From: Verrucomicrobiota bacterium | GTDB taxonomy: Bacteria > Verrucomicrobiota > Verrucomicrobiia > Chthoniobacterales > SZAS-18 | Direction: 5' to 3' | Length of the DNA: 64,000 nt | Assembly (NCBI GenBank): GCA_018240025.1 | Contig: JAFEGM010000009.1 | Location: 1 to 64,000, forward strand | In this document: piece by piece, positions 1 to 64,000 of the stretch | How the letters are laid out: each line of letters begins with the position of its first letter | How positions within the stretch are numbered: position 1 is the first letter of the stretch | Notes under the pieces: generated by a model | The model's database searches: none | Seen by the model: only the letters and a program-made list of their open reading frames with translations | Told to the model about the DNA's origin: nothing | Position numbers and translations under genes: made by a program

Positions 1-19
1 GCTTATCTTAGTGCCATTC

Positions 20-38
20 GGGTCTGTCCCTTTCTGTA
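20..38 (-). repeat. RAYT-linked short repeat, copy 1
   Basis: On the minus strand this reads TACAGAAAGGGACAGACCC. It matches the core of repeats near 5.96-6.03 kb and 55.46-55.6 kb, the latter directly upstream of an intact RAYT transposase. It abuts the broken 3' end of the minus-strand pseudogene, whose reading frame runs into it. I infer that it marks an old insertion or recombination point. Confidence 0.7.
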
Positions 39-862
39 CCCCGCAAACGCGTCATCCGCGGAGCGTTGCCGCTGGAGGCTGGAGGGTACGAAGTCGCCGA
101 CCAGGATGGTGGCGGTGTTGCCGGGACGGGCCTTCCACGACGCGGGAGGGTCCCGCGTCCGCCACCCAGGTCCAGCCGCCGGCGCCCATTTTCGTGGCCA
201 CGTCGGTCCAGGTGGTCAGGTCGGGGCTGGCTTCCACGGTGTAATTACATCGAACGGCGCAGTGTTGGGCAGGTTGAAACGGAGCGCCAGACGGTCGCTG
301 AGCAGGGGATCGCCCGAACCAGTCTCGGCCTGCGTCAGCGCCAGGGGCAGCGCGGCCAGAAGCGGATTCATGCCCAGCGCGTACTTGGGAGGTTTGGGAT
401 GCCGTCGCCGACATAGGAGGCGGTGTCCTCGGTGGTTCCGCTATTCTCCAGAATGCCGAAATAGGTGAGTCGCCAATCGGGGTAACTCGTCAGCTGGGTC
501 ACGGTCACAATGTAGGACTCCAGGAGGGCTAGATCCTCCGCGTACACGTCGATGAAGACGGTGTTGATGCCGGGACTAAGGACGATGTCCGGGCTCGCGC
601 TCCCGGAGGTCACAGTCAGCCCGTTGACATAGATGTCGGCATCGGGGGCCGTCGACGTGGGTGTGACGGTGATGGTCGGGGCGAGCTGGTGACGTACGCG
701 GTGTATTCCAAGGTGCCGCTGGCGAAGGCGGGACTCAGAGTCGCTCGGCTCAAGACGAGACCGGAGAGCGTGGCCACGTTGTTGAGCGTGGTGAAGGTAG
801 AGTCCGCGGTGTAGGTGGTGCCCACGCTGCTGGTCGCGTAAGCAGGGGATCGTCCGAACCAC
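38..862 (-). pseudogene. Decayed secreted protein, cadherin-like domain plus C-terminal module
   Basis: Read from 862 down to 38, pieces of one protein appear in different frames. First comes a cadherin-like beta-sandwich stretch ('LSGLVLSRATLSPAFASGT', then 'YVNGLTVTSGSASPDIVLS'). Next is 'YVGDGIPNL', then 'KYALGMNPLLAALPLALTQ', then 'YTVEASPDLTTWTDVATK', and finally 'SSGNAPRMTRLRG'. The last four pieces form the C-terminal module shared by other secreted proteins here. Frame changes are needed near 690, 390 and 240, so no intact product is possible. The 3' end runs directly into the repeat at 20-38. No start or signal peptide is preserved. Confidence 0.75.
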
Positions 863-945
863 TCACGGCCTCCGTCAGCGCAGGAGGGAAGCGCGTCCAC
901 GAGCGGACGGAGGCCCAGCCCGGACCTCATCAGCGAGCCAGGTCG
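841..945 (-). pseudogene. Second C-terminal-module fragment
   Basis: Bases 841-885 are a diverged direct repeat of 301-345. On the minus strand the segment encodes '[14 protein letters not shown]', the counterpart of 'ALTQAETGSGDPLL' in the neighbouring pseudogene. It is preceded, after a one-base frame change, by '[12 protein letters not shown]'. It is therefore the tail of a second, paralogous secreted protein joined to the cadherin-like fragment, probably by recombination between paralogues. Confidence 0.55.
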
Positions 946-1079
946 GGCTGAAGCTGGACGTCCGACCTCGACAGGCGGTGCGTTGGAGGTGTCGCCACCG
1001 CCGCCCCCACCGGCTTCGATGGGCGGCGGCGGCAATTTGCAGCTTTCGCTCGGAGGTGCGCTGGCTAACCTCCGCCCCG

Positions 1080-4000
1080 ATGTTCCGCTCCATGGCTTGC
1101 ATAGGGATCGCTCGGGCGGGTTGGCGGGGCGTCGGGCTCCTGGCCGCCGTGCTGGCTCTGCCCGTCTCGGGCTGGGCCCAGACGCCGACTGCGACCGAGA
1201 CCCCCACGCCAACGGAAACGCCCACGCCCACGCCGACGGAAACGCCAGCGGAGACGCCGACGCCGACAGGCACACCGACCCCGACGGCGACGCCCACGGA
1301 AACGCCGACGCCGACGGCGACGCCCACTCCGACGATCACGCCCACGCCCACGGTCACCCCCACTCCGACCATCACGCCGACGCCGACGCGAACTCCCACG
1401 ATCACGCCGACGCCGACGCGAACTCCCACGCGGACTCCGACGCCGACCATCACGCCGACGCCGACCATCACCCCGACCCGCACGGCAACGCCCACCCGGA
1501 CGCCCACCGCGACGGCCACGCCGACCGGCTCGCCGACCTGGACTCCGAGCGTCACGCCGACCCGGACGCCGACCCGGACGCCCACACCCACGCCTACGGT
1601 CACCCAGACCCCGACCAACACGCCGACGCGCACGCCGACGCCGACCATCACGCCGACGCTGACCATCACGCCGACCCCGACGAGCACCCCGACGCGGACC
1701 CCCACGCGGACCGTGACGCCGACCATCTCCGGCCCGACGTGGACGCCCACGCCCACGCCCACGCCTGCCAACGTGGCTGCGGTCGCCTACCGCTGGACGC
1801 GCTTCAGCGGCGAAATCGGTGGCCTGGGTTCGGCCGATGGGGCGGGCTCGGTACCTCGGTTCGAACAGTTGGTGGGGATGGCCTGCGACTCGGCCGGCAA
1901 CACCTTCGTGGCCGACACGATGAACAACCTCATCCGTCGCATTTCTCCCACCGGCGAGGTGACGACTCTGGCCGGGAGCGGACGCGCCGGGTGCGCCAAC
2001 GGAGCCGCGAACGACGCGAGCTTCTCCTCTCCGCTGGGCCTCGCGGTCTCCCCGCTGGGCTATCTGGTCGTCGCGGACAGCGGCAACCGGGTCCTCCGCA
2101 AAGTGACCTTCGACGGCACGGTCACCACGCTGGCCGGTATTCCCGGGTATATTCTCGCAGTCGATGGCGTCGGAGGAACCTTCGCCTCGGCCAGCGGAGT
2201 GGCCATCGCGCCCAACGGAGACATTTTTGTGGCAGACCACTTCCTGATTCGGAAGGTCAGCCCCGAGGGTCTCATTTCCACCTACGCGGGAACGACTCCG
2301 GGCCATGCCGACGGCCCGGCCGCTTCCGCGAAATTCAATGGGGCGTCGGCGCTCGCGTTCGATGCGGCGGGCAACCTCTACGTGGCCGATGCCTCGAATT
2401 CCGTCCTGCGCAAGATCACCCCGGCAGGCCTCGTCAGCACGCTGGCTGGCCAGCCGTTGCTCCCAGGTTACCAGAATGGCACCGGCGGCGCCGCGCTCCT
2501 GGACCAGCCGCGGCATCTGATCAGCGACGTGAACGGCAGTGGCGATCTCTACTTCTCCGACGGCGGGAACGCGTTTTACCGCCTGCGCAGAGTGACGTCC
2601 GGAGGCGTCGTGACCACCGTCGCGGAGCTGGCGCAGGGAGTCGTGATGAACCCATCCGGCGAATTGCTCTCTGGCTACTACGGCGCCATCCGGCGCATCG
2701 CCCGCAACGGCCAAGTTCTCGGCACCATTGGTCTTGGAAAATACATTTCGTCTCCCTACGTCTACCCCTCCAGTCTGGCCCTCGATCCCACCGGCCACTT
2801 CTACCAGAGCCAGACCTATAATCTCGTGAAGATCACCCCTGGCGGGAGCAGTTCGTACTTCACCAATCTGAGCAGCTTTCCCAACGCCCTGCTGTGCGTG
2901 AACGGCGAGCTACTGATCGCGACGAATTTTTGCATTCTCAAGCTGACGAACGGCGTTTACTCGACGGTGGCCGGCTTGCAGGGGAACTCCGGTCATGACG
3001 ATGGACAGGGTACCGCTGCGCGCTTTCGCACGATCGGGGCCATGACGCTCGATCCGGCGGGGAACATCGTGGTGACCGAAACGAGTGGCTGGATTCGCCA
3101 GGTCTCGCCCTCGGGTGACGTGACGACCCTGGCGGGAACCGGGGTCACCGGCAGCGGCGATGGCCCGGCACTCGGCGCCTCCTTCAACAGTCCTTTTGGC
3201 GTGGGCGTCGACGCCAATGGGGTCATTTACGTGGCCGACAGCAACAATCACGTCATTCGGCGCCTGGAGGGCGGGGTGGTGACCACGCTGGCTGGATCGC
3301 CCGGCGAGAAGGGATCCGTCGATGGCGTGGGCAGCGAGGCGCGCTTCGACGTCCCCGCCAGTCTGGTCGTGGATTCGCAGGGACACGTCATCGTCATCGA
3401 CGGAAAAAGTACCGTTCGCCGCATTTCTCCGGAGGGGCGCGTGACGACGATCGGGGGCAAATACGGTCAGCGCACCACGGCACCTGGGGTGGGAACGAAT
3501 GCCCGCTTCAATGGCCCGACCGACCTCGTCGTCGCTCCGAGCGGCTGCCTTTTCGTGACCTCGAGCAAGGACCTGACCGTCATGCAGGGGGAATTGGTGA
3601 CCGGGGCGGCGCTGCAGGCTGGCAGTGTCGGGGCGGTGCTTGCGGAGTCCTTCGTCCCGGCCAATGCGGCCGTGGATCCCGGTGAAACGGTGACCTTGCC
3701 CTTTACCTTGCTGAACGGCGGGGCGGCGAGCACGAAAAACTTGACGGCCACCTTACTTGCGACACCGGGAGTGACGCCGGTCGGGCCGCCGCAGCAGATG
3801 TTTGGAGCCGTCGCCGCCGGAGGGCACGAGACGCGGCCGTTCACCTTGGCCGCGCAAGGCGCCTGCGGCAGCAAGGTCACCGTGGTGCTGCAGCTGCAGG
3901 ACGGCGCGGAGGACCTGGGACGGGTGGAGTTCGAGATCGTCCTTGGCCCCCTGCCGGTCGTGACGGTGCGGGAGTCGTTCGAGAACGGATTTTCGCTTCC

Positions 4001-5135
4001 CGCAGGCTGGTCGGGCCCCAATTGGACGATCGGCGGGAGCTCGTTCATGAACACGCGGGGAGTCCAGACGACCACTTCGTCGAACCTGGAGTCGCCGCCT
4101 ATCGCGCTCCCGGCAGGATCCAACCAGATTCGATTCCGACAGTATATTTCCATGTATCCCGAAGATGATCGTGGAAACCTCGAGATCTCGGTCAACGGTG
4201 GAGCCTTCGTCGATGCCGTCACGATCGGAACTTTCTCGCGGGGACCCTACAATGGCCGGACTTTCATCGATCCCACGCTGTGCTGGACCGGCTATGGCTA
4301 CCTCGATGTCGCCCTGGATTTGCCGGATTCCCTGGCTGGCCAGACGGTCCGCCTCCGTTGGAAGCTGGTCAGTGAGGGCCAATGGCATGTCGATCAACTG
4401 GAACTCGCCAACTGGCCTGGTCCGCGCTGCATCGCCCAAGCGGCGCCGGCCTTCACCAGCACGCTCCCGCCCGCCACCGTCGTCGTGGGCTCGGCTTTTG
4501 CGCATCAGTTCATCGCCACGGGCAATCCACCCCCGACCTTTTCGATCACGGCAGGCAGCCTGCCGAGTGGACTGTCGCTCACGGCGGGCGGCATGCTCAG
4601 CGGCACCCCGGCGCTGGCCGGATCGGCCATCTCCTTCCCGGGAATCACGGTCACGGCGACCAATGGGGTAAATCCGGCGGTAGACCAGGTCTTCACCCTC
4701 GAGTTACGCACGACCGGCCCGAGTTACCTGGCCAGCTTCGCCCTGACCGGCCCCGCGGCGGAGTTGCTGGCCGATCCGAACGGCGACGGTGTGACCAATC
4801 TGTTGGCCTACGCGCTCGGCCTGGCGCCGGACTCTGGCAATGCCTCGGCTCTGCTGCCTCAGCCGGAGTGGATCACAGAAGGCGGGCAATCTCGACTGCG
4901 GCTAGTGTTCCAGCGGTCTTCGATCGCGACCGATCTGACTTATCTCGTCGAGGCGTCCAGCGATCTGGAGAATTGGACGGTGATCGCCATGAGCGTGGCC
5001 GGTGCTGCGGCCACGGGGCCCGGCGTCGTCGGCGAGACCGGCGTGGCGCCCTATTACGAAGTCGAGGTGCGCGACCCACTGGCCAGCCCGCCCGAGATTC
5101 AGCGGTTCCTGCGCCTGCGCGTGACGTCGCCCTGA
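1080..5135 (+). CDS. Secreted NHL-propeller protein with Thr/Pro-rich linker
   Basis: The ATG at 1080 (alternative 1092) is chosen because it gives a signal peptide ending in 'SGWAQ'. The open frame extends to 978 without a convincing start. Domains after the leader: a Thr/Pro-rich low-complexity linker of about 200 residues; a long run of NHL/SMP-30-type beta-propeller repeats with motifs such as '[12 protein letters not shown]' and '[12 protein letters not shown]'; a CARDB-like beta domain ('[16 protein letters not shown]'); a jelly-roll-like segment; an Ig-like putative domain ('[16 protein letters not shown]'); and the C-terminal module '[19 protein letters not shown]' ... '[12 protein letters not shown]' ... 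'FLRLRV'. It is probably exported and surface-bound or released. The ligand is unknown, because NHL propellers usually bind rather than catalyse. Confidence 0.9.
1185..1780 (+). repeat. Thr/Pro codon low-complexity tract
   Basis: Imperfect short repeats built from ACGCCGACGCCGACCATCAC-like units encode the (T-P)n linker of the propeller protein. The period is irregular. Such tracts are prone to slippage, so copy number may vary between strains. Confidence 0.85.
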
Positions 5136-5176
5136 GTCGGAGCATCGGAGCGTCGGAGGTCGAGCCTTCTCACGCG

Positions 5177-5231
5177 CTACGGTAGTGTCACCTGCAAACG
5201 CATCGTCCGCGGCGCGTTGCCGCTGGAGGGC
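5177..5231 (-). pseudogene. C-terminal fragment of a secreted protein
   Basis: The minus strand encodes 'DPMPSSGNAPRTMRLQVTLP' followed by a stop at 5177-5179. This is the end of the same C-terminal module family as the pseudogene at 38-862; bases 44-80 and 5194-5229 are near-identical copies. The upstream side is cut off at about 5231, where the 'CCCTTTATTG' repeat begins. Confidence 0.6.
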
Positions 5232-5240
5232 ATGGGATCG

Positions 5241-5260
5241 CCCTTTATTGAAAAAGCGCT
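5241..5260 (+). repeat. RAYT-linked repeat, partial copy 2
   Basis: CCCTTTATTGAAAAAGCGCT matches the second half of the longer repeats at 6001-6020 and about 55582-55603. It marks the left edge of the AT-richer 5.2-6.9 kb pocket and truncates the minus-strand fragment at 5177-5231. Confidence 0.6.
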
Positions 5261-5277
5261 ATAGAAGCTTGACGAGA

Positions 5278-6009
5278 ATGAACAATTGTAGACTTACTGC
5301 TTGGCCTCTTCTGACAGCAGGTTTCGCTGCCGTTGTCTGTTGCTCATTTATTGTGGACCCATTGTCGGGGCAAGATGACGAACCGATGTTCCGTAAGCCT
5401 CCTATCAAACGCTGGCCTGCGTCTGAATCAACTAGTGGGCTGGGTGGGTTGGTCGCTGCATCGGAGACCCGGAGGAACTTGCGAGAAGGCTCAGAAGTGT
5501 CTTCGGTGGCGGTTTGTCGAACGTGGAATTTGAGGAGCTTTTGGAATCACCAGATTCTAGCATAGCGCTCCAGTCCGCTTGGGAACTGGCTCGGGAGAAG
5601 GTTGTTTATGATCGATATGTTGATAATATAGCACCTCGGATTGCGCGCGTTTCCGACGTGATTGCGCGGCGCACGAAGTTGTCGGTTCCGCCGTGGTGGT
5701 TGCGATCGTTGGTAGGTACATTGATGCCATGCGGTGAGTTTTCTGAGAGCGAGTTTTTTCGTCACTTTTCGCCCCACGCTGAGGTGAATTTGGAAAAGGG
5801 CCGAACTCTGTTTGGGGGGATCGCGCAGGTTTCGATCTTCCTGTAGCGGATTTAGGCGAGGAACTCAGTATCCGCCAAGGTGGAGATAAAGGTAGGGAGC
5901 CAAAGGGGACGTTCTTTTGTTCATTCACTCGAGTCGGTAGTCGAACGTTGTTTGCGTTAGGGACACACAAAAAGGGACAGGACACACAGAAAGGGACAGA
6001 CCTTTTATT
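5278..6009 (+). pseudogene. Frameshifted small secreted protein
   Basis: The ATG at 5278 opens a frame with a plausible signal peptide ('MNNCRLTAWPLLTAGFAAVV'). Around 5440-5460 the coding sense moves to another frame ('GDPEELARRLRSVFGG' ... 'ESPDSSIALQSAWELA'), which stops at 5846. At a run of six G near 5813-5819, one extra base would continue the protein as 'GDRAGFDLPVADLGEELS' ... 'TFFCSFTRVGSRTLFALG'. That frame then runs into the repeat at 5960. At least two frameshifts and a repeat-replaced tail mark it as broken. Base composition is AT-richer than its neighbours. I do not recognise the family. Confidence 0.5.
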
Positions 6010-6025
6010 GAAAGAGCGGTTGCCT
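5960..6025 (+). repeat. RAYT-linked repeat, copy 3 (two tandem cores)
   Basis: Two cores, GACACACAAAAAGGGACAG and GACACACAGAAAGGGACAGA, are followed by CCTTTTATTGAAAGAGCGG. The arrangement is the same as the sequence just upstream of the intact RAYT near 55.56 kb. It replaces the 3' end of the broken gene at 5278-6009. Confidence 0.75.
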
Positions 6026-6029
6026 CCAC

Positions 6030-6380
6030 GACCCGGGCTCCGCGATGGAGAAAGGTGAGGCCCAGATGTGGTGCAAGATCGAGGCAAATTGTCAGCGAGT
6101 CGGCTGATGCCGACGCGATGGCAGTTCGCTCTTCGGGGCGGTAACGCCCTGCTGCATACGGCCATCGAACGCCATGACGTCCTTGACATGGAACTGCTGG
6201 AAGAACACAGACGCGATTCCCATAGCCACCAAATCGGAAAATGCAGTCCGAGACGCCCAAGATGCAAGCCCACAGAGAATGAATACGACTGGCCCTCGCC
6301 CAGAGCTCTCGTTCCGCCAAACTTCTCTTCGCACTTTTTGCAGCTGAACGGCTGCGTGGTTGTTGCTGGAGCAGTGAAGG
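6030..6380. other. Region without a convincing gene
   Basis: Short open frames exist on both strands but none shows a recognisable family, start signal or clean codon pattern. It lies inside the AT-richer pocket between the repeat copy and the DUF416-like gene and is probably decayed sequence. Confidence 0.4.
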
Positions 6381-6414
6381 TTTAGGCGAAGTTTGGGGCG
6401 CCTTCTCCGAAGTT

Positions 6415-6834
6415 TTGGATCAAGCATTCGAGTCGTTAGGGAGTGGAGCCGCTCTCCGTGCAGAGATGGTTGAGAAGTGGATTGGTCTATTGGAGCGAGT
6501 CTTGCCGGATGGAGGTGGGCCAGCTGAGGTTCAGTCGCAGTCAGCGTATATTTGTTTAATTGAAGGGCTTCGCTGCTACATTGATGACAATGTAGATTCC
6601 ATGGTCGCGGTAGTTGACGCGATCGTTGATTCCCTGGATAATTATCTCCGTTACTGGGGTAAAAGATTGTTGGTGGAGTCGACGGTTCCGGACAGCTCTC
6701 CGCTGCTGTTGAGAGAACTAGAGCGGCAATTGGACGATGTGGCGTTTTTGATGAATGAGGTGAACCACCGGCGCGAGACGCTGATAGAGCGGAGGTTCAT
6801 TAACATCCAGTATGCGGTGCCAGTGGTCGCCTGA
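6415..6834 (+). CDS. DUF416-like protein, probably 5'-truncated
   Basis: The frame encodes about 139 residues, mostly helical, with 'EKWIGLLERVLPDGGG', 'SAYICLIEGLRCYID' and 'VVDAIVDSLDNYL'. This layout (acidic helix, LP turn, SxxA helix, D-x-x-D/Y helix) resembles the C-terminal half of DUF416/YjaG proteins, some of which occur as immunity-type genes. The frame continues upstream of the TTG at 6415 ('GLGEVWGAFSEVLDQAF') without a good start, so the N-terminus may be missing. It is AT-richer than the surroundings and sits between a RAYT-linked repeat and a RAYT relic. The family call comes from memory of the pattern and is tentative. Confidence 0.45.
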   Translation: MDQAFESLGSGAALRAEMVEKWIGLLERVLPDGGGPAEVQSQSAYICLIEGLRCYIDDNVDSMVAVVDAIVDSLDNYLRYWGKRLLVESTVPDSSPLLLRELERQLDDVAFLMNEVNHRRETLIERRFINIQYAVPVVA

Positions 6835-6850
6835 ATCGGAAGTGAGGAAT

Positions 6851-6916
6851 GGATGAGCCGGGGCTGCGCACGATGCGCGATCTGCAGGTGGAAGTCGTCT
6901 CCTCCTTCGGCTGAGC
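6851..6916 (+). pseudogene. Relic 3' end of a RAYT transposase gene
   Basis: Bases 6851-6901 match 56644-56694, the last codons of the intact RAYT, with four mismatches in 51. The relic encodes 'PGLRTMRDLQVEVVS' before a stop at 6914-6916. Nothing else of the transposase is visible upstream, so only the tail survives. It marks the right edge of the AT-richer pocket. Confidence 0.75.
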
Positions 6917-7428
6917 GCCCGGCTGGTCGCGCTCACCGTCGGCGATGTCGAGGGCATCCCGGCGACGCCTGCGTCATCGCTTGTCATGAGCATTGCGGAC
7001 GCCGCGGGGAACCGATAGACGGAACCATGCGCTCTTCCTTCCGCTCCGCTCTTCGTTCCATCCGGCAGTCGTGGGAGGGCCTGACAGAGGGGGCTGAATT
7101 GCTCGGGGCGCTGCTGGTGCTGACCCTGCAGCGCGCATTCGGCCAGCCGCGGGATCGGCGCGACTTCGGCGGCGGCGTCCTCGTGCCGGTGCCGGTGCGG
7201 CCGAGTCGCCCGGTGGCCCAGCACTCGTCCCGGCCGCACCGCTGAGGCGGGAGTTGGATGGGCGTCCGCTCGAGGCAGCTTTGACGCGTCGGCTGCCCGC
7301 GAGGAGTTGGCAGCGTTGAGGCGGCCGGCGGCCCGCCGGTCAAGCAGTCGCTCGCGCCTCGGCCCTCCTGATCGGGCTTGCTTTCCACTTGAACCGACCG
7401 CGCGCTGCGCTCGGTTCATCGCCCCGCC
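6917..7428. other. Region without a convincing gene
   Basis: About 510 bases between the RAYT relic and xseA. A short frame ('LTVGDVEGIPATPASSLVMS') directly follows the relic and ends near 7018. The remainder has only unsupported open frames. It must contain the xseA promoter, but I could not pick one out with confidence. Confidence 0.35.
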
Positions 7429-8844
7429 GTGCCGCCCCGCGCTCTCACTGTTTCCGCCCTCACGGCTGCGCTTCGTTCGCTGGTCGAGGCGGAGATCGGC
7501 GTGGTCTGGGTGGAGGGGGAGGTCTCCAATCTGCGGCGGCAGGCTTCGGGACACGTTTATTTCACGCTGAAAGACGAGGGCGCGCAGATCGCCTGCGTGA
7601 TGTTCCGGATGGCGGCGTTGACGGGCGGCGGGCGGATCCTGGCGGACGGCGCGCGCATTCAACTGCAGGGCGAACTCAGCGTCTACGAGGCGCGTGGGCA
7701 GCTGCAGCTGATCGTCCGGCTGGTGCAGCCGCGCGGGCTGGGGGCGCTGCAGGCGCGCTTCGAGGCGCTCAAGGCCAAGCTCGCAGCCGAGGGGCTCTTC
7801 GATCCGGCGCGCAAGGTGCCGCTGCCGGCCTTGCCGACGCGCATCGGGCTGGTCACCTCGCCGACGGGGGCGGCGCTGCAGGACATGCTGCAGGTCTTCG
7901 AGCGGCGGGCGCCGTATGTCCGCCTGCTGGTGCATCCGGTGCGGGTGCAGGGCGAGGGGGCGGCGGCGGAGATCGCGCGGGCCATCCAGGATTTCGACCG
8001 CTGGGCACAGGCGGGTTCGGGGCGGGGGCGGGTCGATGTGATCATCGTGGCGCGCGGCGGCGGCAGTCTGGAGGATCTGTGGGAGTTCAATGAGGAGGTG
8101 GTCGCGCGCGCAGTGGCGGCCTGCCGGGTGCCGATCGTCAGCGCGGTCGGGCACGAGATCGATTTCACCATCTGCGACTTCGCGGCCGACGTGCGCGCCC
8201 CGACCCCGAGTGCGGCGGCCGAGCAGGTCGCGCCCGAGGCGGCCGGGCTGCGTCTGCGCCTGGCCGAGCGGCGCGAACGGCTGCAGCGACGCCTCCGCAG
8301 TTGGGTGGAGGAGGCGCGGGCCCGGCTCGAATTCCTCCGCCGCGGCGAACTGGCCCGCGGGCCGCGACGCCGGCTGGGCGAGGAACGCCAGCGCCTCGAT
8401 CTGCTGGCCGAGAGCCTGCAGCGGTCGGTCCGCGCGGGCCTCGAGGGCCGTCGTGCCGCCCTCGGCGCGCGCGCGGCCTTGCTCCAGCCCCAGACCCTGC
8501 GCGCGGCCACCGCAGCGGCCCGACTCAGCGTGGCCCACCTCCGCCAGCGGCTGGAGGCGGCCCTGCGCCGGCGGCTCGAGGCGGAACGCGCGCGGCTTTC
8601 CCGGGTGCAAAGTTTGCTCCGCGTGCTGGGGCCGCAGGCCACGCTGGAACGGGGCTACAGCATCACGCTCGACCCGGCCGGCCAGCCGCTTACGAGCGTG
8701 GCGCAGGCCCCGACCGGCACGCGGCTGCGGACCCGGCTGGCCGATGGCGAGGTCGAGTCCGAGGTCATCGGACCACCGGCTCCGACTCCGGCGGCAGCTC
8801 GGGATAATCCCGCTCCAGACGCTGGAGGAATTCGGCAAAGCTGA
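7429..8844 (+). CDS. xseA: Exodeoxyribonuclease VII large subunit
   Basis: The catalytic subunit of exonuclease VII degrades single-stranded DNA in both directions to oligonucleotides, acting in repair and recombination in the cytoplasm. The 471-residue product has the usual length and layout. There is an N-terminal OB-fold ('GVVWVEGEVSNLRR', 'GHVYFTLKDE'), then the exonuclease domain with 'VIIVARGGGSLEDLWEFNEE' and 'VPIVSAVGHEIDFTICDFAA', then a long Arg/Leu-rich coiled coil, then a short tail. The start is GTG at 7429, where the conserved 'ALTVSALTAAL' begins. No xseB is seen next to it. The 3' end overlaps the convergent gene ending at 8765 by 80 bases. Confidence 0.95.
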   Translation: MPPRALTVSALTAALRSLVEAEIGVVWVEGEVSNLRRQASGHVYFTLKDEGAQIACVMFRMAALTGGGRILADGARIQLQGELSVYEARGQLQLIVRLVQPRGLGALQARFEALKAKLAAEGLFDPARKVPLPALPTRIGLVTSPTGAALQDMLQVFERRAPYVRLLVHPVRVQGEGAAAEIARAIQDFDRWAQAGSGRGRVDVIIVARGGGSLEDLWEFNEEVVARAVAACRVPIVSAVGHEIDFTICDFAADVRAPTPSAAAEQVAPEAAGLRLRLAERRERLQRRLRSWVEEARARLEFLRRGELARGPRRRLGEERQRLDLLAESLQRSVRAGLEGRRAALGARAALLQPQTLRAATAAARLSVAHLRQRLEAALRRRLEAERARLSRVQSLLRVLGPQATLERGYSITLDPAGQPLTSVAQAPTGTRLRTRLADGEVESEVIGPPAPTPAAARDNPAPDAGGIRQS

Positions 8845-9205
8845 CCTGGCGCGCGACGTCGCCGGTGATCATCGGCACCGTCCCCGGCCAGGTGGCTGCG
8901 ACGCGCGCCTGCTCGGCAAACTTGGGACTGCGGGCGAATTTCAACCCCGCCAGGCCATAGGCGCGCAAGGCGGGCTGGCCGGAGGCGAGCAGCTTCTCGC
9001 AGCGTGCGACCGCATCGGGCGCCGCCAGCAGTTGGCGCAGGGCGCGCGTCTGGGGCGAACTGCCACCGCCGCGTCCCAGGGTTCCGAGCACGAAATACTC
9101 GCTCTGGCGCAGGACCTGTTCGGCGTCGTCGGCAGGCCCGGCGGGTACCGCGGCCGGGGTGAGGAGCAGCACCAGACCGGCGCAACCGGGGAGGAGACGT
9201 TTCAT
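8765..9205 (-). CDS. Hypothetical secreted protein
   Basis: The start at 9205 is chosen because it gives a clean signal peptide ('MKRLLPGCAGLVLLLTPAAV'); the frame is open to 9250. The mature part, about 120 residues, is helical and Ala/Leu/Arg-rich ('DDAEQVLRQSEYFVLGTLGR', 'ALRAYGLAGLKFA'), reminiscent of a HEAT-like pair, but I do not recognise the family. Its 3' end lies inside the end of xseA on the opposite strand. Confidence 0.6.
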   Translation of the reverse strand: MKRLLPGCAGLVLLLTPAAVPAGPADDAEQVLRQSEYFVLGTLGRGGGSSPQTRALRQLLAAPDAVARCEKLLASGQPALRAYGLAGLKFARSPKFAEQARVAATWPGTVPMITGDVARQVSFAEFLQRLERDYPELPPESEPVVR

Positions 9206-9307
9206 GGAACCAGAGAGTCGCCGGCCGCGTGGGTGTTCAATGTTGGGCAAAATCTGGGCTGCGTCCCGAGTTGCCGATCACGACGTAGGGTCTTCATTCT
9301 CCCCACC

Positions 9308-11005
9308 ATGACTTTGCGCCTCGTCACTCTCGCGGCCGCTTCCGTTTGCGCCCTCGCCACCGCCAGTCGGGCGGTTACCCCATCGCAGGTCTATTCGCAC
9401 GGCGACCCGACCGGCGACGAGCAGTATTCCCTCGAGTTGATCAATCGCGCCCGCCTGAACCCGGTCGCGGAGGGCATCTTCCTAGGCGACATCAACGATC
9501 CGGTCATCAATCCCTACTACGTTTCCGCCAGCGTGAATCGGGCTCAGGTGAAGGCCGAGTTCGCGGTGCTGCCCGCGCAGCCGCCGCTCGCCTTCAATCC
9601 GAAGCTGACCGCGGCGGCGCGCTTCCAGACGCAGGACCAGATCGCCAACAACTACCAGGGCCACGAGTCCCCGACGGGCGGGACCATTGGTTCCCGTGCC
9701 ACCGCGGCCGGCTACAATTTCGCGGCCATCGGCGAGAACGTCTTCGCCAAGGTGCCGAACGTCCTGCTGGCCCATTGCGGGCTCAATGTGGACTTTTTCC
9801 TCAGCGCGACCCCGGTCCATCGGCGCGCCATCATGTCGATCGCCCCCTTCGCGCCGGTCTACAAGGAATACGGCGCGGGCTACGCGGCGGCCACCTCGGG
9901 CAGTGCGGTGACGCCGAACGTGATGACGCAGACGTTCGGCATCGACCTGAACGAGAGCAGTACGCCCTTCCTCACCGGCGTGGTCTATCGCGATCTCGAC
10001 AACAACTCGTTCTACACCTCGGGCGAAGGCCTCGCGGGGGTGACCGTGACGCCGGACGAAGGCACCTTCTCGGCCGTCACTTCCAGCTCGGGCGGCTACG
10101 CCATTCCGCTCAAGAACCTCACGCCCGGCGCGACCACGCTGCGGGTCACGTTCAGCGGCGGCGCGCTCACCTCGCCGTTCGTGCGGAACGTCGGGCTGAA
10201 TGGCACCGCCAACGTGAAGGCCGACGTCATGGTCGGCAAGGCGCGCGTGGTCAATCTCTCCACCCGCCTGCGCGTGGAAGGCGGCGACAATGTCGGCATC
10301 GCCGGCTTCGTGGTCAGCGGCAACAATCCGAAGCGCGTGCTCATCCGCTCGCTCGGGCCGTCGCTGGGCGCCTTCGGCGTCTCCAGCCCGCTGGCCGATC
10401 CCAGCCTCGAGGTGCGCGATTCCGGGCAGAACCTCGTGGCGAGCAACGACAGCTGGAAGAGCTCGCAGCAGGCCCAGATCACGGCCAGCGGCTTCGCCCC
10501 GAGCTCGGACGCCGAGCCGGCCATCGTGGCCACGCTCAATCCCGGCTCCTACACAGCCATCGTGCGCGGGGCGAATTCAGGCGTCGGCGTGGCCATCGTG
10601 GAGGTCTACGATCTGGAGACCGGGGGCAGCAGCTATCCGATCAACGTTTCCACCCGCGGCATTGTCCGGACGGGCGAGAACGTCATGATCGGCGGCTTCG
10701 TCCTGCCGAGCCAGAAGAAGGTCATCGTGCGCGCGATCGGGCCGTCGCTGACGGCCTTCGGCGTGACCGGGGCGCTGGCGAATCCGAGCATCGAGCTGAA
10801 GAATTCGAACGGCGTGACCGTGGCCAGCAACGACGATTGGAAGGCCACCCAGCAGGCCGAGATCCAGTCCAGCGGCTTAGCTCCGACCAACGATAACGAG
10901 GCGGCCATCGTCGCCACGCTGCCGGCGGGCTCGTATACGGCCATTGTGACCGGCGTGGGCGCGACTTCGGGCGTGGCGCTGTTCGAGGTCTTCGATCTCG
11001 ACTGA
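9308..11005 (+). CDS. Secreted CAP-domain protein
   Basis: The ATG at 9308 begins a signal peptide ('MTLRLVTLAAASVCALATAS'); the open frame upstream is a shadow of xseA. Residues of about 35-225 form a CAP/SCP (PR-1) domain, with 'LELINRARLNP', 'NNYQGHESPTG', 'AAIGENVF' and 'PVHRRAIMSI'. A Cna-B/SdrD-like beta domain follows ('GVVYRDLDNNSFYTSGEGLA'). Two tandem copies of an approximately 115-residue domain then carry 'RVLIRSLGPSLGAFGV' / 'KVIVRAIGPSLTAFGV' and 'GSYTAIV'. The latter domain recurs in secreted verrucomicrobial proteins and has no assigned role that I know. The last codons ('EVFDLD') are repeated downstream in a tandem DNA array. Confidence 0.88.
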   Translation: MTLRLVTLAAASVCALATASRAVTPSQVYSHGDPTGDEQYSLELINRARLNPVAEGIFLGDINDPVINPYYVSASVNRAQVKAEFAVLPAQPPLAFNPKLTAAARFQTQDQIANNYQGHESPTGGTIGSRATAAGYNFAAIGENVFAKVPNVLLAHCGLNVDFFLSATPVHRRAIMSIAPFAPVYKEYGAGYAAATSGSAVTPNVMTQTFGIDLNESSTPFLTGVVYRDLDNNSFYTSGEGLAGVTVTPDEGTFSAVTSSSGGYAIPLKNLTPGATTLRVTFSGGALTSPFVRNVGLNGTANVKADVMVGKARVVNLSTRLRVEGGDNVGIAGFVVSGNNPKRVLIRSLGPSLGAFGVSSPLADPSLEVRDSGQNLVASNDSWKSSQQAQITASGFAPSSDAEPAIVATLNPGSYTAIVRGANSGVGVAIVEVYDLETGGSSYPINVSTRGIVRTGENVMIGGFVLPSQKKVIVRAIGPSLTAFGVTGALANPSIELKNSNGVTVASNDDWKATQQAEIQSSGLAPTNDNEAAIVATLPAGSYTAIVTGVGATSGVALFEVFDLD

Positions 11006-11531
11006 CCGCTTGCGCGGGGGCATGGAATCTTTGCCTCAAAGAACTCAAAGACCGCAAAGAAAGGGCGGCTGTTTGGGGTGAATTTCCCGCGCTTCGAGGT
11101 CTTCGATCTCGGCTGACCCCGCTTGCACGGGGGCATGGAATCTTTGCAAAGACCGCAAAGAAAGGGCGGCTGTTTGGGGGAATTTCCCGCGCTTCGAGGT
11201 CTTCGATCTCGGCTGACCCCGCTTGCGCGGGGGCATGGAATCTTTGCCTCAAAGAACTCAAAGACCGCAAAGAAAGGGCGGCTGTTTGGGGTGAATTTCC
11301 CGCGCTTCGAGGTCTTCGATCTCGGCTGACCCCGCTTGCGCTGGGACATGGAATCCCTGCCTCAAAGAGCTCAAAGACCGCAAGGAAGAGGCGCCAGTTC
11401 GGGGTGAGTTTCCCGCGCTTCGAGGTCTTCGATCTCGACTGACCCCGCTTGCGCAGGGGACGTGGAATCTTTGCCTCAAAGAGCTCAAAGACCGCAAAGA
11501 AGAGGCGGCTGTTTGGGGTGAGTTTCCCGCG
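10982..11531 (+). repeat. Five tandem 100-113 bp repeats after the CAP gene
   Basis: Each unit begins with CTTCGAGGTCTTCGATCTCG (starts at 10982, 11092, 11192, 11305 and 11418; the first copy begins GTTCGAGG). It continues through CTGACC, GCTTGCGCGGGGGCATGGAA, CCTCAAAGAACTCAAAGACC and GCAAAGAAAGGGCGGCTGTT to TTTCCCGCG. The unit start is the end of the CAP coding sequence including its stop, so the array was probably seeded from the gene's 3' end. There are no unique spacers, so it is not CRISPR. Confidence 0.85.
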
Positions 11532-11647
11532 GGCCCTCGGACCGGCGGGAGATGGCTTTCATGGCCGCGGGCGGAGGTCCTTTCCGGACCGCTTCCAGAG
11601 CGGAACTACTTTCGCGGCCAGCCGAACGGGGTATGGTCCCGCCCCCT

Positions 11648-12193
11648 ATGGCATTCAATCAGCGCCACGACGCCCGTGAGGCGACGGTCCAGTTTCTCAT
11701 GCATTGCGAGGTCAACGGCAAGCTGACCCCCGAGGCGGTGACGAACGAGGACGAGACGGGCTTTTGGGAGATGCGGCCGGCCATGCGCAAGGTGCGGATC
11801 CTGACCATGGAGCTGACCCGCGGCGTGCTGGGCGAGCGCGTCGGACTGGACGAGCGCATCCAGCGGCATTGCCACAATTACCTCATCTCGCGCATGAACG
11901 CGGTCGACCGCAACGTGCTGCGGCTGGCAGTGTACGAGATGTTCCATCGGCTCGAGGTGCCGCCGGTGGTGGCCCTGAACGAGGCCATCGAGATCGCCAA
12001 GCGCTACGGCACCGACGACTCCGGGCGCTTCGTGAACGGCATTCTCGACCAGGTGAAGCGCGAGGTCACGCGGCCCTGGCGTACGGCCGTGGAACCCGAG
12101 CGGGCGGCCGACGACGCTCCGGCCAAGGACGCGCCCGAGCCCGCCAAGGCGCGGCCGGCGGCGGAAGGGCTGGTGGTGGACGACCTTTTCTGA
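11648..12193 (+). CDS. nusB: Transcription antitermination protein NusB
   Basis: NusB binds boxA RNA with S10 in the rRNA antitermination complex. The 181-residue product has the all-helical NusB fold signature: an N-terminal 'RHDAREATVQFLMHCEVNGK', central 'NYLISRMNAVDRNVLRLAVY', and 'PPVVALNEAIEIAKRYGTDD' followed by 'FVNGILDQV'. The ATG at 11648 fits the family's N-terminus; the frame runs further upstream into repeat DNA. A low-complexity Ala/Pro/Glu tail of about 35 residues extends past the usual end. ftsY follows after 54 bases, and the two are probably co-transcribed. Confidence 0.93.
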   Translation: MAFNQRHDAREATVQFLMHCEVNGKLTPEAVTNEDETGFWEMRPAMRKVRILTMELTRGVLGERVGLDERIQRHCHNYLISRMNAVDRNVLRLAVYEMFHRLEVPPVVALNEAIEIAKRYGTDDSGRFVNGILDQVKREVTRPWRTAVEPERAADDAPAKDAPEPAKARPAAEGLVVDDLF

Positions 12194-12247
12194 ACGACGG
12201 CAGCCTGCCGCCGCCGAGGGCTCGGCGCGCGGAACCAATTTTCTGAC

Positions 12248-13087
12248 ATGAGTTTCTTTCAGCGCCTCAAGGAGCGATTCATCGGCAAACCCGTCGACTG
12301 GGACGAGCTGGAGGAGACGCTCATCCGGGCCGACCTCGGCGTGCCGCTCACGCTCCGCATCATCTCGACCCTGCAGACGCTGCCGAAGGTGACGTCGAAG
12401 GAGATCGTGGAAGTCACGCGGGCCGAGGTCATGCGCCTGCTCCCGATGGATCTGCCGCCGCTGCGCCCGCTGCCGGCCAGTCCGAAGGTCATCCTGGTCG
12501 TCGGGGTCAATGGCACCGGCAAGACCACCTCGACGGCCAAGCTGGCGCATTACCTCAAGTCGCGTCGGCACAGCGTGCTGCTGGCCGCGGCCGACACCTT
12601 CCGCGCGGCGGCCATCGAGCAGCTCGGGCTCTGGGGCGAGCGCCTCGGCATCGAGGTGGTGAAGGGGCAATACAACGCCGATCCTGCCGCGGTCTGCTAC
12701 GACGCGCTCGAGCGGGCCGAGAAGCAGAACATCGAGTTCCTCATCTGCGACACCGCCGGCCGGCTGCACACGCGCTCAAACCTGATGGCGGAGCTGGCCA
12801 AGATCTCGCGCACGCTGGCCAAGCGCGATCCGAAGGCGCCGCACGAGTGCTTCCTGGTGGTCGATGCCACCACCGGCTCGAACGCGCTCATGCAGGCCAA
12901 GGAGTTCAAGGCCGCGGCCAATCTGACCGGGATGATCGTGACCAAGCTCGACGGTAGCGGCAAGGGTGGCGTCCTCGTGGCCATCCAGAACGAGCTCGGC
13001 CTGCCCACCCGCTTCGTCGGCACAGGCGAGAAGGCCACGGAATTCGCGCCCTTCGATCGGGACGACTTCGTGGAGCGAATGATGTAA
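12248..13087 (+). CDS. ftsY: Signal recognition particle receptor FtsY
   Basis: This is the SRP receptor GTPase at the inner membrane, which takes ribosome-nascent chain complexes from Ffh and passes them to the translocon. It has an NG domain only, with no M domain (excluding Ffh) and no long acidic A domain. The N-domain helices come first, then G1 'GVNGTGKTTSTAKLA' near residue 84, 'DTFRAAAIEQL', G3 'DTAGRLHT', 'TKLDGSGKGG' (G4) and the closing 'FVGTGEKATEFAPFD'. At 279 residues it matches short FtsY proteins. The next gene starts 15 bases downstream. Confidence 0.93.
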   Translation: MSFFQRLKERFIGKPVDWDELEETLIRADLGVPLTLRIISTLQTLPKVTSKEIVEVTRAEVMRLLPMDLPPLRPLPASPKVILVVGVNGTGKTTSTAKLAHYLKSRRHSVLLAAADTFRAAAIEQLGLWGERLGIEVVKGQYNADPAAVCYDALERAEKQNIEFLICDTAGRLHTRSNLMAELAKISRTLAKRDPKAPHECFLVVDATTGSNALMQAKEFKAAANLTGMIVTKLDGSGKGGVLVAIQNELGLPTRFVGTGEKATEFAPFDRDDFVERMM

Positions 13088-13102
13088 CCGAGGGCGACCG
13101 CC

Positions 13103-14479
13103 ATGCAGCTGACCGCCGACGAACGCTCCACCTTCCTTTCGCGCCTGCGCGCCGTGTTGCCGGTCGCGCGCTGGTTTCGTGGCAAGGCCCGCCGCCTGCG
13201 CGGCCTGGAGGTGGCGGCCGATGCGCCGCTCGATCTCGGCGACGGCACGACCGCGCATTTCCTGCTGGTGCGGGCCGATTATCGCGAAGGCGAGTCGGAA
13301 CTCTACTTCGTCCCCGTGCTCACGCCTGGATTGGGCGAGGCGTTGCAATCGGAGGCTTTCCGGAAGGCCCTGCTGCGACTCATCGTGCGCGGCGAGTCGA
13401 TCACGACGAGCGGCGGCCGGCTGGCTGGCCAGCCGGGACAGGCCGCGCGCGGCGCGCAGCTCGATCTGCCGTCGGAGGCGCTCGCGCTGGAGCAGAGCAA
13501 CAGCGCCGTGGCCTACGGCGAGCAGTTCTTCCTCAAGGTCTTCCGCGTGCCGGAGCTGGGGGCGAACCCGGACATCGAACTCGGGCGCTTCCTGACCGAG
13601 GAGGCCGACTTCGCCAATGCGCCTGTCTTTGCCGGCACGCTGACGCTCGATCTCGGCGAGGGCGAACCGCGCGTGCTGGCGCTGATGCAGCGCCGGATCG
13701 AGGCCCTCGGCGACGCCTGGCCGCTGGCCTGCGCGCTGGCGGCGGGCGATCTCCAGGCCGGGCTCGTGGGGGCCTCGCGCCAATCGCTCCAGCTCGCCAA
13801 CGAGCTGGGCTTACGCACGGCGGAACTCCACGCCGCGCTCGCCCAGGGGACGGCACCGACGCTCGCGCCCGAGCCGTTCGGCGAGGCCGAGTACACCGCG
13901 CTGGAGCAACGCGTGGCGCAGCGCTGCGGCGCGACGGCGGAGTTGCTGCGCGCCAAGCAGTCCGGGTCCGCGCTGGCCGATGCTCTGGCCGCGCGTGCGA
14001 CCGGCGGCGCGAGCGCAGTCAGAGGGCGGCGCCGGCTGGGCGGATCGCTCGTCCGCATCCACGGCGACTACCACCTGGGCCAGGTGCTGGTCCGGGCGGA
14101 CGGCGCGCTCATCATCACCGATTTCGAGGGCGAACCCGCCCGCTCGCTGGCCGAGCGCCGGCAGAAGCGCAGCCCGCTGGTCGATGTGGCCGGCATGCTG
14201 CGCTCCTTCGATTACGCGGCCGCGACCGCCGCGCGGGATTCGGACCGGCCGGTCAGCGCCGGCTGGCGCGAAGCCATGAGCCGACGTTTTCTCAAAGCCT
14301 ATTACGGTCGCATTCCCGCGGACCTGCTGCCGCCGAAGGCCACGCGCGATGCAGTGCTCGATTTGCTGCTGCTGGAGAAGGCGGCCTACGAGCTGGCCTA
14401 CGAATTGAACAATCGACCGGATTGGGTGGCCATCCCGCAGGGCGGGCTGGAGCGCCTGCTAGGGAAGGATGAAGGATGA
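13103..14479 (+). CDS. Maltokinase-like phosphotransferase
   Basis: It probably phosphorylates maltose with ATP to maltose-1-phosphate, the GlgE-pathway donor, in the cytoplasm. The N-terminal cap ('FLSRLRAVLPVARWFRGKAR') matches the maltokinase N-terminal domain. The C-terminal lobe is an aminoglycoside-phosphotransferase fold with the catalytic loop 'RIHGDYHLGQVLVR', the metal-binding 'IITDFEGEPARSLAERR' and 'SPLVDVAGMLRSFDYA', the diagnostic maltokinase combination. Length (458) is normal. It sits 15 bases after ftsY; no glgE, treS or glgB is visible in the window. Alternative: a kinase for a related disaccharide. Confidence 0.8.
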   Translation: MQLTADERSTFLSRLRAVLPVARWFRGKARRLRGLEVAADAPLDLGDGTTAHFLLVRADYREGESELYFVPVLTPGLGEALQSEAFRKALLRLIVRGESITTSGGRLAGQPGQAARGAQLDLPSEALALEQSNSAVAYGEQFFLKVFRVPELGANPDIELGRFLTEEADFANAPVFAGTLTLDLGEGEPRVLALMQRRIEALGDAWPLACALAAGDLQAGLVGASRQSLQLANELGLRTAELHAALAQGTAPTLAPEPFGEAEYTALEQRVAQRCGATAELLRAKQSGSALADALAARATGGASAVRGRRRLGGSLVRIHGDYHLGQVLVRADGALIITDFEGEPARSLAERRQKRSPLVDVAGMLRSFDYAAATAARDSDRPVSAGWREAMSRRFLKAYYGRIPADLLPPKATRDAVLDLLLLEKAAYELAYELNNRPDWVAIPQGGLERLLGKDEG

Positions 14480-14522
14480 AGGATGAAGGGGGCAGCGCCG
14501 GAAGGGATTCGTCCTGAGACGA

Positions 14523-14580
14523 AGACGCCACCTCGTCCCGGTGCGGCCCCGAGGGAGCCGCGCGGGAGGAGATGGCGTCT
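14523..14580. terminator. Hairpin between convergent genes
   Basis: AGACGCCACCTC and GAGGAGATGGCGTCT form an inverted repeat (8 bp perfect outer stem) around a GC-rich loop, lying between the convergent maltokinase-like gene and the DUF2383 gene. There is no T-run, so it is a plausible but not classical bidirectional terminator. Confidence 0.45.
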
Positions 14581-14598
14581 TGGATGGAGCTGAGAGAC

Positions 14599-15066
14599 TC
14601 AGGCCGCGATCGGCGTCGAGGCGGAGCCGCCCTGATCGCGCAGGGCCTTCACCTTGTCGTGGGCGTCCTTGATGTCGGAAGCCTGATTGGTGATGACGGT
14701 GCGGATGTTGGCCGGCAGGTCCTCCGCTAGCGCATCGCGGTAATGGCTGACGGCGGTGTCTTCGCCACGCTCGCATTCGTCGAGGATGGCCTGATCGTCC
14801 TGGCTGGTCACGGCGGTGCGGACATTGATCCAGCCGCGATGCAGCGTGCCGAGGACGGAGGAGCTGTTCTCGTACTCTTCGCCCAGTTCGCGCACGAACA
14901 TCTGCAGTTCGCCGGCCAGCTTGGCGCGCTGGAGCGAGAACTCGTGGAAGACGCGCTTCAGCTCGACGGACTTGGCGCCTTCGGCGGCGAGACGGAAGCC
15001 TTCCTGACCGTCCTTGAGGGTCTGGATGAGGGAGTTGAGGACTTTGGCGGTGTTGGCGGGATTCAT
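14599..15066 (-). CDS. DUF2383 / PA2169-family four-helix protein
   Basis: The 155-residue all-helical protein begins 'MNPANTAKVLNSLIQTLKDG' and carries 'EGFRLAAEGAKSVELKRVF' and 'ECERGEDTAVSHYRDAL', matching the DUF2383 four-helix bundle. This ferritin-like family has no firmly established reaction and is often found in stress-induced loci. It is followed upstream on the same strand by two other small genes with membrane or envelope features, suggesting a shared envelope or osmotic stress role (inference). Confidence 0.85.
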   Translation of the reverse strand: MNPANTAKVLNSLIQTLKDGQEGFRLAAEGAKSVELKRVFHEFSLQRAKLAGELQMFVRELGEEYENSSSVLGTLHRGWINVRTAVTSQDDQAILDECERGEDTAVSHYRDALAEDLPANIRTVITNQASDIKDAHDKVKALRDQGGSASTPIAA

Positions 15067-15102
15067 TCTGAGGAATCGGAGTTTGGGGTGGTTTCGAGGC
15101 GC

Positions 15103-15399
15103 TCAGTGCGAGCGGCGGAGAAGTCGGATGCCGGCGTAGATCGCGGCGGCTCCGACGAGATAGAGGAGCGTCTCGCGCACCGCGGCGGGGCGCGTTTCGG
15201 GATCGGAGAAGCGCGAGCGCACGTCGTCGGCGAACTCGCCGGCGCGGCGCTGGAGCGAGCCGGCCTGCTGCTGCAGCGGCTCGAGCACCTGCTCGCGGGC
15301 GCGGTCGCGCATCTGCTGCCACGGAACGGCTTCGCTCAGGTCGTGCGCGATCTTCTCGAGTTTGCCGACGGCGGCGGAGAGGTCAGTCATGGTGTTCAT
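15103..15399 (-). CDS. Small helical protein with C-terminal membrane anchor
   Basis: 98 residues from the ATG at 15399. A long amphipathic, probably coiled-coil part ('VGKLEKIAHDLSEAVPW', 'LEPLQQQAGSLQRRAGEFA') is followed by one hydrophobic segment ('ETLLYLVGAAAIYAGIRLL') and a basic end. The layout resembles ElaB/YqjD (DUF883) inner-membrane proteins, but the match is to architecture only. It lies between the DUF2383 and entericidin-like genes on the same strand. Confidence 0.65.
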   Translation of the reverse strand: MNTMTDLSAAVGKLEKIAHDLSEAVPWQQMRDRAREQVLEPLQQQAGSLQRRAGEFADDVRSRFSDPETRPAAVRETLLYLVGAAAIYAGIRLLRRSH

Positions 15400-15434
15400 G
15401 TTGGGTTGAGGATGGGGGCTCGGTGGCTGGCGTT

Positions 15435-15641
15435 TCAGGGGGCGTTGCCGGCGCGCTCGACCCCGCGGCCGACGGCTTGCACGTCGCGGCCCACGCCCTT
15501 GGTGGTGTTGCAGGCCGTCTGCGCGAGCGAGGCGGCGAGGAGACCCATGATCGCGATGGCGGTGGCGATCGCCTCGAGCCAGGAGCGCTCGCGGACAGGG
15601 GCGGTGGGGGTGGTCGTGGGGGCGATGGTCTGAGTGTTCAT
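15435..15641 (-). CDS. Entericidin-like small lipoprotein
   Basis: 68 residues. A hydrophobic segment ('AIATAIAIMGLLAASLAQTA') leads to a Cys and 'CNTTKGVGRDVQAVGRGVE', the classic entericidin A/B signature (NTxxGxGxDVxxxGxxV). It is predicted to be an envelope lipoprotein; in enterobacteria the family is linked to stationary-phase and osmotic stress. An unusual feature is the N-terminal extension of about 20 residues before the hydrophobic part, with no strong basic start. It is the first gene of the minus-strand trio. Confidence 0.75.
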   Translation of the reverse strand: MNTQTIAPTTTPTAPVRERSWLEAIATAIAIMGLLAASLAQTACNTTKGVGRDVQAVGRGVERAGNAP

Positions 15642-15993
15642 GGAGGTTGGAAAACCGAGCTGGTGAGGTGGTGGGGCTCCTCGCGGAGCGCACCTTTCTC
15701 CTTAACAGTCCGCGTGCCGCGGCCGGAAACGGCCCCTCCGCCAGAGTAGCAACCGCATCCCGGTGGGTTCCTGGGCCCGGACTCCACGTGCAAACTGCAA
15801 AGGCCCTCGGCAGACCGTTCGCATCCTGCACGGGGGCTTGCCGCTGCAGTCCGAAAGGGGTCTTCTTAATGCCAGCTTAACGGCGGGCGCTTAGCTCTCC
15901 GCGGCGACCGGCCGCCTCGGCGTTCGCGGCCGCTGCGACCGCGGGCAGCTCCGCGCGCCCCGCCAACAGTTTGCCCAAAGACTCTCCTCGCGC
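15642..15993. other. Divergent intergenic region
   Basis: About 350 bases between the entericidin-like gene (minus) and the CotH gene (plus). It should hold promoters for both. I see no clear gene, repeat or recognisable operator. Confidence 0.4.
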
Positions 15994-18900
15994 GTGAATT
16001 TACCCCTCTCCACCCGCCTCTTGGCCGCACTCGCCGCCGCCGTGCTGCCTCTAACTGCCTCGGCGCAGATCGTCCTGACCGAGATCCATTACCACCCGGT
16101 CGAAGAGGCGACGTTCAACACGGACGGCACGCCCGTCTTCGATCTCTCGGACGACATCCACGAGTTCGTCGAAATCCAGAACATCGGCACCGGCACGGTC
16201 GACCTCGGCGGTTGGACGCTGGCGGGCGGCATCAGCTACACCTTCCCGACCGGCACCACCATTGCGCCCGGCGCGTTCCGGGTCATCGCCAAGAATCCGG
16301 CGCGGCTCGCCACGGTCTACGGGCTCGACGTCGCGACGGTGCTCGGCGCCTACACCGGCAAGCTCGGCAACAACTCGGATTCGGTGCAGGTGCGCGATGC
16401 TTCCGGCACCACCCGCGACGCGGTCACGTACGATTCGAAGTTCCCGTGGGCCGGCGCGGCCGATGCCCTCGGCGCGAGCGATCGCTTCACCGGCCTCAAT
16501 TCGGCCGACTACCAGTTCAAAGGGCGCTCGCTCCAGCGCGTCAGCGTGACCGCCGCCTCGAGCGATCCGGCCAACTGGCTGGCCTCGCCGCTGAGCGGCC
16601 CCACGCCCGGCAGCCCGCAGGCGGTCACGCGAGCGGTGCCGAAGCCGGTCGTTGTCGCGCAGTCCTATGCGCAGGTCAGCGACGGCGCCACCATCGTGCG
16701 GGCCAACCAGCAGGTGCGCATCGATTGCACCTACTCGTCCACCGCCTCGCTCAGTGGCGTGGTGGTCGAGTATTTCGTGGACGACATCAACTCGACCTCC
16801 GAGACGCGCACCTCCGTGGCCATGACGGAGACGCCGGCCGGCAGCGGGAAATACACCGCGACGTTGCCCGGGCAGGTCGACCGCTCGGTCGTGCGCTACC
16901 GTTTCCGCGCCAACCGCGGCGACGGCGTGGAGACGGTCTCGCCGCGTGCGGACGATCCGCAGATCGCGCCCATCGGCGCAAGCGGCGCGCTCGAGTCGTG
17001 GCACGGCTATTTCGTCACGCCGGCCCGCACCTCGACGCGGCCGATCTACGACATGCTCGTCTCCTCGGCCGCGCTCACGCAGCTGAACACGAACATCACG
17101 CAGAATCCGCCGCGCACGACCACCGCCACGGCCACCGGTCTGCCGCGCGACACGCCCTTCGTGGCGGCCACCGCCCCGCTTTGGAACGGCACGCGCCACG
17201 GGGTCTTCGCGCACAACGGCGTGCTCTACGATGTCCACATCCGCTATCACGGCAGCCGCTATCACCGCGCGGCCTCGAACAACTCCTTCAAGCTGCATTT
17301 CCCCGACCACCAGCTCTTCAAGGAGCAGAACTCGTGGTTCGTGACCGGCCACAGCGCGGTCTTCATCGAGGCGCAGAAGATCAACCGTCTGCTCGGGCTG
17401 CCGTCGTCGAAAATGCAGCAGGTCGACTGGTACTATAACTCGAACGCGGTCCTCGTCCGCAGCGAGCAGGGCGAATACGGCAACGAGATGCTCGACGAGT
17501 ACCACGACCTCGTGCAGCAGCTGAACCCCGGCAGCACCAAGGAGGCGCGCGGCGAACTCTACAAGGCCGTCGGCAACATCAGCAGCTCGCAGAACAACAC
17601 CGAGGGGCCGTACACGAAGGCGGATCAGGCGCCGATGCTGGCCAATGCGGGCTGGACGAAGATCCAGCGCTACGACTGGACCTACGCCTTGCAGAGCAAC
17701 ACGTGGAAGGGCCCGAAGCCGATCCAGGATCTGCTCGAGAGCATGTGGCCGGCCCGCGGCGACTCGCCCAGCGCGCCGAACCTCAACGTGACCAACACCC
17801 GGGCTTGGTTCGCGGCCAACTTCGATCTCGACGCGACGCTCACCTCGCTCGCCCTGCTCGAGTGGATGGGCATCTGGGACGACACCGGCCACAACCAGTT
17901 CTTTTGGCGACGCGCCAACGGCAAATGGGTGCGGCTCGGCTGGGACTACGACGACGTCATGACCACTGCGCGGCAGAATCAGTCGATCTACTCGAACGAG
18001 AGCGGCGTGAACACCTTCAACGGTCCGAGCTGGTGGAAGGATTCGTTCTTCAAGGCCTACCGCGCCGAATTCAACCAGCGCATCTGGGAGCTGACCAACT
18101 CGTTCTTCGATCCGACCAACCTGACCGCGGAGGGACTCACGAACGCGGCAAGCTTCGCCACGGCGCGTCGCACGTACATCAACGGCCAGCTCTCGGCGCT
18201 CGGCACGTACACGAAGCCGAATCGGCCGACCAATTCCACCCCGGCCAACGGCGGCATCGTCGTCGGCGCGACCAACCTCACGGCCAGCGCCTTCTCGCAT
18301 CCGGCCACCGGCACACATGTGTCCTCGAAGTGGGAGATCCGCAGGTCGACCGGCAACTACGAGGAGCCGGTGGTGCGCGTGACCTCGACCGCGAGCAAGA
18401 CGTCCTTCCCGATTCCTTTCGACCAGCTGACCTACGGGCAGACCTACTTCTGGCGCGTGACCTATCTCGACAATGCCGGCCATCCGTCGGTGGTCTCGGC
18501 CGAGACGAGCTTCACCTGGGGCACTTCGTCCACCACCGCGGGCACGCTGGTGCTCAACGAGATCCTGGCGAGCAATCGCAACACGATCCAGAACGGCGCC
18601 GGCTATCCCGATTACATCGAGCTGCGGAACAACGGCGCGACCGCGGCCGTGCTCGACGGGATGACCCTGACCGACGATCCGCTCGTGCCGGCCAAGTTCA
18701 CCTTCCCCGCCGGGACCAGCATTCCGGCGGGTGGCTACCTCGTGGTCTGGGCCGATTCCGACACGGCTGCGCCGGGGCTGCACACGGGCTTCGGGCTCAA
18801 TGACGAGGGCGATCAGGTGCTCCTGCTCAGCGGCAGCACGATCGTCGACAGCGTCAGCTTCGGTCCCCAGGCGCCCGATCTCTCCATCGGCCGCATCGTC

Positions 18901-21900
18901 AACGGCACCGGCGGCTGGCAGGCGAACGCGCCCACGCCGGGCACGGCCAACAGCGCGAAGACGCTCGGGTCGGTCAGCACGCTCAAGGTCAACGAGTGGA
19001 TGGCCAATCCGCAGTACGGCTCGGATTGGTTCGAGCTCTACAACCCCGACGCCAATCCGGTCGCGCTGGCCGGGCTCTACCTCAGCGACACGCCTTCGAA
19101 CCCGACCAACACGCAGATTCCGCCGCTGTCCTTCATCGCCGGCCGCGGCCACACGCGCTTCTACGCCGACAACTCGACCGGCGGCAATCACTGCAATTTC
19201 GCCCTGGCGACGGGCGGCGAGAGTCTCGTGCTGACGGCTTCGAACGGCGCCACCGCCATCGACAGCGTGACCTTCGGGGCCCAGGCCCGCGACGTCTCGC
19301 AAGGCCGCTTGCCCGACGGCGGCGCGACCATCGTCTCCTTCAGCGGCCAGACCGCTTCGCCCGGCTACACCAACTGGGCGGCCAGCCCGGTGGTGATCAA
19401 CGAGGTGCTGGCGAATGCGACCTCGCCGTTCGAGGACGCCATCGAGCTCTACAACAACAGCGCGTCGGCCGTAAACGTGGGCGGCTGGTGGCTGAGCGAC
19501 GATCTCAATCAGCGGCAGAAGTACCAGATCCCCGCCAACACCATCATCCCGGCGGGCGGCTACCTCGTCCTCTACGAGGCGAGCTTCAACGCCGGCGCGA
19601 CGCCGTTCTCGCTCAGTGCGTTGGGCGATGAAGTCATCCTCTCGGCGGTCGATACCAACGGCGCGCTGACCGGCTACGGCTCGCTCGTGCGCTTCGGCGC
19701 CTCGGCCCCGAACGCCTCCTTCGGCCGCGTGGCGGCGACTGGACTCGGGCCGAGCAGCGGCGGGGCGGAATTCTGGCCGCAGAGCGCGCACACCTTCGGC
19801 CAGGACAATCCGGCCAACGTCGCCCAATTCCGCACCGGCGCCGGCGGGGCCAACGCGGCGCCGAAGATCGGACCGGTGGTGATCAACGAGGTCATGTACC
19901 ACCCGGTCGACGGCGCGGGCGGCGCCGACAATTCGCGCGACGAATTCGTGGAGCTCTACAACCCCGGCGCCACCGCACAGAGCCTGGCGGGCTGGCGATT
20001 GAAGGGCGACAGCGAGTACGTCTTCCCGGCCGGCGTGACGCTCGCCGCTGGCGCCTACGCGCTGGTGGTGTCGTTCGATCCCGCCGACACGACCACGCTC
20101 GCCGCCTTCCGCGCGGCCTACTCGCTCAACCCGAGCGTGCCGATCTTCGGTCCCTACTCGCCCAAGCTGGCCAACAACACGCATTCGGTCGAACTGGCGG
20201 AGCCGGGCACGGCCATCGGCGGATCGACGCCGTACTGGCTGGTCGACAAAGTGGAGTTCCGCGACGTCGCGCCCTGGCCCACTTCGCCCGACGGCACGGG
20301 CACCTCGCTGCAGCGGCAGAGCCTGAGCGTGATCGCCAACACCGCTGCGAACTGGAGCGGCGCGACGCCAACGCCGGGGGCGATCAACGTCGGCGTGGTC
20401 ACCGGCGTGAGCATTACCACCGCCTCGCCGCTGCCCGGCGGCACGGTCGGAGCGACTTACAGCACGAGCTTCGCCGCCACCGGCGGCACGCCGCCTTACA
20501 CATGGTCGATCACGGTCGGCTCGGTCCCGGGCCTGACCATGGCGACCGACGGCACGTTCAGCGGCACGCCGACCACGGCCGGCACGTTCACCTTCACCGC
20601 ACGGGCGCAGGATTCCGCCAGCGGCTCGGCCACCAAGTCGGTCGATGTGACGATCTCGCCGGCTCCGCTCGTCATCGCCTCGACCTCGCCGCTGCCGCAG
20701 GGCGCCATCGGCACGGCCTACAGCTTCACCTTCGTGGGCAGCGGTGGTACGCCACCCTACACGTGGTCGGTTCGCGGCGGCTCGTTCCCGCCCGGCCTTA
20801 CGCTCAATGGCGCGGGCTTGCTCAGCGGCACGCCGACCACCGCCGGCTCCTACACCGCCAGCGTGCGGCTGGCCGACAGCGGCGGCTTGGTCGTGAACCA
20901 GCCGTTCGACCTGGTCGTGCCGGTGCCGCCGCTGGTCGTCACCACGGCCTCGCCGTTGGTCAACGCGGAGCTGGGCTCGCCGTATTCGCAGGCCCTGACC
21001 GCCACGGGCGGGGTGCCGCCCTACAGCTGGATCGTCTCGGCCGGCGCACTGCCCGCTGGACTCTCGCTCGACACCGCGGGCGACGTCCTCGGCACGCCCA
21101 CCGCTTACGGCACCTTCAACTTCACCGCGCAGGTGACCGATTCCGCCAGCACCGTGACGAGCAAGGCGCTCGCCCTGACGGTGGCGCCGCCGCCGCTCGT
21201 GCTCGGACCGACCGCGCTGACCGGGGGCCATGTCGGCGATGCCTTCAGCGCGTCATTTACAGCCAACGGGGGCATCGCGCCCTACACCTTCGGCATCGTC
21301 GGCGGCGCGCTGCCCTCTGGGATTGCGCTGGATGCGTCGACCGGCGCCTTGAGCGGCAATTTCAGCGCCGCCGGCACGTTCACCTTCACCGCGCGGGTGA
21401 CGGACAACCTCGGCACGCAGACCACCCGCGGCTACACGGTCGTGGTGGAGGCGTTCGGCCCGCTGCATCACTTCACCTGGGACTACGTGCCGACCTCGGC
21501 GAATGCCGGCGCGCCCTTCGCGGTGCGGGTGACGGCGCGCGATGCCGGCGAGCGGGTGGTGACCAGCTACAACGGCCCGGTCACCTTCAGCGCCGCGAGC
21601 GGCAACGAGACCTATCGCTCGCCCATCCAGATCACCGAGTTGACCGACGGCGCCGAGCCGCAATTCGAGCTGCAGAACATCAGCGCCGCGGCGGTCGATG
21701 TGACCGGCTGGTTCGTCTACGTGGGCGATAGCCAGACCGACATCAACCTGCAGAATCCGGTCGTCTTCAATCTGCCGTCCGGCCCGCTGGCCGCCGGCGC
21801 GACGCTGCGCGTGTCGGGCTCCAATCTGCCCGGCCGCACCTACTTCGGCGGGCCGATCAACTGGACCGGCGCGGCCAACGGCGGGAAGGCGTGGGTCATG

Positions 21901-22737
21901 ATCTTCGATCCGACGTTCAATCTGCGTGATTTCTTCGTCACCGGCTGGAATGCGGCCGATCTGACCACCCTGAGCGTCGACGTGAACGGCGAGAGCATCC
22001 CGCCGACCGACCACTGGACCGGGAACGGCCTCGCGCCCGGCCTGCGCGCTCCGGCTGGCACGACGGTCGATTCCTGGCAGCGGATCGGCTCCTCGGACAA
22101 CGACACCGCCGGCGACTGGACCTGGCGGCATCTCAAAGACAACTCCGACGCCACCAGCTTCGGCGCGACGAACACCGGCCTCGCGCTGCCCTTCGCCGCG
22201 CCCGTGCCGCTGGCCGCCGCGCCCGCCAGTCTGACCCTGACCAACGGCGTCTTCGTCGGCAGCGTCACCGTCCAGGCCGCCTCGGCCAACGTGCGGCTCT
22301 ACGCGAGCGACAATGCCGGGCATCGCGGCGTCTCACTCCCGCTCACGGTCGGCAGCGCGCTGGCTGACAGCGACGGCGACGGCATGCCCGATGCGTGGGA
22401 GTCGGCCAACGGCCTGAATCCGGCCGTGAACGATGCCAGCGGCGATCTCGACGGCGATGGCGTCAGCAACCTGGCCGAATACCGCGCGGGAACCGATCCG
22501 CGCGATCCGGCCTCGCGTCTGCGCATCACGTCGCTGAGCGGTCCGAGCGCCGGCACGATCTCGCTCACCTGGAACGCCGTGCAGGGCCGCGCCTATCGCA
22601 TCGCGGTCAGCAGCGATCTGCAGACCTGGACCCCGGTCTCGGGCAGCGAGACCCTGGCCACTTCGACCGCCCCGCAGACGCTGATCGTGCCGAGCTCCGG
22701 CGCGCACCAATTCTTCCGGGTCGAAGTCGTGGATTGA
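15994..22737 (+). CDS. Giant secreted CotH / lamin-tail surface protein
   Basis: 2247 residues from a GTG start giving a signal peptide ('RLLAALAAAVLPLTASAQ'). Approximate layout: a lamin-tail domain (26-150); a CotH kinase-like domain (350-720) with 'HIRYHGSRYH', 'IEAQKINRLLGLPSSKM', 'WDDTGHNQFFWRR' and 'VRLGWDYDDVM'; four more lamin-tail domains beginning 'VLNEILASN', 'KVNEWMANP', 'VINEVLAN' and 'VINEVMYHP'; four He_PIG/Ig-like repeats ('GGTPPYTWS' ... 'GLLSGTPTTAG') near 1470-1815; a further lamin-tail-like stretch; and the C-terminal 'DSDGDGMPDAWESANGLNP' ... 'YRIAVSSDLQTW' module. CotH proteins of spores are protein kinases; secreted bacterial relatives are common in this phylum with unknown substrate. 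It is likely a surface or matrix protein. Confidence 0.88.
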   Translation: MNLPLSTRLLAALAAAVLPLTASAQIVLTEIHYHPVEEATFNTDGTPVFDLSDDIHEFVEIQNIGTGTVDLGGWTLAGGISYTFPTGTTIAPGAFRVIAKNPARLATVYGLDVATVLGAYTGKLGNNSDSVQVRDASGTTRDAVTYDSKFPWAGAADALGASDRFTGLNSADYQFKGRSLQRVSVTAASSDPANWLASPLSGPTPGSPQAVTRAVPKPVVVAQSYAQVSDGATIVRANQQVRIDCTYSSTASLSGVVVEYFVDDINSTSETRTSVAMTETPAGSGKYTATLPGQVDRSVVRYRFRANRGDGVETVSPRADDPQIAPIGASGALESWHGYFVTPARTSTRPIYDMLVSSAALTQLNTNITQNPPRTTTATATGLPRDTPFVAATAPLWNGTRHGVFAHNGVLYDVHIRYHGSRYHRAASNNSFKLHFPDHQLFKEQNSWFVTGHSAVFIEAQKINRLLGLPSSKMQQVDWYYNSNAVLVRSEQGEYGNEMLDEYHDLVQQLNPGSTKEARGELYKAVGNISSSQNNTEGPYTKADQAPMLANAGWTKIQRYDWTYALQSNTWKGPKPIQDLLESMWPARGDSPSAPNLNVTNTRAWFAANFDLDATLTSLALLEWMGIWDDTGHNQFFWRRANGKWVRLGWDYDDVMTTARQNQSIYSNESGVNTFNGPSWWKDSFFKAYRAEFNQRIWELTNSFFDPTNLTAEGLTNAASFATARRTYINGQLSALGTYTKPNRPTNSTPANGGIVVGATNLTASAFSHPATGTHVSSKWEIRRSTGNYEEPVVRVTSTASKTSFPIPFDQLTYGQTYFWRVTYLDNAGHPSVVSAETSFTWGTSSTTAGTLVLNEILASNRNTIQNGAGYPDYIELRNNGATAAVLDGMTLTDDPLVPAKFTFPAGTSIPAGGYLVVWADSDTAAPGLHTGFGLNDEGDQVLLLSGSTIVDSVSFGPQAPDLSIGRIVNGTGGWQANAPTPGTANSAKTLGSVSTLKVNEWMANPQYGSDWFELYNPDANPVALAGLYLSDTPSNPTNTQIPPLSFIAGRGHTRFYADNSTGGNHCNFALATGGESLVLTASNGATAIDSVTFGAQARDVSQGRLPDGGATIVSFSGQTASPGYTNWAASPVVINEVLANATSPFEDAIELYNNSASAVNVGGWWLSDDLNQRQKYQIPANTIIPAGGYLVLYEASFNAGATPFSLSALGDEVILSAVDTNGALTGYGSLVRFGASAPNASFGRVAATGLGPSSGGAEFWPQSAHTFGQDNPANVAQFRTGAGGANAAPKIGPVVINEVMYHPVDGAGGADNSRDEFVELYNPGATAQSLAGWRLKGDSEYVFPAGVTLAAGAYALVVSFDPADTTTLAAFRAAYSLNPSVPIFGPYSPKLANNTHSVELAEPGTAIGGSTPYWLVDKVEFRDVAPWPTSPDGTGTSLQRQSLSVIANTAANWSGATPTPGAINVGVVTGVSITTASPLPGGTVGATYSTSFAATGGTPPYTWSITVGSVPGLTMATDGTFSGTPTTAGTFTFTARAQDSASGSATKSVDVTISPAPLVIASTSPLPQGAIGTAYSFTFVGSGGTPPYTWSVRGGSFPPGLTLNGAGLLSGTPTTAGSYTASVRLADSGGLVVNQPFDLVVPVPPLVVTTASPLVNAELGSPYSQALTATGGVPPYSWIVSAGALPAGLSLDTAGDVLGTPTAYGTFNFTAQVTDSASTVTSKALALTVAPPPLVLGPTALTGGHVGDAFSASFTANGGIAPYTFGIVGGALPSGIALDASTGALSGNFSAAGTFTFTARVTDNLGTQTTRGYTVVVEAFGPLHHFTWDYVPTSANAGAPFAVRVTARDAGERVVTSYNGPVTFSAASGNETYRSPIQITELTDGAEPQFELQNISAAAVDVTGWFVYVGDSQTDINLQNPVVFNLPSGPLAAGATLRVSGSNLPGRTYFGGPINWTGAANGGKAWVMIFDPTFNLRDFFVTGWNAADLTTLSVDVNGESIPPTDHWTGNGLAPGLRAPAGTTVDSWQRIGSSDNDTAGDWTWRHLKDNSDATSFGATNTGLALPFAAPVPLAAAPASLTLTNGVFVGSVTVQAASANVRLYASDNAGHRGVSLPLTVGSALADSDGDGMPDAWESANGLNPAVNDASGDLDGDGVSNLAEYRAGTDPRDPASRLRITSLSGPSAGTISLTWNAVQGRAYRIAVSSDLQTWTPVSGSETLATSTAPQTLIVPSSGAHQFFRVEVVD

Positions 22738-23286
22738 AGTGGCGGAGTCCGGCTGGGTTCTCGAGAAGCGGCGACGACCTTTGGAGTGCGGCAGGAAGCA
22801 GGGAGCCTCCGGCGACCTGCGCGCCCTGCCGCTGTCGGGGGGAGTTGCGCGTGCGGCCGCAGTTTCGCGACCTTCTCCGGCCAGGCCGGCGCGGCGAGAT
22901 CGGTGTTAGCGGGTCTGCGTTGGCTTGGGCGTCGCAGCGAGCTGGGGCTTGCGCGCAGCGGTGAGGCGACCGTCGTGGGTGGTGCTGGGGGCTTACCTCG
23001 GCTGGAGCGTCGCAGCGAGTTGGAGATTGCGTCTTGGGTGCCGCAGCGAGCTGGAGCTCGCGCGCAGCGGTAAGGCGGCCGTCGTGGGTGGTGCCGGGGG
23101 GCTTACCTCGGCTGGGGCGTCGCAGCGAGTTGGCTCGCGCTCAGGGGCGTCGATGCGTCCTCGGCGGTGTACAACCTTGGGCGCCGGCAGACGCTCAGCG
23201 CAAAAGCGGCAGGGCAGGTCGCTGGAAGCTCCCCTTCCTGCCGCGCTCCATGGAAAGCGGCAGGTCGCTCGAAGCTCGGGTGGCGG
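22738..23286. repeat. Intergenic repeats between convergent genes
   Basis: Two diverged copies of an approximately 110 bp unit (about 22926-23036 and 23037-23140) share GCAGCGAGCTGG, GCGCGCAGCGGT, CGACCGTCGTGGGTGGTG / CGGCCGTCGTGGGTGGTG and GGGGCTTACCTCGGCTGG. A shorter pair based on AGCGGCAGG and CAGGTCGCTGGAAGCT / CAGGTCGCTCGAAGCT follows at about 23205-23275. I find no supported gene. It lies between the CotH gene and the convergent TonB receptor gene. Confidence 0.6.
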
Positions 23287-25395
23287 TCAGAACGCGGCGC
23301 GCAGGCCGACGGTCACGCCGCGGCCGGGGAGGGGAGTGACGTCCTTGAGGAAGCTCGAATGCACGCGCTGCTCGGCGTTGGTGAGGTTCGTGCCTTTCAC
23401 GAAGGCGGTCCAAGTCACCGCGCGGGTCTGGAACTCGTATTGCACCGAGGCGCTCAGATCGTCGTAGCCTTCCGTCGGTGTCTCGAACGCGGCCACGCGG
23501 TTTTGCCGGAAAATGTGGCGGTAGTCGATCCGCGCACTGAGCGCCTTCTGCCGATAGACCAGGCCGGCGCCGAGCCGCAGCGGGGGAATGCGCGGCAGGG
23601 CCTCGTTGGTCGAGCGGTTCTCGGCCCGCACGTAGTCGGCGCGCAGCTCGAGGTAGCAGACGCGCTCGCCCGGCGCGGTCGGCTTGACGGTCTTCGGATC
23701 GGCGACCTCGGCGGCCTTGGAGGTGGCGGTGCCGGCACGCTCGACGGTGACCGGCGCGAGCAGATGGATCTGGGCCTCGGCCTCGAAGCCCATGAAATCA
23801 GCCGGCAGGCCGGCGAAGCGGAAGACGGGCAGGTCGAACTCGTCGTTCACGAAGCGGGCGCCGCTGTTGGTCAGGTCGACGTACCCGCGGAAGCGGTAGT
23901 AGAACGCGCTGATCGACCCGGTGACGCGGCCGGTGCGCTTGCGCAGGCTGACGTCGAGCGCGAGCGAACGCTCCAGGCCAAGGCCGGGCGTGCCGACTTC
24001 GTACTGACCGGTGGCCAGGTGCGGGCCGTCGGCGAAGAGCTCCTGGCCGGTCGGCGGGCGCTGGGTGTAGCTGAGCGAGGCGGCCAGCGCGTAGTCGTCG
24101 TTCGGATTCCAAACCAGACCGAGCGAACCGCTGAAGGAATCGAAAGTCCGCCGCACGGCGAAGCGCGAATCCTCATCCTCGCGGTCGGCGAAAAGACTGC
24201 TTTTCACCACCGCCCGCTCGTAACGCGCGCCGAGTTCGAGCCGCACCGGGCCGAAGCGCCGGGCCTGGAAGAGGAAGAAGGCGAGATTGGTGGTGCGGGT
24301 GGGCTGCTGGAACGCCTCCTCTCCGAGCGCGGCGAAATTGCTGTGCTGCAACTGCGCGCCCAGGAGGCCCTCGAAGCCGGCCAGCGGCTCGTTGCGCAGT
24401 TCGAGGCGCGCTTCGTAGCCGCGATTCTTGAAGAGCGTGCCGACGCCTTCCTCGGCGCTGATCTCCTGGTGCCGGTAGCGTCCGACGGCGGCGGAGAAGC
24501 TTAGGGCCTTGAAGCCGGCGAAAGGCTGATCGAGCCGGCCGCTCACGTCGTAACGCGCCTGGTTGAGCTTGATCGAGACGCCCTCCTCGAACCCGGGCAC
24601 GCCGTAGAGCGAGCGATAGGCCGAGGCCGAGAAGCCGAGGTAGCCGCGCTTCCCGGCGTAGGAGAAGCCGCCGGCGATCTGCTTCGTGTCGAGCGCGCTG
24701 TCCGGCAGCGTGCCGCGGACTTCGTTCGGGAGCGGGTCGGCGGCCCGCAGCGCGGCGCTGCGGGCGAAGCCCGGGATCGCGTAGTCGTCGGCCTCGCGCG
24801 CCGAGGCATCGAGATGCCAGTTGAAGCCGCGGGAGCCGCCTTCGAACAGGCCCGCGACGGACCGTCCGTTGGTGGCGGAGGTGAACGAGCTTTCGATCGC
24901 CCCGGTCAGCGGCACCTCGATCGGCGCGCGCGGAATGCGGCTGCTGGTGGCGTTGACCACGCCGCCGACCGCGTTGGTGCCGTAGAGCAGGGCGGCCGGC
25001 CCGCGCAGGATCTCGATGCGGGTGAGGGCCAGCGGCTCGAGGCTGACGCCGTGGTCCGGGCTGGTGTTGGAAACGTCGAAGACGCCGGCGCCATCGGCCA
25101 GGATGCGGATGCGGTTGGAGTCGAGGCCGCGGATGATCGGGCGGCTCGCGCCAGGACCGTGCGAGGTCGAGCGTAGCCCGGGTTCGTCGGCCAGCGTTTC
25201 GCCCAGACTGCCCACCACCTTCGTCTGCAGCTCCGGCTGCTCCAGCGCCGTGATCGGCCGGGCCGCGTCGAAAATCGTGCCCGGGATGGCCGAGCCCGTC
25301 ACCGTCACGCGGTCGAACTCGCCCGGAGTCTGGGCGGTCAGGCGACTGGCGAGGCAAAGGCAGGCGGCAAGGGCGAAACGGGAAGGCGATACCAT
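23287..25395 (-). CDS. TonB-dependent outer-membrane receptor, ZnuD-like
   Basis: 702 residues: a signal peptide ('FALAACLCLASRLTAQ'), a plug domain and a 22-strand-type barrel ending in Phe ('VTVGLRAAF'). The plug carries 'RPIIRGLDSNRIRILADGAG', 'SPDHGVSLEPLALTRIEILR' and 'GPAALLYGTNAVGGVVN', closest to what I recall of the zinc receptor ZnuD. A divalent-metal or metallophore substrate is therefore plausible but unproven. It would draw energy from TonB/ExbBD, none of which is in the window. It is the first gene on its transcript, with paired dyads immediately before the start that suggest metal-responsive control. Confidence 0.88.
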   Translation of the reverse strand: MVSPSRFALAACLCLASRLTAQTPGEFDRVTVTGSAIPGTIFDAARPITALEQPELQTKVVGSLGETLADEPGLRSTSHGPGASRPIIRGLDSNRIRILADGAGVFDVSNTSPDHGVSLEPLALTRIEILRGPAALLYGTNAVGGVVNATSSRIPRAPIEVPLTGAIESSFTSATNGRSVAGLFEGGSRGFNWHLDASAREADDYAIPGFARSAALRAADPLPNEVRGTLPDSALDTKQIAGGFSYAGKRGYLGFSASAYRSLYGVPGFEEGVSIKLNQARYDVSGRLDQPFAGFKALSFSAAVGRYRHQEISAEEGVGTLFKNRGYEARLELRNEPLAGFEGLLGAQLQHSNFAALGEEAFQQPTRTTNLAFFLFQARRFGPVRLELGARYERAVVKSSLFADREDEDSRFAVRRTFDSFSGSLGLVWNPNDDYALAASLSYTQRPPTGQELFADGPHLATGQYEVGTPGLGLERSLALDVSLRKRTGRVTGSISAFYYRFRGYVDLTNSGARFVNDEFDLPVFRFAGLPADFMGFEAEAQIHLLAPVTVERAGTATSKAAEVADPKTVKPTAPGERVCYLELRADYVRAENRSTNEALPRIPPLRLGAGLVYRQKALSARIDYRHIFRQNRVAAFETPTEGYDDLSASVQYEFQTRAVTWTAFVKGTNLTNAEQRVHSSFLKDVTPLPGRGVTVGLRAAF

Positions 25396-25397
25396 TC

Positions 25398-25438
25398 CGC
25401 AAGTAGATTGCGTTTACGATTCATGCAAGCGGATTGCA
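25398..25438 (-). promoter_or_regulatory. Paired operator-like dyads before the TonB receptor
   Basis: On the minus strand, TGCAATCCGCTTGCA (25424-25438) and CGCAATCTACTTGCG (25398-25412) are two copies of a palindromic GCAA-N5-TTGC motif. They agree at 11 of 15 positions and lie 26 bp centre to centre; the second ends 2 bp before the start codon. This looks like a tandem repressor site. A Fur/Zur-family regulator is an inference from the type of gene controlled. Confidence 0.6.
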
Positions 25439-25534
25439 GAAACAAGCCGTGGCCGCCGCGGTCGACCGGGGGCGGCGCAAGTGCATTCGCCGTCAACTGT
25501 AGCCTGTCGGACCGCGCCGTCCGGGCGTGATCAC

Positions 25535-25613
25535 AAGAAGGCTAGAAGGCCAGGGCTCCAGAGTGGTCTGGGTTGCTCTGGCCGTCTGGCCTTCTGGCTT
25601 TTTCGTCGCTGGC
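25535..25613. terminator. Hairpin downstream of the small secreted-protein gene
   Basis: GGCTAGAAGGCCAG and CTGGCCTTCTGGC are an inverted repeat (10 bp core) with a loop that includes CCAGAGTGGTCTGG. It lies just beyond the stop of the minus-strand gene at 25651 and before the TonB receptor promoter region. A T-run (CTTTTTC) follows only on the plus strand, so its direction of action is uncertain. Confidence 0.45.
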
Positions 25614-25650
25614 GTCCAGCACGCATCCAGCCACGAGTTTTCAGATCGCC

Positions 25651-26592
25651 CTAAGGCTTCGTGACCTGCACGCGATAGAAGCGCTTCGCGCCGGTGGCAC
25701 CGAGATCGGTCACGGTGCGTTCCTGGCCGTTGTCGGAAGTGGTGAGGTTGGTCAGGGTCTGCCAGTTGCCGAGCGCGAGATCGGTCGCGAACTGGACCAC
25801 GTAGGTGCGGTCGGTCAGGCGCGGGCTGAAGATGATGCGCTTCTGCGTGGGTTGCCCGGGCACGGCCTCGTCGCGCAGGGCGAAGCGCGAGCCGGCCTGG
25901 TTCGGCACGGTGCCGGCGGTGTATTCGAAGAGATTGTTCTGCCCGTCGCCGTCGACATCGACCGTGGGCCCGGCCTGCGGATTGTTCAGGCCGAAGTACT
26001 GCACCTGCCAGGCGTCGTCGATTCCGTCGCCCGCATAGGTGCCGAAGTTGTCGAGGTTGCTGTTGACCACGTTGAGCGTCAGCTGCTGCGCGACGCCCGC
26101 GTAGGTCGCCTGAACCGAGGCCGAGGTGTCCTGATAGACGACGCCGGCGGTGGCGAGACCGGCGCTGGAGATGGCACTGAGCGGCCCCGTCACGATGCTC
26201 CACGTGAAAGCGCTGTTGCCCAGCGTGAGCGTGCTGCCGTCGTCGAGGACGGCCGTCGCGTTGACCTGCCGGTTGGCCGTCTCGTTGACGTTGGCATTGG
26301 CGACCGCCAGCGAGAGGCTCGCCACATCGAAGAGCTGGCCGGCGTAGCCGTGTTTGGCCGTCAGCGCGGGTGTGGTCACCGTCGAGAGGCCGGCCAGGCC
26401 GCCGATGGTGGCGTCGTTCGTGTACACCCCGCCCGAGGTGCGGCGTCCGCCGCCGTCGACCACCTCCGCGGCCACGCTGTAGTTGGCGGAACTGCGCACG
26501 TCGGCCGGCAGCGCTGCAGGCGTCAAGCCGAGCAATGCCAGCGCCAGCATTCGGCCGGTCGGGTTCAGATCGTTCATCGCATTCGCATTCAT
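25651..26592 (-). CDS. Secreted protein with verrucomicrobial C-terminal module
   Basis: 313 residues from the ATG at 26592 (a second in-frame ATG at 26577 is possible). The signal peptide 'RMLALALLGLTPAALPADV' leads to 'SSANYSVAAEVVDGGGRR' and 'TSGGVYTNDATIGGLAG', a beta-rich start seen in several verrucomicrobial exported proteins. An Ig-like stretch follows. The C-terminal module is 'DDAWQVQYFGLNNP', 'DVDGDGQNNLFEYTAGTVP', 'YVVQFATDLALGNW', 'RFYRVQV'. It starts 32 bases after the stop of the upstream kelch gene, so it is probably the last gene of that operon. Function unknown. Confidence 0.8.
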   Translation of the reverse strand: MNANAMNDLNPTGRMLALALLGLTPAALPADVRSSANYSVAAEVVDGGGRRTSGGVYTNDATIGGLAGLSTVTTPALTAKHGYAGQLFDVASLSLAVANANVNETANRQVNATAVLDDGSTLTLGNSAFTWSIVTGPLSAISSAGLATAGVVYQDTSASVQATYAGVAQQLTLNVVNSNLDNFGTYAGDGIDDAWQVQYFGLNNPQAGPTVDVDGDGQNNLFEYTAGTVPNQAGSRFALRDEAVPGQPTQKRIIFSPRLTDRTYVVQFATDLALGNWQTLTNLTTSDNGQERTVTDLGATGAKRFYRVQVTKP

Positions 26593-26624
26593 AGAGTTCG
26601 CACGCTGGGTGGTGAGCCTTCTTC

Positions 26625-29516
26625 CTACGGTCGACTGTAGAGGTAGAGCTGCCGGACCGGCGCATAGCTGTAGAGATCGGCCAGGCGCACGCCGCCCGAG
26701 CTGCCGCCGAAGACCAGCATCTGCGCGCCGCTGAACGTGGCCGTGAAGTTCGTGCGCGCCGGAGCCGCGTTGGTCCCGGTGATGGTGGTCCAGGTGTCCG
26801 CGTTCGGATGGTAGATCGCGCCGGTGGCGAGCGAGACGCTGAGGTCGTCGCCGCCCCAGACGATGAAATCGGTCCCGGTCCAGACCGGCGGTACGTTGCG
26901 CCGCGCGCTCGGCGCGTTGGTGGCGCTGAGCGCGGTCCAGCTGCCCGTGGCCGGATCGTAGGCCGCGCCGCTGGCCAGGGCCGCACCGTTGTCGCCGCCC
27001 CAGACGAGCATCTTCGCGCCGGTCCAGACGGCGGTGTGATTCGCCCGGGCGCCAGGCGCCCCGGTGTTGGGCAGCGCCTGCCAGGCGTTGTTGTCGAGGT
27101 CGTAGGCGGCGCCGTTGCCGTAAAACGTACCGCCGTCGCGCCCGCCCCAGACAAGCATGTTGGCCCCGGTCCAGACGGCGGTGTGACCGACCCGCGCGGC
27201 TGGCGCGCCGGTGGTCGTGATGGCGATCCAGTTGTCGTTGCCCGGATTGTAGCGGGCGCCGGTGTTGAGCCGCAGCGAGCCGTCGCGACCTCCCCACACG
27301 AGCATGCGGTCACCCGTCCAAACGGCGGTGTGCTCGCGCCGCGCGGCCGGGGCGCCGGTGTTCGAGAGCGCAGTCCAGGTGTTGGCCACGGGATCGTACG
27401 AACCGCCGGTGGCCAGGCGCCCGCCCGCATTCTCGCCGCCCCAGACGAGCATCTTCGAGCCCGTCCAGACCGCGCTGTGGTAAGCGCGGGCGGCGGGGGC
27501 GCCGGCGTTCCTGATGACCGACCAGTTGTCGACCACCGGGTTGTAGCGCTTGCCGTTGTCGAGATAGGTCGTGCCGTCGAGGCCGCCCCAGACCAGCAGT
27601 TCCGCGCCGGTCCAGACGGCGGTGTGGAGCTCGCGGACCGACGGCCCGCTGGAGACCACGGGCGTGAGGGCGGTCCAGGTGCTGTTCGACGGCCGATAGC
27701 GGGCGAAGTCGGTCAGCATCGTGCTGTTGGACTTGCCGCCCGAGACGAGCAGATCGGTGCCCGTCCAGACATAGGCGCATTCGTCGCGATTGGCCGCCGG
27801 CGTGGTCGGCGTCTGCGTCGTCCACGTGTCGGTCGCGCGGGCGTAGCGGCCGAGATCGCTCCGGTTCGAACCGCCGAGCACGAGCATTTCCGTGCCCGTC
27901 CAAACCGCGGCATGGCCGGTGCGCGTCTGCGGCGCGCCCACGGTCGAGAGCGGGGTCCAGACATTGTTGACCGGATGGTAGGCGGCACCGGTGTTGGTCG
28001 GCGTGCCCAGGCCGCCGCCCCAGACGAGGAACTCGGAGCCGGTCCAGAGGCCGGTGTGGCCGAAGCGCGGCGAAGGCGCGTTGGTCGTCGGCAAGTCGGT
28101 CCAGGCATCGGTCGTGGGCGAGTAGCGGAAGCCGCTCTGCGTGCCCGAGTAGACGTCGAGGCTGGCCGTGCCGCCCCAGACCAGCATGTCCGCGCCGGTC
28201 CAGACGGCCACGTGATACGACAGGCTCTGGGTGTTGTCGGCCAGGGTCGTCCAGACCCCGGTGGCGGGGTTGTAGCGCCCGCCGCCGCGGTGGGTTTGGG
28301 CGCCGCCGGCGTCGTTGTAGTTGCCGCCCCAGACGAGCATCTCCGAGCCCGTCCAGACCGCGCTGTGCCGCTCGCGCCGCAGCGGCGCGCCCACGTTGCT
28401 GATGACCGACCAGGTGTCGGCGGCCGGATCGTAGCGCCCCCCGGAGGCAACGGCTCCGCTGGCGTCGCGCCCGCCCCAGACCAGCATTTCGCTGCCGCTC
28501 CAGACCGCGGTGGCGTTGGTGCGGGCGACGGGCGCATTCGTGACCGAGACCTGGCGGAGGACATCGGTGGCCGGGTGGTAGGCGACGCCGGTGTTGAGGC
28601 GATCGGTCCCGCCGAGCGTGCTGTAGCCGCCCCAGATGAGGAACTCGCTGCCGGTCCAGACGCTGACCGCGCCCCGCCGTGGATCGACCCCGGCCGGCTC
28701 GCCGCCCTTGCGCTTGCTCCACGCTTCGCTCCCGAGGCTGACCGCGCCGAGCCGCACGTAGCCGGCCGCGGCCAGCGCGTTGCTGTTGGGCTCCCCGGAG
28801 AGCAGCATGCCGCCGGAGGTCACGCCGCTCTGCCCGCTGGCGTTGAAATTGGCCAGGACCGCGCCGCTGGCGAGTTGGGGGGCTCCGACCGCGCCATTGG
28901 CGATCTTCGGGCCCGTGACTGCGCCGGCCGCGAGCTGCGTGGTGCCGACCGCGCCGGCCGCGAGGGCGGCGCCGGTGACCGAGTTGGCCGCCAGCGCGCT
29001 GGCGGTGACCGCGCCACTGGCGATCTGCGGCGCGGTGATGCTGCCGTCGGGCACCGTGGCCGCGATCATGGCGTAGCCGGAGGGCGCGATCCGCTGGTCG
29101 GGCGTGAGCCGCTGCGAGCCGTTGGCGCCGTCGTTGAACCAGACCCGCAGCTTCACGTTCGAGCCGCTGAACGCGCTGTAGGGAATCGCGACCGTCATGT
29201 TCGGCAGCGTGGTCTGTCCGAGCAGCACCGAATACAGCCCGCCGCTGACCGTGAGCGCGACGGCCGCGGCGGGCTCGGAGCCATTGACCGAAGTGCCGTC
29301 GTTCGACCAGAGCGTGGCGTCAGTTTGGTCGAGAAGCGCGAACTTGAAGCTGCCCGTGCCGCTGAAGGGAGCGCCGTTGACTGCGATCTTGCCCTGATAC
29401 GAAATGAAGTTCGGGACCTGCGCCTCGGCAGAACCGGCGAGGCCGCTGCAAACCGCCAGCAGGAGCGCGAGACAGGCGCGGAGGCCGGGTGCAAACGGAT
29501 TAAACATGGTCTTCAT
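26625..29516 (-). CDS. Secreted 14-kelch protein, type A (copy A1)
   Basis: 963 residues; the ATG at 29516 gives a signal peptide ending 'GSAEAQ' (the frame is open further upstream, antisense to the neighbour). Layout: signal peptide; an N-terminal beta domain starting 'VPNFISYQGKIAVNG' with 'LWSNDGTS' and 'GLYSVLLGQT'; a 'SGYAMIAA' linker; a stalk of six decapeptides (V-T/G-x-x-x-L/I-A-x-G-A, e.g. 'VGTTQLAAGA'); then 14 kelch motifs with core 'AVWTGSEMLVWGG' at about 50-residue spacing; and the end 'LYLYSRP'. Fourteen motifs fit two seven-bladed propellers. It is probably a surface-exposed binding protein, perhaps a trimeric fibre. It is second in a B1-A1 pair, 58 bases after B1. Confidence 0.85.
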   Translation of the reverse strand: MKTMFNPFAPGLRACLALLLAVCSGLAGSAEAQVPNFISYQGKIAVNGAPFSGTGSFKFALLDQTDATLWSNDGTSVNGSEPAAAVALTVSGGLYSVLLGQTTLPNMTVAIPYSAFSGSNVKLRVWFNDGANGSQRLTPDQRIAPSGYAMIAATVPDGSITAPQIASGAVTASALAANSVTGAALAAGAVGTTQLAAGAVTGPKIANGAVGAPQLASGAVLANFNASGQSGVTSGGMLLSGEPNSNALAAAGYVRLGAVSLGSEAWSKRKGGEPAGVDPRRGAVSVWTGSEFLIWGGYSTLGGTDRLNTGVAYHPATDVLRQVSVTNAPVARTNATAVWSGSEMLVWGGRDASGAVASGGRYDPAADTWSVISNVGAPLRRERHSAVWTGSEMLVWGGNYNDAGGAQTHRGGGRYNPATGVWTTLADNTQSLSYHVAVWTGADMLVWGGTASLDVYSGTQSGFRYSPTTDAWTDLPTTNAPSPRFGHTGLWTGSEFLVWGGGLGTPTNTGAAYHPVNNVWTPLSTVGAPQTRTGHAAVWTGTEMLVLGGSNRSDLGRYARATDTWTTQTPTTPAANRDECAYVWTGTDLLVSGGKSNSTMLTDFARYRPSNSTWTALTPVVSSGPSVRELHTAVWTGAELLVWGGLDGTTYLDNGKRYNPVVDNWSVIRNAGAPAARAYHSAVWTGSKMLVWGGENAGGRLATGGSYDPVANTWTALSNTGAPAARREHTAVWTGDRMLVWGGRDGSLRLNTGARYNPGNDNWIAITTTGAPAARVGHTAVWTGANMLVWGGRDGGTFYGNGAAYDLDNNAWQALPNTGAPGARANHTAVWTGAKMLVWGGDNGAALASGAAYDPATGSWTALSATNAPSARRNVPPVWTGTDFIVWGGDDLSVSLATGAIYHPNADTWTTITGTNAAPARTNFTATFSGAQMLVFGGSSGGVRLADLYSYAPVRQLYLYSRP

Positions 29517-29574
29517 CGGATGGAGGTTGGCTGCGGTTCGTCTTCTTCCTTGAGCTTCGTCCTTGCCTCTCTCC

Positions 29575-32430
29575 TCACGGCCGCTGGTAGAGGTAGACCG
29601 TGGAAGGCGGCACGTACGCGGTCTGGTCGCCGTAGAACTGGCCGTCGGCGCCGCCGCCGAAGACGAGCATTTCCGTGCCGGTCCAGAGCGCGGTGTGGGC
29701 GGTGCGGCCGACCGGGGCGCCCGTCGGGGTGACGGCGGCCCAGGAGTTGGTCGAGGGCGTGTAGACTCCGCCGCTGGCCAGGCTGGCCGCGCCGTCGAAT
29801 CCACCCCAGACCACCAGCGAGCGGCCGGTCCAGACGCTGCTGTGGGCGCTGCGGGCGGCGGGCGCGCCGCTGGCGCTCAGCGCCGTCCAGCCGTTGTTCG
29901 CCGGGGAGTAGGCGGCGCCATCGCCGAGCGCCGGCCCATTCTCGCCGCCCCAAACGAGCATGCGATCGCCCGTCCAGACTGCGCCATGGCCGGCCCGTGC
30001 GGAAGGCGCGCCGAGGGTCGCCACGGCGGTCCAGACGTTTTCGTCGGGATCGTAGAGCGCGCCGCTGGCGAGGCGCGTGCCGCCGTTGCGTCCGCCCCAG
30101 ACGATCATGTGCGTGCCGGTCCAGACCGCGGTGTGCTCGGCCCGCGCGACCGGAGCGCCGGTGGCGGTGACGTTCTGCCAGGCGTCCTGGCCGGGATTGT
30201 AGCGTCCGCCGCTATCGAGATAGGTGAGGCCATCGCGCCCGCCCCAGACGAGCATGCGGGTGCCGGTCCAGACGGCGGTGTGCTGGCGCCGCGCGGCCGG
30301 TGCGCCGACGTTGCTGAGCGGACTCCACACGCTGGCGGCGGGATCGAAACGCGCGCCGCTGGCCAGCCGGCCGCTGCCGTTCTCGCCGCCCCAGACGAGC
30401 ATTTCGTTCCCGGTCCAGACCGCGGTGTGTCCGCTCCGGGCGGTCGGTCCGCCGCTGGCCGGCAGCGGGCTCCAGACGTCGAGCGCCGGGCTGTAGCGCG
30501 CGCCGCTGGCCAGATGTCCGGTGGCGTCATTGCCGCCGAAGACGATCTGCTCGGCCCCGGTCCAGATCGCGCTGTGTTCCTGCCGCGCGGAGACGCCGGC
30601 GCCGAGCGTTTCCCAGCGGTCGCCGACGAGCGTGTAGCGGCCGCCGCCGACGAAGGCGCCGGTGGCATCGGCCCCGCCGACCACCAGCAGTTGGGTGCCG
30701 GTCCAAACCGCGCTGGCCTCGCGCCGCGCGGCGGGCGCGCCGGCGGTCGGCAGCGCCGTCCAGGCCAGCGTGACGGGCGAGTAGCGCGCGCCGTCATTGA
30801 AATGCGTGCTGCCGTTCGTCCCGCCCCAGAGGATCAGCTCGGCGCCGGTGAAGACGGCCGCCATGCCTTCGCGGGCGCTCGGCTGCGCGGGGCCGGCGGG
30901 CATGCTCTTCCAGGTATCGGCACCGGGCGAATAGGCGCTGCCGTCGCCCAGCGGCGCGATGCCCGAGTGCCCACCCCAGACCAGCATGACGGTGCCCGTC
31001 CAGACCGCTGCGTGGTCGCGCCGGGCGGCCGGCGGGGAGCCGCCCAGCGCGCTCCACGCGTCGGTCGCGCCCGCGTAGCGTCCGCCCGAGGACAAGGTCG
31101 TACCGGCCGCATTGGCTCCGCCCCAGACCAGCATCTCCTCGCCCGCGAAGACCGCGGTGTGTCCGCTGCGGGCCGCGGGCGCGCCGATCGCGTTGAGCGT
31201 GAGCCAGGTGTCGGTGGCAGGCTGATAGCGCGCGCCCGTGGCCAGCACGCTGCCGCCGCCGCTGGCCGTACCGCCCCAGACCAGCATGCGGGTGCCCGAC
31301 CAAACCGCGGTGTGGCGGCTGCGCGCGCTCGGCGCGCCGGTGGCGGAGAGGGCCTGCCAGACATTTGCCGCCGGATCGAAGCGCGCCCCGGTGGCGGTGG
31401 CGGTCGTGCCGCCCGTCAGGCCGCCCCAGACCAGCATGAGCGATCCCGTCCAGACCGCGGAATGGCGGGTGCGGGCGGCGGGCGCGCCGGTCGCGGGGAG
31501 ATCGCGCCAGGTGTTCGTGACCGGATCGAACCGCGCGCCGGTGGCGAGCGGCAGGCCGGTCGCATCGACCCCGCCGAAGACGAGCATCTCGCTGCCGGTC
31601 CAGACCGAGGTCGCCTGGCTGCGCGCGCTCGGGGCCGCGCCGCCGGCACGTGCATTCCATTTCTCGAAGCCCAGCTGCACCTGGCCGAGTTGCACGTAGC
31701 CGGCGGCCGCGAGGCTGGCGCTGGCGGGATCGAACGACAAGATCACGCCGCCGCTGGGCACGCCGGCGAGTCCTTCGGCGGCGAGCGCATTGGCCGCCGC
31801 GCCGGCGGCGAGTTGGTTCTCGCCGACCGCGCCCTGCGCGAGGATCGCGGCGGTGACGGCGTCGGCCGCGAGGTCGGAGGTCTGGACCGCGCCCTCGAGG
31901 ATCTTCGGGCGGGTGACCGCGCCGGCGGCGAGCGCATCGGCCGTGACCGCGCCGGCCGCGAACGAGGCGGCGCCGAGTGCGCCGTCCTGCAGCGTGCTCG
32001 AACGCAGCGCGTAGGCGGACGGCGACAGACGGGTATCGGGCGTGAGCCGCTGCGAACCGTTGACGCCGTCATTGAACCAGACCCGCAGCCGCGCGCGGCC
32101 ATTGGCCAGCGCGCTGGCAGGCAGCGGCTGGGTCATGTTCGTCAGCTGCGTCTGCCCGAGCAGGACGTCGAAATTGCCCCGATCGACCGTGAGCGGCACG
32201 GCCGCGACCGGCTCCGAGCCCGCCACCGAGGTGCCGTCGTTCGACCAGAGCGTGTCGCCCGTCTGCCCGTCGATCAGCGCGAACTTGAACGCGCCGCTCC
32301 CGCTGAAGTTCGCATTCCCGCTCAGCACCCGGCCCTGATAGCTCAGCAGCGTCGGCACCTGCGCCGAGGCCGGGAGCAGCGGCCAGCACAGCAGGAGAAG
32401 CGCGAGCAGCCAGGCGCGGCGGAGGTTCAT
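29575..32430 (-). CDS. Secreted 14-kelch protein, type B (copy B1)
   Basis: 951 residues with the same architecture as its neighbours: signal peptide 'LLALLLLCWPLLPASAQ'; N-terminal domain 'VPTLLSYQGRVLSGNANFSG' with 'LTVDRGNFDVLLGQTQL'; a stalk of six decapeptides; 14 kelch motifs ('AVWTGTRMLVWGG' type); and the end 'VYLYQRP'. The 'DRGNFDVLLGQTQLTNMTQP' stretch is shared with copy B2 and not with the A copies. It is followed at 58 bases by A1. Kelch blades carry 'RYNP..DxW' and 'GAPAARxxHTAVWTG' linkers. The ligand is unknown. Confidence 0.85.
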   Translation of the reverse strand: MNLRRAWLLALLLLCWPLLPASAQVPTLLSYQGRVLSGNANFSGSGAFKFALIDGQTGDTLWSNDGTSVAGSEPVAAVPLTVDRGNFDVLLGQTQLTNMTQPLPASALANGRARLRVWFNDGVNGSQRLTPDTRLSPSAYALRSSTLQDGALGAASFAAGAVTADALAAGAVTRPKILEGAVQTSDLAADAVTAAILAQGAVGENQLAAGAAANALAAEGLAGVPSGGVILSFDPASASLAAAGYVQLGQVQLGFEKWNARAGGAAPSARSQATSVWTGSEMLVFGGVDATGLPLATGARFDPVTNTWRDLPATGAPAARTRHSAVWTGSLMLVWGGLTGGTTATATGARFDPAANVWQALSATGAPSARSRHTAVWSGTRMLVWGGTASGGGSVLATGARYQPATDTWLTLNAIGAPAARSGHTAVFAGEEMLVWGGANAAGTTLSSGGRYAGATDAWSALGGSPPAARRDHAAVWTGTVMLVWGGHSGIAPLGDGSAYSPGADTWKSMPAGPAQPSAREGMAAVFTGAELILWGGTNGSTHFNDGARYSPVTLAWTALPTAGAPAARREASAVWTGTQLLVVGGADATGAFVGGGRYTLVGDRWETLGAGVSARQEHSAIWTGAEQIVFGGNDATGHLASGARYSPALDVWSPLPASGGPTARSGHTAVWTGNEMLVWGGENGSGRLASGARFDPAASVWSPLSNVGAPAARRQHTAVWTGTRMLVWGGRDGLTYLDSGGRYNPGQDAWQNVTATGAPVARAEHTAVWTGTHMIVWGGRNGGTRLASGALYDPDENVWTAVATLGAPSARAGHGAVWTGDRMLVWGGENGPALGDGAAYSPANNGWTALSASGAPAARSAHSSVWTGRSLVVWGGFDGAASLASGGVYTPSTNSWAAVTPTGAPVGRTAHTALWTGTEMLVFGGGADGQFYGDQTAYVPPSTVYLYQRP

Positions 32431-32488
32431 GCCGCCAAGATATCGGGCGCGGGGGGCGGCCGATATGGCACGAAAGTACTACCGGGGG

Positions 32489-32695
32489 GAAACTCGAAAT
32501 TCGAAACTCGAAGCTCGAAGGAGCGTCAGCGCGTCGTCACGGCTTCCGATCCGGACGTCTGATGTGCGGCCCTCTGTCTTCCTTCGCCGGCAGACGAATG
32601 CCGCCCGGCAGAGAAGCTCGCGCACGAACTTCGACTTCGAACTTCGATCTTCGAACTTCCTTCGAGTTTCGAGTTTCGAACTTCGAGTTTCTTCT
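32489..32695. repeat. Interrupted inverted repeat of TTCGA-rich sequence
   Basis: GAAACTCGAAGCTCGAAGG near 32503 pairs with CCTTCGAGTTTCGAG near 32656, within longer TTCGA-rich arms. The loop (about 100 bp) contains GCGTCGTCACGGCTTCCGAT and has no gene. It lies in the 265-base gap between the two kelch pairs, just after the A2 stop and upstream of B1, and could end the first transcript or stabilise mRNA. Confidence 0.55.
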
Positions 32696-35578
32696 TCAGG
32701 GCCTGACGTAGACGTGCAGCACCCTCGCCGGCAGATAGGCCGTCAGCTCCCCGAACACGCTGGCGCCATCGCGTCCGCCGAAGAGCAGGAATTGATCGGA
32801 CGTCCAGAGCAGCGTGTGCTCGGCACGGGCGGCGGGCGACGACGTGGTGGTGAGCGGCCGCCAGGTGCGGGTCGAGGGCTCGTAGAGCGAGCCGGTGCCG
32901 AGGCGCGCGGCGCCGGCCTCGCCGCCCCAGACGACCCATTGCGAGCCGTTCCAGGAAGCGGCGGCGCCGCGGCGCGGGGTGGGGGCGTCGAGGGTGGGCA
33001 ATTCGGTCCAGGTGTCGGTCCCGGGCGTGTAACGCGCGCCGCCGCCGAGGTCGGCGGTGGCGTTGAGCCCGCCCCAGACGAGCATCTCGCTGCCGGTCCA
33101 GACTGCGGCGTGCTCGGCGCGTGCGGAGGCAGCGGGGGAGACCGCCAGCGCGGTCCAGGCGTTGGCGTCGAGATCGTAGGCGGCGCCGTCGCCGAAGAAG
33201 CTGCCGCCGTCGCGACCGCCCCAGACCAGCATGCGCGTGCCGGTCCAGACCGCACTGTGGCCCACGCGCGGCGCGGGTGCGCCGGAGGCGGCGGTGGCGA
33301 TCCAGTTGTCGGTGGTCGGGTTGTAGCGCGCGCCGCTGCCGAGTCGCGTGGCCCCGTCGCGACCGCCCCAGACGATCAGCCGCGAACCCGTCCAGACCGC
33401 GGTGTGGCCGGCGCGGGCAGCGGGCGCATTGGTGCCGCTGAGCGCGCTCCAGCTGTCGGACGCCGGCGCGTAACGGGCGCCGGTGGCCAGGCGGGTGGTC
33501 GCGTTCTCGCCGCCCCAGACGAGCAGTTCCGAGCCGCTCCAGACCGCGGTGTGGTTGGCGCGTGCCGTCGGCGCGTTGGCCGAAGGCAGCGGCGTCCAGA
33601 GATTGAGCAGCGGGGAATAGCGGGCGCCATCGCCGAAGTGGTCGACGCCGTTGGTGCCGCCGAAGACGATGGCCTCGGCGCCGGTCCAGGTGAAGCTGTG
33701 CGCGAAGCGCGGCGCAGGCGGGAGGGAGAGCGCGCTCCAGCTGTTGGCCGCCGGCGAATAGCGGCCGCCGCCGGCCTGCACCGCGCTGGTGCCAGCGCCG
33801 CCGAAGACCAGCATTTCCGCGCCGGTCCAGACCGCGGAGCCGGCCGAGCGGGCACTGGGCGCACCGACGGTCGCCAACGGCTGCCAGGCGTTGGCGGACG
33901 GATCGAACCGCGCGCCGTCGGCCAGCGCGGTGAGAGGCGAGAGCTGCAGCCCGCCCCAGACGAGCAGTTCCGTACCGCTCCAGATTGCCTGGGCGAAGCC
34001 GCGCGCGCTCGGGGCCCCGCTCGTGGCGGTGGCGGTCCAGGCATTCGCGGTCGGATCGTACAGGCCGCCGGTTGCGCTGACGGTCGAGGCCCCGGTCACG
34101 CCGCCCCAGACGAGCAGGCGCGACCCGGTCCACGCCACGCTGTGGTAGGCGCGGGCGCTGGGCGCGCCCGCCGTGGGCAGGGCGGTCCACGTGTCGGTCA
34201 GCGGATCGTACCGTCCGCCGGTGTTGGTGAAGACGCCGGCGGTGGTCACACCGCCCCAAATGAACAAAGCGCTGCCGCTCCAAACCGCGCCGGGCGCGAG
34301 ACGGGCGCTGGGGGCACCGGTGGCGGAAAGAGCGGCCCAGGTGTCGGTCGTCGGATCGTAGCTGCCGCCGTTGGCGAAGGCGGAGGCGGCCGCGCCGCCC
34401 CAGACCAGCAGCCGCGTGCCGGTCCAGACCGCGCCGTGGGCGGAACGCGCCGCCGGAGCGCTGGCGGTGCTGGTGGGCGCCCAGCTGTCGGTGGCGGGTT
34501 GATAGCGCGCGCCGGAGTTGGTGAAGACACCGCTGGCATCGCCGCCCCAGACGATGAACTCGCGGCCGGTCCAGACGCCGCTGTGGCGCTGTCGGGCGCT
34601 GGGCGCGCCCGCCGACGGCAGCGGCGTCCAGCGGTTGGCGGCGGGATCGAAGCGCGCGCCATCGGCGAAGATGCTCGAGGCGCCGTTCGAGCCGCCCCAG
34701 ACGATCATCTCGGCCCCGGTCCAGACCGCGGCGGCGTCGCGGCGGGCGGAGAGCGCCGGCGCGGTGCGCACGCTCCATTGCTCGCCGCTCGTGCTGAGGC
34801 TGCCCAGCCGCACGTAGCCCGCCGCCTGCAACGCGGCGCTGGCCGGATCGGCCGAGAGCACCATACCCCCGCTGGCCACGCCGCTTTGGCCGCTGGCCGC
34901 CAGGCTGGCCGCGGCCGCACCGGAGGCCAGCTGGGTGGCGCCCACGGATCCCGCCGCGAGCTGCGCGCTGCCGACCGCACCGGCCGCGAGCTGCGCGCTG
35001 CCGACCGCGCCATTGGCCAGCGCCGCGGAGGTGACCGCGCCATTGGCCAGCGCCGCCGCCGTCACGCTGCCGGCGGCGAGCTGGGCGGCGCCGATGCTGC
35101 CGTCCGGCACGCTGGCCGCGACCATGGCGTAGCCGACCGGCGCGAGCCGCTGGTCGGGCGTGAGCCGCTGCGAGCCGTGGGTGCCGTCATTGAACCAGAC
35201 CCGCAGCCGCACGTTGGCATTCTGAAAGACGGCCGTGGGAATCGACTGCGTCATGCCCGTCTGCGCGGTCTGCCCGAGCAGCACGGAATAGAGCCCGCCG
35301 GCGACCGTCAGCGGCACCGCCAGCGTCGGCTCCGAGCCGGCCACGGACGAGCCGTCGTTCGACCAGAGCGTCGCGTCCGTCTGCCCGTCTACCAGCGCGA
35401 ACTTGAACTGCCCCGTGCCCGCGAAGGGCACCCCGCTCACGCTCACCTTGCCCTGATACGAGAGAAAGGAGGGAACCTGGGAGAAGGAAAAAGAGAGAAA
35501 GAGAAAGGAAGAAACCACGAGCGCGCCGAGCCACAACAACAGGCTGGAGCGCGAGGATGAGAGCGATGGCGTGAACAT
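32696..35578 (-). CDS. Secreted 14-kelch protein, type A (copy A2)
   Basis: 960 residues from the ATG at 35578. The leader is unusually Ser/Phe-rich ('ALVVSSFLFLSFSFSQ'). The N-terminal domain 'VPSFLSYQGKVSVSG', with 'GLYSVLLGQT' and 'GYAMVAASVPDGSI', groups it with A1 rather than the B copies. The stalk has six decapeptides ('VGSAQLAAGA' type). Fourteen kelch motifs follow; the last two have weaker cores ('ASWNGSQWVVWGG', 'LLWTSDQFLLFGG'). It ends 'LHVYVRP'. It is translated after B2 with a 63-base gap and is likely secreted and surface-exposed. Confidence 0.85.
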   Translation of the reverse strand: MFTPSLSSSRSSLLLWLGALVVSSFLFLSFSFSQVPSFLSYQGKVSVSGVPFAGTGQFKFALVDGQTDATLWSNDGSSVAGSEPTLAVPLTVAGGLYSVLLGQTAQTGMTQSIPTAVFQNANVRLRVWFNDGTHGSQRLTPDQRLAPVGYAMVAASVPDGSIGAAQLAAGSVTAAALANGAVTSAALANGAVGSAQLAAGAVGSAQLAAGSVGATQLASGAAAASLAASGQSGVASGGMVLSADPASAALQAAGYVRLGSLSTSGEQWSVRTAPALSARRDAAAVWTGAEMIVWGGSNGASSIFADGARFDPAANRWTPLPSAGAPSARQRHSGVWTGREFIVWGGDASGVFTNSGARYQPATDSWAPTSTASAPAARSAHGAVWTGTRLLVWGGAAASAFANGGSYDPTTDTWAALSATGAPSARLAPGAVWSGSALFIWGGVTTAGVFTNTGGRYDPLTDTWTALPTAGAPSARAYHSVAWTGSRLLVWGGVTGASTVSATGGLYDPTANAWTATATSGAPSARGFAQAIWSGTELLVWGGLQLSPLTALADGARFDPSANAWQPLATVGAPSARSAGSAVWTGAEMLVFGGAGTSAVQAGGGRYSPAANSWSALSLPPAPRFAHSFTWTGAEAIVFGGTNGVDHFGDGARYSPLLNLWTPLPSANAPTARANHTAVWSGSELLVWGGENATTRLATGARYAPASDSWSALSGTNAPAARAGHTAVWTGSRLIVWGGRDGATRLGSGARYNPTTDNWIATAASGAPAPRVGHSAVWTGTRMLVWGGRDGGSFFGDGAAYDLDANAWTALAVSPAASARAEHAAVWTGSEMLVWGGLNATADLGGGARYTPGTDTWTELPTLDAPTPRRGAAASWNGSQWVVWGGEAGAARLGTGSLYEPSTRTWRPLTTTSSPAARAEHTLLWTSDQFLLFGGRDGASVFGELTAYLPARVLHVYVRP

Positions 35579-35641
35579 ATGGCGACGTTGGCTGGACGAT
35601 ACTTTCCTTATTCCTTCTTCCTTGCGCCTTCCTCCTTGCTC

Positions 35642-38614
35642 TCATGGCCTTTGGTAGAGCCACGAGCGACGAGGCGGCCGGTAGCTGTGGATCTCCGCGA
35701 AGATGTAGAAATCGAGATAGAACGAGTCGGCGACCCCGGTGCCCTGGCCGCCGAGATGCAGCCACTCCGAGCCGGTCCAGGTCATGGTGGCGCCGAGGCG
35801 CGCGGGCGGGGCGAAGCGGGGCTCGAGCGCGGCCCAGGTGCCGGCGGCGGGATCGAAGCGTGCGCCGCCGGCGAGCGGCAGACCGTTCGCATCGATGCCG
35901 CCGAAGAGCAGCCACTCCTCGCCGTTCCAGGCGTGATACGGCAGCTCAGCCGCGCTCAGGCTGGCGGGCGGCGCGGGCAGCGGCCGCCAGGTGTCGGTGG
36001 CGGGATCGTAGCTGAAGCCGTCGCGCAGCGGTGCGCCGTCGGCGCCGCGACCGCCCCAGACGAGGAGCTGCGTGCCGGTCCAGCTCAGGGCGTGGCGTGA
36101 GCGCGGAGCGGGTGCACCGACGGCCGACATCGGAGTCCAGAGGTTGGCCACCGGATCGAAGCGCGCGCCGTCGCCCAGTGCGATTCCGCCGGACGCCTCG
36201 CCGCCCCAGACGATCATCTCCGTCCCGGTCCAGACCGCGCGATGATGCGTGCGGCCCGCAGGCCGGCCGGTGACCGGCAACGCGGTCCAGGTGTTGGCCG
36301 CGAGCGAGTAGCGCGCGCCATCGACCAAAGGCGTGCCGCCGCTGGTGAACGGCTGACCGCCGAAGACGATCATCTCGCTACCGGTCCAGACCGCGCTGTG
36401 GTGCGTGCGGTAAGCGGGCTGCCCGGTCGTGGAGAGCGGCAGCGAGAGGTCGGTCTGCGGATCGTACCGCGCGCTGAAGACGGCGTTGGTCGTGCGCTGC
36501 CGTCCGAAGACGAGCACCTGCGTGCCCGTCCAGAGCGCGCTGCAGCCGTCCTCGGGGCCGCTGTTGCCGCCATTGATGCCCACGGAAGCGACCCGACGCG
36601 TGGCGGGATCGTAGCTGAAGCTGGCCCCGTAGACGTTTTGCGTGTCGGGCTGGCGCCCGCTCACGACCACGAGCTGACGCCCCGTCCAGACGGCGCTGTG
36701 GTTGTAGCGCTGCGGCAGCGCGGGCGAGACGCTGCCGTCGCTCACCGGCTCGGCCAACACGGGTTCCCAGCGGTCGCGGGCCGGCGAATAGCGCGCGAAG
36801 ACCGGGCCGCCGTTGATCTGCTCGGCCGCGATGTACCATTCGGTGCCCGTCCAAACCGTCCGCAGGCGATCGAGATAGGTCGTGTCCCCGTTGGGTGCTT
36901 CCAGCGCGAAGCTGGCGTCGAGCGCTGTCCAGGAGTCGCCCTGCGGATCGTAGGAAGCGCCGACGGTGCCGTTCCAGGCCAGCATCCGCGTGCCCGTCCA
37001 GACGACGCCCGGCTGCATGGTGGCAGCGGGCCCCCCGGCGGCGTTGAGCGGCGACCAGGTATCGGTGTCGGGTCGATAGCGTCCGCCGTTGTTGATGGCG
37101 ACCCGTGAGCCGGTGTTCCCGCCGCTGAGCACGTAGCCGCCCCAGACCAGCAACTCGCTGCCCGTCCAGACCAACCCATGACCCTTGCGGGCCGCCGGCG
37201 CGCCGACGGTGCTGAGCGGCGCCCACGTGTCGGTACCGGGCGAGTAGCGCGCGCCGCGCTGCGGAAAGGTCCCGCCAATGTTGCCCCAGACGAGCATTTC
37301 CGAGCCCGTCCAGACCGCGAGATGGTCGCTGCGCGCTTCCGGCGCATTCGTCAGCGTCATCGGGGTCCACGTGTCGGTGGCCGGCGAGTAGCGTGCGCCG
37401 GTGTTGGTGGAGAGGACGTTCGGCGACTGGAAGATCGAGCCGCCCCAGACGATCATCTCGCTGCCCGTCCAGACGGCGGAATGCCGGTCGCGCGCGGCCG
37501 GCGCGCCGCTGGCGGTGACCGGCGTCCAGCGGTCGAGGGCCGGATCGTAGCGCGCGCCGTCGGCCTTCTGACTGAAGGCGAGCTGGTTCGAACCGCCCCA
37601 GACGATCATTTCCGCGCCGGTCCAGACCGCGGTGTGGAGGCCGCGCCGGGCGGGCGCGCCGACGAGTGTGGTGGTGCGGGCGAGGTCGCTGCGCGGATCG
37701 TACCGCGTGCCGCCGTTGAGGTAGTTCACGGTGCCGACGAGACCGCCCCAGCGGATGACCTCGCGCCCGGTCCAGACGACGCTCGAAAGCTGAATGGCCG
37801 AGGTCAGGTTGTCGTAGTGCGAGAACGGCCCGGACCGCTGCTGCGTCCAGCCTTCCGGCTCCAGCTGCGTCTGCCCGATCCGCACGTAGCCGGCCGCCAG
37901 CAGCGTGGCGTTGTCGCGGGTGGCCGAGAGTACGATACCGCCCGTGGGCACGCCGGCCAGACCGGAGGCGGCGAGGTTGGCGGCGATGGCGCCGCCGGCC
38001 AACTGGCTCGTCCCGACCGCGCCCGCGGCGAGCTGCCCCGATCCGACCGCGCCGGCGGCGAGCTGGGCGGTGCCGACGCTGCCGGGGGCCAGCGCGGAGT
38101 TCGTCACGCTGCCGGCGGCCAGCGCGCCGGCCTGGACCGAGCCCGCGGCGAGCGAGGCGGCCGTGACCGCGCCCTGCTCGAGCGTGGCGGCGCGCTGGGT
38201 GTAGCCGGTGGCGGCGAGCCGGATGTCCGGCGTGAGCCGTTGCGAGCCATTGCTGCCATCGTCGAACCAGACCCGCAGCCGCGCGCGGCCATTCGCCAGC
38301 GCGCTGGGCGGCAGCGGCTGGGTCATGTTCGCCAGCTGCGTCTGTCCGAGCAGGACGTCGAAATTGCCGCGGTCGACGGTCAGCGGCACCGCGGAGGCCG
38401 GCTCCGAGCCCGCGCTGGAGGTGCCGTCGTTCGACCAGAGCGTGTCGCCCGTCTGCGCGTCGATCAGCGCGAACTTGAACGCGCCGGCGCCGCTGAAGTT
38501 CGTGTTCCCGGTCAGCACGCGACCCTGGTAGCCCAGCAGCGTCGGCACCTGCGCGCGGGCCGCAGCCAGCGAGAGGAAGGACAGGGCGAGGAGCAGCCCG
38601 GGACGAAAACGCAT
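35642..38614 (-). CDS. Secreted 14-kelch protein, type B (copy B2)
   Basis: 990 residues; signal peptide 'LLLALSFLSLAAARAQ'; N-terminal domain 'VPTLLGYQGRVLTGNTNFSG' with 'LTVDRGNFDVLLGQTQL' as in B1; six decapeptides; 14 kelch motifs; end 'SWLYQRP'. It is the most diverged of the four in the middle blades, where the GG doublet is lost ('AVWTGSEMLVWGN', 'VVWTGTRMLAWNG', 'TVWTGTEWYIAAE'). It is the first gene of the minus-strand run. Its start is 116 bases from the divergently oriented degenerate kinase gene, so a shared regulatory region is possible. Confidence 0.85.
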   Translation of the reverse strand: MRFRPGLLLALSFLSLAAARAQVPTLLGYQGRVLTGNTNFSGAGAFKFALIDAQTGDTLWSNDGTSSAGSEPASAVPLTVDRGNFDVLLGQTQLANMTQPLPPSALANGRARLRVWFDDGSNGSQRLTPDIRLAATGYTQRAATLEQGAVTAASLAAGSVQAGALAAGSVTNSALAPGSVGTAQLAAGAVGSGQLAAGAVGTSQLAGGAIAANLAASGLAGVPTGGIVLSATRDNATLLAAGYVRIGQTQLEPEGWTQQRSGPFSHYDNLTSAIQLSSVVWTGREVIRWGGLVGTVNYLNGGTRYDPRSDLARTTTLVGAPARRGLHTAVWTGAEMIVWGGSNQLAFSQKADGARYDPALDRWTPVTASGAPAARDRHSAVWTGSEMIVWGGSIFQSPNVLSTNTGARYSPATDTWTPMTLTNAPEARSDHLAVWTGSEMLVWGNIGGTFPQRGARYSPGTDTWAPLSTVGAPAARKGHGLVWTGSELLVWGGYVLSGGNTGSRVAINNGGRYRPDTDTWSPLNAAGGPAATMQPGVVWTGTRMLAWNGTVGASYDPQGDSWTALDASFALEAPNGDTTYLDRLRTVWTGTEWYIAAEQINGGPVFARYSPARDRWEPVLAEPVSDGSVSPALPQRYNHSAVWTGRQLVVVSGRQPDTQNVYGASFSYDPATRRVASVGINGGNSGPEDGCSALWTGTQVLVFGRQRTTNAVFSARYDPQTDLSLPLSTTGQPAYRTHHSAVWTGSEMIVFGGQPFTSGGTPLVDGARYSLAANTWTALPVTGRPAGRTHHRAVWTGTEMIVWGGEASGGIALGDGARFDPVANLWTPMSAVGAPAPRSRHALSWTGTQLLVWGGRGADGAPLRDGFSYDPATDTWRPLPAPPASLSAAELPYHAWNGEEWLLFGGIDANGLPLAGGARFDPAAGTWAALEPRFAPPARLGATMTWTGSEWLHLGGQGTGVADSFYLDFYIFAEIHSYRPPRRSWLYQRP

Positions 38615-38730
38615 GCCAGAACTTGCGGATTCCGCCGCCGCGAAACCATGACTCGAAAGAATCAGGCGGCCCGGTCGGGGTGATTCCTTCGTGTCATCGC
38701 ACGACCCGGCCGGCCGGCGCAGATTGGCGC

Positions 38731-39516
38731 ATGCCCGCGGGTCTCTTTCCCTCCAGTCTCGCCGTCGGTCTGCTCGACGGAATGACGGCCGCGGCGGCAG
38801 AATGGGCCGCGGCCGCTCCCTTGCTGGGTACGGTGGCCGTGGCGACTCTGCTGCTCATCGGGCGCCTCGGCTTTCAACGGGGACTCCGCCGGCGCCTGCA
38901 CAGCCTCGGGGCGGAGCACGCGCGCCAGGAGGAACGGCTGCGTGTGGCCCGTGAGCTCCACGACGGCCTGGGCTCGGGCTTCGGGCGCCTCCTGTTGACG
39001 GTGGACCGGGCCGGGCGGCAGACGAACCTGGCGGAGCTCGAACGCCTGCTGGCCGAGGCCTGCGCGACCACCCGCGAACTGGCCGCGCATTCGCGCGACC
39101 TCGTCTGGGCGGTCTCGCCGGAGCACGATTCTCTCGAGCATCTAATGGCTCGCCTGGCGGAAACCGTCCATGCCGACGCCACGGCGGTGGGCGCGACCTG
39201 CCGGCTGGATCTGCCTGTGGAAGTGCCCGCTCTGCCGGTCCATGCGGCCACCCGGCACCGCGTGCTGCGGGTCGCGCGGGCCGCGCTGCACGCCACCAGC
39301 GACACCGGGGGCCTCCGGGACGTGGCCCTGCGCGCGCAGCGTGTGGGCGACCGGGCGGTTGTCGAACTCGCCTGCCACGGCCGACTGCCGGAGGGGCCCT
39401 GGGCATTGCTTTGGCGCGAACGCCTCGACGCGCTGGACACGACCGCCCAGATCACGGCCCTGCCCGACGGGATCGCCCTCCGTTTCCACTTCGATTTGTC
39501 CGGCTCGTCGAGATGA
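38731..39516 (+). CDS. HisKA_3-type sensor kinase with degenerate ATPase domain
   Basis: 261 residues from the ATG at 38731. One N-terminal membrane segment ('LLGTVAVATLLLIGRLGF') precedes a NarX/DesK-type dimerisation domain with the phospho-acceptor box 'RVARELHDGLGSGFGRLL' (His near residue 75) and 'TTRELAAHSRDLVWAVSPEH'. Its paralogue 3 kb downstream has N-box 'KEAVHNAVKHA', 'DDGCGFD' and 'GGLGL'; here the corresponding positions read 'ARAALHATSDTG' and the two Gly-rich boxes are absent. It may therefore be unable to bind ATP and act as a phospho-acceptor partner, or be decaying. There is no extracellular sensor and no neighbouring response regulator. Confidence 0.75.
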   Translation: MPAGLFPSSLAVGLLDGMTAAAAEWAAAAPLLGTVAVATLLLIGRLGFQRGLRRRLHSLGAEHARQEERLRVARELHDGLGSGFGRLLLTVDRAGRQTNLAELERLLAEACATTRELAAHSRDLVWAVSPEHDSLEHLMARLAETVHADATAVGATCRLDLPVEVPALPVHAATRHRVLRVARAALHATSDTGGLRDVALRAQRVGDRAVVELACHGRLPEGPWALLWRERLDALDTTAQITALPDGIALRFHFDLSGSSR

Positions 39517-39578
39517 ACGGATGGGGCCCGGGGCGTCGGCCCTCCGCCGGGATTGCCTGCTTCCGCGACTCGGGCAGG

Positions 39579-40525
39579 ATGGCCGGCATGCAACCTGGCT
39601 GGCGCGGGCTCCTCCGCTTCTTTCCGCTGTTCCTCGGAGCGGCGGCCGCGTTCCCCGGCCCGCTGGCGGCGGACGGCCCCGAGCGCGCCGCGCCCTCGGC
39701 GGGTGCGCCGCTGGTGCGGACCTTTTCCCCCGCCGAGGCCGGGCTGGGGAATTTCGAGACGCTGTGCCTCGATGCGCACGGCCGGCTCTGGGTGGGCTCG
39801 CTCACCGGGGGCGGGCTGCGCGTGTTCGACGGCGTGCGCTGGCAGTCTGTGCCGACCGACTGGCGGTCGGATGCCGTCGGGATGCTCGTGACCGCGGGCG
39901 ATGGCACCGTCTGGGCCGGCTGCCTGGACGAGGTCGGCTGTCTGGAGGGGCCGGCCGACTTCCTGCGCAGCCATTTGCAGCGGCTCCCGCCCGAGCAGCG
40001 GAAATTCGGCATGCTGCGCAATGGCGTGGCCCTGCCCGACGGCGCTCTGCTGACCTCGACGACCCACATCGTCCAATGCAGTCGGCAAGGTCTGCGCGCG
40101 TGGGCCATCCCTGAGGGCGTCGGACTCATCTTCCTCTCCGGCGGCGTGCCGCATTTTCGCACCCGCGACGGCGACCGCTCGCTGCGCCGGCTGCGCGACG
40201 GGGTCTGGGAGCGCGTGGAGGCCGCGGAGATCGATGCGCCCGGCGCGACCGGGCCGCTGCTGCAGACCGAGGCGACGCGCGCCTGGCTGGCGCAGCAGCG
40301 GATCATGAACCGCAATCGCCTGCCGGACGGGCGGGTGCTCATCGGCACGCGCGGCGCGGGCGCGGTCATCGTCGGCACCGACGGGCGCATCGAGGAGCAT
40401 CTCACCGCCGCCGAAGGGCTGCCGGCCGACCTCTGGTATGGCGTCGTGCTCGATCGCCAGGGCGGCGTCTGGGTCGCGCACCACAGCAGCCTCTCGCGGG
40501 TCGACCTGCGCAGGGACTCGGCGGG
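39579..40525 (+). pseudogene. Propeller sensor kinase, 5' half (frameshifted)
   Basis: The ATG at 39579 (alternative 39588) starts a signal or anchor segment ('GLLRFFPLFLGAAAAFPGP') and a two-component-regulator beta-propeller: 'LGNFETLCLDAHGRLWVGSL', 'DGTVWAGCLDEVG', 'VVLDRQGGVWVAHHSSLSRV'. Near 40500-40520 the propeller sense jumps to the next frame, where it continues as 'GLGGLVTHVVRAGRDLLVLG'. The usual blade linker after 'LSRVDL' is missing, so a small out-of-frame deletion is likelier than one base lost. The frame itself stays open to 40730 with no family resemblance. Confidence 0.7.
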
Positions 40526-42496
40526 TTGGTCACCCACGTCGTCCGGGCCGGGCGGGACCTGCTTGTGCTCGGCCCGCAGGGCACGAAGCGGCTCGATGAA
40601 ACCGGGCGGTTCCGGGCGGTGCCAGGACAGCCGAATTCCTCCTACGATGCGCTCGAATGCGGCGAGGAATGGCTGCTGGGCGGTCTGCCGGCGGGAGCGC
40701 TGCACGGCGGCGTCTTCCGCCCGGTGCTAGGCGAAGGCGTGCGCGAGATCGCCAAATGGTCGGCCGATGGCGCGCGCTCGGACAGCGCCTTCGGCGGCGG
40801 CGAACGCGAAGTCTACCGGCTGGAACGTCGCGCGCCCGGCGAATGGGCCGTGGCCGAGGTGGTCGCCCGCGGCACGGGCAGCACGTCGGATCTGCTCGCG
40901 CTGGGCGACGGCTGGCTCTGGCAGGCCACGAACTGGCTCGCCCTGCAGCGGATCGACCTGCGCCGGCCCGCGGCCGAGCGGCAGCCGGAGATCGTGCTCC
41001 CGCGCGACGACCGCGAGCAGTCGGTCAAACCGAGCCGCGGGCTGGTCTATCTGCTACGCTTCGAGGATCGCTTGCTGGTGGCCAGTTGGCGCGGCTTCTT
41101 CCGCTGGAACGAACAGCGTCGGGAGCTGGAGCGCGATGCGGAACTGAGCGCCTTTGCCTTCCCCTCTGCCCCCGGCGTGGCGCTGGCGGCGGCCGGCCGG
41201 GATTGGCTGTGCTTCCAGGAGGACGCCCCGCCCGGGCGGGTGCGCCTGCTGGAGCGGGGCCCGGACGGACGCCTGCGGGCCTCCGAGTTGAGCGGCGGGC
41301 TGCTGCGCGGGCTCATCCCGGAGGCCGTGACGTTCGACCGCGTGGCCGGTCGCGTCTGGCTCGGCGAGGGCGGCCGCATCATGGGCTTCGACACCCGCCC
41401 GCCAGCCGCAGCCGCGGTCGAGTCGGTCCAGGCGGCTGTGCGCAGCGCCGTCGACGCGCAGGGGCAGATCCGCTGGCGCGAGGGCGAAGGCGACCTGACG
41501 CTGCCTCCCGAACGCCGGGAGGCGGTGCTCGACTTCGCCGCCAACGACTACGAAGTTACGCTCGCCGGACGAGCCGCCCTCGAGTTCCGCACCCGGCTGG
41601 ATGGCTTCGACAACGCCTGGTCAGGCTGGAGCGGCGAGGCCCGGCGCGGCTACACGAATCTGCCCCCCGGGCGCTATCGCTTCGAAGTGGAGGCGCGCAC
41701 GCTGGCCGGCCGAACGGTCGCGGCGCCTCCGCTGACCGTGGTGGTGCCCGCCCGCTGGTGGGAGTCGACCTGGGGCCGCACCGCGCTGGGGCTCGGCGCC
41801 GCCGGGCTTCTCGCCTTGGTGACCGCGCGCTGGGCGCAACGCCGGCTGCGCGAACGGGTGCGTCGGCTCAATGTCGAGGCCGCCCTGCAGCAGGAGCGCC
41901 TGCGCATCGCGCGCGACATGCACGACGGCGTGGGGTCGATGCTCGGGCGCTTACAGCTCATCGTCGACCGCGCCGCCCGGCTGGACGATGCGGAAGCGCG
42001 CGGCTCAACCTTGGCCGAGGCCAGCGCGACGACCCGTGAGATGGCGGCGCACACGCGCGACATCATCTGGGCGGTCACGCCCGAGAACGACACTCTCGAC
42101 AACCTGCTCGATCGCCTCGCCGAAACCGTGCAGGCCGCCGCGCAGGCGGCCGGGCTACGCTGCCGCTTCGACATTCCCGCCGAGTCCCAGCCGTTGCCCG
42201 TGCACGCGGCCACGCGGCATCAGATCCTGCTCGCGGTGAAGGAGGCGGTGCACAATGCGGTCAAGCACGCCCGGGCCAGCGAGCTGCGCCTGCGCGCCAC
42301 GCTGCACGGCGCCAGCCTTGCTGTGGAGGTGGCCGACGACGGCTGCGGTTTCGATCCCGCCGGCGGGGGACGTCCCGGCGGTCTCGGCCTGGAGAGCCTC
42401 CGCGCCCGCGCCGAGGCGGTGGCCGGCGAGGCGCAGATCGACTCGGCGCCCGGGCGCGGGACCGTGGTGCGGTTTCTGTTCCCGCTGCAGGCCTAG
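40526..42496 (+). CDS. Propeller/Y_Y_Y histidine kinase, 3' half
   Basis: Continues the preceding gene in a shifted frame: the rest of the propeller; a Y_Y_Y domain ('FRTRLDGFDNAWSGWSGEAR', 'TNLPPGRYRFEVEA'); a transmembrane helix ('TALGLGAAGLLALVTARWA'); a HisKA_3 domain ('RIARDMHDGVGSMLGRLQL', His near 464 of this part); and an intact HATPase with 'KEAVHNAVKHA', 'DDGCGFD' and 'RPGGLGLESL'. Family members are periplasmic-sensing kinases for polysaccharide or nutrient cues. A TTG at 40526 could start translation, but without a signal peptide the product would be mislocalised. If the frameshift is real, the full receptor is not made. No response regulator is nearby. Confidence 0.75.
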   Translation: MVTHVVRAGRDLLVLGPQGTKRLDETGRFRAVPGQPNSSYDALECGEEWLLGGLPAGALHGGVFRPVLGEGVREIAKWSADGARSDSAFGGGEREVYRLERRAPGEWAVAEVVARGTGSTSDLLALGDGWLWQATNWLALQRIDLRRPAAERQPEIVLPRDDREQSVKPSRGLVYLLRFEDRLLVASWRGFFRWNEQRRELERDAELSAFAFPSAPGVALAAAGRDWLCFQEDAPPGRVRLLERGPDGRLRASELSGGLLRGLIPEAVTFDRVAGRVWLGEGGRIMGFDTRPPAAAAVESVQAAVRSAVDAQGQIRWREGEGDLTLPPERREAVLDFAANDYEVTLAGRAALEFRTRLDGFDNAWSGWSGEARRGYTNLPPGRYRFEVEARTLAGRTVAAPPLTVVVPARWWESTWGRTALGLGAAGLLALVTARWAQRRLRERVRRLNVEAALQQERLRIARDMHDGVGSMLGRLQLIVDRAARLDDAEARGSTLAEASATTREMAAHTRDIIWAVTPENDTLDNLLDRLAETVQAAAQAAGLRCRFDIPAESQPLPVHAATRHQILLAVKEAVHNAVKHARASELRLRATLHGASLAVEVADDGCGFDPAGGGRPGGLGLESLRARAEAVAGEAQIDSAPGRGTVVRFLFPLQA

Positions 42497-42524
42497 GCCT
42501 GCGACTACGTCGTCGCCCTCGGGT

Positions 42525-42568
42525 CGGATGCAGCAACCTTCAGACTTCGTAGGCATCCGAGTTGCTGC
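42525..42568 (+). promoter_or_regulatory. Interlocked inverted repeats in a 5' leader
   Basis: CGGATGC (42525) pairs with GCATCCG (42553), and GCAGCAAC (42530) pairs with GTTGCTGC (42561). The arms interleave, so the leader RNA could form either of two exclusive hairpins, or a pseudoknot. It ends 18 bases before the start codon of the haem-motif secreted protein. Chance is possible at this length. Confidence 0.3.
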
Positions 42569-42586
42569 TTTGCTGGGTCAACTCCC

Positions 42587-45500
42587 ATGCAACTCCTCCT
42601 CCGCCGGTGGCTGCGCCCCGGCCTGCCGCTCCTCGGCCTCGCTCTGTCTGTCGGTTCGACCTTCGCCCAGCCCACGTACACGGCCGGCTTTCTCAATCTC
42701 GCGCGGCCGGAGCCGCCGGGCACGCTGCTGAGCCATCCGATCGCCAATGGCTCGGAACGGATCGGCCGGACGACCTCGATCAACTACCTCAACGGCTGGA
42801 TCATCGTCGGGGCCGAATCTCCCGGTTCGCGCGAGGGCTCCGATCTCGTGGCGCGCGTTTACGATATCTCGGATCCGACGAACCCGATCCGCCGCTACCC
42901 GATCGACTTCGGCCTGGTCTATCCCAACAACCGCTGGATTCAGGGCAACTTCGGCTGGGACGCCCACGGCACCGCGAAGTACGGCAACATGGTCGTGCCG
43001 AGCATCATGCGGGTGAACACCTTCGGCGGCGCCGTCGAACTCGGCGGCACGGGCGACGTGCCCGCGCTGACCGCGCTGCCCCTGGGCTACTCGCGACCCT
43101 CCATGGCCGGACCGTGGAGCGCGTCGATGCAATGGTACGGCAGCACTTCGGAGACGTTCACCATCACGCGGGCCTCGACCCCGGGCGGCTTCGTCGCTTT
43201 CCAGACGGTGGCGAGCTTTGACCACGTCGGACCCTACGGCGGCGGCGACTGGCATCCGATGTTCTTCGGCGATCTCCTCATCTATGCGCGCAGCGGCGCG
43301 GTCGGCAGCAACGGCATCGTGGTCTACCGGCTGCAGTACAACGACTTCGACAATCCGGCCACGCGCTCGATCACGCCGCAGCTCGTCGGCACGCTGGCAG
43401 GCGGCTTTGCGGGCTACTGGCCGAACCTCTTCAGCGACGGCTCGGGGCTCTACGTCATCGGCTCGACCAGCGACATCCTCGTCGGCGCCGACATCACCCA
43501 GGCCGCGCATCCGCAGGGCTCCGGCGAGATCCGGCTGGCGGCCTCGCTGGCGGTGCCGAACTTCACCAACGCTTCGTACCCGGTCTATCAGGACAACTTC
43601 GGCTTCATCCACAACCGGAAGGTCGACATGACCCGCTTCCTGGCCGGCGATCCGAATCCGATCGTCCTGGCGCTCGACGAGAACGCGACGCAGGTGAACA
43701 CCTCGCAGATCTCGCTTCCGCTCGGCAATCTCTGGCTGACCGGCGGATATCCGATCGGCACCACCAACCAGGGACTCGGTGTCTGGGTGCATCAACAGCT
43801 GCCTGACCAGACGCGGCCGCGCGTGGCCTACCACATCCCGCAGGCCGGCCGCACCAACTACCCGCGCCACGCGCCGCTCAGCTTTCTCATCCATGAGCAC
43901 ACCCGCGGCGGCGCGCTGCGCAACGGGATCGATTTCGCGGTGCGCCCCGTCCTGCCCGACAACTCGCTCGGCAGCGCGGTCAGCGGGTTTCTCATCCAGG
44001 ACTTCGCCGGCGTGATGACCTTCACGCCCGATCCGCCGCTGGCCGGGGCCACTACGTACCAGGTCGACTTCTTCTCCGATCTGCCCGCGGGCATCGGCTT
44101 CATCGACGCCGCCGGCAACGCCATCGAGCCGCATTCTTTTCGCTTCTCCACCGGCGGGGTCATCAATGCCACGCCGCCGCCGGTGCTGACCGCCGTGACG
44201 GCCAGCAATTACCAGCCGCAGCCGGGCGTGCTGACCACCGTGACCGCCACCGCCACCGGCCAGGGCGCGCTGCAGTATCGCTTCAACTTCAACGGCACCT
44301 GGACCGATTGGAGCAACGACAACTTCGCCAGCTTCGCCTACGCCGGCGCCGGCCGGCCGCGCGTGCTCGTGCAGGTGCGCGATGCCAACGGCAATCTCGC
44401 CACCGGGGCGCTCAATCTGCTCGTACTCACGCCGCCGCCGGCCGGGCCGCGACCGACGCAAAGCGCGCCGCTCGCCGTCGGCGACGACCCCGCCGGCCGC
44501 CGGGTTTGGATGGTCAATCCGGACACGAACACCGTGGCCGTGCTCGACGCCGTCAGCGGCGACAGGCTCTTCGAGCACGCGGTGGGGCAGAATCCGCGCT
44601 CGGTCGCGCGCGACGCCGCCGGCCGGTATTGGATCACCTGCCAGGCCTCGGACGAGATCCGGGTGCTCAATGCCGACGGGACGCTCTTCGCCAATCTGAG
44701 CGTGCCCTACGGCAGCGGTCCGTTCGCGGCCGCGCCTTCGCCGGACGGCCTGCAGATGTTCGTCAGCCTGACCGGCTCGGGGCAGCTGCGCCGCTACAGC
44801 ACGACCAACGTCTTCCAGCCGCCGGTCGTGCGCAGCGCGCTCCCGACCGCCCGGGCGATGGCGGTGAGCGCGAACGGCCAGCGGGTCTTCCTCACGCGCT
44901 TCATTTCCACCGAGCTGGAGGCGGAGATCAATGAGTACGCCGGCACCTCCAACGATCTCGCCTACGTGCGCACCTTCCGCCTCGCCTCGTCGAATACGGT
45001 CGATGGCGGCGATCGCGCTTCGGGCGTGCCGAACTACCTCGCCAGCATCGCCCTCTCGCCTGACGGCACGCGCGCGGCGGTCGTCTCCAAACAGGACAAC
45101 ATCCAGCGCGGACCGCGCTTCGGCGTGGCCGATCTCACCCACGAAACCACGGTGCGTGCGGTCGTCTCGATCCTCGATCTCGTGAACAACGTCGAGCTGC
45201 CCAATTCGCGGCGCGATTTCGACAACTCCGACAGCCCGTCCTTCGTCGCCTACACGCCGCTCGGCGACAGCCTGCTGGTCACGCTGCAGGGCAACAACCG
45301 CTTGGTCGGGCTCGATGCGCTCGGCCTCGTGCCGACCACCGCGCAGGTCGTGGCCGGCTCGATGGATGTGTCGCCTGCGGTCATCACGCTGAGCGCGCAG
45401 ACCGGCCGCGCGCCGCAGGGCCTGCTGCTCGATCCGGTCAGCAACCGCCTCTTCGTGCAGGATTTCCTCGGCCGCACCGCCACCGTGCGCAACGCGGCGC

Positions 45501-48448
45501 CGCTGCTGCTGGAGAATCGGACCACGCTGCCGCTCGTGCAGACGGCCTCGACCGTCGGCGTCGAGCTGCTGCCGCTCACCGTGCTGGAGGGCAAGCGCAT
45601 CTTCTACAACGCGGCCGATCCGCGCATGAGCGCCGACGGCTACGTCAGCTGCGCCAGCTGCCACGTCGACGGCGGCAGCGATGGCCGAGTCTGGGACTTC
45701 ACCGGCCGCGGCGAGGGATTGCGGCGCACGACCGATCTGCGCGGCCGCACCGGGCGCGGGCACGGCAACGTGCATTGGTCGGCCAACTTCGACGAGATCC
45801 AGGATTTCGAGCACGACATGCGCGGGCCGTTCGGCGGCACCGGCTTCCTGCCGCTGACAGCGACCGAGTTCGCGGCGCAGCATCCGTCGCCCGCGACGGG
45901 CAAGGCGGGCCTGAGCGCCGAGCTCGACTCGCTGGCCGCCTACGTGGCCTCGCTCACGCCCGCGACCACGCCGCGCAGTCCGCAGCGCAACGCCGACGGC
46001 ACCTACACGGCGGCGGCGCTGCGTGGGCGCAATGTCTTCGTCGCGCAAGCGTGCACCGCCTGCCACAGCGGCAATTCGCTCACCTCGAGCCCGCTCGGAC
46101 CCGTCGCGACCGCGCCGCTGGTCAACGTCGGCACGCAGTCGCTGGTCAGCGGCCAGCGCCTCGGCGCGCTCCTGACCGGCATCGATGTGCCCACGCTGCA
46201 CGGGCTGCACGCCACGCGGCTCTACCTGCACCACGGCCTGGCCGAGACGCTGCCGGACGTTTTCGCCTACGCGGGCGGCACGCTGCTGCTGCCGGGCGCG
46301 GCCCAGCTCATTTTCCAGCCGCCCACGCCGCCCGCCCAGCCGGCGGTGCAGGTCGGTGCCGACAATCCGGCCGAAGGCGGCGGCGGACTCTTCCGCGGCG
46401 CGATCGGCGGCTCGGCGGCTTTCCTCGGCGAGGATCCGGGCGCGGCCGAACCGCCGGGGCTCCGCTTCACAGCGGTGGACGGCGGTAGCGGCGGCGCGGG
46501 CCGTCTGGCGCTGCGCTACGTGCGTCAATACGGCCCCGGCACGGTGCAAGTGCGCGTGAACGGGGTCTCGCAGGTGCTCAACCTGCAGCGGCAATATCCG
46601 GACAATTCGTACCAGATCAGCGGCTGGCGCTGGCTCTACCTCGACGTCACGCTCCTGCCCGGGCCGAACAACGTGCTCGAAATCCGGCGCGGCAATGCGG
46701 ACGTCGTCTTCAACGCGCTGCTCGTCTCCAACGCGGCCGACCTCGCCGCCGCCGAGCCGCACCGGCGCGTGCTGGCGCTCGCGGCGGGCGATCGGAGCGA
46801 TCTCTTCGCCTATGTCGGTCAGCTCGACGGCCGCGACGACGCCGGCGTGCCGTTCGCGCCGCCCGCCCCGCCCGCGCCCACGGCACCGAGCATCGTGGCG
46901 AATCCGGCCGGCCGGACCATCGCGGTCGGCAACGCCTTCAGCCTGACCGTGGCGGTCGGCGGCACGGGGCCGTTCACCTACCAGTGGTATCGCGGCGCGA
47001 CGCCGGTCGGCCCGAACGCACCCACCTTCGCCATCGCCTCCGCCGCGCTCGGCGACGGCGGCGCCTACACGGTGCAGATCAGCAACGCCCAGGGCCAGGT
47101 GGTCTCGGGGGTGGCGAATGTGGTGGTCAATCCCGCGCTGGCCGTGACCACCGCGGCGTTGCCGGAGGCGATCGTCGGAATCTTCTACGACGTGCAGCTG
47201 GCGGCCTCGGGCGGGGTCGACACGCGCACCTGGTCGCTGGCCAACGGCGTGCTGCCGGTCGGCCTGACCCTCTCCGCCGGCGGACGCCTCAGCGGCACGC
47301 CGGTCGCGCCGGCCCGGGCGAATCTGAATCTGCGGGTGGCCGACACCTCCGGCGCGGCCACGCGTCTGGTCGGGCTGAATGTGCGTCCGGTGGCCGGCTT
47401 CGTGACCGATCCCGACCTCGTGCTGCATTACACCTTCGACGAAGGTACGGGCCTGCGCGTCTGGGATGCGGCCCCGAACGGGCAGAACCACGCCACCGAC
47501 CTCGGCACGGCCAGCTGGTCGCCCAACGGCCGCTTCGGCGGCGCCTACGGTTCGGACAACCTCGTCTCCGCGGTCTCGGCCATTTTCCCGAGCAATCAGA
47601 GCGACCTGAACTTCAACCCGCGGGCCGACGCCTTCACGATCTCCGTCTGGGTGCGCACGTCCTACAACGGCGGCTACGCCACCATCGTGAGCAAGGACCG
47701 GATCGGTGAGCCGTTCGATGTGCAATATCGGCTCTGGACCACGAACACGCCGACCAACGTGCAGGTCGTGGCCGGCAACCAGGGCAGTCCGAACCTGGCC
47801 GCCAATGCGCCGGCGCTGAACGACGGGCAATGGCATCTGCTGACCTTCGTGAACTACCTCGACAACGGCACCTGGCGCACGCGGCTGTATTTCGACAACG
47901 GCACGACCTTCGTGCAGGGCCTGAGCGGCGCGGGGCCGCTGGTGGGCGATCTGATGTGCGTCGGCGACACGACGAGGCGGTTCAATCCGTGGATCGGTCA
48001 GCTCGACGACCTGCGGATCTATCGCCGCGCGCTCAGTCAGGCGGAGGTTGCCGCGTTGTATAGCCCGGCGCCGCCCGAGACGTTCGCCAGCTGGATCGAC
48101 AATCTGCCGACCCCGCCGCCCGCGGGCCTGCGCGGGGCGAACGACGACCCCGACGGCGACGGCGTGCCGAACCTGGCCGAATTCGGCCTCGGGGGCGATC
48201 CGACCAGCGCCGCCAGCGCGCCGCGTCCGCAGCTGGCGCGGGCCGGCGGCTTGCTGACCCTGAGTTATCCGCGCGCCCGGGCCGGTCTGACCTACGTGGT
48301 CGAGACGACCACCGACCTGGTCGCCGGCCCGTGGACCACCGAGGGCGTGACCCAGGACATGACCACGCCTGTCGGCCAGACCGCCACCGCCAGCGTGCCC
48401 GACGGCGGCGCCCGGCGCTTCCTGCGGCTGCGCATCGTGCAGCCGTAG
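42587..48448 (+). CDS. Large secreted protein with two c-type haem motifs
   Basis: 1953 residues; signal peptide 'RWLRPGLPLLGLALSVGSTFAQ'. In order: an N-terminal beta-rich region resembling a propeller; an Ig-like stretch ('HAPLSFLIHEHTRG' ... 'VMTFTPDPPLAG'); a YVTN-type propeller ('RVWMVNPDTNTVAVLD', 'PSPDGLQMFVSLTGSG'); a cytochrome region with CxxCH at about 1022 ('YVSCASCHVDGG') and about 1156 ('QACTACHSG') resembling di-haem peroxidase-type domains; Ig and He_PIG domains; a LamG/concanavalin-like domain ('LVLHYTFDEGTGLRVWDAA', 'AFTISVWVRT'); and the C-terminal module 'DPDGDGVPNLAEFGLG' ... 'YVVETTTDLVAGPW' ... 'RFLRLRI'. An extracytoplasmic redox or binding protein is inferred. Confidence 0.87.
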   Translation: MQLLLRRWLRPGLPLLGLALSVGSTFAQPTYTAGFLNLARPEPPGTLLSHPIANGSERIGRTTSINYLNGWIIVGAESPGSREGSDLVARVYDISDPTNPIRRYPIDFGLVYPNNRWIQGNFGWDAHGTAKYGNMVVPSIMRVNTFGGAVELGGTGDVPALTALPLGYSRPSMAGPWSASMQWYGSTSETFTITRASTPGGFVAFQTVASFDHVGPYGGGDWHPMFFGDLLIYARSGAVGSNGIVVYRLQYNDFDNPATRSITPQLVGTLAGGFAGYWPNLFSDGSGLYVIGSTSDILVGADITQAAHPQGSGEIRLAASLAVPNFTNASYPVYQDNFGFIHNRKVDMTRFLAGDPNPIVLALDENATQVNTSQISLPLGNLWLTGGYPIGTTNQGLGVWVHQQLPDQTRPRVAYHIPQAGRTNYPRHAPLSFLIHEHTRGGALRNGIDFAVRPVLPDNSLGSAVSGFLIQDFAGVMTFTPDPPLAGATTYQVDFFSDLPAGIGFIDAAGNAIEPHSFRFSTGGVINATPPPVLTAVTASNYQPQPGVLTTVTATATGQGALQYRFNFNGTWTDWSNDNFASFAYAGAGRPRVLVQVRDANGNLATGALNLLVLTPPPAGPRPTQSAPLAVGDDPAGRRVWMVNPDTNTVAVLDAVSGDRLFEHAVGQNPRSVARDAAGRYWITCQASDEIRVLNADGTLFANLSVPYGSGPFAAAPSPDGLQMFVSLTGSGQLRRYSTTNVFQPPVVRSALPTARAMAVSANGQRVFLTRFISTELEAEINEYAGTSNDLAYVRTFRLASSNTVDGGDRASGVPNYLASIALSPDGTRAAVVSKQDNIQRGPRFGVADLTHETTVRAVVSILDLVNNVELPNSRRDFDNSDSPSFVAYTPLGDSLLVTLQGNNRLVGLDALGLVPTTAQVVAGSMDVSPAVITLSAQTGRAPQGLLLDPVSNRLFVQDFLGRTATVRNAAPLLLENRTTLPLVQTASTVGVELLPLTVLEGKRIFYNAADPRMSADGYVSCASCHVDGGSDGRVWDFTGRGEGLRRTTDLRGRTGRGHGNVHWSANFDEIQDFEHDMRGPFGGTGFLPLTATEFAAQHPSPATGKAGLSAELDSLAAYVASLTPATTPRSPQRNADGTYTAAALRGRNVFVAQACTACHSGNSLTSSPLGPVATAPLVNVGTQSLVSGQRLGALLTGIDVPTLHGLHATRLYLHHGLAETLPDVFAYAGGTLLLPGAAQLIFQPPTPPAQPAVQVGADNPAEGGGGLFRGAIGGSAAFLGEDPGAAEPPGLRFTAVDGGSGGAGRLALRYVRQYGPGTVQVRVNGVSQVLNLQRQYPDNSYQISGWRWLYLDVTLLPGPNNVLEIRRGNADVVFNALLVSNAADLAAAEPHRRVLALAAGDRSDLFAYVGQLDGRDDAGVPFAPPAPPAPTAPSIVANPAGRTIAVGNAFSLTVAVGGTGPFTYQWYRGATPVGPNAPTFAIASAALGDGGAYTVQISNAQGQVVSGVANVVVNPALAVTTAALPEAIVGIFYDVQLAASGGVDTRTWSLANGVLPVGLTLSAGGRLSGTPVAPARANLNLRVADTSGAATRLVGLNVRPVAGFVTDPDLVLHYTFDEGTGLRVWDAAPNGQNHATDLGTASWSPNGRFGGAYGSDNLVSAVSAIFPSNQSDLNFNPRADAFTISVWVRTSYNGGYATIVSKDRIGEPFDVQYRLWTTNTPTNVQVVAGNQGSPNLAANAPALNDGQWHLLTFVNYLDNGTWRTRLYFDNGTTFVQGLSGAGPLVGDLMCVGDTTRRFNPWIGQLDDLRIYRRALSQAEVAALYSPAPPETFASWIDNLPTPPPAGLRGANDDPDGDGVPNLAEFGLGGDPTSAASAPRPQLARAGGLLTLSYPRARAGLTYVVETTTDLVAGPWTTEGVTQDMTTPVGQTATASVPDGGARRFLRLRIVQP

Positions 48449-48461
48449 GGCCCATGCGGAA

Positions 48462-48822
48462 AATTGGCCTTCGGCTTTGGTCGATGCGAGGACGAGGACG
48501 AGGACGAGGAAGATTGGCCTGCGGCTTGTTCGATTCGAGGACGAGGACGACGACGAGGACGAGGACGAACCCCGTCGCGCGCCCACTGCTTCGGTTCGGG
48601 CGAGCAAGAACTCGAGGGCGGGCGGCCAAATTTTCGCTCTTCAGTTCGCGAGGCTCGGCGAATCCACTCGCGCGTGTCGTCCGGAGTGACCCTGCTCTCG
48701 CGGGCTCGTCCTCGTCGTCGTCGTCGTCCTCGTCCTCGTCCTCGAATCGACCAAGACGCAGGCAAATCGTCGTCATCGTCCTCGTCCTCGAAACGACCAA
48801 AGCCGCAGGCCAAATCGCGGAC
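48462..48822. repeat. Large inverted repeat of GAGGACGAGG units
   Basis: Two plus-strand copies (48462 and about 48514) of ATTGGCC, TGCGGCTTTGGTCGATTCGA and (GAGGAC)n face two reverse copies (about 48719 and 48773), with a loop of about 130 bases. It lies between the convergent haem-motif and DUF2911 genes, where it could act as a bidirectional terminator or be an inactive repeat element. No gene is visible in the loop. Confidence 0.65.
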
Positions 48823-49880
48823 TACTTGTTGATGTCTTCCTTCTTCGCGAGGCGGTCGATGATCGTCTGGATGGCCTTCTTCTGCGCCTCATTGGCCGAG
48901 GCTGCCTGGGCGGCTTTCGCGTCCTTCAGCGCCTGGTCGAAATTGCCGGCGGCGGAGGCCAGGCGGGCCTGGGCGAGGAGCGTGTAGACGCCGTTCCCCG
49001 GGAAGCGCTTCACCACGACTTTGAAGGTCTCGAGCGCCTTGTCGTGCTCCTTCGCGTTCTGCTGCTGGCGGGCGTAGGTGTAGATGCGCGGGGCGTCGCC
49101 GATCTCGAGCGCGCGCGCGACGGCCTTGGCGGCGTCGTCCGTGCGGTTGAGCGCCTTCAGCAGATCGGCCTTCAGCTGCACGTTTTCGAAGCGCTCCTCG
49201 ACCTGGATCGAACGCTCGGCCCACTTGAGCGCCTCATCGTAGTTGGTCTTCTGGTCGAGGCACCAGTTGGCCGCATTGAACCAGCCGTCCCAGGTGTACT
49301 GCGCCTGGCCCCGCAGCTGGGCGCGCAGCACGGGCAGGACGGATTCCTCGTTCGAGGCCGCGAATTGCACCGGAATGGCGACCTTGTCCCAGCGCAGCGT
49401 CAGCGTGGCGGTCGTCTTCTTCACGTCATCGAACTCGAACGCGAGCGACTCGCGCATTTCCGACGCCTTCGGCTTCACCTCCACGCGCAGCGCGTCCTCC
49501 TTCTGGTCGTAGGTGTAGCTGCCCCAGGCGGTCGAGGTCTTCGAGAAGATGACCGTGCAGCTGTCGGCCGTGGGGATCATGTGCAGTCCGTAGATGCCCT
49601 TCGCCAGCGGCTTGCCCTCGACCAGGAGCGGTCCGGCGAGCTCGATGGTCGTGTTCTGGTTCGCGCCCGCGCGCCAGACTTCGCCGTAGGGCACGAGTCC
49701 GCCCCAGACCTTGCGGCCGTTGGCGGAAGGCCGGCTGTAGGTCACCGTCACATCGGTCAGGCCGATGCGCTGCGTGACCGAGGCCCGCGGACTGGGCTGG
49801 GGGACTTCGATGAGCTGGGCCGGTGCCGTGGCGCTGAAGGCGGCGGCAGCGAGAGAGAAGGCGACGAGAGTTCGAGACAT
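48822..49880 (-). CDS. Secreted DUF2911 protein with TPR-like repeats
   Basis: 352 residues, signal peptide 'LVAFSLAAAAFSATAPAQ'. The DUF2911 domain is clear: 'RIGLTDVTVTYSRPSANGRK', 'GLVPYGEVWRAGANQNTTIE', 'LAKGIYGLHMIP', 'AWGSYTYDQKEDALRVEV'. A C-terminal helical part follows with TPR-like pairs ('YDEALKWAERSIQ', 'EHDKALETFKVVVKRFPGN', 'GNFDQALKDAKAAQ'). The biochemical role of DUF2911 is not established; members are exported in Bacteroidota and Verrucomicrobiota. It is convergent with the haem-motif gene across an inverted repeat. Confidence 0.87.
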   Translation of the reverse strand: MSRTLVAFSLAAAAFSATAPAQLIEVPQPSPRASVTQRIGLTDVTVTYSRPSANGRKVWGGLVPYGEVWRAGANQNTTIELAGPLLVEGKPLAKGIYGLHMIPTADSCTVIFSKTSTAWGSYTYDQKEDALRVEVKPKASEMRESLAFEFDDVKKTTATLTLRWDKVAIPVQFAASNEESVLPVLRAQLRGQAQYTWDGWFNAANWCLDQKTNYDEALKWAERSIQVEERFENVQLKADLLKALNRTDDAAKAVARALEIGDAPRIYTYARQQQNAKEHDKALETFKVVVKRFPGNGVYTLLAQARLASAAGNFDQALKDAKAAQAASANEAQKKAIQTIIDRLAKKEDINK

Positions 49881-50395
49881 GGGGATGTGGGGTTGAAGCC
49901 CGACCTATCCGTGGGCGGGATCGGCCTGAAAAGTGGCAGGGTCGGTCGGATCTTGCCATTCGCGGAGGCGGCTCGTGGATTCTGCTTGTCCGGTCGAGCC
50001 TCACTCCAGCGCGCTTGGAACGGTGCCACGCCCTCCGGCGCTCCGTTCGCGGCCAGTTCGGCGCCTCGCCAGTCGCGGAGCGAAGACGGAAGATCGCCCA
50101 TCCTTCGCGGTGGCCGCCATCTCGCGCGAATCAGGCGGATCACGGCCGCCCACCCCGGCGGCACCTGCGTCGGCCAATCCGGCTGTCGCGGAGCGACGAG
50201 CGAATGCAGCCCACCGCTTCAGCGGTGGCTTCCGGTCAGTTCCCTCTACGATCCGCAGGAACGGCAGACGGCAGATCGCTCGCGCCACGGCGGAGGTGAT
50301 CTCCACCCCGCGTTGGGAAATGATCTCGTCACGATCCGCGTTTCTGGCCCGCCTTAGCGATGCGGGATGGCTAGCGGACCTGCGTAAGTCAGGAA
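49881..50395. other. Intergenic / degenerate region before the RHS locus
   Basis: The open plus-strand frame here has no protein-like features (Arg/Pro/Ser-rich). A perfect short hairpin, CCACCGCTTCAGCGGTGG, lies near 50210. It probably holds the DUF2911 promoter on the minus side and decayed RHS 5' sequence on the plus side. Confidence 0.4.
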
Positions 50396-50620
50396 TTGGC
50401 GAATCGGGTGGCTCCGTCGCCGGACTGGCAGGCGGTCGAGCCGGCTGGTCACGGCGAACTGCCAGGCCTGCCTTGTGTACTGGCCTTGAAGGTGTCCCAT
50501 TTTATCGCGGTGCTGGAGACCGCTCCCGGCGGTTTCTACGTCTTCGATCCGCTCCAGCGCCCCAGTCGACGTTTCGTCTCCCACGAGAGCTTGGCCGCCG
50601 AGTCGGCTGGAACTGCGGAC
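50396..50620 (+). pseudogene. C39-peptidase-like fragment of an RHS leader region
   Basis: This frame reads 'LPCVLALKVSHFIAVLETAP', 'GGFYVFDPLQRPSRRFVSHE', 'SLAAESAG'. That matches the papain-like C39 pattern 'WKVGHYxAxx..GHYxVxDP...WLSxxxxxxESSGYFLVP', which precedes the RHS repeats in related proteins. It ends out of frame with the downstream RHS sequence near 50602, and the usual spacer between the two is missing. This indicates an internal deletion and frameshift. Confidence 0.5.
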
Positions 50621-53600
50621 TTTCTTCCTCCGTGGTTGCTTTGCCACGACCGGGCGGAGGGTTCGAGTTTCTGCTCCACCATGGGCAAGGCGGGCAGGAG
50701 CGGGTTTTGGCCGATCCCATGCCGGCTGGCAACATCGCCACCGATGCCCGCACGGGCCGCCGTTTTTGGGTGGCGAACGCGAACCTCGCGACGTTGGAGG
50801 TGCACGTGTTCGAACCCAGCGGAGTGCGGCGCGTGTTCAAAAAGCAGAAGCCCAACGGCAGCTCGACGGCAATTGTGCTGCTGCTGGAACAGGTGATCGA
50901 CGCTGCCGGGCAGACGCTGACCTACACCTACACCGACTTCCGTGCCGACGGAGCGCCGATCACCCCGTCCAATCCGGCGGACGGCACAAGATTGACCAGT
51001 CTGAAGGACGCTTCGGACCGCGTCACTACTCTAACCTATCTCCGGAACCCGGGGAACAACAAGGGCCCCTCTGACGAGCGACTGTTTCTGGTCACCTCGA
51101 TCAGCGATTCCGAAGGGCGCAGCGCGACGTTCACCTACAGTATCCAGACGGGAGCCACCCGCTTGCAGCGCGTCGACGACCAGGGCGGACTTTGGTCAGA
51201 GTTCATTTACGAGGCGAACACTTTGGGCAGCCTGACGAACAATGACTTTCTCCGGCATCTCGACACTCCGTATGGCCGCACTACGTTCGAGGAGACGCTC
51301 TTCACCCGAGGCGGGAATGCGGCCAGAGCCGTCGAGGTCACCTACCCGCAGGTCACCGGAGAAACGGGCCGGGATAAGTTCCGGGTCGAATACATCAACG
51401 ATTGCACCGGCGTGATCCCGCAAATCGTTCTGCCCGGCGTGATCGACCCAGAGACCATCCAACTGCGAGCCCGGGATAACGCGGCGAGTTCTGGATTCAC
51501 TCCCATCATCACCCTGAAAAACCGCTACCACCAGTATCGCCGGATTTATGTCTGCAACCGCAAGGCGATGGTGCTGAGGGCCGCGAATCCGAGTGCCGAC
51601 CCCATCGACTTCGGCAAGGTTTACCAATTCACTCACGCAGAAAGATCTTCCCTGACCAGCCGGGTTCTGGAGGCGGAGATCGAGCCGGTGACTGTGCTTA
51701 TCGATGCAGAAGGGACGGTGAGCGGTCCAACCGCAGCGACGCTGCACACGAGGCTGGTCCGCAATACCATTTACACGACGAGCACGGAGGAACCGGCCTT
51801 CATCTCCTACACCAGTCAGTCTTTGTTCGATACCTCCATCTACGCCTCTGAACTGGATCGCTTCGTCCTGCGCAAGCAGGGAGCGAACGTTGTGGACGGC
51901 TCCGGAGTGACCAGTCGGGAATTCGCCTTTCAGCGTTGGGAGCGCAACGTCTACGGCCGCCCTACGGCCACTTGGGATGCGCAGGGACGCAAGCGGACTT
52001 TCGCCTACGCGACCCATAGCAACGTTCCCGCCGATGATCCGCGAAACTTCTCGGACCTGACCGAAGAGGCGGTCGAATACCTCCAGGGCGGTACGTTGAA
52101 GCGCGACATCGTGATGCGTGCGGAATACGACGGGACTTTCAATTCCGGCCCGGGTCGACCCAGTCGGGTCTGGAACCAAGGTGGCTTCGAGACGCGCTTC
52201 AAGTACGACCGCAAAGGCCGGGTCGTCGAACAGATCCACCCGGCGCGGGCGGACGGCGGGATGGCCGTCGAAACTACCCTTACCAGCTATGTTCCGGTCG
52301 GCACGCACGGGGCCGGGTTGGTGTATCAAATCACCGAGCGGCGGATCGATCCGCTCACCGGAACGCCCTCCGACACGGTCAAGAGCTTTACCTACGACAG
52401 CCGACGCAGGGTGCGAACCGTGACGCAGCCCGACGGCTACGTGCTCACCTTCGACTACGACAACCTCGACCGGTTGACCCGCACGACGCATCCGGATGGT
52501 ACCTACAGCGAGAACGGGTATGCGTACCTGGATCGGACTTCCTATCGCGACCGCCGCGGTCAATTGACGCTGTACTATTTCAACCAGCGACGTGAACTCT
52601 ACAAGGTGACCGACCCCCTCGGGCGGAACACCCTCTACGAATGGTGCAAGTGCGGAGGACTGCAAAAACTGACCCAAGACATCGATCTCAACAGCTCTCC
52701 GGCCGTTGTGGGCGTCACCACCTGGCGGCTCGATAGTATGAGCCGGGTGCATAAAAAGAGCTACGCCGACGGTAAGTCCGAGCGCTTCCATTACGATCCG
52801 ACGGACGGCCGCTTGATTGCACGCCAGCGTGCCAGCGGTCCCGGCAGCTACTACAGGTATTGGCCGGACGGGAACATCGCGCAGGAGTGGACGACCGATG
52901 CCTCGGCGCCGACGACGCCGATCGCCCTGGTAAAGGAGTTCACCTACGATTCCTTTTTCCCGCGCCTGCAGTTGGTGAAGGAGTTTTCGGTCAGTGGAGC
53001 GACGTCCACGCTGAGCGGGCAATGGGTGATGGAGTACGGACCCTATAGCGCAGCCCCCTCGAAGCCGGCCGGCCGGCTCTCGGGGGTGAGGCGGCAGGAT
53101 GCCAGCGGCCAAGACCGCTGGATGCTGGGATACGGGTATGACGAACGCGGCCAGCGCATCAACCGGGGAGTCTTCGACAGCTACCAAGCCATGTGGGTTG
53201 GGGAAGCTTGGCATGTGGATGAACTCGGTCGGGCACGCGTGCACGACACCCCGTTGGGCACTTTCTACCGCGAATTCGTGGGACAGACGCACCGACCGCG
53301 CACCGACTACGCGCCGACCAACGACGCGCTGCGCACCGATTACGTCTATCTGGACGAGACGACCAGCCTGACCGGGGAGATCCCCGGCGGTGCGAGCGCT
53401 GACCGGCGGCTGGCGAGCCTGACGTACTGGGCGAACAGCAACCAGAGCGCGCCGGTGTCGGCCTATCGCTACGGCTATGAAGACGCCGAGGGCACTTTGA
53501 AACGGATGGATGTGGCGCTGGACGCGGCGGTCACGCTGACGGGAACGGCGCCCTACACCAAGCGGGCCGGGTTCACGCACGATGCGGCTTTCCAGCTCAA

Positions 53601-54867
53601 GACGGTCGGCTACACGGCCAATGGCGGAAGCTACACCCCTCCCAGCGGCTCGTGGACGACGGCGGAAAGCTACGATTACGATCTGGGGAGCAACCGCACG
53701 CTGGCCAACGGGGTCGCCTTGGCCCATAACAACGTCAATCAAGTGCAGGCGAGCTACGGCTACAGCTACGACGACAACGGCAGCCTGGTGAGCAGCCCGG
53801 CCGCCGGCGGCGGGGGTGTGACCTATGGCTGGGAAAGTCCGCAGCGACTGGCCTACGGGCAGCTGACGAGCTGGAACGCGCCGGACTCCGGGGGAGGAAC
53901 GAAGTCGTTCGTGGTCAGCTACGATGCGTTCGGACGCTGGGAGAAGGTAGTGGAGACCAGCGGGAGCGGAGCGACCAAAACGCGAGTGTTCGTCTGGGAC
54001 GGGGACGAATTGCTCGAAGAGCGCGACGGCAGCGACCGGGTGACGCGCCGATTCAGCGCCGGGGGCGAGCAGCAGGTGAGCTACAGCGGAGGAGGCGTGG
54101 CGAGCGCGACGAACTATTTCTACACCCGGGACCACCTCGGCAGCGTGCGCGAGCTGGTGGACGTAAGCGGCACGGTGCGGGCTCGCTACGACTACGATGC
54201 CTGGGGCCGGCGCGTGAAGCTGAGCGGCGATCAGGAATCGAGCAAGGGCTACACCGGGCACTACTTCCAAGCGCAGAGCGGCCTGCACTGGACGCGCTGG
54301 CGGCAGTACGACGCGGGGATGGGACGATGGCTGAGTCGCGATCCGATTGGGGAGAAAGGAGGGATCAATCTTTACGAATACTGTGCTTCATCCCCGCTAC
54401 TCGGGATGGATTCAGATGGCCTTGAGTCAGGTCCGGTCACAACTGGTCAGAATTTCTCTCAATCCGACTGCGATAGCTACTGTACAAGATACTGCCAACA
54501 GTACGGTGCTAAGGTGGAATCTGCGACCCTTACGAAAAGGAGTTCGACAGGCTGGATCGTTAACGCCTTCAAGGTGCTTGTCTGGCGAACTGAAGTTTCT
54601 TGGAACTGTTCGTGTAAGTGCGCTGATGAATGTCGGAGTCCATTCCTTCACTTGAAGGGGTTTAATGGAACGTGGGCTGTCGATATCGGTGATGGGTGGG
54701 CTCCGTCCGCTGACGGGCGCGCGCTACAACGAGGTCCGTGGCCGTATCCCGAGATGCTGTTTTTTGATCCAAGTCATCCACCGCCGATCATAGGGCACTA
54801 TGATTATCGTGATTCTAATGGGAAACGGTGGAGAATCTTCCCGAACGGCATGATGTTTCCAAAGTAA
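50602..54867 (+). CDS. RHS-repeat polymorphic toxin, 5'-truncated
   Basis: RHS homology begins about 50602 ('VGWNCGLSSSVVALPRPGGG'). There is no convincing start; the first in-frame ATG after that is 50719, and the frame stays open back to 49933. The body has YD repeats ('YDSRRRVRTVTQPDGYVLTF', 'YDYDAWGRRVK') and the conserved core end 'HWTRWRQYDAGMGRWLSRDP' ... 'GINLYEYCASSPL'. After 'GMDSDGLESG' the last 150 or so residues are an AT-richer tip with Cys clusters ('CDSYCTRYC', 'CSCKCADEC') and the ending 'HYDYRDSNGKRWRIFPNG'. RHS proteins encapsulate and deliver C-terminal toxins; that ending resembles polymorphic-toxin tails, but the activity is unknown. Function may be lost through the missing N-terminus. 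Confidence 0.8.
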   Translation, partial: VGWNCGLSSSVVALPRPGGGFEFLLHHGQGGQERVLADPMPAGNIATDARTGRRFWVANANLATLEVHVFEPSGVRRVFKKQKPNGSSTAIVLLLEQVIDAAGQTLTYTYTDFRADGAPITPSNPADGTRLTSLKDASDRVTTLTYLRNPGNNKGPSDERLFLVTSISDSEGRSATFTYSIQTGATRLQRVDDQGGLWSEFIYEANTLGSLTNNDFLRHLDTPYGRTTFEETLFTRGGNAARAVEVTYPQVTGETGRDKFRVEYINDCTGVIPQIVLPGVIDPETIQLRARDNAASSGFTPIITLKNRYHQYRRIYVCNRKAMVLRAANPSADPIDFGKVYQFTHAERSSLTSRVLEAEIEPVTVLIDAEGTVSGPTAATLHTRLVRNTIYTTSTEEPAFISYTSQSLFDTSIYASELDRFVLRKQGANVVDGSGVTSREFAFQRWERNVYGRPTATWDAQGRKRTFAYATHSNVPADDPRNFSDLTEEAVEYLQGGTLKRDIVMRAEYDGTFNSGPGRPSRVWNQGGFETRFKYDRKGRVVEQIHPARADGGMAVETTLTSYVPVGTHGAGLVYQITERRIDPLTGTPSDTVKSFTYDSRRRVRTVTQPDGYVLTFDYDNLDRLTRTTHPDGTYSENGYAYLDRTSYRDRRGQLTLYYFNQRRELYKVTDPLGRNTLYEWCKCGGLQKLTQDIDLNSSPAVVGVTTWRLDSMSRVHKKSYADGKSERFHYDPTDGRLIARQRASGPGSYYRYWPDGNIAQEWTTDASAPTTPIALVKEFTYDSFFPRLQLVKEFSVSGATSTLSGQWVMEYGPYSAAPSKPAGRLSGVRRQDASGQDRWMLGYGYDERGQRINRGVFDSYQAMWVGEAWHVDELGRARVHDTPLGTFYREFVGQTHRPRTDYAPTNDALRTDYVYLDETTSLTGEIPGGASADRRLASLTYWANSNQSAPVSAYRYGYEDAEGTLKRMDVALDAAVTLTGTAPYTKRAGFTHDAAFQLKTVGYTANGGSYTPPSGSWTTAESYDYDLGSNRTLANGVALAHNNVNQVQASYGYSYDDNGSLVSSPAAGGGGVTYGWESPQRLAYGQLTSWNAPDSGGGTKSFVVSYDAFGRWEKVVETSGSGATKTRVFVWDGDELLEERDGSDRVTRRFSAGGEQQVSYSGGGVASATNYFYTRDHLGSVRELVDVSGTVRARYDYDAWGRRVKLSGDQESSKGYTGHYFQAQSGLHWTRWRQYDAGMGRWLSRDPIGEKGGINLYEYCASSPLLGMDSDGLESGPVTTGQNFSQSDCDSYCTRYCQQYGAKVESATLTKRSSTGWIVNAFKVLVWRTEVSWNCSCKCADECRSPFLHLKGFNGTWAVDIGDGWAPSADGRALQRGPWPYPEMLFFDPSHPPPIIGHYDYRDSNGKRWRIFPNGMMFPK

Positions 54868-55430
54868 TGAAAGATTGCGCCTCGTACGTAACCGGCTATG
54901 CTGTCCGCTTGATGGAGGAAGCGGTGGAGCAGGGAGACAAGCTAAGCGAAGCCTTGGTTAATGAAATTGTGACGCAGCGAATTAGCATTGATTGGTTGAA
55001 CTTGAACAATGTTGGTGTGTTACCGCGTCGCTCTGGTCTGAGTCTTCCCGAAAAGTCTTCTTTGACTGAATCGTCTGTTGGGGTGGTTTCCTTGACATTA
55101 GTCAATGAAGCGATTGTTGTTTGCTTTCCTGTGGGACCAGTTCATCGCGTCTTTAATCGTGGCGGTGATCTGGAGAACTGCATACTTCTCTTAAATGATG
55201 TCTTCTGCTATGAATGCCTTCTAGTAAATGGTGATGACGACCTTCGCTTTAGGCCAATTAGTTTTTACGGTGCGGGGATGGTTTTCGTGAACTCTTCAGA
55301 CATCGGACTCAAATATTGTAAAGGACTGCACCGTCTAGATCGATCCATTGCTTCCATGGCCTCTAACGTAATAGGCATTGTAGTACCCTTCTTTGACGAT
55401 ACTAGGCTTGCGTTTGGGCGAGTCTGCTGA
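54867..55430 (+). CDS. Candidate immunity protein for the RHS tip
   Basis: 187 residues from the ATG at 54867, which overlaps the RHS stop as TAATG and implies translational coupling (a GTG at 54828 is an alternative). It begins 'MKDCASYVTGYAVRLMEEAV' and contains 'SIDWLNLNNVGVLP' and 'VGPVHRVFNRGGDLENCILL'. There is no signal peptide, so it is likely cytoplasmic. I do not recognise the family. Position, size and AT-rich composition shared with the tip are those of an immunity gene, so it should bind or neutralise the RHS tip (inference). The RAYT-linked repeat follows 25 bases after its stop. Confidence 0.65.
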   Translation: MKDCASYVTGYAVRLMEEAVEQGDKLSEALVNEIVTQRISIDWLNLNNVGVLPRRSGLSLPEKSSLTESSVGVVSLTLVNEAIVVCFPVGPVHRVFNRGGDLENCILLLNDVFCYECLLVNGDDDLRFRPISFYGAGMVFVNSSDIGLKYCKGLHRLDRSIASMASNVIGIVVPFFDDTRLAFGRVC

Positions 55431-55454
55431 ATGCGATCAGATTCGATTTACACG

Positions 55455-55607
55455 GATACACAGAAAGGGACAACGCGGGTCTGTCCCGCCGTTCAGCACA
55501 CAGGGATACGATCGGTGTCTGGTCCCACCAACAGAGACACACAGAAAGGGACAGACCTGAATGACACACAGAAAGGGACAGACCTTTTATTGGAAAAGGC
55601 GCTTGCC
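55455..55607 (+). repeat. RAYT-linked repeat cluster, copy 4
   Basis: Cores at about 55456 (ATACACAGAAAGGGACAAC), 55534 (GAGACACACAGAAAGGGACA) and 55562 (TGACACACAGAAAGGGACAG) are followed by ACCTTTTATTGGAAAAGGCG. Near 55472, GGGACA and TGTCCC form a small hairpin. The cluster ends about 30 bases before the RAYT start codon and is the most complete version of the repeat in the window. Confidence 0.8.
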
Positions 55608-55639
55608 TCGCCTAACGGCGTTCGCTACCCCTGACCCGT

Positions 55640-56701
55640 ATGCGTCGCGCCCGTCTCAAAGGTGACCCGGAGTCTCCGGCGGTCTTCTACCACTGTGTCT
55701 CCCGTGTCGTGAACCGGGACTTCGTCTTCGGGCCGCCGGAGAAGGAGCACTTCGTGCGGACCATGCGGCAGTATGCGCGCTTCTGCGGGGTGCGGGTCGT
55801 CACCTACTGTGTGATGAGCAACCACTTCCACATCCTCGTCGAGGTGCCGCAGCGGCCGGCGGGCTCGATGAACGACGCGGAGTTTCTGGCGCGGCTCGAC
55901 GCGCTGGGGCGGGAGCGCATCAGCGTCGATGCGCGCCAGATGCTGGCGCGTTTTCGCGAGCAGCTCGAGCCCGAGGCGGCCGAGCGGCGGATCGAGGAAT
56001 ACAAGGAGGAGTTCCTGGCGCGGATGTGGGACGTCTCGATCTTCATGAAGCTGGTCAAGCAGCGCTTCACGCAGTGGTTCAACCGGGAACATCGGCGCAA
56101 GGGCACGCTCTGGGAGGAGCGCTTCAAGAGCGTGTTGGTGCAGTCGGCCGGGGAGGCGCTGGCGACGATGGCAGCCTACATCGATCTGAACCCCGTGCGC
56201 GCGAAGCTGGTCGACGACGTGGAGGATTACTACCGCTGGTGCGGCTACGCGGCGGCCATGGCGGGCGACGCGGAGGCGTTGGCCGGCCTGCGGGTGATCG
56301 ACCAAGCCCGCGAAGCGCACGTGGAATGGCCGCAGACGGAGCAGGGGACGCTGGAGAACTACCGGGTGTGGCTCTTCGGCAAGGGTGAGCAGCGCGAGGG
56401 CCTGATCGACGAGGAGGGCACGATCGGTCCGGTGGGCCGCGCGGGCATCGACCCCGCCAAGGTGGCCGAAGTGCGGGCCAAGGGCGGGAAACTGAGCCGC
56501 TGGCAAATGCTGCGCTGTCGGGTGCGGTATTTCAGCGACGGGGTGGCGCTGGGCGAGAAGGCGTGGATCGAGTCGCTCTTCGCGCTGCGGCGAGCGTGGT
56601 TCAGCGCCAAGCGCAAGACCGGCGCGCGGCCGTTGCGCGGGCTGGATGCGCCGGGGTTGCGCACGATGCGCGATCTGCAGGTCGAGGTCGTCTCGGCCTG
56701 A
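55640..56701 (+). CDS. REP-associated tyrosine transposase (RAYT), Y1/HUH family
   Basis: 353 residues. HUH single-strand nucleases of this type cut and join REP-like hairpin DNA through a Tyr-DNA intermediate. Visible features: 'YHCVSRVVNRDFVF' at the N-terminus; the metal-binding HUH motif in 'VMSNHFHILVEVP' (His62, His64); 'GTLWEERFKSVLV'; and the catalytic Tyr near 180 in 'AAYIDLNPVRA'. A C-terminal helical extension ends 'GLRTMRDLQVEVVSA'. The frame is intact. It follows directly on the repeat cluster it probably recognises. A relic of the same 3' end lies at 6851, showing past copies. Confidence 0.9.
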   Translation: MRRARLKGDPESPAVFYHCVSRVVNRDFVFGPPEKEHFVRTMRQYARFCGVRVVTYCVMSNHFHILVEVPQRPAGSMNDAEFLARLDALGRERISVDARQMLARFREQLEPEAAERRIEEYKEEFLARMWDVSIFMKLVKQRFTQWFNREHRRKGTLWEERFKSVLVQSAGEALATMAAYIDLNPVRAKLVDDVEDYYRWCGYAAAMAGDAEALAGLRVIDQAREAHVEWPQTEQGTLENYRVWLFGKGEQREGLIDEEGTIGPVGRAGIDPAKVAEVRAKGGKLSRWQMLRCRVRYFSDGVALGEKAWIESLFALRRAWFSAKRKTGARPLRGLDAPGLRTMRDLQVEVVSA

Positions 56702-56884
56702 ATGCAGGATCCAATTTGGTTGCGGGCAGATGCCTAAAGGCACCACAAAGACGCAGAAGAAACAAAAGCAGCGGGTGAGCGGGTGAGCGGACGCGTTTAG
56801 AGCTTGCGGCCAGGGCCAGCTTCGATTCAGAGCCGAGCACAGACAAGTTTCTTTACTTCCTCGGCGACGATTCCAAGGTGGCCG

Positions 56885-59800
56885 ATGGCGAACTGGCAGA
56901 AGGCGATTCTCAAATGCCTGGGCACGGGTTGTCTGCTGTCGGCTGCTTGGGCTCAGAATCCGGCGCCGCCCGAGCAGACGGCGGAATTCTGGCGGAATCA
57001 AAACATCTACCAGGTCCTGACCGACCGCTTCTACAACGGCGATCCAAGTAACGACAACGCTTCCGGCAGCTTCAATCCGGCCAGCGCGACGGGCGTGCAC
57101 GGTGGCGACTTCCGTGGGCTGGAGCAGAAGCTCGACTACATCCGTGCCCTCGGAGCTACCGCCATCTGGGTCTCCCCCATCGTACTCAATGCCAACGGCG
57201 AGTACCACGGCTACGCGGGGCGCGACTTCTACCGGGTCGATCCGCATTGGGGCACGCTGGCCGAACTGCAGAATCTGGTGGCCGCGGCGCATGCGCGCGG
57301 GCTGCTGGTCATCTGCGACATCGTGACCAACCACGGCGGCGATCTCGTCGACAGCGCCGGGGCGGGGTATCCGAATTTCGTCAATCCCCCGGCGGCTTAC
57401 GCGCTCCGCTATCGGAATGCCGGACGGACCTACGCGCCGCCGTTCGATCTCAACGCCACCAACCCGACGCTCGCCTCGCTCTTCCACGCGCAGGGCCGCA
57501 TCGCCGACTTCAACAGCGTGACGCAGACCGAGCAGGGCGAGTTGCTCGGGCTCGACGACTTCCGCACGGAGCTGCCCTACGTGCAGCAGGCCATGGGCGC
57601 GATCTACCGGTATTGGATCGTGCAGGCCGGCTTCGACGGCTTCCGGGTCGATACGGTCAAGCACGTCGATCCGGCGTTCTGGCGCGCCTGGTGTCCCGAG
57701 GTGCGCGCGGGCGCGGCCGCGGCGGGTCGGCCGAATTTCTTCTTCTTCGGCGAGGTCTTCGACGGGAGCGACGCCAAGTGCGGCAGCTACACCGGCACGC
57801 GCGGCGGGCAGAGCGAGTTCCTGCTCGATAGCGTGCTCGACTTCCCGCTCCACTTCGCCGCGCTCGACGTCTTCGCGCGGGGCAATGCGCCGACCGGGCG
57901 CCTCGAGGACCACTACAATGCGCTCGGCAACTACGCCCCGAGCGCGCGCGACGCGCTGGTCACCTTCCTCGACAGCCACGATGTGCCGCGCTTCCTGCAC
58001 ACTTCGAATGCAGCCGGGAACACCGAGCGGTTGCGCCTCGCGCTCACCTTTCTCTACACCGCGCGCGGCATTCCGAATCTCTACTACGGGACCGAGCAGA
58101 ACTTCGCCGGAGGGGCGGATCCGACCAACCGCGAGGACATGTTCGACAGCGCCGGCGAGACGGGGCCGGCCGCGGGCGACAACTTCAACATGACCTCGCC
58201 GCAGTTCCTGCACATCGCGCGGCTGAACAATCTGCGGCGCCTGTATCCAGCCCTGCGCACCGGCGAGCACATCAATCTGTGGGCCAATTTCGGCGGGCCC
58301 GGGCTCTTCGCCTACGCTCGGCGTCTGGCGGGCGAGGAACTGATCGTGGTGCTCAACACGGCCGCTGTGGGGCAGGGACTGCCCGCCCGTCCGACCCTGC
58401 AGCAGCCGGGCGCGGTCATGACCAATCTGCTCGATCCGCGCGAGGAGCTGAGCATCGACGCCACCGGCCAGCTGCCGGCGCAGAACGTGCCGCCGGTCAG
58501 CGCGAAGATCTTCGTCGCGAAGTCGTCGCTACGTCCGCTGGCCCCGGTGGTGAGCGCGACCTGGCCGGCGCACGATGCCCGGCAGGTGCCGACCCGCGCG
58601 CCCATCGTGCTGCGCTTCAGCCGGCCGATGAATCCGACGCTGACCCAGGACGCGTTTTCGATCACCCCAGCAGCCGCCGGGTCGTTCCGTTGGTCGGCCG
58701 CGGGCGACGAACTGACCTTCACGCCGTCCGGGCTCACGGCCAATGCGGTCTACACCGTGCAGGTGGCGGCGCGAGCGCGCGACGCGAGTCCGGGGGCCGA
58801 ATTCCATGCGCCCTTCGAGCTGCGCTTTCGCACCGGCGCCACGGCCCTTCCGAGCGCGCTGCCCGCGGCCACCACGGCCAGCGCGCGGGACATCACGACC
58901 GCTGCGGTCACGCTCGGCGCCGAGGTGAATCCGAACGGCCTGCCCACGACCGCCAGCTTCGAATACGGTCCGACGCCCGCCTACGGCAGTTCCACCCCCG
59001 CGCAGGATCTCGGCAGCGGCGGCGCGGCGCGGGCGGTCGCCCAGGCGCTCGGCGGCTTCGCGCCGGGCACGAAGCTGCATTACCGCGTCGTGGCGACGAA
59101 TCAGAATGGCACCACGCGGGGGCTCAATCAGACCTGCACGACCCTGCCGCTGCCCGCCACCGTGGCGACGCTTCCCGCCGTGCAGTGGTCGAACGGCGGG
59201 GCCGTTCTGCGCGGCTCGGTGGAGCCGCAGGGGCAGCCGGTGACGGGCTGGTTCGAGTACGGACTGACCACCGCCTACGGCAGCAGCACGTTGCGTCGCG
59301 CGGCCGACAACGCGGAGGCGTACACCGCTTGGAATTTCGGCGCCCAGTCCGGCGGCGGCGTCGGCCTCGGACCGGCGGTGTCGCTCGAAAGCACCGGCGG
59401 CGGCCTTTATCTGGCCGACGCCACCGGCGGCCGCCTGCTCGACGGCAACCTCTCCTTCGGCATCTACGCCGGCACCGGCGCGCAGGCCCTCACCCGCTCG
59501 CTGCTCGGCGCCACCGGAGCCGGCACGCTGGAGCTGAGCGTGCGCTTCGACGGCGACAACACGCGTGCCTTCAGCGGGTTCAGCCTGCGCTCCGCGGCGG
59601 GTGCCAGCTTCGCGGCGGCGGATCTGCTCTCGTTCGGCCTGCAGCCGTCGACCGGGGTGGAGTCGCTGGTCGTGCGCGGGGCGAGCGAGCAGGTCGTGCC
59701 GCTCGGCCGCGACGTGCGTGGCTCGATCGTGGATGTGCGGGTGGAATTCGACAGTCCGTCCGGCACGTATGCGCTCAGCGCCAAGCTGCGCTCGGCCGCG

Positions 59801-60490
59801 ACCTTCAACACCGTGCGCGGCACGCTGAAATCCACTGCGCCGGCCGTGACGCACTTCGGAGCGGGGAACTTCAACAGCGGCCACCTGCAGGACCTGATCT
59901 TCGACGGCCTCCAGATCCTGCAATCGCCAGCGCTCGGGGCCGGAACGGGCAGCACGACGTTCCAGGAAATGCTGACCGGCCTGCTGCCGGGGCGCACGTA
60001 TCACTATCGTGCGGTCTCGCGGAATGCCGGCGGACTCAGCTATGGCGAGGATCGCGTCTTCTACACCGCGTCGCTCAGCGCCTTGGAGCAGTGGCGCTTC
60101 ACCTACTTCGCCTCGCTCGACGCCCAGACGGGCCCGGGCGCCAACGCCGCCGATCCCGACGGCGACGGGCTGCCGAATCTGCTCGAGTACGCGCTCGGCA
60201 CCGATCCGACCAAGCCGGAGGCCGCGCGCGGAGTGCTGGCCGGAGTGCTGGACGTGCGCGGGGAGTCGATGGCCACGGTGACCTTCCGCCGTCCGGTAAG
60301 CCCGGCGGCCGGCGTGGCCTGGGTGGTGGAGTATTCCACCGAGCTGAGCGGACCGTGGACCGAGTTCGATCTCGCGACCCACCTGATCGCCCCGCCGACG
60401 GCCTTGGGCGACGGCACCGAAAGCGTGACCGTGCGCAGCCCAGTCGGCGGTGCGCAGGTTTTCCTCCGTCTCGGCGCGGTGCCTCGCTGA
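56885..60490 (+). CDS. Secreted GH13 alpha-amylase with accessory domains
   Basis: 1201 residues from the ATG at 56885; signal peptide 'LKCLGTGCLLSAAWAQ'. The GH13 (beta/alpha)8 domain occupies roughly residues 30-480: 'IYQVLTDRFYNGDPSND', 'ICDIVTNHGG', nucleophile Asp in 'GFDGFRVDTVKHV', acid/base Glu in 'FFFFGEVFDG', third Asp in 'FLDSHDVPRF'. It should hydrolyse alpha-1,4-glucans outside the cytoplasm. A Big_5-like domain ('APIVLRFSRPMNPTLTQ'), two Fn3-like domains ('ASFEYGPTPAYGSST') and a beta-sandwich region follow. The C-terminal module is 'DPDGDGLPNLLEYALGTDP' ... 'WVVEYSTELSGPW' ... 'VFLRLG'. Glucan breakdown could feed the maltokinase-like enzyme encoded 42 kb away (inference). Confidence 0.9.
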   Translation: MANWQKAILKCLGTGCLLSAAWAQNPAPPEQTAEFWRNQNIYQVLTDRFYNGDPSNDNASGSFNPASATGVHGGDFRGLEQKLDYIRALGATAIWVSPIVLNANGEYHGYAGRDFYRVDPHWGTLAELQNLVAAAHARGLLVICDIVTNHGGDLVDSAGAGYPNFVNPPAAYALRYRNAGRTYAPPFDLNATNPTLASLFHAQGRIADFNSVTQTEQGELLGLDDFRTELPYVQQAMGAIYRYWIVQAGFDGFRVDTVKHVDPAFWRAWCPEVRAGAAAAGRPNFFFFGEVFDGSDAKCGSYTGTRGGQSEFLLDSVLDFPLHFAALDVFARGNAPTGRLEDHYNALGNYAPSARDALVTFLDSHDVPRFLHTSNAAGNTERLRLALTFLYTARGIPNLYYGTEQNFAGGADPTNREDMFDSAGETGPAAGDNFNMTSPQFLHIARLNNLRRLYPALRTGEHINLWANFGGPGLFAYARRLAGEELIVVLNTAAVGQGLPARPTLQQPGAVMTNLLDPREELSIDATGQLPAQNVPPVSAKIFVAKSSLRPLAPVVSATWPAHDARQVPTRAPIVLRFSRPMNPTLTQDAFSITPAAAGSFRWSAAGDELTFTPSGLTANAVYTVQVAARARDASPGAEFHAPFELRFRTGATALPSALPAATTASARDITTAAVTLGAEVNPNGLPTTASFEYGPTPAYGSSTPAQDLGSGGAARAVAQALGGFAPGTKLHYRVVATNQNGTTRGLNQTCTTLPLPATVATLPAVQWSNGGAVLRGSVEPQGQPVTGWFEYGLTTAYGSSTLRRAADNAEAYTAWNFGAQSGGGVGLGPAVSLESTGGGLYLADATGGRLLDGNLSFGIYAGTGAQALTRSLLGATGAGTLELSVRFDGDNTRAFSGFSLRSAAGASFAAADLLSFGLQPSTGVESLVVRGASEQVVPLGRDVRGSIVDVRVEFDSPSGTYALSAKLRSAATFNTVRGTLKSTAPAVTHFGAGNFNSGHLQDLIFDGLQILQSPALGAGTGSTTFQEMLTGLLPGRTYHYRAVSRNAGGLSYGEDRVFYTASLSALEQWRFTYFASLDAQTGPGANAADPDGDGLPNLLEYALGTDPTKPEAARGVLAGVLDVRGESMATVTFRRPVSPAAGVAWVVEYSTELSGPWTEFDLATHLIAPPTALGDGTESVTVRSPVGGAQVFLRLGAVPR

Positions 60491-60628
60491 GGCTCGGCAT
60501 AGGCGATAGGCGATAGGCCATAAGCGATAGGGGCCTGGCTGCGCACGAGTTCGGACCTGCTCGAACGTCTTGCCACCGCTGGTTGGGCCGGGTTTGCTGT
60601 TCGGCGCGCTCCGCTTCGCTCGAACTAC

Positions 60629-62680
60629 ATGCTGCCTGTCCGGCTTTCCTTGCTTCGCCACGCCTTCGCGCTGGCGGCCCTCGCCCTGACCGCTTCCCCG
60701 CTGCGCGCTGCGCCGACCGAGATCGAGCTGGTGCTCGATGCCTCGGGTTCGATGTGGAACAAGCTCGAAGACGGACGTTTCCGCATCGATGCAGCCAAGC
60801 AGGTGCTGGCCGAGTTCATCGCCCAGGCGCCGAACGACCCGAATCTCCGCCTCGGTCTGCGGATCTACGGAGCGCGGGTGCATTACTCCAAGCCGGGCGC
60901 CTGCCAGGACTCGGTGCTGGTCGTGCCCATCGGACCGCTCGAGCGGGCGCGCTTGCTTAAAGAGGTGCGCGAAACCCGGGCGGTCGGGGCCACGCCGCTC
61001 GCGTACTCGCTCAGCCTGGCGCTGCAGGACTTTCGGGAGCGCGGCCGCAAGCAGGTCATCGTCTGCACCGACGGCGAGGAATCCTGCGGCGGGGACGTGG
61101 CCGCGGCGGTCAAGGCACTGAAGGAACTCGGCGCGGACGTGGACGTGCGCTTCATCGGGATCGGCCTGCCGCCAGCGGCCGCCGAACGGCTGGGGAAGAT
61201 CGCGCCGATCGAAAACGTCAATTCCGCCAGGCGCCTGGCCGAGGCGCTGCGCACGGCCACGCGGGGCACCGTGACCCCGCCCGTGGCGCCCGCCGCCACG
61301 CCGGTGCCCGGAGCCAAAGTCAGCCCGCCGCCACCTCCGCCGCCGGTCCCGCCGGGCACCGTCAGCGTGCGGGTGGTGCGTGATCGCCAGCCGCTCAGCG
61401 CGCCGGCTGTAAGCGTGAGCTTCGCGCCCGACCTCGGCGCGGGCGGGCCGGTCGAATTGAAACCCAGCGGCGCGGATTTCACCGCTACACTGCCGGCGGG
61501 TTCCTACACGGCCACGGTCAAGCCGGGCGGACGCACCTTCAGCGCGCTGGGCGTCGTGGCGGGCGAGAAGAGCACGTTCACTTTCGATCTGACCGAACCG
61601 CCGAAGGTGAAGATCACGCCGGAGAAGACGACCGTCCTGGCCGGCTCCACGCTCAAGGCCAGCTTCAGCGGGGCGAAGGGGGTGCCCGATCAATATCTGG
61701 TCATCGCGCGGGTCGGCTCGCCCGACACCGAGGAGCCGAGCTACGTGCAGGTCGAGGGCGCGGAGGGCAGCGGCGAATTGAGCGTGCCCGATGCCCCCGG
61801 CGACTACGAAATTCGCTTTACCTCGCGCGTGGCCGAGGGCGGCGGGTACGTGCTGAGCGGGCGTTCGGCGCCGATCAAGGCCACGGCGGCCAGTGCGAGC
61901 GTCGAGGCGCCGGCCACCGCGCTGGCGGGCTCGTCGGTCCAGGTCCGCTGGTCGGGGCCGAATCGAGTGCGCGATTGGGTGGGCTTCATCCGCAAGGGCG
62001 GCACGGCCGGCGACTACCTCGGCTGGACGCCGGCCGAGGGCGAGGCGCGCGCGGCGGAGATCGACACCCCGGCGCAGGCGGGGGAATACGAGATTGTCTA
62101 CGCCAACGACAACTCCGGCCAGATCCTCGCGCGGCGGCCGATCCGCATCACGGCGCCCGCGGCGACGCTGAGTGCGCCGGCCTCGGCCATGGCCGGCGCG
62201 GACGTGCCGATCACCTGGGGCGGGACAACGGGCAAGGCGCCCTACGTCACGATCGTGAAGGCCGGCTCGCCGGACGATGCCTACAACGATTACGTCACGC
62301 TCGGCGACGACGTGACCGTGGAGCTGGCAGCGCCCGACGAGACTGGCGACTTCGAGGTGCGGCTGAATTCCGACCAGACCAAGCAGGTGCTGGCCCGCCG
62401 TCCGCTGAAACTGACGGCGCCCGCAGCAACGATCGAAGCGCCGGCGAGCGTGACGGTCGGAGCGGAGTTCGAGGTCAAGGCCGGCGGACGGCTGGCCAAG
62501 GGCGATCTCGTCGGCCTTTTTCCGGCCGGTGCGGGCCCCGAGGCGGAGGCGCTCGATTACCTCTCCATGGTCAACGGCCCGACCGGCAAACTCACCGTCG
62601 GCAAGCCCGGCGCCTACGAACTGCGCTACTACGGCAAGAGCGGCAAAGTCATCGCCCGCCGTCCGCTCACGGCCCGGTAG
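60629..62680 (+). CDS. Secreted VWA-domain protein
   Basis: 683 residues; signal peptide 'RHAFALAALALTASPLRA'. The VWA domain (about 30-215) has an intact MIDAS: 'IELVLDASGSMW' (Asp37, Ser39, Ser41), 'GATPLAYSL' and 'VCTDGEESCGGD'. A Pro-rich linker ('[15 protein letters not shown]') leads to a beta domain ('LPAGSYTATVKPGGRTFSAL') and four repeated Ig-like units of about 90 residues with 'VEAPATALAGSSVQVRWSGP' / 'LSAPASAMAGADVPITWGG' starts and 'RRPIRIT' / 'RRPLKLT' ends. It is probably a periplasmic or surface adhesion scaffold that binds a partner via Mg2+. The 3' end overlaps the convergent rhomboid gene by 14 bases. Confidence 0.88.
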   Translation: MLPVRLSLLRHAFALAALALTASPLRAAPTEIELVLDASGSMWNKLEDGRFRIDAAKQVLAEFIAQAPNDPNLRLGLRIYGARVHYSKPGACQDSVLVVPIGPLERARLLKEVRETRAVGATPLAYSLSLALQDFRERGRKQVIVCTDGEESCGGDVAAAVKALKELGADVDVRFIGIGLPPAAAERLGKIAPIENVNSARRLAEALRTATRGTVTPPVAPAATPVPGAKVSPPPPPPPVPPGTVSVRVVRDRQPLSAPAVSVSFAPDLGAGGPVELKPSGADFTATLPAGSYTATVKPGGRTFSALGVVAGEKSTFTFDLTEPPKVKITPEKTTVLAGSTLKASFSGAKGVPDQYLVIARVGSPDTEEPSYVQVEGAEGSGELSVPDAPGDYEIRFTSRVAEGGGYVLSGRSAPIKATAASASVEAPATALAGSSVQVRWSGPNRVRDWVGFIRKGGTAGDYLGWTPAEGEARAAEIDTPAQAGEYEIVYANDNSGQILARRPIRITAPAATLSAPASAMAGADVPITWGGTTGKAPYVTIVKAGSPDDAYNDYVTLGDDVTVELAAPDETGDFEVRLNSDQTKQVLARRPLKLTAPAATIEAPASVTVGAEFEVKAGGRLAKGDLVGLFPAGAGPEAEALDYLSMVNGPTGKLTVGKPGAYELRYYGKSGKVIARRPLTAR

Positions 62681-63281
62681 CCCGGCGCGCGGCCTGCGTG
62701 CGCCAGATCAGCCAGGTGAGCCCGCCGCCGAGCAGTCCGCCGAGGTGGGCGAAATGCGCCACGCCCGACTGCGTGCCGGTCACGCCGAGCGTCAGCTCGA
62801 TCAGCGCATAGATGCTGACGAAGAGCCAGGCCGGCAGCGGCACCGGCGGGAAGAGCAGGAGCAGTTTTCGCTGCGGGAAGAGCAAAGCGAAGACGAGCAT
62901 CAGCCCGAAGAGCCCGCCGCTGGCGCCGACGGTGGGATAGATCGAGCCGCTGGCGGTGGCCACGGTCAGCTGGGCCGCGGCGGCGGTCAGCACGCTGACG
63001 AAGTAGAGCGTGACCAGACGCCGTGCCCCGAGCACCTGCTCGAGGGCCGCGCCGAAGGTCAGCACGCCGAAAAGATTGAAGATGAGGTGGGAGAGATTGC
63101 CGTGCAGGAAGGCGTAGCTGACGAACTGCCAGACGTGGAAGTAGTCGCCCAGCGGCCAGAGCGCGCCCCAGAGCAGACTGCGCGTCGGCTCGAGCCACTG
63201 CAGCAGAAAGCCGCCGACGCAGAGGGCGACGAGCGTGTGGGTCGCAAAGGGCTGGGGCGGCGCGCCGGTGGCGGAATTCAT
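62667..63281 (-). CDS. Rhomboid-family intramembrane serine protease
   Basis: 204 residues with six predicted membrane helices. Catalytic features are present: Ser121 in 'GASGGLFG', His179 in 'AHFAHLGGLLGG', and the conserved 'HGNLSHLIFNLFG' (HxxxN). It should cleave single-pass membrane proteins within the inner membrane. The start at 63281 gives a short cytoplasmic N-terminus before the first helix. It is divergent from the EamA transporter gene and convergent with the VWA gene. Substrates are unknown. Confidence 0.9.
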   Translation of the reverse strand: MNSATGAPPQPFATHTLVALCVGGFLLQWLEPTRSLLWGALWPLGDYFHVWQFVSYAFLHGNLSHLIFNLFGVLTFGAALEQVLGARRLVTLYFVSVLTAAAAQLTVATASGSIYPTVGASGGLFGLMLVFALLFPQRKLLLLFPPVPLPAWLFVSIYALIELTLGVTGTQSGVAHFAHLGGLLGGGLTWLIWRTQAARRATGP

Positions 63282-63378
63282 GGGGAAGCTTCGTCCGCCT
63301 CGCCGCTCCGAGAAACCGCGCGCTGTGTCTTGGCAAATCCGCCCGCGGCTCGTCAGAACGCGCTATGGTGCGCGTCCG

Positions 63379-64000
63379 ATGACCTCATCTTGGATGCTCG
63401 TGGCCGGCGCGCTGTTCGCCACCATGGGCCTCTGCGCCAAGTTCCTGGCCGGACAATTCTCCGGGGCGGAACTCTCGTTCTACCGCTCGCTGGTCGGCCT
63501 GGTGGGCCTGGGCGGGTTCGTACTCGTCCAGCGCCGCACGCTGGCCACGCCGCACTGGCAAGGGCACTGCTGGCGCGGCCTGAGCGGCACGGCCTCGCTC
63601 ATTGCCTACTTCTACGCCATGACCCAGCTGCCGTTGGCCACGGCCGTCGCGCTCAACTACACCTCACCGCTCTGGCTGGCGCTGCTCTCGTGGCTCTGGC
63701 TCGGCGAGCGCTTCCGCGGTCGACAGCTGGCCGCGGTGGGCCTGGGGTTCGTCGGCGCGATCCTGCTCCTGCGGCCGACCTTCAGCGGCGGCCAGGCCGG
63801 CGCGGGGCTCATCGGGCTGGCCTCTGGCTTCTGCGGCGCCTGCGCCTATCTCAACGTCAAACGCCTGGGCGCGGCCGGCGAGCCCGAATGGCGCGTGGTC
63901 TTCTACTTCGCCCTGGCCGGCACGCTCGGCTCGGCGGCCACCCACGCCACGGTCTGGCGCGAGTTTCATCCGGTCGAGCTGCGTCACCTCGGTCTGCTGC
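63379..64000 (+). CDS. EamA/DMT-family transporter (partial, runs off the window)
   Basis: The ATG at 63379 begins 'MTSSWMLVAGALFATMGLCA', and the frame is open to the window end (207 codons seen, about two thirds of a normal protein). Repeated hydrophobic helices and EamA signatures are clear: 'FYRSLVGLVGLGGFVL', 'YFYAMTQLPLATAVALNYT', 'PLWLALLSWLWLGERFRGRQ', 'LGFVGAILLLRP'. The second EamA repeat starts at about 'GLIGLASGFCGACAYLNVKR'. It is an inner-membrane metabolite exporter or importer; the substrate cannot be told from sequence. Confidence 0.87.
   Translation, partial: MTSSWMLVAGALFATMGLCAKFLAGQFSGAELSFYRSLVGLVGLGGFVLVQRRTLATPHWQGHCWRGLSGTASLIAYFYAMTQLPLATAVALNYTSPLWLALLSWLWLGERFRGRQLAAVGLGFVGAILLLRPTFSGGQAGAGLIGLASGFCGACAYLNVKRLGAAGEPEWRVVFYFALAGTLGSAATHATVWREFHPVELRHLGLL

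What the first reader, a model, noticed from the sequence alone, without database searches (positions are those of the whole stretch)
5177..6916. AT-rich cargo pocket framed by RAYT-linked repeats, mirrored at the RHS locus
The same repeat (ACACAGAAAGGGACAGACC then TTTTATTGAAA) and RAYT sequence border two AT-richer pockets. At 5.2-6.9 kb the pocket holds a broken secreted gene and a DUF416-like gene, with a RAYT 3' relic at its edge. At 54.4-56.7 kb it holds an RHS tip, a candidate immunity gene and an intact RAYT. In the first pocket, cargo sits between the repeat and the RAYT tail, where the rest of the transposase should be. This suggests a recurring cassette in which RAYT-linked repeats provide junctions for small toxin/immunity-type genes.
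Basis: partly seen in the sequence, partly recalled or inferred. Interest (0 to 1): 0.8.

Follow-up and report, generated by a model that had tools for sequence, protein, structure and literature searches.

The report
Mobile transposase trailing RHS toxin cassettes
The shared repeat is simply the front end of a small mobile gene (a RAYT-type transposase); in this bacterium and several relatives that mobile gene repeatedly sits, in the same direction, right behind RHS toxin–immunity gene pairs, whereas the first AT-rich pocket flagged here is mostly decayed debris around one broken copy of it.

Summary
The repeat is real, and pockets 5.2-6.9 kb and 54.3-55.8 kb are the only stretches of the 64 kb window below 56% GC. 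But the repeat is not a separate junction: it is the left end of a RAYT/TIRYT unit (hairpin with a GGGACAG core, 54-71 bp before the start codon), found in most relatives. The own genome has three intact near-identical RAYTs, plus truncated copies and a few solo left ends, several away from RHS. Pocket 1 is one RAYT derivative with both ends present and the interior replaced by degraded orphan DNA, behind a frameshifted secreted ORF; 'DUF416' is not supported by sequence, and no RHS lies near. Pocket 2 is the informative one: RHS core, variable tip, small ORF, RAYT. All 3 intact RAYTs have this layout, beside 3 of only 5 RHS genes, and it recurs in six other Verrucomicrobiota genomes (10 cases in 30 genomes against about 0.19 expected, all co-directional; at least 5 changes on the RAYT tree), plus one case with a different RAYT subfamily. 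It parallels E. coli rhs/H-rpt with an unrelated transposase. Cargo mobilisation is not shown.

The parts
21..39 (-). solo left-end repeat, 2 mismatches, at the contig start
5241..5259 (+). fragment of a RAYT left end (CCCTTTATTGAAAAAGCGC)
5278..5846 (+). broken ORF with signal-peptide-like N-terminus, frameshifted; no family match
5965..6026 (+). left end of a RAYT unit, tandem (degenerate copy 5965-5983, exact copy 5984-6002) plus following 5' leader to about 6026
6027..6282 (+). unassigned DNA, no open gene
6850..6901 (+). 3' end of a RAYT gene, reaching the point where the other genomic copies diverge (GTCGTCTC)
49933..54867 (+). RHS gene; TIGR03696 core at 54193-54423; variable tip about 54424-54867 (weak Ntox37, E=0.055)
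54867..55430 (+). small ORF overlapping the RHS stop (TAATG), candidate immunity gene, no family match
55458..55592 (+). three left-end repeats: partial 55458-55476, exact 55539-55557 and 55566-55592 (the last is the left end of the intact RAYT)
55640..56701 (+). intact RAYT (Y1_Tnp PF01797; HUH motif HFH, catalytic Tyr in AAYIDLNPVRA), 353 aa; unit ends within the last codons

Best explanation
The repeat is the left end of a mobile RAYT/TIRYT unit: one HUH (Y1) transposase gene with a subterminal GGGACAG hairpin about 60 bp before its start, ending within its last codons. The unit moves within the genome. A recurrent place where it lands and is kept is the 3' end of RHS toxin loci, just behind the gene that follows the RHS tip, and always reading in the RHS direction. 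The AT-richness of pocket 2 belongs to the exchangeable tip and presumed immunity gene, not to the RAYT. Pocket 1 is an old RAYT insertion whose interior has been lost and replaced by degraded orphan DNA. Shown: the unit's ends, its multiple copies, and the RHS-tip-ORF-RAYT order with its statistics and orientation bias. Inferred: transposition by single-strand HUH chemistry; landing at RHS 3' ends (a tolerated sink, perhaps a preferred hairpin or terminator-like target); a possible side effect that RAYT copies give RHS loci a shared downstream homology arm across which tip-immunity segments can be swapped.
For: Left end: within-genome copies share sequence from about -65..-75 and diverge outside it in most of 12 genomes compared; GGGACAG/CTGTCCC lies within 120 bp upstream in 46 of 73 RAYT loci, against 3.3% of distant 250-bp windows. 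Right end: five own copies and pocket 1 diverge right after GTCGTCTC. Multi-copy: own units are 91-95% identical in DNA while their RHS neighbours are only 25-34% identical in protein, so the RAYT insertions are younger than the RHS genes. Association: RHS cores in the own genome number 5, and 3 of 3 intact RAYTs lie 1.2-1.9 kb downstream of one; in 30 genomes, 10 pairs downstream on the same strand against 0.19 expected, 0 downstream opposed, 1 upstream same, 1 upstream opposed; orientation 10/10, p=0.002, or 7/7 genomes, p=0.016. At least 5 changes of state on the RAYT tree. A different RAYT subfamily shows the same layout (L164). In C1_MAG_00039 two loci keep the RHS core (85%) and RAYT (94.6%) while the 1.9 kb between is unrelated at the DNA level.
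Against: RHS linkage is a minority habit of this RAYT family (6 of 72 loci). Other transposases (IS110, IS4 types) also fall behind RHS genes more than chance (2 of 100 against 0.24 expected), and the excess of RAYT over them is not significant (p=0.05-0.13). The 30-genome set was chosen among RAYT carriers and included every genome in which linkage had been seen, so the p-value is optimistic; contig ends are not corrected for. No empty site could be compared: xseA is present in relatives but the upstream gene was not found beside it. The own copies show no inverted repeat at the right end.
Confidence: 0.74

Rival explanations
1. RHS 3' ends are merely a sink for any insertion sequence, because insertions there harm nothing; RAYTs are common and so are often seen there.
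For: IS110/IS4-type transposases are also enriched behind RHS genes (2 observed, 0.24 expected); the fourth own-genome RHS locus (C80) is followed by DNA that reads like an ISL3-type transposase fragment (read by eye). RAYT against other IS is not significant (p=0.13).
Against: A passive sink predicts both orientations; all 10 downstream RAYTs are co-directional (p=0.002; 7/7 by genome, p=0.016), while RAYTs at large show 31 co-directional and 31 opposed upstream ORFs.
Confidence: 0.45
2. The RAYT is a working part of the RHS cassette system: it excises or circularises tip-immunity DNA, or supplies the downstream arm for tip exchange, as proposed circles do in the model of C-terminal displacement.
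For: Recurrent order and orientation in 7 genomes plus L164; conserved core and conserved RAYT around unrelated tips in L073/L074; an orphan RHS C-terminal fragment whose open frame starts at a solo left end and which is followed by an ORF and a RAYT (L071); E. coli rhsC has the same layout with its H-rpt transposase.
Against: No excess of left ends on the far side of cargo; most RAYTs have no RHS; no circle, empty site or swap was seen.
Confidence: 0.15
3. Pocket 1 is a genuine non-autonomous cargo element: left end, passenger gene, right end, moved by RAYTs elsewhere in the genome.
For: Left end and right end both reach the points where other copies diverge, with about 820 bp of foreign AT-rich DNA between.
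Against: The passenger ORF lacks a usual start codon and has no convincing relative in 286 genomes of the class nor a second copy in the own genome; the C53 relic shows that simple truncation also occurs.
Confidence: 0.12

Closest known systems
TIRYT/TIRtron: RAYT-like Y1 transposases with flanking repeats sharing GGGGWSAS (Di Nocera et al. 2013, PMC3733652; TnpAREP subclass 2.1 in PMC6006769)
   Same: RAYT-like Y1 protein with a conserved flanking repeat whose core (A/G)GGGACAG fits or nearly fits GGGGWSAS, at a fixed distance from the gene; solo and tandem copies of the repeat elsewhere.
   Different: In the own copies only the left repeat is evident, no inverted partner within 250 bp downstream; copies are numerous and near-identical, whereas Nunvar et al. 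2010 (PMC2817692) found no IS-like multicopy mobility for RAYTs; repeated placement behind RHS genes is not mentioned in the passages read.
E. coli Rhs elements with H-repeat (H-rpt) transposase remnants (PMC3032704; rhsC locus)
   Same: Order RHS gene, small ORF behind the tip, orphan rhs pieces, then a transposase gene, all on one strand.
   Different: H-rpt is an ISAs1-type (DDE) element by general knowledge; here the transposase is an HUH RAYT, intact and multi-copy.
Rhs C-terminal displacement (Jackson et al. 2009, PMC2935791)
   Same: Conserved RHS core with unrelated tips and orphan core-tip fragments.
   Different: That model uses homologous recombination through circles, with no transposase (no mention of transposase); here a shared RAYT lies on the far side of the tip segment.
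Polymorphic toxin systems (Zhang et al. 2012, PMC3482391)
   Same: RHS carrier with exchangeable C-terminal domain followed by an immunity-type gene.
   Different: The one mention of 'transposase' in the held text concerns an unrelated domain.

Membership tests
RAYT / Y1 transposase family | Y1 (HUH) transposase domain with HUH motif and catalytic tyrosine | tested here: met
   PF01797 E=2.2e-12; HFH and Y in AAYIDLNPVRA invariant in 7 aligned members
RAYT / Y1 transposase family | Match to the curated RAYT model over its cut-off | tested here: not met
   NF047646 REP_Tyr_transpos 58.4 bits, cut-off 80: related, below equivalog level; I therefore call it RAYT-like/TIRYT-like in the broad sense
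RAYT (Nunvar 2010) | Gene flanked by two inverted REPs | tested here: inconclusive
   Left repeat in 46 of 73 loci; inverted partner within 250 bp downstream in 8 of 57, none in the own copies
TIRYT | Flanking repeats with GGGGWSAS motif | tested here: inconclusive
   (A/G)GGGACAG at the left end, one mismatch in own copies, exact in some relatives; right-hand partner missing in own copies
RHS polymorphic toxin | RHS repeats and RHS-associated core domain followed by a variable tip | tested here: met
   PF05593 and TIGR03696 (71.7 bits, cut-off 32.5) in the window gene
RHS polymorphic toxin | Cognate immunity protein encoded behind the tip | not testable with these tools
   ORF 54867-55430 is in the right place, no family match; function untested
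Ntox37 toxin domain | Tip matches the family model | tested here: inconclusive
   PF15535 E=0.055, 14.5 bits, cut-off 27.8
DUF416 (PF04222) | Sequence match of ORF 6283-6834 | tested here: not met
   no Pfam hit up to E=10; no PDB sequence hit

The most novel reading that the evidence does not exclude
RAYT/TIRYT units act in Verrucomicrobiota as the counterpart of the E. coli H-rpt: a HUH single-strand transposase that is selectively kept behind RHS loci because it helps to move or exchange tip-immunity cassettes, through shared RAYT homology or transposase-made circles.
Probability: 0.12. Interest if true: 0.75.

Novelty: new variant of a known kind. Interest (0 to 1): 0.42.

Why it matters
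How RHS tips and their immunity genes are exchanged is still a model without an identified enzyme. A mobile HUH transposase that repeatedly sits on the far side of the tip cassette, in one orientation, in several lineages gives a concrete, testable candidate for a shared boundary, and parallels the long-unexplained H-rpt in E. coli. Even if it is only a tolerated landing site, it shows RAYT-type genes spreading as multi-copy mobile units, which early work on RAYTs did not see.

Tried and rejected
DUF416: rejected on sequence; the fold model is too poor to use. A hit in G245 was spurious. Composite 'left end - cargo - RAYT' elements: no general excess of solo left ends upstream of RAYTs beyond 150 bp (8 upstream same, 6 upstream opposed, 5 downstream same, 11 downstream opposed); only L071 looks like it. 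RAYTs in general being preceded by co-directional AT-rich cargo: rejected (31 against 31; GC dip 3.7 points, against 12 for RHS-linked). Empty-site comparison at the xseA locus: relatives share xseA but the upstream gene was not found within the 1.5 kb fetched; no AT-rich dip upstream of xseA in two same-genus genomes. Fold of the candidate immunity ORF: pLDDT 36, unusable. Papers joining RAYT or Y1 transposase with Rhs: none held.

Full report
What was claimed. Two AT-richer pockets (5.2-6.9 kb and 54.4-56.7 kb) were said to be framed by the same repeat and by RAYT sequence, with small toxin/immunity-type cargo between, suggesting a recurring cassette.

The observation. The repeat ACACAGAAAGGGACAGACC is exact at 5984, 55539 and 55566, with degenerate copies at 21(-), 5965 and 55458; shuffles give none. 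In 550-bp windows the only stretches below 56% GC in the 64 kb are the two pockets. A 52-bp RAYT tail lies at 6850-6901. The intact gene at 55640-56701 is a Y1 transposase (PF01797, E=2e-12), related to but below the cut-off of the curated RAYT model. The secreted ORF at 5278 is frameshifted. The DUF416 call has no sequence support.

What the repeat is. The own genome (6.3 Mb, 121 contigs) has three intact RAYTs, one cut by a contig end and one short relic, beside the window's own relic. Comparing them, and multiple copies within a dozen other genomes, shows where similarity starts and ends: in most, about 65-75 bp before the start codon, and within the last codons or soon after them (longer leaders of about 150-215 bp in four groups). 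The left end carries GGGACAG or its complement within 120 bp upstream in 46 of 73 loci, against 3.3% of distant windows. In own copies it can fold as AAAGG-GACAGA-CCTTT, though folding is not better than shuffles by a significant margin. So the repeat plus TTTTATTGAAA is the left end of a RAYT unit, of the kind called TIRYT (GGGGWSAS motif; PMC3733652, PMC6006769). Solo left ends occur at C30, C69, C94, C53 and the contig start, without a RHS core beside them.

Pocket 1. It has a tandem left end (5965-6026) and a RAYT 3' end (6850-6901), both reaching the points where other copies stop resembling each other. The RAYT interior is missing; about 820 bp of unrelated DNA lies there, including an open frame without a usual start codon and without convincing relatives in 286 genomes. 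Upstream are a broken secreted ORF and a left-end fragment at 5241. The nearest RHS is about 43 kb away. I read this as decay and replacement inside an old insertion in the intergenic space before xseA; a passenger-carrying non-autonomous element is possible but unsupported by any second copy.

Pocket 2 and its recurrence. The order is RHS core (54193-54423), tip, a small ORF overlapping the RHS stop (TAATG at 54867), left ends, RAYT. The own genome has only five RHS cores, and all three intact RAYTs lie 1.2-1.9 kb behind one of them on the same strand, each after a different tip and small ORF. The C77 tip weakly resembles lipase families and is followed by a signal-peptide ORF weakly resembling DUF6795. 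The three RHS proteins share only 25-34% identity while the RAYT units share 91-95% of their DNA, so the RAYTs arrived separately and later.

Of 72 RAYT loci in other genomes, chosen without regard to RHS, six have an RHS core upstream on the same strand within 2 kb, against three RHS cores anywhere else in about 0.9 Mb of flank. In 30 genomes with RHS and RAYT both mapped (plus own), 10 of 155 RAYTs lie behind an RHS gene on the same strand, 0.19 expected; other configurations 0, 1 and 1. That set included every genome where linkage had been seen, so the probability is optimistic. On the RAYT tree the linkage needs at least five changes. A RAYT of another subfamily shows the same layout with a GGGTCAG left end (L164). 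In C1_MAG_00039, two loci keep the RHS core (85%) and the RAYT (94.6%) while the tip and small ORF between them do not align as DNA. GC falls by 12 points in the kilobase upstream of RHS-linked RAYTs and by 4 in others: the AT-richness belongs to tip and immunity-type DNA.

Controls. IS110- and IS4-type transposases behind RHS: 2 of 100, one in each orientation, 0.24 expected. So RHS 3' ends attract insertions in general; RAYT's excess over these is not significant, but its orientation bias (10 of 10, or 7 of 7 genomes) is unexplained by a passive sink. RAYTs at large have no orientation preference relative to their upstream ORF (crude ORF calling). Upstream solo left ends are not in excess.

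Mechanism. Shown: unit ends, multi-copy spread, order and orientation behind RHS loci. Inferred: HUH single-strand transposition; landing just behind the RHS-tip-ORF operon, where a hairpin may serve as target or the insertion is harmless; and, as a side effect, a shared downstream homology arm for exchange of tip cassettes. Probabilities that I give: landing and retention as the main cause 0.74; active role in exchange about 0.15. The passive-sink rival (0.45) is a narrower reading of the same landing-and-retention model, so these numbers are not exclusive.

Comparison with the known. The layout is that of E. coli rhsC-ybfB-ybfO-ybfC followed by H-rpt transposase remnants, all on one strand (H-rpt in PMC3032704), with an unrelated transposase type. 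The model of C-terminal displacement (PMC2935791) invokes recombination and circles but names no transposase. No held paper joins RAYT or Y1 transposase with Rhs; this covers only open-licence papers. Earlier RAYT work reported no IS-like multi-copy mobility (PMC2817692); here copies are many (about 40 in each of three genomes).

Verdict.

Noticed in passing
L040:8576-13921 (own genome C77): The RHS protein carries an inserted stretch (about residues 1147-1241) matching a putidacin-like lectin bacteriocin model (72.8 bits, below cut-off) and B_lectin.
   Followed up: no
L062 (own genome C80), RHS tip region: The fourth RHS gene's C-terminal region reads like a Hint-type self-processing domain before the tip, and the locus ends in DNA resembling an ISL3-type transposase, not a RAYT (read by eye).
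   Followed up: partly
L071:4187-4342: A solo RAYT left end sits inside an RHS fragment between two copies of a 59-bp direct repeat of host sequence, as if its arrival duplicated the target.
   Followed up: partly
G322, G326, G328 (genomes of L096, L107, L110): About 40 matches to the RAYT model per genome, an expansion far beyond the own genome's handful.
   Followed up: no
L074:11417-12022: Downstream of the RAYT lie fragments repeating the sequence at the start of the sister locus's RHS fragment (L073), as expected for displaced RHS pieces.
   Followed up: partly
window 978-5135: Large gene with NHL/teneurin-type repeats directly before pocket 1; a 39-bp stretch just after it (5191-5229) recurs at window 40-78 beside a solo left end.
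   Followed up: no
contig ends C5, C94, C121 start, G001 C28 and C39: Many contigs break at or beside RAYT units or left ends, so RAYT and RHS linkage is under-counted in draft assemblies.
   Followed up: no
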